35,093 bases of DNA from an uncultured Clostridia bacterium (GTDB lineage Bacteria > Bacillota > Clostridia > Christensenellales > Borkfalkiaceae): the NCBI GenBank assembly GCA_947595585.1, contig CANQET010000016.1, forward strand, positions 1-35,093. The letters run 5' to 3'. The position numbers were made by a program, and so were the translations under genes. Positions within the stretch are counted from its first letter, which is position 1, and each line of letters begins with the position of its first letter. Under the pieces are notes generated by a model that saw nothing but the letters and a program-made list of their open reading frames with translations, ran no database searches and had not been told where the DNA came from. This document shows positions 1 through 35,093 of this stretch, one piece after another.

Positions 1-83
1 TTCTTGCCTTTGGCAAACAGCCTACCGCACGTCTTTCTCATGTCAAGAGCCTTTCGCGGCATAAACCGCCGCGCCTTCCAGAC
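1..83. other. Intergenic, nothing recognised
   Basis: No gene, RNA or clear hairpin with a U-tract is visible in these first bases. They lie downstream of the tRNA transcript terminator on the minus strand. Confidence 0.5.
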
Positions 84-134
84 ATAAAAATCAACCTAAC
101 CCAAACCACTTCATCATGGTTCGAATTAGGTTGA
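84..134 (-). terminator. Rho-independent terminator of the tRNA-Val/tRNA-Leu transcript
   Basis: Read on the minus strand, the arms TCAACCTAA and TTAGGTTGA pair around an inner AACCA/TGGTT helix and are followed directly by TTTTTAT. The hairpin starts four bases after the CCA end of tRNA-Leu, so it closes that transcript. Confidence 0.85.
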
Positions 135-137
135 GGT

Positions 138-220
138 TGGTGCCGCTGACAGGGCTCGAACCTGCACGGTTGCCCATCGGATCCTAAATCCGACGCGTCT
201 GCCAATTCCACCACAGCGGC
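138..220 (-). tRNA. tRNA-Leu (anticodon TAG)
   Basis: An 83-base cloverleaf on the minus strand. The acceptor arm GCCGCTG pairs with CAGCGGC and is followed by A and an encoded CCA. The anticodon stem TCGGA/TCCGA encloses the loop TTTAGGA, giving anticodon TAG with T33 and G37, as usual for Leu(UAG). The T arm contains GGTTCGAGCC. The variable arm has the extended form of a class II tRNA. It lies 73 bases after tRNA-Val and probably shares its promoter. Confidence 0.96.
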
Positions 221-293
221 ACATAAAACGAAAACCCCACATATTGACCCATTCAAGCCGAGGCGGCTCTTCCGATCAATATACAGGGCTTTT

Positions 294-370
<77 letters not shown>

Positions 371-383
371 GTACAACGGTACT

Positions 384-412
384 ATCATACTCTATTCCAA
401 AGAGAATGTCAA
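384..412 (-). promoter_or_regulatory. Promoter of the tRNA-Val/tRNA-Leu unit
   Basis: On the minus strand a perfect -35 TTGACA (407-412) is separated by exactly 17 bases from -10 TATGAT (384-389). The predicted transcript start falls a few bases before the mature tRNA-Val 5' end at 370. Confidence 0.88.
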
Positions 413-472
413 GCATTCTTTCGAGGGATTTTGCGGTTTTCGGGAATTTTTTCGAAAAAATTCCGCAGACGG

Positions 473-501
473 TTGACATAACCCGTGACTTATTGTAAAA
501 T
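473..501 (+). promoter_or_regulatory. Promoter of the glycosyltransferase gene
   Basis: TTGACA at 473-478, a 17-base spacer, then TAAAAT at 496-501. The ATG at 535 follows after a short leader containing GGAG. Confidence 0.85.
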
Positions 502-534
502 ATTTGCAAGGCGGGATCCGCCATCGGAGTTATT

Positions 535-2046
535 ATGGAGACCTATCGCAAACCGAAAATACTCATCACCTTCGTAGAGGCGGGGATGGGGCATATCGTC
601 AGTGCACAGGCGATCTCCGAATCGCTGAAGGCAAAATACGGCGACAAGATGGAGATCATCGAGAGCTATATTCTGCGGGACAGCGAAAATCCCATCCTTC
701 CCAAATACGAAGATTTTCTCGTAAAGAATACCCAACTGTATTCCAAACTTCCCGCTTACGGCGATATCCAATTCGCCTCCATGCACATTTTGGGAGCGCA
801 GAATACCTTAAAGCTCATCCACAATACCATCTTCTATACGCAGACCAAGGCGACCATCGAGGAGTATGTGAAATATCAGCCCGATGTGATCGTGTGCACT
901 CACTACTTCCTGCTCTACGCGGCCGTCGAATACAAGCGGAAGTATAATCCCGACGTCATCATCGTCGCCTACTGTCCCGATAACAACGTGCACGGCTGGT
1001 GGGACAACCGTGCCGACGTCATCTATACCAACAACCCCATCGCGACCAAGCAGGCCTACGATCTCAAGTTCAAGAACGGACACGTCGTCGAGACGTTCTA
1101 TCCTACGCGGTCCGACGTCGTGGAGTCCAACGAGAGCAAGGAGTATTACCGCAACAAGTTCGGCATCCCCCTCGATAAATTCGCCGTCGTCATTGCGGAC
1201 GGCGTCTACGCCAAGGCCAAGGTGCGCAAGGTCTGCAACGAGCTCTTGAAGACCGACGTCCCCCTCACGATCTGCGTACTCGCGGGCAAGAACGAGAAGC
1301 TCAAGGCAAAGTTCGACCGCAAGAAGGATAAGTTAAAACCCAACATCACCCTTCTCACCTTCGGCTATATCAAGGATGCCCCCCAGCTCTATGGGGCGTG
1401 CGATCTGTTCATCACCAAGGGAGGGCCCAATGCCGTGCTCGACAGCGTCATGATGGGGACCCCCATCCTCATCGACTACTGTGCTTCCCCCATCGAACGA
1501 GCGACGAAGAAGCTCTTCACCGAGCGCTACTTCTGCGGCTATCACCTCGTAAGTCCCCGAAAGATCAGAAAGCAGGTGGAAGAGCTCGTACGCGAGCCCG
1601 CACTGCTCGAAGAGATCAAGAGCGCCCTCTCCTTCTTCGATAAATCCAAGAACGGCGCCTCCGAGATCGCAGATGACATCGCCGAGATCCTCTGGAACAA
1701 CCGCGAACGCATGGCGAAGATCCTTCGCGGGGAGCAGGAAGCGATCTCCGAGCTCTTCGAGGAGAAAAAAGAGGAAAAGCGCGCACGGGCGGAGGAAAAG
1801 ATCGAGAAGATCACGGAGGACGCAGCGCGGCAGGCCGAGCGGATCGAAGAGGAAGAGCGGATCGAAAGGCTCAACGAACGCACGGCGAAGCGCACGGAGC
1901 GCATACAGGCCCGTACCGAAGAGCAGCTCGAGCGCATCGACGAGAAGACGGAGAAGATCCTGCAGGAAGTCGAAGACGGGAACGCAAGCAGATATTCCGC
2001 ACTCGCGACTTCGCGCAAGATGCCTCCCCCCGCCACCAAAAAATAA
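535..2046 (+). CDS. MGDG synthase-type glycosyltransferase (GT28) with a long charged coiled-coil tail
   Basis: 503 residues. The N-terminus carries a GxGH-type loop (GMGHIVSAQAI, about residues 18-28), typical of the monogalactosyldiacylglycerol synthase/processive diacylglycerol glucosyltransferase group. The C-terminal Rossmann lobe has the FITKGGPNAVLD donor-nucleotide motif near residue 300, as in MurG-like GT28 enzymes. Family knowledge suggests transfer of a sugar from a UDP-sugar to a membrane lipid on the cytoplasmic face. Residues from about 400 to 490 are almost entirely E/K/R/A heptads (EEKIEKI, ERIEEEERIERL), a coiled-coil tail these enzymes do not normally carry. The ATG at 535 has GGAG upstream and a consensus promoter, and the gene is monocistronic with its own terminator. 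Acceptor lipid and sugar cannot be told from sequence. Confidence 0.82.
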   Translation: METYRKPKILITFVEAGMGHIVSAQAISESLKAKYGDKMEIIESYILRDSENPILPKYEDFLVKNTQLYSKLPAYGDIQFASMHILGAQNTLKLIHNTIFYTQTKATIEEYVKYQPDVIVCTHYFLLYAAVEYKRKYNPDVIIVAYCPDNNVHGWWDNRADVIYTNNPIATKQAYDLKFKNGHVVETFYPTRSDVVESNESKEYYRNKFGIPLDKFAVVIADGVYAKAKVRKVCNELLKTDVPLTICVLAGKNEKLKAKFDRKKDKLKPNITLLTFGYIKDAPQLYGACDLFITKGGPNAVLDSVMMGTPILIDYCASPIERATKKLFTERYFCGYHLVSPRKIRKQVEELVREPALLEEIKSALSFFDKSKNGASEIADDIAEILWNNRERMAKILRGEQEAISELFEEKKEEKRARAEEKIEKITEDAARQAERIEEEERIERLNERTAKRTERIQARTEEQLERIDEKTEKILQEVEDGNASRYSALATSRKMPPPATKK

Positions 2047-2051
2047 AATAT

Positions 2052-2085
2052 CGGACGGCTTTCTCTCGGCCGTCCGTCTTTTTTT
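2052..2085 (+). terminator. Terminator between the convergent glycosyltransferase and bioY genes
   Basis: The stem CGGACGGC/GCCGTCCG is followed by a run of seven or more T on the plus strand. On the minus strand the same stem is followed by a T-rich stretch, so it may serve both convergent genes. Confidence 0.88.
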
Positions 2086-2097
2086 ATTGCGAAAAAT

Positions 2098-2643
2098 TCA
2101 GTGTACGTAGCCCTCGAGGCGTACTGCGAGGAAGGCGGCGATGACAAACTTCACCGCATCGAAGGGAAGGTAAGGCACGACGCAAATCATGAGCGCATAG
2201 CCCCAGCCGCAGTGGTATACAAGCACGAACCAGAGCGTTCCGAAGGCGTAGCATACGGCAAGCCCGAGGAGCATAAAACCGTAAAAGATCGCCATACGCC
2301 CCCACCTGTTTTTCACGGGAAGAAGTTTTGCGAGCGCGGAAATGAGGGTGAGAAACAAAAAGCCGAAGATATACCCGCCCGTCGGCCCGAAGAGCGCTGC
2401 CCCGCCCGCCTTGAAACCCGCAAAGACGGGGATCCCGATAAGGCCCATCAGGATATAACAAAAGACGGCGGCGAGTGCCCGCTTCCAGCCGAAGAGCGCC
2501 CCCACGAGGGCGACGGCGAGCGTTTGAAGGGTGACGGGGATCGCGAAGACAGGCACCGAGATCCACGCACACGTTGTGATAAGCGCGACCGAGAGCGCGA
2601 TGAATGCACACTCCCGCGCAAGGCTCTTTCTTGCGGAATTCAT
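2098..2643 (-). CDS. bioY: BioY family biotin transporter (ECF S component)
   Basis: 181 residues, hydrophobic throughout, with about six predicted membrane segments. The family hallmarks are visible: VFAIPVTLQTLAV near the N-terminus, GxxxGIPVFAG, and FGPTGGYIFGF in the middle. BioY binds biotin in the membrane and normally works with a shared EcfT-EcfA-EcfA' energising module, which is not encoded here. The start MNSARKS is chosen because it places GAGG about ten bases upstream; upstream frame extension would overlap metK. It begins 14 bases after the metK stop, so the two form a metK-bioY operon ending at the terminator near 2052. Confidence 0.88.
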   Translation of the reverse strand: MNSARKSLARECAFIALSVALITTCAWISVPVFAIPVTLQTLAVALVGALFGWKRALAAVFCYILMGLIGIPVFAGFKAGGAALFGPTGGYIFGFLFLTLISALAKLLPVKNRWGRMAIFYGFMLLGLAVCYAFGTLWFVLVYHCGWGYALMICVVPYLPFDAVKFVIAAFLAVRLEGYVH

Positions 2644-2657
2644 GGTATTTCGGTGCC

Positions 2658-3830
2658 TCAATGCATTGCGGGAAGGTAGCGCCGCAGCGCCGCGATGCGG
2701 TCGCAGCGTTCCCAAGGGAACTGTTCCCGCCCGAAGTGCCCGTAGGCGGCCGTCCCGGCGTAGATCGGGCGGCGCAGCCCGAGGGTCGCGATGATCGCCG
2801 CGGGGCGCAGGTCGAATTCCCGCTTCACGATCTCGGCGATCTCGTCGTCGGGAAGTTTGCCCGTGCCGAACGTATCCACGAAGACGGAGACGGGATTGGC
2901 GACGCCGATCGCATAGGCGACCTGTAGCTCCATCTCATCGGCAAGCCCCGAACAGACGATGTTTTTGCAGATGTACCGCGCCATATAGGCGGCGCTGCGG
3001 TCGACCTTCGTCGGGTCCTTGCCCGAAAACGCCCCACCGCCGTGAGCACATCTTCCGCCGTAGGTATCGACGACGATCTTCCTGCCCGTAAGCCCCGAAT
3101 CCCCCTCGGGACCGCCGATCTCGAACCTGCCCGTCGGGTTGATGAAATACTTGGTGTTTTCATCGAGAAGCTCTGCGGGGATGACTTCACGCACCACGAG
3201 CTCCTTCATATCCCTCTCGATCTCGGCATGCGAGACCTTGGTGTTGTGCTGGGCGGAGATGACGACGGTATCCACGCGGACGGGGGTCCTCCCCTCGTAT
3301 TCGACGGTGACTTGGGTCTTGCCGTCGGGGCGAAGATAATCGACGAGCTTTTGCTTGCGCAGGTCGGCAAGCCTCTTTGCGAGCTTGTGCGCGAGCACGA
3401 TGGGAAGAGGCATGAGCTCCTCCGTCTCACGGCAGGCATAGCCGAACATCATGCCCTGATCGCCTGCCCCGATGAGGTCGGCATCCTCGCCGCCCGCCTT
3501 GTTTTCGAGCGAACGATCCACCCCGAGCGCGATATCGGGCGACTGCGCGTGCACGAGCACGAGGATCTTGCATTTGTCGTAGGCAAAGTCCCCCGCGTAG
3601 TACCCGATGCGGCGGATGACCTCCCGCGCGATCGCCGCATAGTCCACCTGCGCCTTGCTCGTGACTTCCCCCGCGATCATAAGGGTATTGTACGCCGCAC
3701 AGCACTCCACCGCCGCACGCGTATTGGCATCCTGCGCCAAAAGTGCATCCAAAATAGCATCGGAGATGCTGTCGCACACCTTATCGGGATGCCCCTCCGT
3801 GACGCTCTCACTCGTAAAAAATCTTCTCAT
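2658..3830 (-). CDS. metK: S-adenosylmethionine synthetase
   Basis: 390 residues, the usual length. It makes S-adenosylmethionine from methionine and ATP in the cytosol. The hallmarks [13 protein letters not shown] at the start, the [12 protein letters not shown] hexapeptide region and [19 protein letters not shown] are intact. An in-frame ATG lies 27 bases further upstream, but it would sit at or before the transcription start. The chosen ATG (CAT at 3828-3830) has AGGAAG eight bases before it and a perfect-spacing promoter at 3859-3887. The predicted leader is only about 20 bases, so there is no room for the SAM riboswitch that often precedes metK in Firmicutes. bioY follows in the same transcript. 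Confidence 0.97.
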
Positions 3831-3858
3831 GACCGTACTTCCTTTTGTCGATGACACT

Positions 3859-3887
3859 ATTATAGATCATCGCGCGGGAAAAGTCAA
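3859..3887 (-). promoter_or_regulatory. Promoter of metK-bioY
   Basis: Minus strand: TTGACT (3882-3887), a 17-base spacer, TATAAT (3859-3864). The predicted start point leaves about 20 bases of leader before the metK ATG. Confidence 0.88.
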
Positions 3888-3912
3888 TGAAAATGTGCTT
3901 CATAAATTTTCC

Positions 3913-3932
3913 GCCCGAAGCGATCTTCGGGC
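3913..3932. repeat. Perfect hairpin in the metK/radical-SAM divergent intergenic region
   Basis: GCCCGAAG and CTTCGGGC flank a four-base loop CGAT. No T-run of terminator quality follows on either strand, and it lies upstream of both divergent promoters. Its role is unknown; the rest of 3888-4060 shows nothing recognisable. Confidence 0.5.
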
Positions 3933-4060
3933 AGAAAATGTACGTTCCTTATGCAACGCTCGGCCTCCCCATGCCGTAAGTCCCTTGGAAGATACAATCT
4001 ACCGTCGTGCCACAGCACTCCCCCCGCTTTTTCGCGAAGGGGAAGGGAGCGCAAAAGAAG

Positions 4061-4089
4061 TTGCAAATTCAAAGAGATTCTGCTATAAT
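4061..4089 (+). promoter_or_regulatory. Promoter of the radical SAM gene, predicting a leaderless mRNA
   Basis: TTGCAA (4061-4066), a 17-base spacer, TATAAT (4084-4089). The expected transcription start, about seven bases after the -10 box, coincides with the A of the start codon at 4096. No Shine-Dalgarno sequence fits between the -10 box and the ATG. Confidence 0.75.
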
Positions 4090-4095
4090 TTCGGT

Positions 4096-4947
4096 ATGGA
4101 TTGCAAATTGTGCCCCGTGGAATGCGGGGCGGATCGGGCAAAACGCGCGGGGCGCTGCGGGGTGACGGGGCTGACGATCGCAAAATACGGTCTGCATCCC
4201 TATGAAGAGCCCCCCATCTCCCACGCGAAGGGTGCGGGCGCCGTGTTTTTCGGCGGCTGCGGCTTGCGGTGCGTCTTCTGCCAGAATTACGAGGTCTCGC
4301 GCGCGATGCGGGGCAAGGCGGTAACTCCCAAAGAGCTCTCCGCGATCTTCACCGAAATTGAAGACATGGGGGCGGATTGTATCGACCTCGTGACGCCCGA
4401 CCACGTCTCGGACCTCGTCGCGGAGGCACTCTCCTATCGTAAGCCGAAGGTCCCCGTCGTCTACAATTCGGGCGGTTATGCAAAGCTCGATGCGCTCGAA
4501 CGCATCGCCCCCTATGTGGATATTTGGCTGCCCGATCTGAAATTTTGCGACCCTGCCCTCTCTTTGCGCTACACGAGGCGGGCGGATTACTTCGAATATG
4601 CGAGCCGTGCCGTCGCATTTATGGCAAAGACGCCCATCGTCTCGGAAGACGGAGCGATGCAAAAGGGCATCATCGTGCGGCACCTCGTGCTCCCGGGCTG
4701 CGGTTCGGATTCGATGAAAGTCCTCGATTTTCTCAAAACGGTCCTTCCCGAGGATGCCCCCCTCTCCCTCATGCGGCAATATACGCCCATGGGCGACATC
4801 GCAGGCTTCCCCGAGCTGCAACGAAGGGTGACCGCGCGGGAATACAACCGTGTGCTCGGCTATGCGGAAATGCTCGGATTCTCTACGATCTACGCGCAAG
4901 AAAAGGAGAGCGCATCCGAGTTTTTCGTCCCCATATGGGACTTTTAG
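4096..4947 (+). CDS. Radical SAM protein, pyruvate-formate-lyase-activase-like (PflX type)
   Basis: 283 residues. The N-terminus has the CKLCPVECG motif and a further Cys in AGRCGV, the accessory cysteines of this family. The radical SAM cluster motif CGLRCVFCQNY (CX3CX2C) follows at about residues 55-64. Family members are annotated as PflA-like or uncharacterised activases; the substrate is unknown. The start is fixed by the conserved CxLCPxxCG motif, which begins at residue 3, and a TATAAT box ends only six bases before the ATG. Longer in-frame ORF sequence upstream runs through the promoter and is not part of the gene. The stop overlaps the end of a small minus-strand ORF by four bases. 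Confidence 0.85.
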   Translation: MDCKLCPVECGADRAKRAGRCGVTGLTIAKYGLHPYEEPPISHAKGAGAVFFGGCGLRCVFCQNYEVSRAMRGKAVTPKELSAIFTEIEDMGADCIDLVTPDHVSDLVAEALSYRKPKVPVVYNSGGYAKLDALERIAPYVDIWLPDLKFCDPALSLRYTRRADYFEYASRAVAFMAKTPIVSEDGAMQKGIIVRHLVLPGCGSDSMKVLDFLKTVLPEDAPLSLMRQYTPMGDIAGFPELQRRVTAREYNRVLGYAEMLGFSTIYAQEKESASEFFVPIWDF

Positions 4948-5075
4948 CCATCGAGCAGCAGATCTTTGAGCTCTGCGATGAGCTTGCAAAGCCTTCCCGC
5001 CTCCGCGGGAGATGCGACCTTCAGCTGTGCTTCCATGGCACGGATCGCGGCAAGTTTTGTATCTTTTTTGCGCAT
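4944..5075 (-). CDS. Possible small protein, 43 residues
   Basis: A short minus-strand frame reading MRKKDTKLAAIRAMEAQLKV and ending in ELKDLLLDG. AGAGGG lies about four bases before the ATG. It is rich in Ala, Leu, Lys and Glu and would form an amphipathic helix, starting basic and ending acidic. It converges on the radical SAM gene with a four-base stop-to-stop overlap and diverges from the ABC-F gene. No promoter is clear. I do not recognise the family. The coding look and the ribosome site support it, but a frame this short can occur by chance. Confidence 0.4.
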   Translation of the reverse strand: MRKKDTKLAAIRAMEAQLKVASPAEAGRLCKLIAELKDLLLDG

Positions 5076-5140
5076 TGTTCCCTCTTTCCCCCGCAAAACA
5101 CGGGGGGACCTATATAGTTTGTTTCGCGAGGAGGGCAGAT

Positions 5141-6988
5141 ATGCTCGTTCAACTCGAAAACGTCACCTTCGGCTACGGCGCCCCCATCGTGCACGGCGTC
5201 TCTTTTTCCGTGCATGAGGGAGAACGCATCGGCTTTGTGGGCGGCAACGGCGAGGGCAAGACGACGATCTTAAAGCTCATTCTCGGCGAACTCACGCCCG
5301 ATACGGGCACGGTCGTGCGGAAAAATAACCTCTGCATCGGCTATTTGCCGCAGACGGGCGGCTTCGAATCCGAGGATACGGTGTATTCGGCGATGAAGGA
5401 GGTCTTCCGCGAGGATGAAAAACTGCTTGCGGATCTCCGCGCCGCGCAGGCGGCGTATTCCACGGCTTCAGGGGGGGATGTAGCAATTCTTTCGGCCAAA
5501 ATCGAGAGTTTGGAAAAGCGGATCGCCGCGCGAGACAGCTACAATTATGAAGTGCGTATCCGCACCGTCCTCGGGGGCATGGGCTTCGGCGGACGCACGG
5601 AGCAGATCGTCTCTACGATGAGCGGCGGCGAAAAGACGCGCTTGAAACTCTGCCGTCTGCTCCTCGAGGCGCCCGAACTTCTCATCCTCGATGAACCCAC
5701 CAACCACCTCGATCTTCCCGCCCTCTTCTGGCTCGAAGACTATCTTGCTTCCTACAAGGGAGCCCTTCTCATCGCCTCGCACGACCGCTACTTCCTCGAC
5801 CGCCTCACGGCGCGTACCCTCGAGCTCGAGCGCGGGCGGCTCTCCTCCTTCAAGGGAAATTACAGCGTATACAAGGGCCTCAAGGCGATGCGCTACGAAG
5901 AGGAGCTCCGCGCATACAAGCGGCAGCAGGAGGAGATCGCAAAACTCAAGGAGTATGTCGATCGGAACATCGTCCGCGCGACGACGGCAAAGAGCGCCCT
6001 CTCGCGTGTGAACAAGCTTGAGCGCATGGAGATCGTAGATCGCCCTACGCCCCCTCCCCCACCTCCGCGCTTTCAATTCACCTTCGAAGAGAATCCCTAT
6101 GAGCGGGTGATCGCTTGCCACGGGTTCGACCTCTTCGCCGAAGAAAAACAGCTTCTTACAAGGACCGACTTCAACCTCATGCGGGGAGAAAAGTGTGCGC
6201 TCGTCGGCGAGAACGGCACGGGGAAGAGCACGCTCCTCAAGTTCCTCCTATCGGGCGACCGCTGCGTGGAGATCGGAAAATACGTCAAGATCGCCTACTA
6301 CGACCAGGAAAATGCGGACTTCGATCCGAACGAGGGCACCCTCGAAGCCTATTGGGGGCGCTTCCCCCGTCTTTCCCAAACCGAAGCACGGGCGACGCTC
6401 GCCGCGGCGGGGCTCTATGCCGAGGATATCGAAAAGAAGGTCGGTGCGCTCTCGGGGGGACAACGGGCAAAGCTCGCCCTCGCCGTCCTCGAGACGGCGC
6501 ATGCAAACGTGCTTCTCCTCGATGAGCCCACCAACCATCTCGACCTTCCCGCCCGCGAGGCGCTCGAAGACGCCCTCCGCGCCTTCGAAGGGACCATCCT
6601 CTTCGTCTCGCACGACCGAAGATTTATCGAAGGCATCGCGACCAAGATCTGCGCGATCGAAGAGAAGAAGCTCGTCTTCTTTGCAGGCGGGTATGCGCAG
6701 TATCTCGCCGAAAAAAAGCGTACGGAAAAAAAGCCGCCCGTGCAGCCCAAGGAAAAAGGCGAGGGGTACCGCTCCGCAAAAGAGCGCGCCGCCGAAGCCA
6801 ATCGCCGCAAACGCCAAAAGGAGATCGAGGCGGAGCTCGAAGCGCTCGAGAAGCGGGAAGAGGAGCTGAACTCCGCCATGCTCGAACAGGCCGCCGACTA
6901 TCGCAAAGTACAGGCGATCGCGGCCGAACTCGAAGCGCTCCGAAAAACTGCCGATGCCCTCTATGAAGAATACGGCACCCTGCTTTGA
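5141..6988 (+). CDS. ABC-F family ATPase (Uup/YdiF-type)
   Basis: 615 residues with two nucleotide-binding domains and no membrane segments. Domain 1: Walker A GGNGEGKT (34-41), signature MSGGEK, then LILDEPTNHLD. Domain 2: GENGTGKST, LSGGQ, LLLDEPTNHLD. A charged inter-domain linker (about 230-310) holds six consecutive prolines (304-309), and the C-terminal 75 residues form a charged coiled coil, as in Uup and YdiF. ABC-F proteins bind the ribosome near the E site and affect stalling or antibiotic sensitivity; whether this one gives resistance cannot be told. The start MLVQLENV is preceded by GAGGAGGG five bases upstream. Two tandem terminators follow. Confidence 0.92.
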   Translation: MLVQLENVTFGYGAPIVHGVSFSVHEGERIGFVGGNGEGKTTILKLILGELTPDTGTVVRKNNLCIGYLPQTGGFESEDTVYSAMKEVFREDEKLLADLRAAQAAYSTASGGDVAILSAKIESLEKRIAARDSYNYEVRIRTVLGGMGFGGRTEQIVSTMSGGEKTRLKLCRLLLEAPELLILDEPTNHLDLPALFWLEDYLASYKGALLIASHDRYFLDRLTARTLELERGRLSSFKGNYSVYKGLKAMRYEEELRAYKRQQEEIAKLKEYVDRNIVRATTAKSALSRVNKLERMEIVDRPTPPPPPPRFQFTFEENPYERVIACHGFDLFAEEKQLLTRTDFNLMRGEKCALVGENGTGKSTLLKFLLSGDRCVEIGKYVKIAYYDQENADFDPNEGTLEAYWGRFPRLSQTEARATLAAAGLYAEDIEKKVGALSGGQRAKLALAVLETAHANVLLLDEPTNHLDLPAREALEDALRAFEGTILFVSHDRRFIEGIATKICAIEEKKLVFFAGGYAQYLAEKKRTEKKPPVQPKEKGEGYRSAKERAAEANRRKRQKEIEAELEALEKREEELNSAMLEQAADYRKVQAIAAELEALRKTADALYEEYGTLL

Positions 6989-7024
6989 ATGGTATTTCGA
7001 TAAATTTCGAAATACCATTTTTTC
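6988..7024 (+). terminator. Terminator 1 of the ABC-F gene
   Basis: A perfect 13-base stem (AATGGTATTTCGA with TCGAAATACCATT) runs directly into a T-tract. It begins at the last base of the stop codon. Confidence 0.92.
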
Positions 7025-7026
7025 TA

Positions 7027-7066
7027 CGCTTTTTGTGGTATTTTTCGTACAAAAAGCGCATTTTTT
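7027..7066 (+). terminator. Terminator 2 (tandem) of the ABC-F gene
   Basis: The stem CGCTTTTTGT/ACAAAAAGCG is followed by CATTTTTT. It sits three bases past the first terminator and six bases before the integrase stop codon. On the minus strand it has no T-run, so it does not serve the integrase. Confidence 0.75.
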
Positions 7067-7072
7067 GTAAGT

Positions 7073-7990
7073 TTACGGTGATTCGAGGAAACGGCCGACC
7101 TTGTTCATCATCTCCGATTTGTGTTCGTAAAGGGAATGTGCATAGCGCTTCAACGTGATCGAGGGATCGCGGTGCCCCAAGATCTCGGCGAGCGTCTTCA
7201 CGTCCATTCCGACTTCGATCGCCCGCGTCGCGAAGGTGTGCCTTAAGGCATGAAAGCCGCGGTGGCGGAGGCGCAAGCGCTCTAAGATCTTCGAAAACGT
7301 GCGCTGATATGTGCGGACTTCGGCGCCGTATTCGGTATTCCCGGCGACGATGAATTTCCCCTTCGTGCGCCGCTTCAGCGCCTTCAGCCGCACGACGATC
7401 TGCCGCGGCAGCGGGATCTCGCGCGTCGAGCTCGCCGTCTTGGGCGTATCGAAGAGCTTGAAGTAGCGATTCTGCCGCCAACTGTCGTGGCACGACTTTG
7501 TGACCGTAAGCGTGCCCTTGAGAAGATCCACATCTTCCCATGTGAGTGCGAGCAGCTCTCCGATGCGAAGCCCCGTATAGAGGCTGAGCACGATCCCGAA
7601 GAGGCGGGGTTCATCGGTCGCGAAGACGTACATCTCGATGAGCTTCTGCTCTTGCTTTGTGAAGCAGGTGACGCGGCTCGTATCCATCCGCGGGCGCACG
7701 ATGACGTCGGAATACTGCCGTTCGACGATGCCGAACTTTTCGCCCTGTTTCAAGGACCTCTTGAGGAGCGCCACGATAAAATTGACGCTGCACGGCGCGA
7801 GACCGTGCTCTGTGAGCAGGACGGAGAACTTCTGAAGTTCGACCGGAGTGAGCTCGCTCATCTCACGGTCGCCGAGCACGGGCAGAATGTATTTTTCGGT
7901 CTGCCTGCGGTATTTCGCATACGTACGCGGCTTTGTGGAGATCTTCACATAGAACTCCAACCATTCATTGAGCCAATCTTTGTACAACAT
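7073..7990 (-). CDS. Tyrosine recombinase / site-specific integrase
   Basis: 305 residues. The N-terminal 100 residues form an SAM-like core-binding domain; the catalytic domain has the full tyrosine recombinase set: Arg142 (TGLRIGE), Lys184, His247 and Arg250 (HALRH), His273 (LGHRD) and nucleophile Tyr283 (KRYAHS). It therefore should cut and rejoin DNA. The ATG is preceded by GGGAGG at five bases. It stands alone: no excisionase, relaxase, phage or conjugation gene is adjacent, and its base composition resembles the host. No clear attachment-site repeat, promoter or own terminator is seen. It may be the relic or the resident enzyme of a mobile element, or a domesticated recombinase. Confidence 0.93.
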   Translation of the reverse strand: MLYKDWLNEWLEFYVKISTKPRTYAKYRRQTEKYILPVLGDREMSELTPVELQKFSVLLTEHGLAPCSVNFIVALLKRSLKQGEKFGIVERQYSDVIVRPRMDTSRVTCFTKQEQKLIEMYVFATDEPRLFGIVLSLYTGLRIGELLALTWEDVDLLKGTLTVTKSCHDSWRQNRYFKLFDTPKTASSTREIPLPRQIVVRLKALKRRTKGKFIVAGNTEYGAEVRTYQRTFSKILERLRLRHRGFHALRHTFATRAIEVGMDVKTLAEILGHRDPSITLKRYAHSLYEHKSEMMNKVGRFLESP

Positions 7991-8124
7991 AGGGACCTCC
8001 CGAGCGTGAAATCATGAATCGCCACGCGCGTGAAATGTAGCCCAAACCTTGCCGAGGACCGCATTCCCTGCACGCGGTATTTCATTTCGGTCACTGTTCC
8101 CCCCATGGCCGTACTTTCCTATAG
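7991..8124. other. Intergenic region upstream of the integrase
   Basis: Apart from the integrase ribosome-binding site near 7996-8001, nothing convincing is visible: no consensus promoter, no repeat matching elsewhere in the window and no credible short gene. Confidence 0.4.
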
Positions 8125-8154
8125 CAAAAAACTCACGGTATCCGCCGTGAGTTT
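8125..8154 (-). terminator. Terminator of the lipoprotein-DUF2779 unit
   Basis: On the minus strand AAACTCACGG pairs with CCGTGAGTTT across a six-base loop, followed by a run of T. It lies 24 bases past the stop of the DUF2779 gene. Confidence 0.88.
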
Positions 8155-8177
8155 CTATATTTCGTTTTCCAACAGTG

Positions 8178-9671
8178 TTACAAAGCCCCTTTGAGGACTT
8201 CGTAAACTTTCACCAAGGCGAAGGTGTCGAGTTCGCAATACTTCAAAAGGTCGTGCTCGGCCTTTGCACGCTCTGCGGCGGGCATATCTTTGAGGCGGGG
8301 GAAGAGCTCCATCGCCTCGCTTCCGTTATGTACGCCCTCCAAGTTGTGATAATCGAGCGAGGGGTCACCGGGGAAGAGCGCGGGAAGCACGCTCTTGATC
8401 GAGAACGATCCTCCCATTTCCCGCTTGTAGTAATATCCCTTTTGGAAGGGATCGAGAAGATCCTTGATGTTCTCCCCGATCCTATGAAGATGCGCCGCAA
8501 GATCGGGGAACGCTTCGGCAAGCTCCTTGATCCGCGCGCACTCGAACGCCTTATTGTAGGCAAGCACGCAGACGTCGTCGGGGATATCCGCGACCAACCG
8601 CTCGGCAAGCGCCCTTCTCGGATCTTCTTCGGGACGCCCCAAAAATTCCCTGTGCTCGAGGGAAGAATCGCTCCGCAGGATATGCAGCGAATACTGCACG
8701 GGGATCTGCTGATAGGGCCTCGTGCCGAGATAGCGGGGAATGACGGGCTGGATCGTCTCGAAATCGAGAAAATAGAGCGGGAGAGAAAGCCCCTCGAGAA
8801 ACGCACGGATGCCCGTTTTATCGATATAGGTCCCCATCTCTTTGACGGAATACTCCACCTGACGGCGGCAAATCGCGCTCAAGGGTACGCCGCGGTCCCA
8901 CACGTCTTCAAAACTGCGGATCCCGCTATGGTACATTGCGAGTTTCTTCCCGAAGGGAACGCGATAGAGGTCGAACACCGAAGGTTCGGGCAAATGGCCT
9001 GCGCAATACCCGAAGAAGGCACAGCGGTAGGGCGCGACGCACGATCCCGAGAGGTCGAGCGCAGGTTCGCTCTTGGAAGCCATCACCCGCTCCGCCTCCG
9101 CGAGGGTCGCCTCCACCGCGGGCATCTCTTCTTCGACGAGGGCGGTGACATTCGTGATCTGAAAGAACTTGTTTATCTCGAGCGTGCCGCTGTAAACATA
9201 GTTCGGATCGATCGTGACGATATAGACATTTTTTATCTTCAACCCGCACTTTTCGAGGACATACTTTTGGAAGGACGTATCGACGATATAGACATAGTGT
9301 TCGGGCGAAGCGCTGCTCTTGACCTCGTAAATTTCGTACTCATCCTGTGTTTTCCGCAGGATATCTACGGCACAGTAGAGCCCTTGATGATCGAACGAGG
9401 CCTCGCAGATGTTCTCTCTCCCTTCGGAAATATATTGCCGTGTAAGCGCCTTCATCTTCTCTAAATCGAGACTGCCGTCCTCCTTATATGCCGTGGCCTC
9501 GACGTATTCTCCGAAGAGCCCCATCGCGAGGTCCCCCACTTCGTTTCCCGCGGTGAAGCGCGCCTGCGCCTCGTCGCCGATAACGTATTCCTCGGGCTTG
9601 TACTTTTTGAGCCACGGGATCTTGGGGCACTGCCTGAAGTCGCAATATTTGGATTTACTGAAATAAAACAT
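8178..9671 (-). CDS. DUF2779-type protein: Cas4-like PD-(D/E)XK nuclease joined to a DEDD-type exonuclease-like domain
   Basis: 497 residues. The N-terminal half resembles Cas4/RecB nucleases: Cys15 in RQCPKIPWL, Asp103 (CAVDI), Glu116-x-Lys118 (YEVKSS), and a Cys trio 211, 217 and 223 before the linker, the arrangement that holds an Fe-S cluster in Cas4. The C-terminal half (from about 299) starts LYFLDFETI with Asp303 and Glu305, then VLAYNKAFE, DLLDPF and YCELDTFALV (Asp482), the layout of DnaQ-like 3'-5' exonucleases. The family is usually listed as DUF2779 with unknown role; DNA or RNA processing is inference. The start MFYFSKSK has AGGAGA upstream. It follows the lipoprotein gene after 34 bases and ends at a strong terminator. 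Confidence 0.8.
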   Translation of the reverse strand: MFYFSKSKYCDFRQCPKIPWLKKYKPEEYVIGDEAQARFTAGNEVGDLAMGLFGEYVEATAYKEDGSLDLEKMKALTRQYISEGRENICEASFDHQGLYCAVDILRKTQDEYEIYEVKSSASPEHYVYIVDTSFQKYVLEKCGLKIKNVYIVTIDPNYVYSGTLEINKFFQITNVTALVEEEMPAVEATLAEAERVMASKSEPALDLSGSCVAPYRCAFFGYCAGHLPEPSVFDLYRVPFGKKLAMYHSGIRSFEDVWDRGVPLSAICRRQVEYSVKEMGTYIDKTGIRAFLEGLSLPLYFLDFETIQPVIPRYLGTRPYQQIPVQYSLHILRSDSSLEHREFLGRPEEDPRRALAERLVADIPDDVCVLAYNKAFECARIKELAEAFPDLAAHLHRIGENIKDLLDPFQKGYYYKREMGGSFSIKSVLPALFPGDPSLDYHNLEGVHNGSEAMELFPRLKDMPAAERAKAEHDLLKYCELDTFALVKVYEVLKGAL

Positions 9672-9705
9672 GGTCTTCTCCTGTATTTCGAAGCGTTCCG
9701 ATCGC

Positions 9706-11102
9706 TTATCGGGTGAGCTCGGCGGTGCCGAAGACGTACCAATTTTCCTCCGTCTTTCCCTCGCTTCCGAGCAGATACAGCGGCGCCGCATCCTCTGCGC
9801 TTCCAAAGAGCCCCACTGCGAGACGGTAGCTCCCTGCCGCAAGATCGCCGATCTTCAGCGCGATCTTCTCCTCTACGGTCGTAGACGGCGCCCACGTTTT
9901 GGGGTCGATCGACGTAGGATATTTTTCGATGACGCCGCCTTCCCCGTCGAGAAGCGCCACAAAGACGCAGCCATCCTCATAGAGCGGGGCGATGCCGTCG
10001 TTGCGGAAGAAAAGGGTGACGGAGGTCTGCGTATTTGCCTTCAAGCGCTTCGGATAGTTCGCCTTCTTGAGGCGGAAATAGTACCCCATGCGGTTGGCGA
10101 GTTCCTCACAATAGGCCGTATTGGCGCGATACCAATCCACGTCGAGCTCGATATACGAGGGCTTGGCCGCGGCGATCGCTTCCTCCAGCCGATCGTGGAA
10201 GTACTGCTCCCTGCCCTCCTCCGCATAGTGCGTGTAGCTCTTCGCGAATTCGAAGGCGACGGGCAGCTTGCCGTATGCCTTGGCGAGCATATCCAGCCCG
10301 TTGGTGTAGCTCACGATGCCGTTTCTTCGGATGGAGACGCCCTCCTCGATCAGCTCCTCGTAGACCTCGTTGAGGGCGTCGTACCCCCAACTGTTGTAGA
10401 GAAGCGTATCGGGAAAGGCCTTGCGGTAGGGCTCGACGTAGCGATCGCGGAAAAATTCGGGGGAGACCTTCCCCACCTCGCTGTAATTCTCGATGCCCGT
10501 GTTCAGCCCGAAGAGATGCTGCTCCCCCCAATTTCCGTAAGAGAGGATGTCGACGAAGGCGATGCGCGGATCCCCGTTGTAGCGCCTGCCGAGCTCGGCC
10601 GTGAGCTCATCCACCTGCGCAAGATAGACTTCATCGTCCCACTTCGGGATGTATTGACGGGTACCGTCGTCGGCCGTGTGGATATCGTAAGCCGCGCCTT
10701 GGTCGAAGACGAATTTCGGCGTGATGTATTCCTTGGTCGAAGAAGTGTTGACGCACATGACGCCGAAGGCGAACTTCCGCTGCATCTTATCGCAGAAGGT
10801 GTGGATCCAGCTTTCGATCTTGGAAAAATCGAATTGGTTGTCCGAAGGCTCGAGATCCACCCAGTTGAAGCGATGATAGCCCATAGAATAGATATAGGAG
10901 AGCTCCTTGTCTCCTCGTATTCCCCGCCGTAGTGCACGAAGCCCTTCCCGGGGTTGATCAAAACTTCGTTCGTATCCGCGATCTCGGCCGCGACCCTTTC
11001 CTCTTCGGGGCTCGGGTTCGGGGTCTCCCCCGCACAGCCGAATGCCGTAAAGAGCAGCAAAAGCGCCGCCGCGGCCGCAAATACCCTCCTTGTTTTCTTC
11101 AT
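9706..11102 (-). pseudogene. Secreted lipoprotein with DUF4832/glycosidase-like domain, split by a -1 frameshift
   Basis: The first 63 codons read MKKTRRVFAAAAALLLLFTA then FGC, a lipoprotein signal with acceptor Cys, followed by NPGKGFVHYGGEYE. The rest of the protein continues in another frame with DKELSYIYSMGYHRFNWVDL. Restoring one G in GAGGAGACAAGG (about 10905-10920) joins them into a single protein of about 465 residues. The body looks like a TIM-barrel hydrolase (YGNWGEQH suggests a catalytic Glu) ending in a beta domain near VTLFFRNDGIAPLYEDG, as in DUF4832 proteins. The true start has GGAGGAGG upstream and a promoter at 11125-11153. It may be a real mutation or a base-call error. 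DUF2779 follows downstream. Confidence 0.75.
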
Positions 11103-11124
11103 GTTCCTCCTCCTTCGCCGCATA

Positions 11125-11153
11125 ATTATAGCACACTGCGCGAAGGTTTGCAA
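11125..11153 (-). promoter_or_regulatory. Promoter of the lipoprotein gene
   Basis: Minus strand TTGCAA (11148-11153), a 17-base spacer, TATAAT (11125-11130), 22 bases before the ATG. Confidence 0.82.
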
Positions 11154-11202
11154 TCGGGAAGGAAAAATATCTTCCGCCCACGTGCAAATTCCGCCGTTTT
11201 AC

Positions 11203-11231
11203 TTGCGGCAGACAAAAATTCGTGCTATACT
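11203..11231 (+). promoter_or_regulatory. Promoter of the small membrane-protein gene
   Basis: TTGCGG (11203-11208), a 17-base spacer, TATACT (11226-11231). It is back-to-back with the lipoprotein promoter in the 156-base divergent region. Confidence 0.7.
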
Positions 11232-11258
11232 TATCTCATCCCATACGACGAGGCACTT

Positions 11259-11813
11259 ATGATCGGGAAAAAACATACCGAAGAACTGATCGAATACTTG
11301 AAGCAGATCCGCGACGACGAAGGCTATGCCGTCGTGAACATCAACCTCGAGGGCAACGAGATCTACGATCCCTACAGCATGAAGGAGCAGAAAGACCTGT
11401 GCGGTGAGATCTATGAATACATCGATGCACAGACCAACGTCGTCCCCGCGGAGATCCCCCTTCGCATCAAGTTTTACGGCGACGTTCCCGCCGAAGAGCA
11501 GGAAGAGATCCGCCGCATGATGCACCGCCACTATACCCAAAAGACGTACGACGTCTCGTGGGATCTCGTGGCCAATCTCCGCAAGATGCTCCTCCTTGCG
11601 ATCTTCGGCGTGTGCGTGCTCGCCGCATACTTCTTTGTGGTCTTCAAGTACGATCAGCCGATCTTCTCGGAAGTCCTCTCCGTGATCGGGACGTTCTCGC
11701 TCTGGGAAGCCGCGAACAGCCTGCTTCTCGAGCGACCCCACTTGCGGCGGGAATACAAAAACATCGAACAAAATCTCGCCCAGAGGATCGAATTCCTCCC
11801 ACCCCAAAAATAA
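11259..11813 (+). CDS. Small membrane protein of unknown function
   Basis: 184 residues, not recognised. The first 105 residues are soluble and acidic (KKHTEELIEYLKQIRDDEGY, then a region with PLRIKFYGDVPAEEQEEI). A hydrophobic segment follows at about 107-130 (LLLAIFGVCVLAAYFFVVF) and a second, weaker one at about 135-158, ending in a charged tail. The topology suggests a cytoplasmic N-terminal domain anchored by a helical hairpin. The ATG at 11259 has GAGG six bases upstream and a promoter with the expected spacing; the longer reading frame upstream runs through that promoter and the divergent lipoprotein gene. Its 3' end carries one copy of a direct repeat also found at 13833. Confidence 0.8.
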   Translation: MIGKKHTEELIEYLKQIRDDEGYAVVNINLEGNEIYDPYSMKEQKDLCGEIYEYIDAQTNVVPAEIPLRIKFYGDVPAEEQEEIRRMMHRHYTQKTYDVSWDLVANLRKMLLLAIFGVCVLAAYFFVVFKYDQPIFSEVLSVIGTFSLWEAANSLLLERPHLRREYKNIEQNLAQRIEFLPPQK

Positions 11814-11828
11814 CTCAAAGAGCCTTTC
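11802..11828 (+). repeat. Direct repeat copy A flanking the McrBC remnant
   Basis: The stretch CCCCAAAAATAACTCAAAGA continuing GCCTTTC covers the stop codon of the small membrane-protein gene. Copy B at 13833-13858 matches apart from two single-base gaps in the first 24 bases. Confidence 0.65.
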
Positions 11829-11860
11829 ATTTGCCCATTTCTCGACAGCGCCCGTATATC

Positions 11861-11892
11861 CTGCCCCCAAAATATTGGGGGCAGATTTCATT
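11861..11892 (+). terminator. Terminator of the small membrane-protein gene
   Basis: CTGCCCCCAA and TTGGGGGCAG form a 10-base stem around AATA, followed by ATTTCATT. Confidence 0.75.
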
Positions 11893-12040
11893 GCTTTCCG
11901 CCAACGCCACGGCGGGGTGCCGGGAGCGGGGCCGCAAAGTAATTCAGCTCTCGCGCGAAAGGGTTCCCATGACGCCGCGCTCGTTTAAGTCCAAGCACCC
12001 GCCAAAGTGCCATTTTTAATTTATTTGTTAAATTCAGCTG
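11893..12040. other. Short G+C-rich segment ahead of the A+T-rich island
   Basis: Between the terminator and the island lies about 120 bases of high G+C DNA, then an abrupt change to A+T-rich DNA near 12011. Minus-strand frames stay open across it and one ends in a stretch reading like a protein C-terminus (CLDLNERGVMGTLSRES), but no ribosome-binding site supports expression. It may be a gene fragment or a repeated non-coding element. Confidence 0.35.
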
Positions 12041-12069
12041 TTGCAAATGGTGTCTTTATGTGCTATAAT
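12041..12069 (+). promoter_or_regulatory. Promoter of the McrB-like remnant
   Basis: TTGCAA (12041-12046), a 17-base spacer, TATAAT (12064-12069). The ATG at 12103 has AGGAG upstream. Confidence 0.82.
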
Positions 12070-12102
12070 TAGTTAAAAGATTTATGTTGTTAGGAGATTA
12101 AA

Positions 12103-12948
12103 ATGGAAACTTTTAATACCGGTGCCGAAACTTTTAATGCCTCTTGGGTTGAAGCCTACACTGAGTTAGCGAAAAAGTTGTTGCCGTTTAAAAATAATAG
12201 GCAAGCCCTGATAGCAATCATCAAGGAAGTTTATGCGGAAATCAACATAAAATTACCGACCTTGGAACGTGATAATAACATTGTCGACATTGATCCGTTT
12301 ACAGTGTTTGGATTCTTTAATAAAAATTCGCAAACTAATGAAAATAGAGTTAAAATTTTGTCGGCACTATCGAAAAAAATAGGCGTCGGTATTGCAGCAC
12401 TATCTTTTGAAGGCGTGCCTACTGTAAACAATCAAAATGCTACATTTTATTATTTTATCGGAAGCAGGAACGCTGAAGATATAGATAATTTGTGGGGACT
12501 TTTTGAATCAGCTTTGAAATACATTGGGGATAAATCACAAGAGGCACGAAAGAAATTCTGCCATTTCTTTAATTTGGTCATCGGCGCCAAAGGCAATAAT
12601 AACGGCAAAATTACAATGGGCTTATACTGGGTGTCCGCACGTGAGTATTTAAATTTGGACAGCCGTAATCAATGGTTTATCTATGAAACGGATAAACTGC
12701 CCACCGCACTTACGCAAAAATTACCCAAAGTTACAAACAAAATACCTGCGGAAAGATTGGGCGACAATGATGAAAATGAAACGCACTATTGGTTGTATGC
12801 TCCCGGTCGTAATGCTGAAAATTGGGGGCAATTCAAGTCCGATGGAATAATGGCTATCGGCTGGGGGCAGATCGGTGATTTAAGCGATTTTCCCGATAAA
12901 GCTTCCATGAAAGCAAAGATGAAAGAACTTTATGGAAGCCTATATTGA
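12103..12948 (+). CDS. McrB-like restriction protein, N-terminal part only (GTPase domain deleted)
   Basis: 281 residues. The first 210 residues are an uncharacterised region with the character of the DNA-recognition arm of Firmicute McrB-like proteins. From about 231 the sequence THYWLYAPGRNAENWGQF and IMAIGWGQIGDLSDF resembles the EVE/PUA-like modified-base reader that precedes the AAA+ motor in this group. The reading frame then stops at KMKELYGSLY with no Walker A or B motif, so the whole GTPase motor is missing. Base composition is strikingly A+T-rich against its neighbours (12301-12360 is 23% G+C by my count), a sign of transfer. Promoter and ribosome site are intact. It overlaps the McrC remnant by 17 bases. 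Without the motor it cannot act as a normal McrB. Confidence 0.75.
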   Translation: METFNTGAETFNASWVEAYTELAKKLLPFKNNRQALIAIIKEVYAEINIKLPTLERDNNIVDIDPFTVFGFFNKNSQTNENRVKILSALSKKIGVGIAALSFEGVPTVNNQNATFYYFIGSRNAEDIDNLWGLFESALKYIGDKSQEARKKFCHFFNLVIGAKGNNNGKITMGLYWVSAREYLNLDSRNQWFIYETDKLPTALTQKLPKVTNKIPAERLGDNDENETHYWLYAPGRNAENWGQFKSDGIMAIGWGQIGDLSDFPDKASMKAKMKELYGSLY

Positions 12949-13822
12949 AGAAAAAAATTCATTGAACTGCTTAAGGGGAAAGATCGATATATCAGAGTCA
13001 GTGAAAAAGCAAACTATGGTTGAACAACGTTTGGTATGCGTTTATGATGATTTTACTACCGATAGCTATTTTAATCGCATAATTAAAACAACTGTATTGG
13101 TTTTAATTCGCTCTGACATTAGTGCAGACAGAAAAAAGTCACTACGCAACTTGCTCCTGTTCTTTAAGGACATAGGTGAGCTAAATCCCTTCAATATATG
13201 TTGGAATCAAACGTATAACCGCAACAATGAATTTTATCATATGTTGCTGTCGATTTGCTATCTCGTCATAAAAGGTCTATTGCAGACTTCAAACGGTAGC
13301 AAGTATAAATTGAGTAGATTTTTCGATGATGATCAAATGCACAAATTGTATGAAAAATTTATTCTGGAATATTATCGCAAGGAATATCCGTCACTGAATG
13401 TTTCAGCCGCACAAATTCCCTGGTGGCTTGACGAGGAAAGCGATTCCCTTTTGCCTGTAATGCAAAGCGATATTACAATCAAGCAAGACGATAAAGTGCT
13501 GATTATCGACGCAAAATATTATAGTCATAATACTGCAACACGATTTGATAAACGCACTTTAATATCGGATAATCTTTATCAAATTTTTACATATGTTAAA
13601 AATTATGATACGCGTAGAAGCGGCAACGTGTCAGGTCTTTTGCTATACGCCCAACCCGATGACGATATTGCGGTAAATAGCTCTTATATGATGAGCGGCA
13701 ACAAAATAGCTGTCAAAACACTGAATCTTGATTTGCCGTTCAAAGAAATATCAGAGCAATTAGATGAAATTGTTATGAATGAATTTTCGTCGGGCTTAAG
13801 GAAGCGGCAATATTCGTCTTAG
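12932..13822 (+). CDS. McrC-like restriction nuclease, N-terminally truncated
   Basis: 296 residues. From LRGKIDISESV onward it follows the McrC family: NRIIKTTVLVLIRSDIS, WNQTYNRNNEFYHML, KLYEKFILEYYRKEYP and the nuclease core VMQSD...LIIDAKYYSHN, a PD-(D/E)XK site (Asp, then Asp-x-Lys). Family members usually have about 50 more residues before LRGKID; here only MEAYIEEKNSLNC precedes it. The start ATG lies inside the end of the McrB remnant and has no strong ribosome site. The nuclease core is complete but the McrB-binding N-terminus is gone. The simplest reading is one internal deletion that removed the McrB motor and the McrC N-terminus. Confidence 0.78.
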   Translation: MEAYIEEKNSLNCLRGKIDISESVKKQTMVEQRLVCVYDDFTTDSYFNRIIKTTVLVLIRSDISADRKKSLRNLLLFFKDIGELNPFNICWNQTYNRNNEFYHMLLSICYLVIKGLLQTSNGSKYKLSRFFDDDQMHKLYEKFILEYYRKEYPSLNVSAAQIPWWLDEESDSLLPVMQSDITIKQDDKVLIIDAKYYSHNTATRFDKRTLISDNLYQIFTYVKNYDTRRSGNVSGLLLYAQPDDDIAVNSSYMMSGNKIAVKTLNLDLPFKEISEQLDEIVMNEFSSGLRKRQYSS

Positions 13823-13832
13823 GTTATCAATG

Positions 13833-13858
13833 CCCCAAAATAACTCAAAAGCCTCTTC
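13833..13858 (+). repeat. Direct repeat copy B flanking the McrBC remnant
   Basis: CCCCAAAATAACTCAAAAGC continuing CTCTTCC, 11 bases after the McrC remnant stop. It matches copy A at 11802-11828 with two one-base gaps. Confidence 0.65.
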
Positions 13859-13883
13859 CGCGGGAAAAATTGCATATGACGAC

Positions 13884-13925
13884 AGAAAAAGGGCTGCCGC
13901 AGGCAAGGTTTGCTTGCGGCAGCCC
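13884..13925 (-). terminator. Terminator at the end of the mismatch-repair operon
   Basis: On the minus strand GGGCTGCCGCA pairs with TGCGGCAGCCC, followed by CTTTTTCTG. It lies about 50 bases past the stop of the membrane-protein gene. Confidence 0.88.
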
Positions 13926-13972
13926 ATTCTAATACGGCGATGGTTTATTCCTTTGTAGATAAATTTTGCCGT

Positions 13973-14779
13973 TTATTCTGCGGAAGGGGCGTGCGGGCGG
14001 GAGGGTTCGTCCGCTTCCAACTGCGCTTTGTCCACGATTTCCAAATGTGCCTTGTCGGCTATTTCCCGCTGCGCCTTGTCGGCTGCTTCCTGCCCTGCTT
14101 CTTCGCCCGATTCGCTCTTCAGATCGTGCAGGCCGCGGTAGCCGCGGAGGATCATATACGTACCGAGGGCGAGGATGAGTACACCGACGATCCCGCCCGT
14201 TACCGTGTTGAACAGGTTGGGGTCGAAGGCATCGGAGGCCGTGGAAAACGCGGCGAGCATGGCGGCCTGCAGGGAGACGATGGAGACGAGCGCATCGGCG
14301 ATATTGACATAGCGCAGGGCGCGTACGGTGAGATTTTCCCGCCGACCCGCCTTCACCATATTTTTGATCGCGAAGGTGACTTTCAAGACGGCGTAGAGCG
14401 CCGCGGCGAAGATGAGGTGCCCCATGTAATTGGTATGGAACCCCCGCACGACGATAAGCACGAGTACGCCCGAGAAGGCAAACGCCAGCGGGACGAGCAA
14501 AGCGCCGCAGAAGAGAAAATTCTTGGCGTTGCGCAGTGCCGTCTGCTCGGCGTCCTCTCTTCGGTGCAGGCCGACCCCATGGGAGGAGAGGACGAAGACG
14601 CGGGCGAGGTCGAGTGCGAAATAATATCCCGCAAGGGTGCCGTGCCAAATGGAGGCATATGAGGCGACGAAGAGCGCGATCACAAAATGATACCCGGCGA
14701 TGAGCAGCGTCACCGCCGAAGAGACAAGCGTATTCACAAGGGTCCGAAATTCGAAATCCTTGCGATACTTCGTGATCAT
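13973..14779 (-). CDS. Multi-pass membrane protein with a tandem-repeat cytoplasmic tail
   Basis: 268 residues, not assigned to a known transporter family. About six hydrophobic segments follow a short basic N-terminus (for example SSAVTLLIAGYHFVIALF and GALLVPLAFAFSGVLVLIVV), ending with GGIVGVLILALGTYMIL. The last 60 residues are hydrophilic and contain three copies of an eight-residue unit: DKAQREIA, DKAHLEIV, DKAQLEAD. The start MITKYRK is favoured by AAAGAG a few bases upstream and by the N-terminal pattern; an alternative in-frame ATG at 14812 has no ribosome site. It follows the PLP-enzyme gene with no terminator between, so it is probably the last gene of the operon. Confidence 0.72.
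   Translation of the reverse strand: MITKYRKDFEFRTLVNTLVSSAVTLLIAGYHFVIALFVASYASIWHGTLAGYYFALDLARVFVLSSHGVGLHRREDAEQTALRNAKNFLFCGALLVPLAFAFSGVLVLIVVRGFHTNYMGHLIFAAALYAVLKVTFAIKNMVKAGRRENLTVRALRYVNIADALVSIVSLQAAMLAAFSTASDAFDPNLFNTVTGGIVGVLILALGTYMILRGYRGLHDLKSESGEEAGQEAADKAQREIADKAHLEIVDKAQLEADEPSRPHAPSAE
14021..14092 (-). repeat. Three tandem 24-base units inside the membrane-protein gene
   Basis: Units at 14021-14044, 14045-14068 and 14069-14092 share the core TGCCTTGTCGGC with small changes and encode the octapeptide repeats of the tail. The length keeps frame, so copy number could vary without frameshift. Confidence 0.75.
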
Positions 14780-14900
14780 TCTGTTCTCTTTGATGCGTTT
14801 GATCGGTCCCATACTGCTTTACACGGGCGGAAGACCCGCTTCTTATCCTATTCCGTCCTTTTGGGTTACATGCCGCATCCTCGGGCGCTATGAAGAACTT

Positions 14901-16124
14901 CTACAAAAGTTTTCCGAGGATGGCGCGGCAGGCGAGTTTACAGTGCTCATAGGTAAGTCCGCCCTGAAAATAGGCGGTATACGGCGGACGGATGGGCGCA
15001 TCCGCCGAAAGTTCGATGCTCGCCCCCGCCACAAAGGTGCCTGCGGCCATGATGACTTTGGAATCGTAGCCGGGCATATCCCACGCCTCGAGCCGCACGA
15101 AGGAATCGACGGGCGAGACCTCCTGCACGGCCTGGATGAAGGCGGTGAGCTGTTTTTCGTCGGGAAAACGGATGGCGCGGGTGATATCGGCGAGCGGGCG
15201 GTCGAGCGCGGGGAAATTTTGATAGCCGAGCTCTTCCATACAGGCGCCGATGAGCAGCCCGCCCTTGAGCGCCTGCGCGACGACGTGCGGCGCCAAAAAG
15301 AATCCCTGAAAGAATTCGCGGTAGCCGTAGGCATACGATCCGATCTCCCCGCCCACGGTGGGCGCGGTGAGGCGGTTTTCCGCACGCTCCACATAGCCCT
15401 TCTTGCCCGCGATATATCCGCCCGTCGGCGCCATGCCGCCCCCGGGGTTCTTGATGAGGCTTCCGACGATGAGGTCCGCCCCCGCCTCGGTGGGTTCGCG
15501 CGATTCGACGAATTCGCCGTAGCAATTATCGACAAAGATGCACCCCGCAAACCCGTGTGCGCGCACAAAGGCGCACATCTCCCCGATCTCGGCGACGGTG
15601 AAGGCATCGCGGAGGTCGTAGCCGCGGGAGCGCTGGATGTAGACCATATCGTAGTGCACGGCAAGGGCCTCTTCGGCGGCGGCAAAGTCCACCTTGCCCT
15701 CCTCCGTGAGGGGAAGGACGCGGTGCAGTACGCCGAAATCCGCGAGCGAGCCGTTGCCCCGCCCCCAGATGACCCCTTGGATGGTATCGTAGGGCTCCCC
15801 CGTGAGGAAGAGGATGCGGTCTTGCGGGCGCAGGACGCCGAAGAGCGCCACGGTGAGGGCGTGCGTCCCCGAAAGCAGGGCGGGCGAGACGAGCGCACGC
15901 TCTGCGCCGAAGGCCCTTGCGTAGACTCTGCCGAGGGCCTCTCTTCCCTCGTCGCCGTAGCCGTAGCCCGTCGAGGGATGAAAATGACGGAGGGCGATCT
16001 GCTCCTCGCGGAAGGCACTGAGTACCTTCTCCTGATTTTGAAGGGCGACTTCGTCGATCGCCCGAAACTGCGGAGAGAGCCTCTCCTCTGCACGGCGGAT
16101 CCGCGCTTCGATCTCATTTTGCAT
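14901..16124 (-). CDS. Methionine gamma-lyase-like PLP enzyme (YnbB / aluminium-resistance family)
   Basis: 407 residues. The sequence has the pattern of the Cys/Met-metabolism PLP fold: STGYGYGDEGREALGRVYA and SPALLSGTHALTVALFGVL near the cofactor phosphate, VDNCYGEFVE with the Asp that contacts the pyridine ring, and SLIKNPGGGMAPTGGY containing the likely Schiff-base Lys. The family is annotated as methionine gamma-lyase family or aluminium-resistance protein; its true substrate is unsettled. The ATG at 16124 overlaps the miaA stop by 11 bases, showing translational coupling. A position next to miaA is common for this gene in Firmicutes by my knowledge of the group. The membrane-protein gene follows. 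Confidence 0.87.
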   Translation of the reverse strand: MQNEIEARIRRAEERLSPQFRAIDEVALQNQEKVLSAFREEQIALRHFHPSTGYGYGDEGREALGRVYARAFGAERALVSPALLSGTHALTVALFGVLRPQDRILFLTGEPYDTIQGVIWGRGNGSLADFGVLHRVLPLTEEGKVDFAAAEEALAVHYDMVYIQRSRGYDLRDAFTVAEIGEMCAFVRAHGFAGCIFVDNCYGEFVESREPTEAGADLIVGSLIKNPGGGMAPTGGYIAGKKGYVERAENRLTAPTVGGEIGSYAYGYREFFQGFFLAPHVVAQALKGGLLIGACMEELGYQNFPALDRPLADITRAIRFPDEKQLTAFIQAVQEVSPVDSFVRLEAWDMPGYDSKVIMAAGTFVAGASIELSADAPIRPPYTAYFQGGLTYEHCKLACRAILGKLL

Positions 16125-17031
16125 AGTAGTCCAATGTCTCCTCCGCGGCCTGTTCGATCGAAGACGGCGCAAGGAGCTTAAGGCCCTGCGTCCGCTTGAA
16201 GAATGTGATCTGCCGCTTTGCGTAATTGCGTGTATTTTGCGCTATGCGAGCTATTACGTCTGGCATAGTACTTAAATTATTGCCGTTTTTCAAGAATTCG
16301 ACGACCTCTTTGTACCCGATCGCCTGCATACTCTGCGCCGTCGCGGGCACGCCGCTTTGCAAAAGGCCGCGGACTTCTTCCAAAAGTCCCGCTTCGAACA
16401 TCCCCTTCACGCGCGCATCGATCCGCCGATAGAGCTCCTCGCGGGGATAATCGAAAGATACGGCGCAGAAGGGATAGCGGGCGACGTCTCCATCGTTTTG
16501 GGCGGATTTCTTCTTGCCCGTAAGCTCATAGATCTCGAGGGCGCGGATGACCCGCTTCGTGTCGTTCTCGTGCAGTTTTTCGGCGCTCTCGGGGTCGACG
16601 AGCGCAAGCCGCGCGTGCAGGGCGTGCTTCCCCTCTGTCTCGAGAAGATCCGCGTATTTATTTCGGATCGCCTCCGAGGCGGGGGCGTCGCCGAAAGCAT
16701 GGCGGTATAAGATCGCGTTGAGATAGAACCCCGTTCCGCCGCAGAGCACGGGCGTCTTGCCGCGGGAGAGGATATCTTCGACGACGGGCAGCGCCATCCG
16801 CTCGAAATCGCTCACCGAAAAGGCCTCTTTGGGGTCTGCGATGTCGATCATGTGGTGGACGACCCCCTGCCGTTCGCGCATATCGGGCTTGGCAGTGCCG
16901 ATATCCAGTCCGCGGTAGATCTGAAAGGCGTCGCAGGAGACGACTTCCCCTCCGAGGCGCTGCGCACAGGCCACAGAGAGCGCCGTCTTCCCCGATGCGG
17001 TGGGACCGCAGATGACGAGCAGCTTCTTCAT
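16114..17031 (-). CDS. miaA: tRNA dimethylallyltransferase
   Basis: 305 residues, normal length. MiaA adds the dimethylallyl group to N6 of A37 in tRNAs that read UNN codons; MiaB, encoded in the same operon, then methylthiolates the product. The P-loop GPTASGKTALS is at about residues 9-19, followed by SCDAFQIYRGLDIGTAKP and the GGTGFYLNAI motif. The C-terminal NYAKRQITFFKR tRNA-binding stretch is present. The start (MKKLLVICG) overlaps the mutL stop as ATGA. Confidence 0.97.
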   Translation of the reverse strand: MKKLLVICGPTASGKTALSVACAQRLGGEVVSCDAFQIYRGLDIGTAKPDMRERQGVVHHMIDIADPKEAFSVSDFERMALPVVEDILSRGKTPVLCGGTGFYLNAILYRHAFGDAPASEAIRNKYADLLETEGKHALHARLALVDPESAEKLHENDTKRVIRALEIYELTGKKKSAQNDGDVARYPFCAVSFDYPREELYRRIDARVKGMFEAGLLEEVRGLLQSGVPATAQSMQAIGYKEVVEFLKNGNNLSTMPDVIARIAQNTRNYAKRQITFFKRTQGLKLLAPSSIEQAAEETLDYYAK

Positions 17032-18872
17032 ACGATGCGCCGGAAGAGCTTCTCGAGCTCGTAGCGGGTGAGGTGTACGGCGACGGGACGCCCGTGCGGA
17101 CACTTGAGGCCCATATCGCCGTCCATCTTCTCGAGCAGGGAGCGCGCTTCGGCCTCGGTGAGCCTTTCTCCCCCCTTGACCGCCGCTTTGCAGGCCGCGG
17201 AGGCGAGTTTATCCTTCAGAAGATCGGAAAGTTTGATCGCGCGGAGGCTCTCCATCGAGGCGAGCACTTCCCGCAGGAAGGCGGCAAGGTCCATGCCCAT
17301 GAGGTCGGAAGGGACGGCGGAGATCTTGGCGGAAGTTCCGCCGAAATCCTCGATCTCGAAGCCGATCTCCCGCAATATATCGTAATTTTTGGCCAAAAAG
17401 GCGTGTTCCTGCGCATTCAGCTCGGCAACGTAGGGCGCAAGCATGGGCTGGGAGACGACTTCCCGCGCCTCCCACTTCGCACGGAGACGGTCGTAGATGA
17501 GCCGCTCGTGGGCGGCATGCTGGTCGACGATATAGGCGTCGTCGCCGCATTCGTAGATGAGATAGGTGCGGAAGAGCTCCCCTTTGAAGGTGAGCGCGGC
17601 GGGGTCGATGCGCTGCTGCTTTTTCGCCTCCTCCTGTGCGCGGAGGAACTTTTGATTCTCCTCGAAGGCGTCTTCCTGCTGCGGCTTGGGAGAGCGCACT
17701 TCGAAGATGGGCGCGGGCGGCATACGGCGGGGGACCGTGGAAGTCCCGGCGTAGAGCGGGATATCGAAGCCGAGCTCCTTCTTGGCCTCGGCATAGCTCA
17801 TCGTGGGCTGCGGGACGGGGCTTGAGGAAGTTGCGGGCGCGGGAGCGGGTCTTTCCTGCCCTGCCTCGGGGACGACGTACTCGAGCGCACGCGAATTGCC
17901 GTCGAGCACGGCGGAGACGATGGAATAGACGTTCCCGTAGATGAGATTGTGGTCTGCGAAGCGCACATCCGCCTTATTGGGGTGGACGTTGACATCGACG
18001 ATCTCGGGCGGAACATCCAAAAAGAGCACATAGAAGGGGTATTGCCGCTTCATGAGATAGCTCGCATAGGCATTGGAGATGGCCGAGGCGAGCGTTTGGT
18101 TGACGACATACCGCCCGTTCACGAACATGCTCTGATAGGTGCGATTGGGCTTGGAATAGTTGCGATCGCCGATGAAGCCCGAAAGGCGAAGGCCGTGCTT
18201 GGCGGCGTCGATCTCGCAGAGATGGGAGAGCACTTCGGCACCGTAGACGGCGGCAAGGGCGGCGCGAAGGCCGTCGCCATAGGAACGGTAGCGGATCTTG
18301 CCGTTGACTTCGAAGCAAAACGCGATCTCGGGGCGGGAGAGGATGAAGCGGGCGATCATCGCCGCGACGTCCCCCTCCTCGTGACTATCGGATTTGAGGA
18401 ATTTGAGGCGGGCGGGCGTGTTGAAGAAGAGGTTCTTGACGAGGACCCTCGTCCCGTTCGCACCTGCGGCGGGCGTGAGCTGCCCCAAGACGCCCCCGCA
18501 GCAAGTGAGCGCGTAGGCTTCGCCCGAGGCGGTCTTGGAGACGATCTCCATCTCGGAGACGGCGGCGATCGAGGCGAGCGCTTCCCCGCGGAAACCGAGC
18601 GTTTTCACGCCGAAAAGATCTTCGGCGCGCGAGAGCTTGCTCGTCGCGTGCGGGGCGTAGGCGTTTTGCAGATCTTCCTTTTCGATGCCGCAGCCGTTAT
18701 CGGTGACGCGGATGAGGGACTTCCCCCCCGCTTCGATCTCAACGGTAATTTCTGTGGCACCCGCATCGATCGCGTTTTCCACGAGTTCTTTGACGACCGA
18801 ATACGGGCGGTCGACGACTTCCCCCGCCGCGATCTTGTTGTAGATATCTGCGGTCAAAAGATGGATCTTCAC
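17028..18872 (-). CDS. mutL: DNA mismatch repair endonuclease MutL (GTG start)
   Basis: 614 residues. It couples MutS mismatch recognition to strand incision. The N-terminal GHKL ATPase shows IAAGEVVDRP, VKELVENAIDAG, DNGCGI and GFRGEALASI. The C-terminal domain has DQHAAHERLIYD, ACKAAVK and CPHGRP, the metal-binding endonuclease set. The usual DQHA(X)2E(X)4E motif ends in Asp instead of Glu here. An in-frame ATG lies 18 bases upstream, but the GTG at 18872 has a better-placed AAGGAG at eight bases, forms a GTGA overlap with mutS and begins the conserved VKIHLL stretch. A variable Pro/Ala/Gln-rich linker lies near 335-410. Confidence 0.95.
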   Translation of the reverse strand: MKIHLLTADIYNKIAAGEVVDRPYSVVKELVENAIDAGATEITVEIEAGGKSLIRVTDNGCGIEKEDLQNAYAPHATSKLSRAEDLFGVKTLGFRGEALASIAAVSEMEIVSKTASGEAYALTCCGGVLGQLTPAAGANGTRVLVKNLFFNTPARLKFLKSDSHEEGDVAAMIARFILSRPEIAFCFEVNGKIRYRSYGDGLRAALAAVYGAEVLSHLCEIDAAKHGLRLSGFIGDRNYSKPNRTYQSMFVNGRYVVNQTLASAISNAYASYLMKRQYPFYVLFLDVPPEIVDVNVHPNKADVRFADHNLIYGNVYSIVSAVLDGNSRALEYVVPEAGQERPAPAPATSSSPVPQPTMSYAEAKKELGFDIPLYAGTSTVPRRMPPAPIFEVRSPKPQQEDAFEENQKFLRAQEEAKKQQRIDPAALTFKGELFRTYLIYECGDDAYIVDQHAAHERLIYDRLRAKWEAREVVSQPMLAPYVAELNAQEHAFLAKNYDILREIGFEIEDFGGTSAKISAVPSDLMGMDLAAFLREVLASMESLRAIKLSDLLKDKLASAACKAAVKGGERLTEAEARSLLEKMDGDMGLKCPHGRPVAVHLTRYELEKLFRRIV

Positions 18873-21412
18873 TTGAGTTTCTCCTTCCATTCGGATAAGA
18901 CCATGAGCGCCTGCATGGGCGAAAGGGCGTTGACGTCGAGCTCCTTGAGCTCCTCTTTTAAGTCGAAGGTCTCGGGCTCGGGCGCCTCCTCTTCCATCGA
19001 CGGGCGACGGGCTTCGGCACGCTCCAAACTCCGAAGGATGCGCTTTGCGCGGTCGGTGACTTCCGAAGGTACCCCTGCGAGGGCGGCGACTTCCACGCCG
19101 AAACTGCGCGACGCCCCGCCCCGCACGATCTTGCGCAGGAAGACGATGCTTCCGCCGAGTTCGCGCACGTTGATCTTATAGTTCTTTACGCCGTCGAGCT
19201 TGCCCTCGAGCTCGGTGAGTTCGTGGTAGTGGGTGGCAAACAGCGTCTTCGCACGGACCTTTTCGGTGAGATGTTCGATGACGGCCCATGCGATCGAGAG
19301 GCCGTCGAAGGTGCTCGTCCCCCGCCCCACTTCATCGAGGATGAGAAGACTTCTCGCCGTGGCACAGCGCAAGATGTTGGCGACCTCGGTCATCTCGACC
19401 ATGAAGGTACTGCGGTCGAGGATGAGGTTGTCGCTTGCGCCGATGCGGGTGAAGATGCGGTCGCAGAGCGGGATCTCGGCACGTTTTGCGGGGACGAAGC
19501 AGCCGATATGCGCCATGAAGACGATGAGGGCGACCTGCCGAAGATAGGTGGACTTCCCCGCCATATTCGGCCCGGTGATGATCATCGTGCGATTGTCTTT
19601 GCCGTCTAAGAGGCAGTCGTTGGGAACGAAGCGCTCCTTGGAGATCGCCTCGACGACGGGGTGCCTGCCCTCTTCGATGACGAGCGCCCCCTCTTCCTTG
19701 AGTACGGGACGGCAATACCTATTCTCCTTGGCGACGACCGCGAGCGCAGTGAAGCAATCGAGATCGGCGACGGCGGCGGCGATGCGGCGCAGGAGAGCGA
19801 TGTTGCGGGTGAGGATCTCCGCGATCTCCGAAAAGAGATGTTCTTCGAGCCGCCCCGCTTCCTCTTCGCTGCCGAGGATGCTCGCCTCGAGCTTTTTGAG
19901 CTCCTCGCTCGTGTAGCGTTCCCCCGTGGAGAGGGTCTGTTTGCGCGTATATTCATAGGGAACGCGGTCTTTGAAGGAATTGCTGACTTCGATATAGTAG
20001 CCGAAGACGCGGTTATACCCCACTTTGAGCGTACGGATGCCCGTGCGTTCGCGCTCCCGCGCTTCGAGTTTTGCGATGAGTTCGCGACTGTGGTTCTTGA
20101 TGTCGCGCAGTTCGTCGAGCCGTGCGTTGTAGCCTTCGCGGATGAAGCTCCCCTCTCGCTTGGTCGTCGCCATGGGCGAGATCGCGCGGTCCAAAAGATC
20201 GCAGACGGGCTTGGGATCGACGAGATCCTCCGAGATCTTCGCAAGAAGAGAAGAAGAAAAGCCCGAGAGTTGGAACTTGAGATTGGGGACGACGGCAAGG
20301 GACGCCGAGAGTGTGAGGCAGTCCGAAGGTTGGAGATTGCCATTGGAGATCCTGCCCGCAAGGCGTTCGATGTCCTTCACGCCCGAGAGCATATCCGCAA
20401 TGCCCATGCGGACGACGGTCGCCTTGCAGAGTTCATCCACCGCATCAAGCCGTACATCGATCGCGGCGCGATCGGCGAGCGGATGGGTCAGCATCTCCGA
20501 AAGCCGCCGTGCGCCCATGGGCGTCTTCGTCTTCTTGAGCAGCCATAAAAGCGACCCATACGTCCTCCCGTCGGCGTTGTTCTTCAGGATATCGAGGTTA
20601 CGGAGCGCCGTGGGATCGAGCTGCATCATCCCCTCGCTCTCGATAAGGCGCAGGGAAGTGATGTTTTGCAGGGCATGTTTTTGGGTCTCACGCAGGTATT
20701 CGAGCAGTGCCCCGGCGGCGCAGATCGCGGTAGGATGCGCATCCAAGCCGAGGGCGGCCACAGAGGCCGAAAACTGCGTTTCCACACTGTTTTTTGCCTT
20801 GGCATAGCCGAATGCCCACGGAAGATAGCAGGAAAATTTGGGCAGAAGACGAAGCTCGGGGCGATCTTTTGCGGAGAGCAGAAGGGCGTCGTTGCAGACG
20901 ATCTCCACCACGGAGAGGTTGACGAGATCGGAGATGAGCTTCTCGAGGCTCTCCTCTTCGGCGGCGAAGAATTGCCCCGTCGTGATATCCGCCCAAGCGA
21001 GCGCAAGGCCCTCATCGAGCTTGCATCCGCAGGCGATGAAGTTGCTCTTCCCCTCATCGAGAAGATTGCCCTCGATCACCGTCCCCGCCGAGACGACGCG
21101 GATGACGTCGCGATCGACCATGCCCTTGGAGGCCTTCGGATCGGAGAGCTGTTCGCAGATGGCGACGCGCTCCCCCTTTTCAACGAGCTTTTGAATGTAG
21201 AGATCGACGGCATGATAGGGCACGCCGCACATCGGGGCACGCTCCTTGAGCCCGCAATCCCTGCCCGTGAGCGTGAGATCGAGGATCTCGCTCGCCTTGA
21301 CCGCGTCGTCGAAGAACATCTCATAGAAATCGCCGAGACGGTAAAAGACCAAACAATCGGGATATTGCTCCTTGATCTTCTGCCAGTGCTCCATCATGGG
21401 TGAAAGTCCCAT
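18869..21412 (-). CDS. mutS: DNA mismatch repair protein MutS
   Basis: 847 residues, full length. MutS binds mismatches and small loops as a dimer and uses ATP to switch to a sliding clamp. The mismatch-reading motif GDFYEMFF is near residue 30. The connector, lever and clamp domains follow. The ATPase has GPNMAGKSTYLRQ (Walker A), ILDEVGRGTSTFDG (Walker B) and FATHYHEL. The C-terminus has the short dimerisation tail before the stop. The start MGLSPMMEHW has AGAGGT about eight bases upstream, 13 bases after the TIR-LRR gene stop. Confidence 0.97.
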   Translation of the reverse strand: MGLSPMMEHWQKIKEQYPDCLVFYRLGDFYEMFFDDAVKASEILDLTLTGRDCGLKERAPMCGVPYHAVDLYIQKLVEKGERVAICEQLSDPKASKGMVDRDVIRVVSAGTVIEGNLLDEGKSNFIACGCKLDEGLALAWADITTGQFFAAEEESLEKLISDLVNLSVVEIVCNDALLLSAKDRPELRLLPKFSCYLPWAFGYAKAKNSVETQFSASVAALGLDAHPTAICAAGALLEYLRETQKHALQNITSLRLIESEGMMQLDPTALRNLDILKNNADGRTYGSLLWLLKKTKTPMGARRLSEMLTHPLADRAAIDVRLDAVDELCKATVVRMGIADMLSGVKDIERLAGRISNGNLQPSDCLTLSASLAVVPNLKFQLSGFSSSLLAKISEDLVDPKPVCDLLDRAISPMATTKREGSFIREGYNARLDELRDIKNHSRELIAKLEARERERTGIRTLKVGYNRVFGYYIEVSNSFKDRVPYEYTRKQTLSTGERYTSEELKKLEASILGSEEEAGRLEEHLFSEIAEILTRNIALLRRIAAAVADLDCFTALAVVAKENRYCRPVLKEEGALVIEEGRHPVVEAISKERFVPNDCLLDGKDNRTMIITGPNMAGKSTYLRQVALIVFMAHIGCFVPAKRAEIPLCDRIFTRIGASDNLILDRSTFMVEMTEVANILRCATARSLLILDEVGRGTSTFDGLSIAWAVIEHLTEKVRAKTLFATHYHELTELEGKLDGVKNYKINVRELGGSIVFLRKIVRGGASRSFGVEVAALAGVPSEVTDRAKRILRSLERAEARRPSMEEEAPEPETFDLKEELKELDVNALSPMQALMVLSEWKEKLK
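18881..18886 (-). promoter_or_regulatory. Ribosome-binding site that decides the mutL start
   Basis: AAGGAG on the minus strand, eight bases before the GTG at 18872. It overlaps the alternative ATG's first codons, which argues against that ATG. Confidence 0.75.
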
Positions 21413-21425
21413 TTTTTTCTACCTC

Positions 21426-23474
21426 TTATTTCGTGAAAGTAAATTGTATCTTTTTCCAGTTGTCCCCGAAGATCTTCTTGAGTCCAGAATCCGTAAGCCA
21501 ATTTATTTGCTTGGGAATTGTGACTTGAGTAATCGATTTGCATTCGCTGAACGTCTTATCATCAATGGAAGTTATGCTGTCGGGAAGCTTCACTGTCTTG
21601 ATTGCCTGCGGAACATGAATAATTTCTGTTTTTGATTTGTTATATAGTATCCCGTCCTCGCTGCTGTAGTTTGGATTTTCCTCGGCCACACAGATTTTTT
21701 TCAGACAATCACAACCATAGAAAACATCACGTCCGATCGACGTTACGTTTTTGCCGATTGAAATTTCCGTAAGTCCACTACACTTGTAGAATGCACTAAA
21801 TCCGATCGACGTCACGCCGTCATCGATCGTTATGCTTTTTAATCCGCTACAATTGGCAAACGCATACCTGTCAATTGCATTTACGCTTGCGGGAATCGTT
21901 ACGTTCTTAAGTCCATTGCAGAGCGCAAACGCCGAATCGCCAATTCGTATAACGCTGTCTGGTATCTTGCTGTTGTTGCAACCCAAAATCAACGTATTCG
22001 AACGTTTATCGATCAAGCAATCTTGTTCGCTTCGATAAGCGATATTTCCCTCCAAAACTTTAATGCGTTCCCGTCCATTGCAGCCCGTGAATGCTCCGTC
22101 ACCGATCGATGTCACACTATTTGAGATCGTCAAGCAGGGAAGCGTGCTACAATTTTGGAATGCGTTTCCTTCGATTTTGGTCACGTTGTCGGGAATCCGT
22201 ACTTCTTTTACGGTCCCTGTATATTTTATAAGCACACCGCGCTTCACTTGAAATCGTGCGCGCTGTGATGGATGTTTGGTCTTACCGCTATTTTCCGCCT
22301 CGTCGCGCACTATTTGTTCGGCTGTGAGCCATGTTTCCTCTGTCTTTGGCGCTTCGTCCTCCCGCTTTCGCTTTTCCTCCTCCTCGGCCTTCCGCATCAT
22401 GGCGAGAAGTTCTGCGGGAGATAAGTTTGCAGGGGAGGCCGCCGAAGCGCGCTCCCGCTCCATCTGTGCGAGCTTTTCTTTGAGCTCGGAAAACTCCCTG
22501 TTTCGTGCCTCTTCTTCGGCACGGCGCTTTTTTTCTTCCGCCTCGCGGCGGGCCTTGGCGGCAGGCGTGTGACGCTCGACGTAATCGGCAATGGCGGCGT
22601 AGGCCGTGGGCTTGGCAAGGTCGATGCCCTGCAGTTTGCCGTTTCTCCCCGGCAGCTTTTCGATGGGCTTCCCGCGATAGACGAAGGTCACCGCGTCCCG
22701 TTCCTTTTCCTCGTTTGCGATCATCGCCGAGAAGCGGGTATACTCATTCTTCACCCATTTGGTCTTTAAGTACTCCTCATCACTGCATACAATGAGCATG
22801 CACTCGGAAGTGTAGAGGGCGTAGAGAATGTGCGCCTCATAATCCGAGCCCGTACGGCTGCCCATGATCGCTTCCGAATAGAAGGGGGTGTACCCCTTTT
22901 CTTTGAGATAGTTGTAGATACGAAGGGCTTCGTGGCTATCCTGTGTATTGCTGCCATCCTCGGAAGTGACTTTCACGCAGAGGAAGCAGTCGTAATCGAG
23001 GCCGCTCTCTTTGAGCTCTTCGAAGCGGTCCCGAATTTCATCGATCTCCATCGCCCGTTCGCGATAGATGCGCTTCTGCTCCCGCGTGGCGAGCTCTATC
23101 GCCTTAAGATAGTTCTTATCCGTCGAGAAGACCTTCTCGGAGATCTCATGGCAGATGGGTTGCAGACGAGGCGGGTCTGCGACTTCATCCTTGAGATATT
23201 GTACTTTATATGTAGCGAGGGCCATGCCGAAGTAGGCTTCGGGCTCTTCGGGGTCGAGCTCGGCCGCTTTCTGATAGGCGCTTAAGGCATCTTCGAATTT
23301 GCAGGTATCCAAATCGTGCTCGCCCATGCGGAGGAAGGAGAGCGCGGCGGGAGAAGTCTCTTTCTTGGGCACCGTCCATACGTTCTTACAATAGGGGCAA
23401 GTGACGAGCCCGTTTTGCGCCTCCTCCGCCAAGGCGGTGAGCTGCGCTTCGCACGTTTTGCATTTGAAGTCCAT
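21426..23474 (-). CDS. Zinc-ribbon / TPR / TIR / coiled-coil / BspA-type leucine-rich-repeat protein
   Basis: 682 residues, no signal peptide, so cytoplasmic. Order: zinc ribbon (Cys5, Cys8, Cys26, Cys29); one TPR-like helix pair (about 43-90); TIR domain (about 158-300) with DYDCFLCVKV, GYTPFYSE and TKWVKNEYTRF, where Glu244 fits the WVxxE catalytic Glu of NAD-cleaving TIRs such as SARM1; a charged coiled coil (about 305-375); then LRR_5/BspA-like repeats (about 415-655) with AFxxC at 23-residue steps (438, 461; 515, 538, 561, 584) and a final TFSEC at 641. TIR-plus-repeat proteins are often NADase effectors in immunity; that role here is inference. The start has GAGGTG four bases upstream and follows the miaB stop by one base. 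Confidence 0.88.
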   Translation of the reverse strand: MDFKCKTCEAQLTALAEEAQNGLVTCPYCKNVWTVPKKETSPAALSFLRMGEHDLDTCKFEDALSAYQKAAELDPEEPEAYFGMALATYKVQYLKDEVADPPRLQPICHEISEKVFSTDKNYLKAIELATREQKRIYRERAMEIDEIRDRFEELKESGLDYDCFLCVKVTSEDGSNTQDSHEALRIYNYLKEKGYTPFYSEAIMGSRTGSDYEAHILYALYTSECMLIVCSDEEYLKTKWVKNEYTRFSAMIANEEKERDAVTFVYRGKPIEKLPGRNGKLQGIDLAKPTAYAAIADYVERHTPAAKARREAEEKKRRAEEEARNREFSELKEKLAQMERERASAASPANLSPAELLAMMRKAEEEEKRKREDEAPKTEETWLTAEQIVRDEAENSGKTKHPSQRARFQVKRGVLIKYTGTVKEVRIPDNVTKIEGNAFQNCSTLPCLTISNSVTSIGDGAFTGCNGRERIKVLEGNIAYRSEQDCLIDKRSNTLILGCNNSKIPDSVIRIGDSAFALCNGLKNVTIPASVNAIDRYAFANCSGLKSITIDDGVTSIGFSAFYKCSGLTEISIGKNVTSIGRDVFYGCDCLKKICVAEENPNYSSEDGILYNKSKTEIIHVPQAIKTVKLPDSITSIDDKTFSECKSITQVTIPKQINWLTDSGLKKIFGDNWKKIQFTFTK

Positions 23475-23475
23475 A

Positions 23476-24780
23476 TCACACCTCTTCCCCGTAGAGGGAA
23501 ATGCCGTTTGCCGAAGTGATCTTCAGACGGATAAATTCGCCGACGGGGTCCCTTTCACACTTGAAATACCCCATTCTGCCGTATTCATCCCGCCCGAGGT
23601 ACATCTTCTTCTTGGCGTCGTAGTCCTCACAGAGGATCTCGATGGTCTTGCCGACGTATTTCGCGCTCTTGCGGCGGGTCAGTTCGTTGACGAGGGCGAC
23701 GAGGCGGGTGATGCGGTCTTTTGCGACGTCCTCGCCGATCCTCCCCTCCATCTGCGCCGCCTTGGTGCCCGTGCGGGGGGAATAGATGAAGGTGAAGGCC
23801 GAAGCGAAGTCCGCCGCCTCGACGAGGGAAAGCGTCTCTTGGAATTCTTCCTCCGTCTCGGTGGGAAAGGCGACGATGAGGTCGGTCGTGACTTCGCAAT
23901 CGGGGATCTCCCGCCGCAGAAGTGCGAGGTCTTCAAGGTACTTTTCCCGCGTATAACGGCGGTTCATGAGCTGCAAGATCCTGTTGCTGCCCGCCTGCAC
24001 GGGAAGATGCAGATGCTTGCAGATCTTCTTATGCTTTTTCATGACGGCGACGAGTTCGGGCGAAAAATCTTTGGGATGCGACGTCATGAAGCGGACGCGG
24101 AAGTTCCCCTCGATCGAGGCGACCGCATCGAGAAGTTCGGGGAACGTCGTCCCGTCGTCGCCGCGGTAGGAATCCACGTTCTGCCCGAGCAAGGTGATCT
24201 CCTTGTAGCCCTCTTTCACGAGGGCGCGAACTTCCGAAAGGATCTCCTCCTTTCTTCGGGACATCTCCCTGCCCCGTACGTAGGGAACGATGCAATAGGA
24301 GCAGAAGTTGTTGCAGCCGTAGATGATATTCACCCAAGCATTGGGATAGCTCGTCCGCACGGGGGAAATGCCGTCTTCCACCTCTTCCCGCGCCGCGCGT
24401 ACCGAGACGACGGACTTTCTCTCCCGCCGTTTGCGCTCGATGAGGTGCTTGAGCTCGGGTAGGTCGTGCGTCCCGAAAAAGATATCGATAAAGGGAAATT
24501 TCTGCTTGAGATAGGCGGCTTTGCCCTCTTCCTGCACCATGCATCCCCCCACGGCGATGAGAAGCCCCTTCTTCTGCCGCTTGAGCTTTTTGAGGGCGCC
24601 GATGTTGCCGAAGGCGTGGTTTTCGGCGTTTTCGCGGATGCAACAGGTATTGAAGACGATGATATCCGCCTCTTCCGCCGAAGTCGGGGCGTCATACCCC
24701 GCCGCGCGGAGCACGCCCGCGATCTTTTCCGACTCGTGCAGATTCATCTGACAGCCGTATGTGACGATGTGATACTTCAT
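23476..24780 (-). CDS. miaB: tRNA-2-methylthio-N6-dimethylallyladenosine synthase
   Basis: 434 residues. MiaB is a radical SAM methylthiotransferase acting on i6A37, the product of MiaA encoded downstream. The N-terminal UPF0004 domain has the three cluster ligands Cys10, Cys46 and Cys80. The radical SAM motif is YGCNNFCSYC (Cys156, Cys160, Cys163). A TRAM domain closes the protein (VGKTIEILCEDY to LKITSANGISLYGEEV). The ATG overlaps the sirtuin stop as ATGA, and the next gene starts one base after its stop. Confidence 0.96.
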   Translation of the reverse strand: MKYHIVTYGCQMNLHESEKIAGVLRAAGYDAPTSAEEADIIVFNTCCIRENAENHAFGNIGALKKLKRQKKGLLIAVGGCMVQEEGKAAYLKQKFPFIDIFFGTHDLPELKHLIERKRRERKSVVSVRAAREEVEDGISPVRTSYPNAWVNIIYGCNNFCSYCIVPYVRGREMSRRKEEILSEVRALVKEGYKEITLLGQNVDSYRGDDGTTFPELLDAVASIEGNFRVRFMTSHPKDFSPELVAVMKKHKKICKHLHLPVQAGSNRILQLMNRRYTREKYLEDLALLRREIPDCEVTTDLIVAFPTETEEEFQETLSLVEAADFASAFTFIYSPRTGTKAAQMEGRIGEDVAKDRITRLVALVNELTRRKSAKYVGKTIEILCEDYDAKKKMYLGRDEYGRMGYFKCERDPVGEFIRLKITSANGISLYGEEV

Positions 24781-25484
24781 AGTTGGATGGCTCCGAGAAC
24801 TTCTCCGACGTTTTCGCGGATGAGAAGGTCGCATTTTCCGTCGTAGGGGGTGGCGCCGCGGTTGATGAGCACGAGATGTTCTCCGCGGAAGAATTCCAAA
24901 AAGCCCGCTGCGGGGTAGACGGTGAGCGACGTCCCTGCGACGATGAGCGTATCCGCCTGTGCGATGGCTTCGACGGCGCCCGTGACCGTATCCCCGTCGA
25001 GGGGTTCGCCGTAGAGCACGACGTCGGGCTTTATGATGCCGCCGCAGCTGCAGCGGGGGATCCCCTCGCTCTCTGCGATGAAGCGGGCGTCGTAAAACTT
25101 GCCGCATTTTCGGCAATGGTTGCGGTGGATGCTGCCGTGGAGCTCATAGACGCGGCGGGAGCCCGCTGCCTGGTGCAGTCCGTCGATATTCTGGGTGACG
25201 ACGGCGAGGAGCTTGCCCTTCTCTTCGAGCGCGGCGAGCGTCTTGTGGGCGGCGTTGGGCTTCGCCCAAAGGGGAAGCATCTTATCGCGGTAGAAATCAA
25301 AGAACTCCGCGGGGTGCGTATGGAAAAAATCTGCGCTCAGGATGGTTTCGGGCGGATAGGCATATTTGGTGCGATAGAGGCCGTCTTCCGAACGAAAATC
25401 GGGGATCCCGCTCTCCGTGGAGACGCCCGCTCCGCCGAAAAATACGATATGTTTGCTTCTGTCTACGATCTCTTGCAGCGTCAT
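24777..25484 (-). CDS. NAD-dependent protein deacylase (sirtuin)
   Basis: 235 residues, a minimal class with Rossmann fold and zinc module. GAGVSTESGIPDFRS (18-32) and TQNIDGLH (97-104) line the NAD site, His116 in YELHGS is the catalytic base, and Cys124, Cys127, Cys145 and Cys147 bind zinc. It removes acyl groups from lysines using NAD. Being first in the operon, it is read from the promoter at 25506-25534. The intact zinc module and standard length point to a housekeeping CobB-type enzyme more than to a defence SIR2 effector. Confidence 0.94.
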   Translation of the reverse strand: MTLQEIVDRSKHIVFFGGAGVSTESGIPDFRSEDGLYRTKYAYPPETILSADFFHTHPAEFFDFYRDKMLPLWAKPNAAHKTLAALEEKGKLLAVVTQNIDGLHQAAGSRRVYELHGSIHRNHCRKCGKFYDARFIAESEGIPRCSCGGIIKPDVVLYGEPLDGDTVTGAVEAIAQADTLIVAGTSLTVYPAAGFLEFFRGEHLVLINRGATPYDGKCDLLIRENVGEVLGAIQL

Positions 25485-25505
25485 AACTCCCCTCCGTTTT
25501 CCCTA

Positions 25506-25534
25506 ATTATAACATAACAAAGCAAATTTTTCAA
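25506..25534 (-). promoter_or_regulatory. Promoter of the sirtuin-miaB-TIR-mutS-mutL-miaA operon
   Basis: Minus strand TTGAAA (25529-25534), a 17-base spacer, TATAAT (25506-25511). The sirtuin ATG at 25484 has GGAGGGG upstream. I see no other convincing promoter inside the operon. Confidence 0.85.
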
Positions 25535-25587
25535 CCAAACCGCGCGCGGGTGAGAAAATTTTTTGGGAAATTACAAATACTATCTGC

Positions 25588-27834
25588 ATGAAACGCACGC
25601 TCAAGATCTTCTGCCTTATTTTCGGCGTCGCTGCGGTGCTTGCGGCATGCTTTGCCGTCTATGCGATCGTCGTGACGTCGGGCGTAAGCCTCTCCCCCGA
25701 AAAACTCACGCTCGAGACGAACTGTCTGCATCTTTACGACGTCAACGGCGACCGCATCGCCCCGCCTGCACAGAGCGACGTCCCCTTTTCCGAGTTCCCT
25801 TCCCACCTTACGCAGGCCTTTGTCGCCGTCGAAGATAAGCGCTTCTTCCGTCACGGCGGGGTGGATGTTCTGCGCATGGGAAAGGCCGCCCTCAAAAATC
25901 TTGCGAGTTTTTCCTTCCGCGAGGGCGCTTCGACGATCTCGCAGCAGCTCATAAAAAATACCCATCTTACGGGGGAAAAGACGCTGAAGCGCAAGCTGCG
26001 TGAGATCAAACTCACCCGTATGCTCGAGAAAAAATACACCAAAGAGGAGATCCTCGGGCTGTATCTCAATTCCATCTATTTCGGGCACAGCGCCTTCGGG
26101 ATCGGCGAGGCGGCAAGCTTCTATTTCGGCAAACTGCCCAAAGATCTCACCCCTGCGGAGAGTGCCCTCCTTGCCGCGCTCGTGCGGTCTCCCAACCGCT
26201 ATTCGCCCTTCAAAAATGCAGAAAAGTGCCTTGCAAGGCGCAATTTCGTGCTTTCGCTCATGGAGGCGCAGGGCTACCTTTCCCCCGAAGAATTTCGGGC
26301 GGCCGAAGAAGAGCCACTGCCCGCTTCGCCGCATGCGCGGGCGGGCTCGGACGCCTACTTTGCCCTTGCGGCGGAGGAGGTCTCGGCGCGGTTTCCCGAG
26401 ATCGGCGCGGGAGAGCTCGGCGCGCTCGAAGTGTATACGGCATTCGACCCCGCCCTCCAGAAGAGTCTCGAACATTCGGTGGAGTGCGATCTTACGGCCG
26501 TCGTCATGAAAAAAGACGGCACCGTGCGTGCGCTCACGGCCTCGAGCGGATGTCTAAAGCGCCAGCCCGCCTCCACGATCAAGCCACTGCTCGTCTATGC
26601 GCCGGCAATCGAAGAAAACCTCATCTCCCCCGCCACGCCCATCGCGGATATTCGGATGGATTTCGGCGGCTACATGCCCGACGACGCGGGCGGGGCAAGC
26701 GGAAAATATATGAGCGTGCGGCGGGCGCTTTCGGGGAGCGTCAACATCCCCGCCGTGCGCATTCTGAACAGCCTCGGCGTGGAAAAGGGCGCCGCATACC
26801 TCGGGCGGATGGGCCTCGAAGTGGAGGCGGGCGACCGTACGCTCGCCTTGGCGCTCGGGGGCATGCGGGAGGGCTTCGACCTCGTCTCCCTCACAAACGG
26901 CTATACCGCGCTCGCGAGCCAAGGGATGTATACCCCCTGTTCGACGATCCTGAGCATCCGATCGCCCAAGGGAGAGATCTACAAAAAGACGGATACGCCG
27001 CGGCGGATCTTCTCGGAGGAGACCGCGTTTCTCGTCTCGGATATGCTGCATACGGCGGCCACCGAGGGCACGGCCCGAAAACTCAAGTCCCTCCCCTTTT
27101 GGGTGGCGGCGAAGACGGGCACAAGCGAGGGCGCGCGGGGCAATCTCGACGCCTATACGATCGCCTATACGACGGAGGATATCGTCGGCGTCTGGCTGGG
27201 CAATGCCGACCATTCCCCCATCGACGCGACGGGCGGAGGGCTTGCCGCAAACCTCGCAAAAAGCATCCTCGAAGCGCTCTACGCGAACGCAGCGCCCGCA
27301 TCCCCCAAGGCGCCGCACGGCGTAATACGCGCCGCATACGACGGCGAGGAATACGAAAAAAATCACAGGCTCATGCGTGCCGACCCCGATGCGCCCCGCC
27401 TTCTCGAGCCCGAAGAATACTTCAAAGCCGATGCCCTGCCCAAAGAGGTCTCCACGCGATTTTCCCGCCCGACCATCCAAAAACCGCAGATTTTCGTGAA
27501 AAATGGCACCGTTTCCATAGTATTATGCCAGACAGAGTACTATGATTACATCATAAAAAGAGAAAATCGCGGCGAAATCGCCACGATCTACGAGGGTGCC
27601 TTCCGCCCCTGCATCTGCGATAGTTCGGTGCGTGCGGGAGAAAGTTACAGCTATGTTGTGATCCCCGTCTATGCGGGGCATGAGGGCGTACCCATCGAGC
27701 TCGAGCGCGTCTTCCTTCCCGCGGCGGCGCCACCCGAAGATTGGTGGGATCAGAGCGTGATGCGCTCTACGCTACCAAGCGCCTCATCGACGAGGGCCTC
27801 TATCTCGAGCTTCCCCTCCTCGCGTTCGATGTAA
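25588..27834 (+). CDS. Class A penicillin-binding protein (bifunctional peptidoglycan synthase)
   Basis: 748 residues. One N-terminal membrane anchor (about 6-30) is followed by a GT51 transglycosylase with Glu82 in VEDKRFFRHGGVD, GASTISQQLIKN, KRKLREI and EILGLYLNSIYFG. The transpeptidase has Ser329-T-I-Lys332, Ser384-V-Asn386 and Lys509-T-G-T, so both activities look intact. It polymerises and cross-links peptidoglycan outside the membrane. A beta-rich C-terminal domain (about 630-718) follows. The last 28 codons are antisense to the 3' end of thiI, giving a low-complexity Ser/Arg tail. The ATG lacks a good ribosome site. The layout resembles PBP1A/1C-type enzymes; the exact subclass is uncertain. 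Confidence 0.92.
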   Translation: MKRTLKIFCLIFGVAAVLAACFAVYAIVVTSGVSLSPEKLTLETNCLHLYDVNGDRIAPPAQSDVPFSEFPSHLTQAFVAVEDKRFFRHGGVDVLRMGKAALKNLASFSFREGASTISQQLIKNTHLTGEKTLKRKLREIKLTRMLEKKYTKEEILGLYLNSIYFGHSAFGIGEAASFYFGKLPKDLTPAESALLAALVRSPNRYSPFKNAEKCLARRNFVLSLMEAQGYLSPEEFRAAEEEPLPASPHARAGSDAYFALAAEEVSARFPEIGAGELGALEVYTAFDPALQKSLEHSVECDLTAVVMKKDGTVRALTASSGCLKRQPASTIKPLLVYAPAIEENLISPATPIADIRMDFGGYMPDDAGGASGKYMSVRRALSGSVNIPAVRILNSLGVEKGAAYLGRMGLEVEAGDRTLALALGGMREGFDLVSLTNGYTALASQGMYTPCSTILSIRSPKGEIYKKTDTPRRIFSEETAFLVSDMLHTAATEGTARKLKSLPFWVAAKTGTSEGARGNLDAYTIAYTTEDIVGVWLGNADHSPIDATGGGLAANLAKSILEALYANAAPASPKAPHGVIRAAYDGEEYEKNHRLMRADPDAPRLLEPEEYFKADALPKEVSTRFSRPTIQKPQIFVKNGTVSIVLCQTEYYDYIIKRENRGEIATIYEGAFRPCICDSSVRAGESYSYVVIPVYAGHEGVPIELERVFLPAAAPPEDWWDQSVMRSTLPSASSTRASISSFPSSRSM

Positions 27835-28901
27835 TCGAGCTTGGGGCGGGTCGCGGGGTGCTCGGGCAGGAAGACGGTACAGCAATCTTCGTAGGGAAGG
27901 ATCGAGGTCTCGAAAGTGCCGATCTTCTTGGCGCGCTCGATGATCTCCTCCTTATCGAAGCCGATGAGCGGACGGAGCACGGGGAGCGTGACGACGGCAT
28001 TCGAGGAAGTCAGCCCCTCCATCGTCTGGCTTGCGACCTGCGCGAGGCTCTCCCCCGTCACGAGGCAGGAAAGCCCCCTGCGGAGCGCGATGCGCTCTGC
28101 GATGCGGAACATGAACCGCCGCAGCAGGGTGACGTTGAGCTCGGCCGCACATTTTCTATGGATCTCCTCCTGAATGTGTGTGACCTTGACCGTCGTGAGC
28201 TCGGTGACCTGCGTATAGGGCGAGAGCAGGCGTGCGAGTTGCACGACCTTCTCCTTGGCGCCCTCGTTGGTATAGGGATAGCTGTGGAAGTGCAGAAGTT
28301 CTACGGTAAGCCCCCGCTTGGCCATCATATGCCCTGCGACGGGGGAATCGATGCCGCCCGAGATCATGAGAAGCCCCTTGCCCGAAGTTCCGACGGGCAT
28401 CCCGCCCTCGCCGTCTTCGAAGCTGCCGAACACGAGCGCATTGCCGCGTTCGCGCACGTCGATATATACATAGTTCTCGGGCGTGTGGACGTCGACGCGG
28501 AGGGCCTTGCGCTCGGAGAGCAATCTCCCCCCGATCGCGGCGCTGATCTCCATCGAAGTCATGGGATATTGCTTGTATCCGCGGTGCGTTTCGACCTTGA
28601 AGCTGCCCGTCTCGGGCGCGACGAGGCGCACGGCGGCGTACATCTCATCAAGCTCGCTGCCCGTGAGATATCCGACCGAATACGACCGCACGCCGAACAC
28701 CCGCGAGACGCGGAAGGCGATCTCCTCGGCACGCGTCTCATCGAACTTCTCGATGAGATACCGCCCGCTCAGGCGATGCAGTTCGTGGCGATAGCCCTTC
28801 AGGCTCTTTTCGAGGTTGGTCGCGAGCGCATGCTCGAAAAATCCCCGGTTTTTCCCCTTCAGATGGATCTCCGCATAGCGGATGATGATGACTTTTTCCA
28901 T
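27750..28901 (-). CDS. thiI: tRNA 4-thiouridine synthase ThiI (short, no rhodanese domain)
   Basis: 383 residues. An N-terminal ferredoxin-like/THUMP region (about 1-165) precedes the PP-loop ATPase with ISGGIDSPVAGHMM near 180 and LVTGESLAQVASQT. It activates U8 of tRNA and, with a sulfur donor, forms 4-thiouridine; it can also feed thiazole synthesis. The C-terminal rhodanese domain of the E. coli protein is absent, as is usual in Firmicutes. It starts two bases after the cysteine desulfurase stop, with AAGG upstream. Its last 85 bases overlap the convergent penicillin-binding-protein gene. Confidence 0.95.
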   Translation of the reverse strand: MEKVIIIRYAEIHLKGKNRGFFEHALATNLEKSLKGYRHELHRLSGRYLIEKFDETRAEEIAFRVSRVFGVRSYSVGYLTGSELDEMYAAVRLVAPETGSFKVETHRGYKQYPMTSMEISAAIGGRLLSERKALRVDVHTPENYVYIDVRERGNALVFGSFEDGEGGMPVGTSGKGLLMISGGIDSPVAGHMMAKRGLTVELLHFHSYPYTNEGAKEKVVQLARLLSPYTQVTELTTVKVTHIQEEIHRKCAAELNVTLLRRFMFRIAERIALRRGLSCLVTGESLAQVASQTMEGLTSSNAVVTLPVLRPLIGFDKEEIIERAKKIGTFETSILPYEDCCTVFLPEHPATRPKLDYIEREEGKLEIEALVDEALGSVERITL

Positions 28902-28903
28902 GC

Positions 28904-30016
28904 TCAAACCTTTTTCCTGTATTCTCTTGCGGCTTCGCGCATGAGCTCTGCCGCCTGCACGGTCTCTTCCTCGGATGTCTCCGCCGAAAAACTCACCCTT
29001 AAGACTCCTTCGAGGGTGGTACGGTCGTATCTTCCGATCGCCTCGAGGACGCGGCTTACGGGCTTTTTGGAGGAACATGCGCTCCCCGTTCCGACGGCGA
29101 CGCCGCGATCGAAGAGCATCCGCTGCAACACTTCCCCCCGTGCCGCCCTGCAGGCGACGGTGAGGATGTAGGGCGAGCCATCCATCGGCGAAATGCGCAC
29201 GAAGTCTTCCGAAAGGATGGCCCACATCTTCTCACGAAGGCATGCGATCCGCTCTGTTTCTTCCGCGAGGCGGGAAAAGTTCTCGGCCGCAAACGCGAAA
29301 TCGAGGATGCCGAGCACGTTTTCGGTGCCGCTGCGCAGTCCGTTTTCCTGTCCGCCGCCAAAGAGGATCGGCTGCAGGGAGCAGGTCTTGCGGCGGAAGA
29401 GCGCCCCCGTCCCCTTGAGGCCGCCGACCTTGTGTGCGCTGACACTGTAGAGATCGACTTCGGCGGGAAGACGGAAGGGAAGTTTGCAGAATGCCTGTAC
29501 GCCGTCGCTGTGGAAGATGCAGCGGGGGTTTTTCTTTTTGACCGCGCGCGCGAGGGCGGCGATATCGTTGACCGCGCCCGTCTCGTTGTTCGCATGGACG
29601 ACGGAGACGAGCGTCGTCTTCTCATCGACCAAGGCGAGCAGGGCTTCGGGCGAAACGCTTCCATCCTCCGAAAGCGGACAAAACCGAGGCTCGACGCCGC
29701 GGGCACGGAGCTGAAGAAAGCTCTCATAGACGGCGGCATGTTCCCCCGCCGTCGTGACGGCGTTCCCCCGCTTTGCCATCGAAACGGCCGTGTTGTCGGC
29801 CTCCGTACCGCAGGAGGTGAAGATGAGATCGAAGAGGGCGGGATCGGCGATCGTACAAAGAAGGCTTTGCCGCGCATCCTCCATGAGCTTGTGTGCGGCA
29901 AACCCTCCGCCGTAGCGTGCGGAGGGATTGAAATACGTCTCGCCGTAAAGCTGCGCCGCGCGGGAAAGCGCCGCGGCGTCCGGTTTTGTCGTAGCGGCAT
30001 TATCGAGATAGATCAT
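28904..30016 (-). CDS. Cysteine desulfurase (NifS/IscS family, ThiI partner)
   Basis: 370 residues. The start MIYLDNAATTKP is typical. GEHAAV carries the cofactor-stacking His, SAHK holds the PLP lysine (Lys196), and GSACSS provides the persulfide cysteine (Cys314) on a long loop, the class I type. It converts cysteine to alanine and a persulfide. Its direct link to thiI (two-base gap) points to a role in handing sulfur to ThiI, like B. subtilis NifZ. Its ATG overlaps the stop of the upstream membrane-protein gene as ATGA. Confidence 0.94.
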   Translation of the reverse strand: MIYLDNAATTKPDAAALSRAAQLYGETYFNPSARYGGGFAAHKLMEDARQSLLCTIADPALFDLIFTSCGTEADNTAVSMAKRGNAVTTAGEHAAVYESFLQLRARGVEPRFCPLSEDGSVSPEALLALVDEKTTLVSVVHANNETGAVNDIAALARAVKKKNPRCIFHSDGVQAFCKLPFRLPAEVDLYSVSAHKVGGLKGTGALFRRKTCSLQPILFGGGQENGLRSGTENVLGILDFAFAAENFSRLAEETERIACLREKMWAILSEDFVRISPMDGSPYILTVACRAARGEVLQRMLFDRGVAVGTGSACSSKKPVSRVLEAIGRYDRTTLEGVLRVSFSAETSEEETVQAAELMREAAREYRKKV

Positions 30017-30615
30017 TGGCGGCGCTCCAGCTTGTTTCTTCCCGCGGCGAGCACGAGATTTTCGAGCATGATCCTTCGGATCTCCACGACGTAGACCATC
30101 TTCTCCATGCTCGTGGAATTGATGATGTAGATGAACTCCTTGCCCTCCGAAGCCTCGCTGTTGGGCGTGCAGATCTTGGGCTTATGCTTCCCGAGGCCGC
30201 GGCAAGCGCGTTCGTAGGCGTCGCTCTCCACCCAACCGATCTGCAGGATGCGGTCGGCGTGCAGCGTCGTGATGTACTTGCGCTTTCTGCCGTTGAGCAC
30301 CTTGGTGATCCGAAGTTCGTCTTCGACGAAGATATAATCGTAGCTCACGTTGTAGCGGTTCTTGAAGAGCCAGCATCCGATGCCGCTGCCGAAGCACAGC
30401 GCAAAGAGGAAGAGGTAGAAGACGACGACCGTCGTCGTTGCGGCGGGATCGTTTTCCTCGATAACGATTGAGAGCGCCCCGACGAACATAAAGGCGACGA
30501 TCCCGCAGAGAAAGAAGGCGATGATCGCGATGACGCGGAATACCATATTCTTCCGCGCTTCCTTTGCGGGATCGTGCGGGGAGACGCTCTCTTCGAGATA
30601 ACCCTCTTTCTTCAT
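30013..30615 (-). CDS. Two-helix membrane protein of unknown function
   Basis: 200 residues, not recognised. A charged N-terminus is followed by two membrane segments, about 27-51 (VIAIIAFFLCGIVAFMFVGAL) and about 62-85 (TVVVFYLFLFALCFGSGIGCW). A soluble C-terminal domain follows with YNVSYDYIFVEDELRI, which looks like the beta-rich PH-like domain seen in small bacterial membrane proteins; that is a guess. The start overlaps the carB-dapF stop as TGATG with AAGGTGG upstream, and its stop overlaps the desulfurase ATG, so it is tightly coupled inside the operon. Confidence 0.75.
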   Translation of the reverse strand: MKKEGYLEESVSPHDPAKEARKNMVFRVIAIIAFFLCGIVAFMFVGALSIVIEENDPAATTTVVVFYLFLFALCFGSGIGCWLFKNRYNVSYDYIFVEDELRITKVLNGRKRKYITTLHADRILQIGWVESDAYERACRGLGKHKPKICTPNSEASEGKEFIYIINSTSMEKMVYVVEIRRIMLENLVLAAGRNKLERRQ

Positions 30616-33600
30616 CAGAATTCCACCTTCCCTTCATAGATCTTTTCGCAGTTGCCCGTGAGGGTGACCGTGCCGTCTTGGCTGTATCGCACGATGAGAT
30701 CGCCGCCGCGGACTTTCACGGTGATATCGGCGTCCCGCGGGCACAGCCCTTTGATGACGCAGGCGACCGCAGCGGCCGCCGCCCCCGTACCGCAGGCGTA
30801 CGTCTCCCCGTTGCCGCGTTCCCACACCCGCATCTTTATCGTGGACGGGTTGACGACGCGCACGAACTCGACGTTGGTCTTCTGCGGAAAATATTCGCTG
30901 TTCTCGATCTTGGGGCCGAGGGTCGCGACGGGGACGTCGTCCACCTTGTCGCAGAAGATGACGCAGTGCGGGTTGCCGAGGTTGACGAGGGTGACGAGGA
31001 GCTCCTTTCCGTCGATCTCCATGGGATGATCGACGATCTTCGGCCCCTTCCATACCGAAGGGATGCGTGCGCCGCGGAATTCCGCGATGCCGAGATCGGC
31101 GCTCGCCGAAGTCACCACGCCGCCGAAGGAGTAGACCGTGACTTCCTTGATGCCCGAGAGCGTCTCGATGGAGATCTTCTCCTTGGGCACGATGCCCTTT
31201 TCATAGAGATATTTGGCGACACAGCGAATGGCGTTGCCCGCCATGAGCCCCTCCGTGCCGTCTTGGTTGAAGATACGCATCTTCGCATCTGCGAGAGAAG
31301 AGCGCTCGATGAGCACGATGCCGTCGCCGCCGATGCCGTAGTGGCGGTCGGCAAAGTTGATGGCGAGAGATTCCGGGCAGGTGATCTTGCCCTCGAGGTC
31401 GTCGAAATAGATATAATCGTTGCCGCAGGACTGCATCTTGACGAAGGAGAGCTCGGTCTTCTTGGTCCTGAGGTGGTTGATATCCACGAGCTCGGTGTTG
31501 TATTCGGTGAACTTGCTCGCGATGATGTCGCAGAGCGCGTTTGCCGTATCCAGCGAAGTGAGCACGGTGATGCCGAGCAGGATCGCATGATGGTGCAGTT
31601 CGATGTAATCGGCGATGGAATCGACGTCGGTCTTGCCCGTGTAGATGATGTAGTCGATCTTGCCCGCATCCATGAGCTCGCAGACCTGTTTTGTCGCCTT
31701 GAGGCGCTCGACGACGGTCACCTCCACGCCGAGATCTTCGATGACTTTGGCCGTCCCCGCCGTCGCGTAGAGGTCGCAGCCGAGGTCGGCGAACTTCTTG
31801 GCGATCGAGACGACTTCGAATTTATCCTGATCGTTTACGGTGAAATACACGCCGACGGGCTTCTCCTTCGTGGGATGGCACATCTTGAAGCCCGCCGAGA
31901 CGAGCCCCTTGAAGAGCGCCTCCTCGATGGTCTTGCCGATGCCGAGCACTTCCCCCGTCGACTTCATTTCGGGGCCGAGCTGGGAGTTGACGTCGTTGAG
32001 CTTCTCGAAGGAGAACACGGGCACCTTGACGGCGACGTAGGGCGAATCGGGATAGAGCCCCGTGCCGAAGCCGAGCTTCTTGAGCTTGGCACCCGCCATG
32101 ATCTTGGTCGCGAGTTCCACCATGGGCACGCCCGTGACTTTGGAAATATAAGGGATCGTGCGCGAGGCGCGCGGATTGACTTCGATGACGTAGAGACGGT
32201 TCTCGTAGATGAGATATTGGATGTTGATGAGCCCCTTGGTCCTAAGCTCGAGGGCGAGCTGCGTGGAGACTTCGACGATCCTCCCCTTCATGGCGTCCGA
32301 GAGATGGTAGGGCGGATAGACGGCGATGGAGTCGCCCGAATGCACGCCCGCACGCTCGACGTGCTGCATAATGCCCGGGATGAGGACGTCCGTCCCGTCC
32401 GAGATGGCGTCCACCTCGAGCTCGCTGCCCATGAGGTATTTATCGCAGAGCACGGGATTTTCGATGTGCTGGGCGAGGATGACGTCCATATAGCGGGAGA
32501 TATCGTTCTCGGTGAAGGCGATCGTCATGTTCTGCCCGCCGATGACGTAGGAAGGGCGAAGCAGCACGGGATAGCCGAGCGTCTCCGCCGCCGCGACGGC
32601 CTCCTTCTTCGTCATGACGGTGAGGCCCTTGGGACGGGCGATGCCGAAGCGGCCGAGCAGCCGATCGAAGCGTTCGCGGTCCTCCGCCATATCCACGCTG
32701 TCCGCGCTCGTGCCCAAGATGCGCACGCCCGTCTTTGCGAGGTAGGCGCACAGCTTGATCGCCGTCTGACCGCCGAAGGTGATGACGACGCCGTAGGGCT
32801 TCTCCACGTCGATAACGCTCTGCACGTCTTCTGGCGTGAGGGATTCGAAATACAGCCTGTCCGCCGTATCGAAATCGGTGGAAACCGTCTCGGGGTTGTT
32901 GTTGATGATGACGACCTCGTAGCCGAGCTCCTTGAGCGTCCACACGCAGTGGACGGAGGAATAGTCGAATTCGATGCCCTGCCCGATGCGGATGGGGCCC
33001 GATCCTATGACGATCACCCGCCGCTTCTTTTCCGCGATGCTCTTCTCGACGAAGGGCTTGGCTTCGTCGTGGGCGATGTCGTCGTACGTCGAATAGAAGT
33101 AAGGCGTGCGGGCGGAGAATTCGGCGGCGCAGGTATCCACCATCTTGAAGCAGGCGCAGCGGTGCATGGGAAGCGGGCTCCCCGAGATGCGGGAGAGCGC
33201 CCCATCGGTGAAGCCGAGCTTCTTGCCCTGCAGATATTCCCCACGCGTGAGCTTCTTGCCCGCGATCGACCGTTCGTAGGCGATGAGGCGGACGAGCTTC
33301 TCGAGGAACCATTCGTCGATCTTGGTGACGGCGTAGATCTCTTCCACGGAGATCCCCGCTTTGAGCGCCGCATACACGGCGAAGATGCGTTCATCGGTCT
33401 GACGGGCGATCTCGAGGCGGAGGGCCTCGGCGCTCATGCCGAGAAATTTGGGATGATTTAAGGTATCGAGCGAGATCTCTGCGCCGCGGACGGCCTTCAT
33501 GAGCGCCTGCTCGAAGGAGGCGCCGATCGCCATGACCTCCCCCGTCGCCTTCATGCGCGAGCCGAGGTCCCTGTGCGCGTAGAGAAATTTATCGAAGGGC

Positions 33601-34679
33601 CACTTGGGGAGCTTGACGACGACGTAATCGAGGGTGGGCTCGAAGCAGGCGTACGTCTTGCCCGTGACGTCGTTCTTGATCTCGTCGAGGGTATAGCCGA
33701 GGGCGATCTTGGTCGCCACCTTCGCGATGGGATAGCCCGTCGCCTTGGAGGCGAGCGCCGAGGAGCGCGAAACGCGGGGATTGACTTCGATCACGGCGTA
33801 GTCGAAGCTATCGGGATAGAGGGCGAATTGGCAGTTGCACCCCCCTTCGATGCCGAGCTCGGTGATGATATCGAGGGAAGCCGTGCGGAGCATCTGGTAT
33901 TCTTTATCCGAGAGGGTGACGGCGGGCGCGATGACGATCGAATCCCCCGTATGCACGCCGACGGGATCGATGTTTTCCATGGAGCAGACCGTGATGACGT
34001 TGCCCACGCTGTCGCGGAGGACTTCGAACTCGATCTCCTTCCAGCCGCCGATGTATTTTTCGATGAGGACCTGCGTGATGGGCGAGAGCATCAGCCCGTT
34101 GTGGGAGATGAGGCGGAGCTCCGCTTCATCCTTTGCGACGCCGCCGCCCGCCCCGCCGAGCGTGAAGGCGGGCCGCACGATGACGGGATAGCCGAGCTTT
34201 TCCGCGATCGCCACGCATTCTTCCACCGTGTAGGCGATATCCGAGGGAACGACGGGCTGCCCGAGCTTCTGCATGGTCTCTTTGAAGAGTTCGCGGTCTT
34301 CGGCACGGTCGATGGCGTCGAGCTTGGTGCCGATGAGCTTCACTCCCCACTCGTCCAAAAATCCGCTCTTGGCGAGCTTACAGCCCATCGTGAGCCCCGT
34401 CTGGCCGCCGAGCGAGGCGAGCAAGCTATCGGGGCGCTCCTTGATGATGATGCGCTTCAAGCTGTCTTCGGTGAGCGGCTCGAGGTAGATCTCGTCGGCG
34501 AGCATCTTGTCCGTCATGATCGTCGCGGGGTTGGAATTGCAGAGGACGACGTTACAGCCCGCATCCTTGAGGACGCGGCAGGCCTGTGCGCCGGCGTAGT
34601 CGAATTCCGCCGCCTGTCCGATGACGATGGGGCCCGATCCGATGACGAGTACTTTTTTGATATCGCTTTTCTTGGGCAT
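30615..34679 (-). CDS. carB-dapF: Carbamoyl-phosphate synthase large subunit fused to diaminopimelate epimerase (CarB-DapF)
   Basis: 1354 residues without an internal stop. Residues 1 to about 1074 are a complete CarB: two ATP-grasp synthetase halves (VIGSGPIVIGQAAEFDYAG at the start, VIGSGPIRIGQGIEFDYS near 560), an oligomerisation region between, and a methylglyoxal-synthase-like allosteric domain ending DINHLR. After the linker TKK, residues 1075-1354 are a complete DapF: KMQSCGNDY, Cys1153 in AGNAIRC and Cys1296 in ACGTGAA, the two catalytic cysteines. The first half makes carbamoyl phosphate for arginine and pyrimidines with CarA; the second interconverts LL- and meso-diaminopimelate. 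The ATG has AAGGGG upstream and lies 54 bases after carA. A DapF fused to CarB is not usual in my knowledge. Confidence 0.95.
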   Translation of the reverse strand: MPKKSDIKKVLVIGSGPIVIGQAAEFDYAGAQACRVLKDAGCNVVLCNSNPATIMTDKMLADEIYLEPLTEDSLKRIIIKERPDSLLASLGGQTGLTMGCKLAKSGFLDEWGVKLIGTKLDAIDRAEDRELFKETMQKLGQPVVPSDIAYTVEECVAIAEKLGYPVIVRPAFTLGGAGGGVAKDEAELRLISHNGLMLSPITQVLIEKYIGGWKEIEFEVLRDSVGNVITVCSMENIDPVGVHTGDSIVIAPAVTLSDKEYQMLRTASLDIITELGIEGGCNCQFALYPDSFDYAVIEVNPRVSRSSALASKATGYPIAKVATKIALGYTLDEIKNDVTGKTYACFEPTLDYVVVKLPKWPFDKFLYAHRDLGSRMKATGEVMAIGASFEQALMKAVRGAEISLDTLNHPKFLGMSAEALRLEIARQTDERIFAVYAALKAGISVEEIYAVTKIDEWFLEKLVRLIAYERSIAGKKLTRGEYLQGKKLGFTDGALSRISGSPLPMHRCACFKMVDTCAAEFSARTPYFYSTYDDIAHDEAKPFVEKSIAEKKRRVIVIGSGPIRIGQGIEFDYSSVHCVWTLKELGYEVVIINNNPETVSTDFDTADRLYFESLTPEDVQSVIDVEKPYGVVITFGGQTAIKLCAYLAKTGVRILGTSADSVDMAEDRERFDRLLGRFGIARPKGLTVMTKKEAVAAAETLGYPVLLRPSYVIGGQNMTIAFTENDISRYMDVILAQHIENPVLCDKYLMGSELEVDAISDGTDVLIPGIMQHVERAGVHSGDSIAVYPPYHLSDAMKGRIVEVSTQLALELRTKGLINIQYLIYENRLYVIEVNPRASRTIPYISKVTGVPMVELATKIMAGAKLKKLGFGTGLYPDSPYVAVKVPVFSFEKLNDVNSQLGPEMKSTGEVLGIGKTIEEALFKGLVSAGFKMCHPTKEKPVGVYFTVNDQDKFEVVSIAKKFADLGCDLYATAGTAKVIEDLGVEVTVVERLKATKQVCELMDAGKIDYIIYTGKTDVDSIADYIELHHHAILLGITVLTSLDTANALCDIIASKFTEYNTELVDINHLRTKKTELSFVKMQSCGNDYIYFDDLEGKITCPESLAINFADRHYGIGGDGIVLIERSSLADAKMRIFNQDGTEGLMAGNAIRCVAKYLYEKGIVPKEKISIETLSGIKEVTVYSFGGVVTSASADLGIAEFRGARIPSVWKGPKIVDHPMEIDGKELLVTLVNLGNPHCVIFCDKVDDVPVATLGPKIENSEYFPQKTNVEFVRVVNPSTIKMRVWERGNGETYACGTGAAAAAVACVIKGLCPRDADITVKVRGGDLIVRYSQDGTVTLTGNCEKIYEGKVEF

Positions 34680-34733
34680 AGTGTTCCCCTTTGAGAAGTT
34701 TTTGCGGCCGCATTGCGGACGCAGCGCGCGGGC

Positions 34734-35093
34734 TTACTTTGCCGCCTTCATGCGCGCGATGAATGTTTCGAACAGAAAACTTGCGTCGTGCGGTCCGCCG
34801 CACGCTTCGGGGTGGAATTGCACGGTGGAGGCCCCGATCTCGGGGTAATCCATGCCCTCGCAGGTGCCGTCGTTGACGTTGACATAGGAGAGCGTACCGT
34901 TCGGGACGGAGCCCGCCACGACTTCGTAGCCGTGGTTCTGGGAGGTGATGAATACCCGCCCCGTCGCAAGTTCCATGACGGGTTGGTTGGCGCCGCGGTG
35001 GCCGTATTTCATCTTACGGGTCTGCCCGCCCATGGCGAGGGCGAAGAGCTGGTGCCCGAGGCAGATGCCGAAGATAGGCTTCTTGCCCGCGAG
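34734..35093 (-). CDS. carA: Carbamoyl-phosphate synthase small subunit, C-terminal part
   Basis: The last 119 residues of the glutamine amidotransferase; the gene continues past the window edge. FGICLGHQ contains the catalytic Cys of the class I amidotransferase triad, and FHPEACGGPHD contains the His and Glu. MKYGHRGANQPV and SQNHGYEV are the usual flanking motifs. It supplies ammonia from glutamine to CarB, encoded 54 bases downstream in the same direction. Confidence 0.96.
   Translation of the reverse strand, partial: LAGKKPIFGICLGHQLFALAMGGQTRKMKYGHRGANQPVMELATGRVFITSQNHGYEVVAGSVPNGTLSYVNVNDGTCEGMDYPEIGASTVQFHPEACGGPHDASFLFETFIARMKAAK

Follow-up and report, generated by a model that had tools for sequence, protein, structure and literature searches.

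A TIR-LRR gene between miaB and mutS in an uncultured Clostridia bacterium and its relatives with a common head and varying tails

Known TIR systems and the architecture of the TIR-LRR protein

Bacterial TIR effectors are known in defence, usually with few fixed partners, and those of the well-studied systems act against phage. In plants the TIR-NB-LRR receptors form large gene families, a likeness to the family described here, and members such as RUN1 and RPP1 carry a TIR domain with a W-x3-E motif at one end and an LRR sensor at the other. The same holds for the TIR-LRR protein treated below, which is encoded in the window, by which is meant the whole analysed stretch of 35,093 nt. It differs from the plant receptors in lacking NB-ARC and in having bacterial BspA-type LRRs, and its family has a zinc ribbon and TPR-like helices before the TIR domain and commonly carries tails other than LRRs. 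Toll-like receptors have N-terminal extracellular LRRs, a TM helix and a C-terminal TIR, whereas here the TIR precedes the LRRs and a hydropathy rule finds no TM-like segment in either head or tail.

The single-gene TIR-STAND-TPR defence of P4-like satellites, as presented in the available part of its description (PMC9122126), also unites a TIR effector and a repeat sensor in one protein, but the head family is without the STAND NTPase and is found at chromosomal housekeeping-operon sites. In the SPARTA TIR-APAZ proteins APAZ comes after the TIR; in the TIR-LRR protein a predicted coil and an LRR tail come there. Its gene has miaB and mutS as neighbours, so that neither an Argonaute gene, as in SPARTA, nor the ThsA partner gene of Thoeris adjoins it; PF18185 (STALD-type ThsA) has no match in its own genome, and none in the control genomes either. 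LRR_5 repeats are common to the TIR-LRR protein and to BspA-type surface LRR proteins (4h09, 4gt6, PcpA), and many of the LRR proteins inspected in relatives start, as judged by eye, with lipoprotein-like signal peptides, while the TIR-LRR protein has the TIR head instead. The DGR-diversified sensors of conflict systems embody the same idea of a bacterial effector with a diversified sensor, as far as the accessible text goes (PMC10907252); the head family displays tail exchange and head conversion instead.

In Pfam the TIR-LRR protein matches LRR_5 with 160 bits, TIR_2 (PF13676) with 41.8 (cut-off 28) and TPR_11 with 28.7 (cut-off 26.8), while zinc ribbons are matched below cut-off only (Table 1). 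No NTPase family of the NB-ARC/STAND kind is found in it by Pfam at E<=1, and a predicted coil lies between TIR and LRRs, where NB-ARC/STAND receptors have the NTPase. AlphaFold gives a pLDDT of 86.9 and a pTM of 0.56 for the full-length protein, and 93.6 and 0.90 for the head alone. The predicted head has a TIR fold, and the top rows of the VIA alignment are SPARTA TIRs; Foldseek with the full-length model places LRR structures first, with TIRs at E about 0.01. A profile search against solved structures (A3) matched only RUN1 and RPV1, both weakly, and it is through such a weak match (E 0.086) that E244 is aligned with the glutamate of RUN1. Among the 120 homologues listed (of 401), W240, E244, S200 and E201 are invariant in all; Cys 8, 26 and 29 are present in every row with a residue, and Cys 5 in 115/118. 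By the hydropathy rule, the first 150 residues are free of TM-like segments in all 120. A surface protein is rejected, this rule showing no export signal, and an NLR is rejected for want of an NTPase family in Pfam.

The original prediction had listed a zinc ribbon, TPR-like helices, a TIR with W-x3-E244, a coil and BspA-type LRRs without NB-ARC, all of which is confirmed, and the TIR fold that it had proposed to check appears in the structure prediction, with SPARTA as best match. Its coordinates and spacing were also correct, with the minus strand left unstated. The stop codon of miaB has its last base at 23476, which leaves 1 base before the TIR-LRR gene, and 13 bases separate the latter from the mutS start at 21412, or more if an alternative start at 21397 is used. 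That the gene has no visible promoter of its own agrees with the promoter scan, in which none was found before it, and the embedding is co-directional: no minus-strand sigma-70-like site lies between the gene and 25506, and the site preceding sir2 is the sole promoter-like one on the minus strand in 21300..25700. A single sir2-miaB-TIR-mutS-mutL-miaA transcript is plausible from this arrangement, and is rated no higher since the whole scan gave 3 promoter-like sites against 2.5 expected. The run thus contains genes for both a Sir2-type NAD-dependent deacylase and a TIR predicted to cleave NAD.

Table 1. Positions, in the window, of the TIR-LRR gene, its parts and its neighbours
Feature	Position	Strand	Basis or remark
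TIR-LRR gene	23474..21426	minus	682 aa ORF
Cys4 zinc ribbon (C5, C8, C26, C29)	23388..23462	minus	Pfam below cut-off, conservation, structure model
TPR-like helices, about residues 42-88	23211..23351	minus	Pfam, structure model
TIR domain, about residues 158-304	22563..23003	minus	Pfam, predicted structure
Glu244 codon	22743..22745	minus	aligned with Glu of RUN1 W-x3-E
Charged coiled-coil linker, about residues 304-373	22356..22565	minus	paralogue head similarity ends here
BspA-type LRR tail, about residues 408-655	21510..22253	minus	Pfam, structure model
C-terminal cap (LKKIFG...IQFTFT)	21429..21509	minus	similar in other LRR-tailed members
Head block common with solitary C5 paralogue	22371..23471	minus	92.4% DNA identity, gene nt 4-1104
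Sir2-type NAD-dependent deacylase	24777..25484	minus	heads gene run, just upstream of miaB
miaB, upstream neighbour	23476..24780	minus	passes NCBIfam cut-off
mutS, downstream neighbour	18869..21412	minus	passes NCBIfam cut-off
mutL	17028..18890	minus	passes NCBIfam cut-off
miaA	16114..17031	minus	passes NCBIfam cut-off
Promoter-like site TTGAAA-17-TATAAT, 11/12	25534..25506	minus	upstream of sir2; consensus match only

A cap resembling that of the TIR-LRR protein also ends a 461-aa LRR protein encoded elsewhere (L080; G000 contig C4, about 65.5-66.5 kb), which has no TIR head and a different N-terminus.

The head family, its tails and gene conversion among heads

The first ~305-370 residues, comprising zinc ribbon, TPR-like helices and TIR, form a constant head, while the tails vary. 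In the TIR-LRR gene's own genome (1.69 Mb, 97% complete) nine genes account for ten TIR_2 matches. The head is matched at 58-100% identity by eight of these, among them the TIR-LRR gene, and the ninth (L041:5375-6907), located between trmFO and hslV, encodes a zinc ribbon and two TIR domains. A protein search with residues 1-345 gave 401 homologues, 120 of them listed, and simple motif rules assign LRR tails to 44 of those listed, TM-like tails to 59, both to 4 and neither to 13. Their Pfam domains include LRR_5, TPR, an L7/L12 C-terminal domain, 4Fe-4S, M23 and Sel1, as well as a second TIR family. Three homologues (P0037, P0041 and P0109) combine the same TIR head with a domain of the ribosomal L7/L12 C-terminal type, and two of these, P0041 and P0109, are named 'ribosomal protein L7/L12' in their sources, which looks like a misannotation.

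In the order, the head is matched in 33/248 genomes at E<=1e-20, own genome included, while in an even draw across the phylum a head profile matches 2/398, again with the own genome. The full protein is matched at E<=0.001 in 58 of 61 genomes, the own one and those of relatives, with many of the rows listed owing their match to the LRRs alone. By their titles, nearly all of 48 named loci are from Clostridia or Clostridiales bins, with one from Bacilli and one from Christensenella. Most are labelled Lapin (French for rabbit), which is a label only and not a demonstrated host; the bacterium carrying the TIR-LRR gene is probably from an animal gut. Relatives were not found in viral contigs, plasmids or phages, the viral scan being made with two patterns only, and a phage- or plasmid-borne gene was rejected on this ground. 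The PADLOC 2.0.0 models do not match the TIR-LRR protein (best E 0.31), and searches of open-licence papers turned up no account of a bacterial zinc-ribbon-TPR-TIR family with exchangeable tails. The surprise lies in the modular turnover of tails and in the operon sites, TIR sensor-effectors themselves being already known.

The boundary between common and exchanged parts can be located by comparing close pairs. Beyond the head block in Table 1, blastn finds no more matches between the TIR-LRR gene and the C5 paralogue in the remainder of the gene or the compared flanks. In other close pairs the main head block stops at nt 905-1106, at the TIR end or in the coil, and pairs with LRR tails have short extra matches of 30-264 nt; the exceptions are L099/L141 and L116/L118, whose tails are related. 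A pair comparison covering 53 genes, from which short heads or tails, early-ending heads, L142 and L143 were dropped, gave 15 pairs with heads at least 80% identical. The tails are at least 60% identical in one of these pairs, at most 50% in 12 and in between in two, and in three of the 12 there is no alignment over half the tail. L099 and L141, which come from two bins and both lie beside a ruvX-like gene, are 93.8% identical over tail and downstream DNA and 74% over the heads, with a dS of 0.10 for the tail and 1.0 for the head. Between upp and rpsB, L115 has an LRR-tailed gene and L125 a TPR/membrane-tailed one; their heads are 79% identical and their tails give no alignment. Similarly, the head gene between ruvA and ruvB is LRR-tailed in the own genome and membrane-tailed in L134 and L150 (the latter by eye), while G002 has a headless LRR-only ORF of 265 aa there (L157:694-1491). 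GC3 of the TIR-LRR gene is 0.48 in the tail (from gene nt 1120) and 0.72 in the head, compared with 0.77 in mutS and 0.79 in miaB; the other seven paralogues show a head-tail contrast anywhere from nil to about this size. One homologue (P0002) has a head 98% identical to that of the TIR-LRR protein and another tail, and may represent the same locus in another strain.

Three head copies of the own genome, located at miaB-mutS, at ruvA-ruvB and in a solitary gene, were compared with each other. Successive 60-nt steps vary in pairwise identity from 63% to 100%, and the head of the TIR-LRR gene has exact stretches of 162 and 245 nt in common with two paralogues. Over 76 silent polymorphic codons the identity runs exceed those in 10,000 shuffles per pair for all three pairs (p 0.0018, 0.0003 and 0.0001). 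As judged from these sequence patterns, gene conversion among the three copies is shown. For eight head pairs dN/dS was calculated to be 0.04-0.23.

Operon sites and other gene neighbourhoods

Certain operon sites carry a head gene in more than one species, miaB-mutS in five and ruvA-ruvB in three. The mutS search matched 36/37 genomes and gave 30 loci; miaB directly precedes mutS in 27 of them, with a gap of at most 68 nt in 24 and of 295-427 nt in three, and a head gene lies between in the own genome, G013 and G003. In G003 the gene is split over two contigs, each breaking off inside it, and its continuity is inferred. Two more species with a head gene at this site are represented by L110 and L127. 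The ruvB search matched 37/37 genomes, and in the 30 loci given ruvA is adjacent in 25, a head gene intervenes in two (own genome and G010, with L134 as a third species), an LRR-only ORF in one, and no ruvA was found in two. Emptiness was examined at these two sites, and both are empty in most of the relatives' loci. Between miaB and mutS, the sister genomes G006 and G007 (L056 and L062) have inserts measuring 295 and 405 nt, which are partly alike in sequence.

Further sites are purM-purN (L097 with two head genes, L104, L106 and L112, both partners being seen in L097 and L106 only), a ComEB-like deaminase (L098, L102, L116 and L118), gltX-thyA (L096 and L100), prmC-prfA (L142 and L143, with distant heads), the position before fhs (L119 with two head genes, and L120), that before a ruvX-like gene (L099, L113 and L141) and, more loosely, upp-rpsB (L115 and L125, 192-1156 nt to rpsB). 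Solitary and divergent head genes are also present among the loci. NCBIfam provided the names gltX, thyA, purM, purN (partial), ruvA, ruvB, trmFO, hslV, prmC, fhs, prfA and rpsB, on one locus each, homologues in other loci being named by eye; the comEB match is below cut-off. For upp and for the ruvX-like and isomerase-like neighbours the names were given by eye; NCBIfam showed no match at E<=1e-30 for the latter two. Some gene starts are cut off in the locus calls (e.g., L097 and L108), and the 62 head matches include fragments.

When it comes to how the sites were filled, the four occupied genomes on a MutS tree are scattered and form no clade, so that loss, repeated insertion and transfer at miaB-mutS all fit alike. 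In the head tree, the nearest head is from the same genome for 12 of 26 heads (1.5 expected, 2000 shuffles) and from the same site for 8 of 26 (3.4 expected, p 0.03). The 26 are those of 54 heads that belong to genomes with at least two heads and to labelled sites with at least two, the SPFH cluster described below being excluded. Vertical inheritance and within-genome spread of heads accordingly both occur. The original prediction had proposed to check whether relatives keep the operon position, and the miaB-mutS placement is indeed kept in five species. A random recent insert is accordingly rejected, the site being occupied in those species, four of them scattered on the MutS tree.

A different setting is seen at eight loci (L045 of the own genome, L103, L108, L121, L123, L130, L131 and L133), where head genes are accompanied by all or part of a set made up of an SPFH/double-zinc-ribbon protein, a Snf7-like coil, a tandem AAA ATPase and a trypsin-like protease that itself carries a zinc ribbon. 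The parts vary, and the Snf7 similarity of the coiled coil is weak and below cut-off. These genes were grouped by BLAST, with Pfam run on the members of L045, L121, L123 and L130 only. The SPFH-type cluster may be the older context of the head genes.

Proposed function and alternatives

The members of the family probably cleave NAD and serve in defence. We prefer the reading, at a probability of about 0.53, that they are cytosolic TIR receptors diversified in their tails, in which the tail binds a ligand and clustered heads cleave NAD+. The tail, here the LRRs, would bind a component most likely of a phage or another invader, phage being the likeliest trigger by analogy with the phage defence of well-studied bacterial TIR systems, as covered in the available part of PMC9122126. 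Since the TIR-LRR protein has no NTPase, activation would be by ligand-driven clustering of the heads, helped by the coil and the TPR helices, and the clustered TIRs would then cleave NAD+, with depletion or a signalling product leading to cell arrest or death. According to the part of a review that is available (PMC7282519), prokaryotic TIRs need the glutamate and crowding boosts their activity, although a conserved glutamate in a TIR is no proof of activity (PMC7075850, also available in part).

The operon sites would supply steady expression without a dedicated promoter, and gene conversion would keep the effector head uniform while changes of tail alter what is sensed. Taken further, and more tentatively, the family may be a repertoire in which gene conversion keeps a constant TIR head uniform, sensor tails (LRR, TPR-membrane, L7/L12-like and others) are exchanged at a junction formed by the repetitive coil, and operon gaps serve as fixed expression sites, with a turnover of contents between species. 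If this is true, a lineage with up to eight heads per genome, the heads partly homogenised and the tails open to exchange, would have the bacterial equivalent of expanded TIR-LRR families, in the form of a receptor family that works without an NTPase switch, with genes that sit inside operons and outside the reach of defence-island searches. The head family makes it testable how receptor diversity arises in bacteria.

An envelope- or membrane-stress module is rather unlikely. In it, heads would act with the SPFH, Snf7-like, AAA ATPase and trypsin-like proteins, and the LRR members would be scattered offshoots that respond to internal damage and not to phage. The eight loci, one of them in the own genome, do place heads in a whole or partial cluster, and 63/120 of the homologues listed have TM-like segments in their tails. 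However, the TIR-LRR gene and the other operon-site genes are without cluster neighbours, most operon-site genes have LRR tails without TM-like segments, and the Snf7 match is under its cut-off. It is likewise improbable that the TIR is a scaffold whose head only oligomerises or recruits partners without NADase activity, the tails being protein-interaction adaptors. A match to MyD88 raised the standing of such a scaffold slightly and lowered that of the receptor reading from 0.55 to 0.53, while the four invariant residues and the SPARTA TIRs among the top structural rows speak against it.

The original prediction had suggested that the protein could respond to tRNA/repair status, among other triggers. 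An NADase sensing, through its operon, damage to DNA or the state of mismatch repair or tRNA modification is consistent with the recurrent miaB-mutS position and with several other sites flanking repair, nucleotide or translation genes. A specific tie of this kind is not supported, though, and such a sensor is very unlikely: the same head occurs at many sites, beside unrelated genes and in solitary positions, the seven other head genes of the own genome are elsewhere, and in nearly all the mutS loci given mutS directly follows miaB. In the receptor reading the operon is most likely a source of steady expression rather than of information on the repair or tRNA state. Least credible of all is an artefact of assembly or binning, by which the head-tail combinations would be chimeras of near-identical repeats in short-read metagenomes. 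It is kept because the exact stretches common to the TIR-LRR gene and its paralogues are long enough to trouble short-read assembly, and several contigs end inside heads. Against it, the overall difference among the three head copies is 8-13% and lies in alternating tracts, for which one join is no explanation, and other samples and species have bins in which the same sites are filled.
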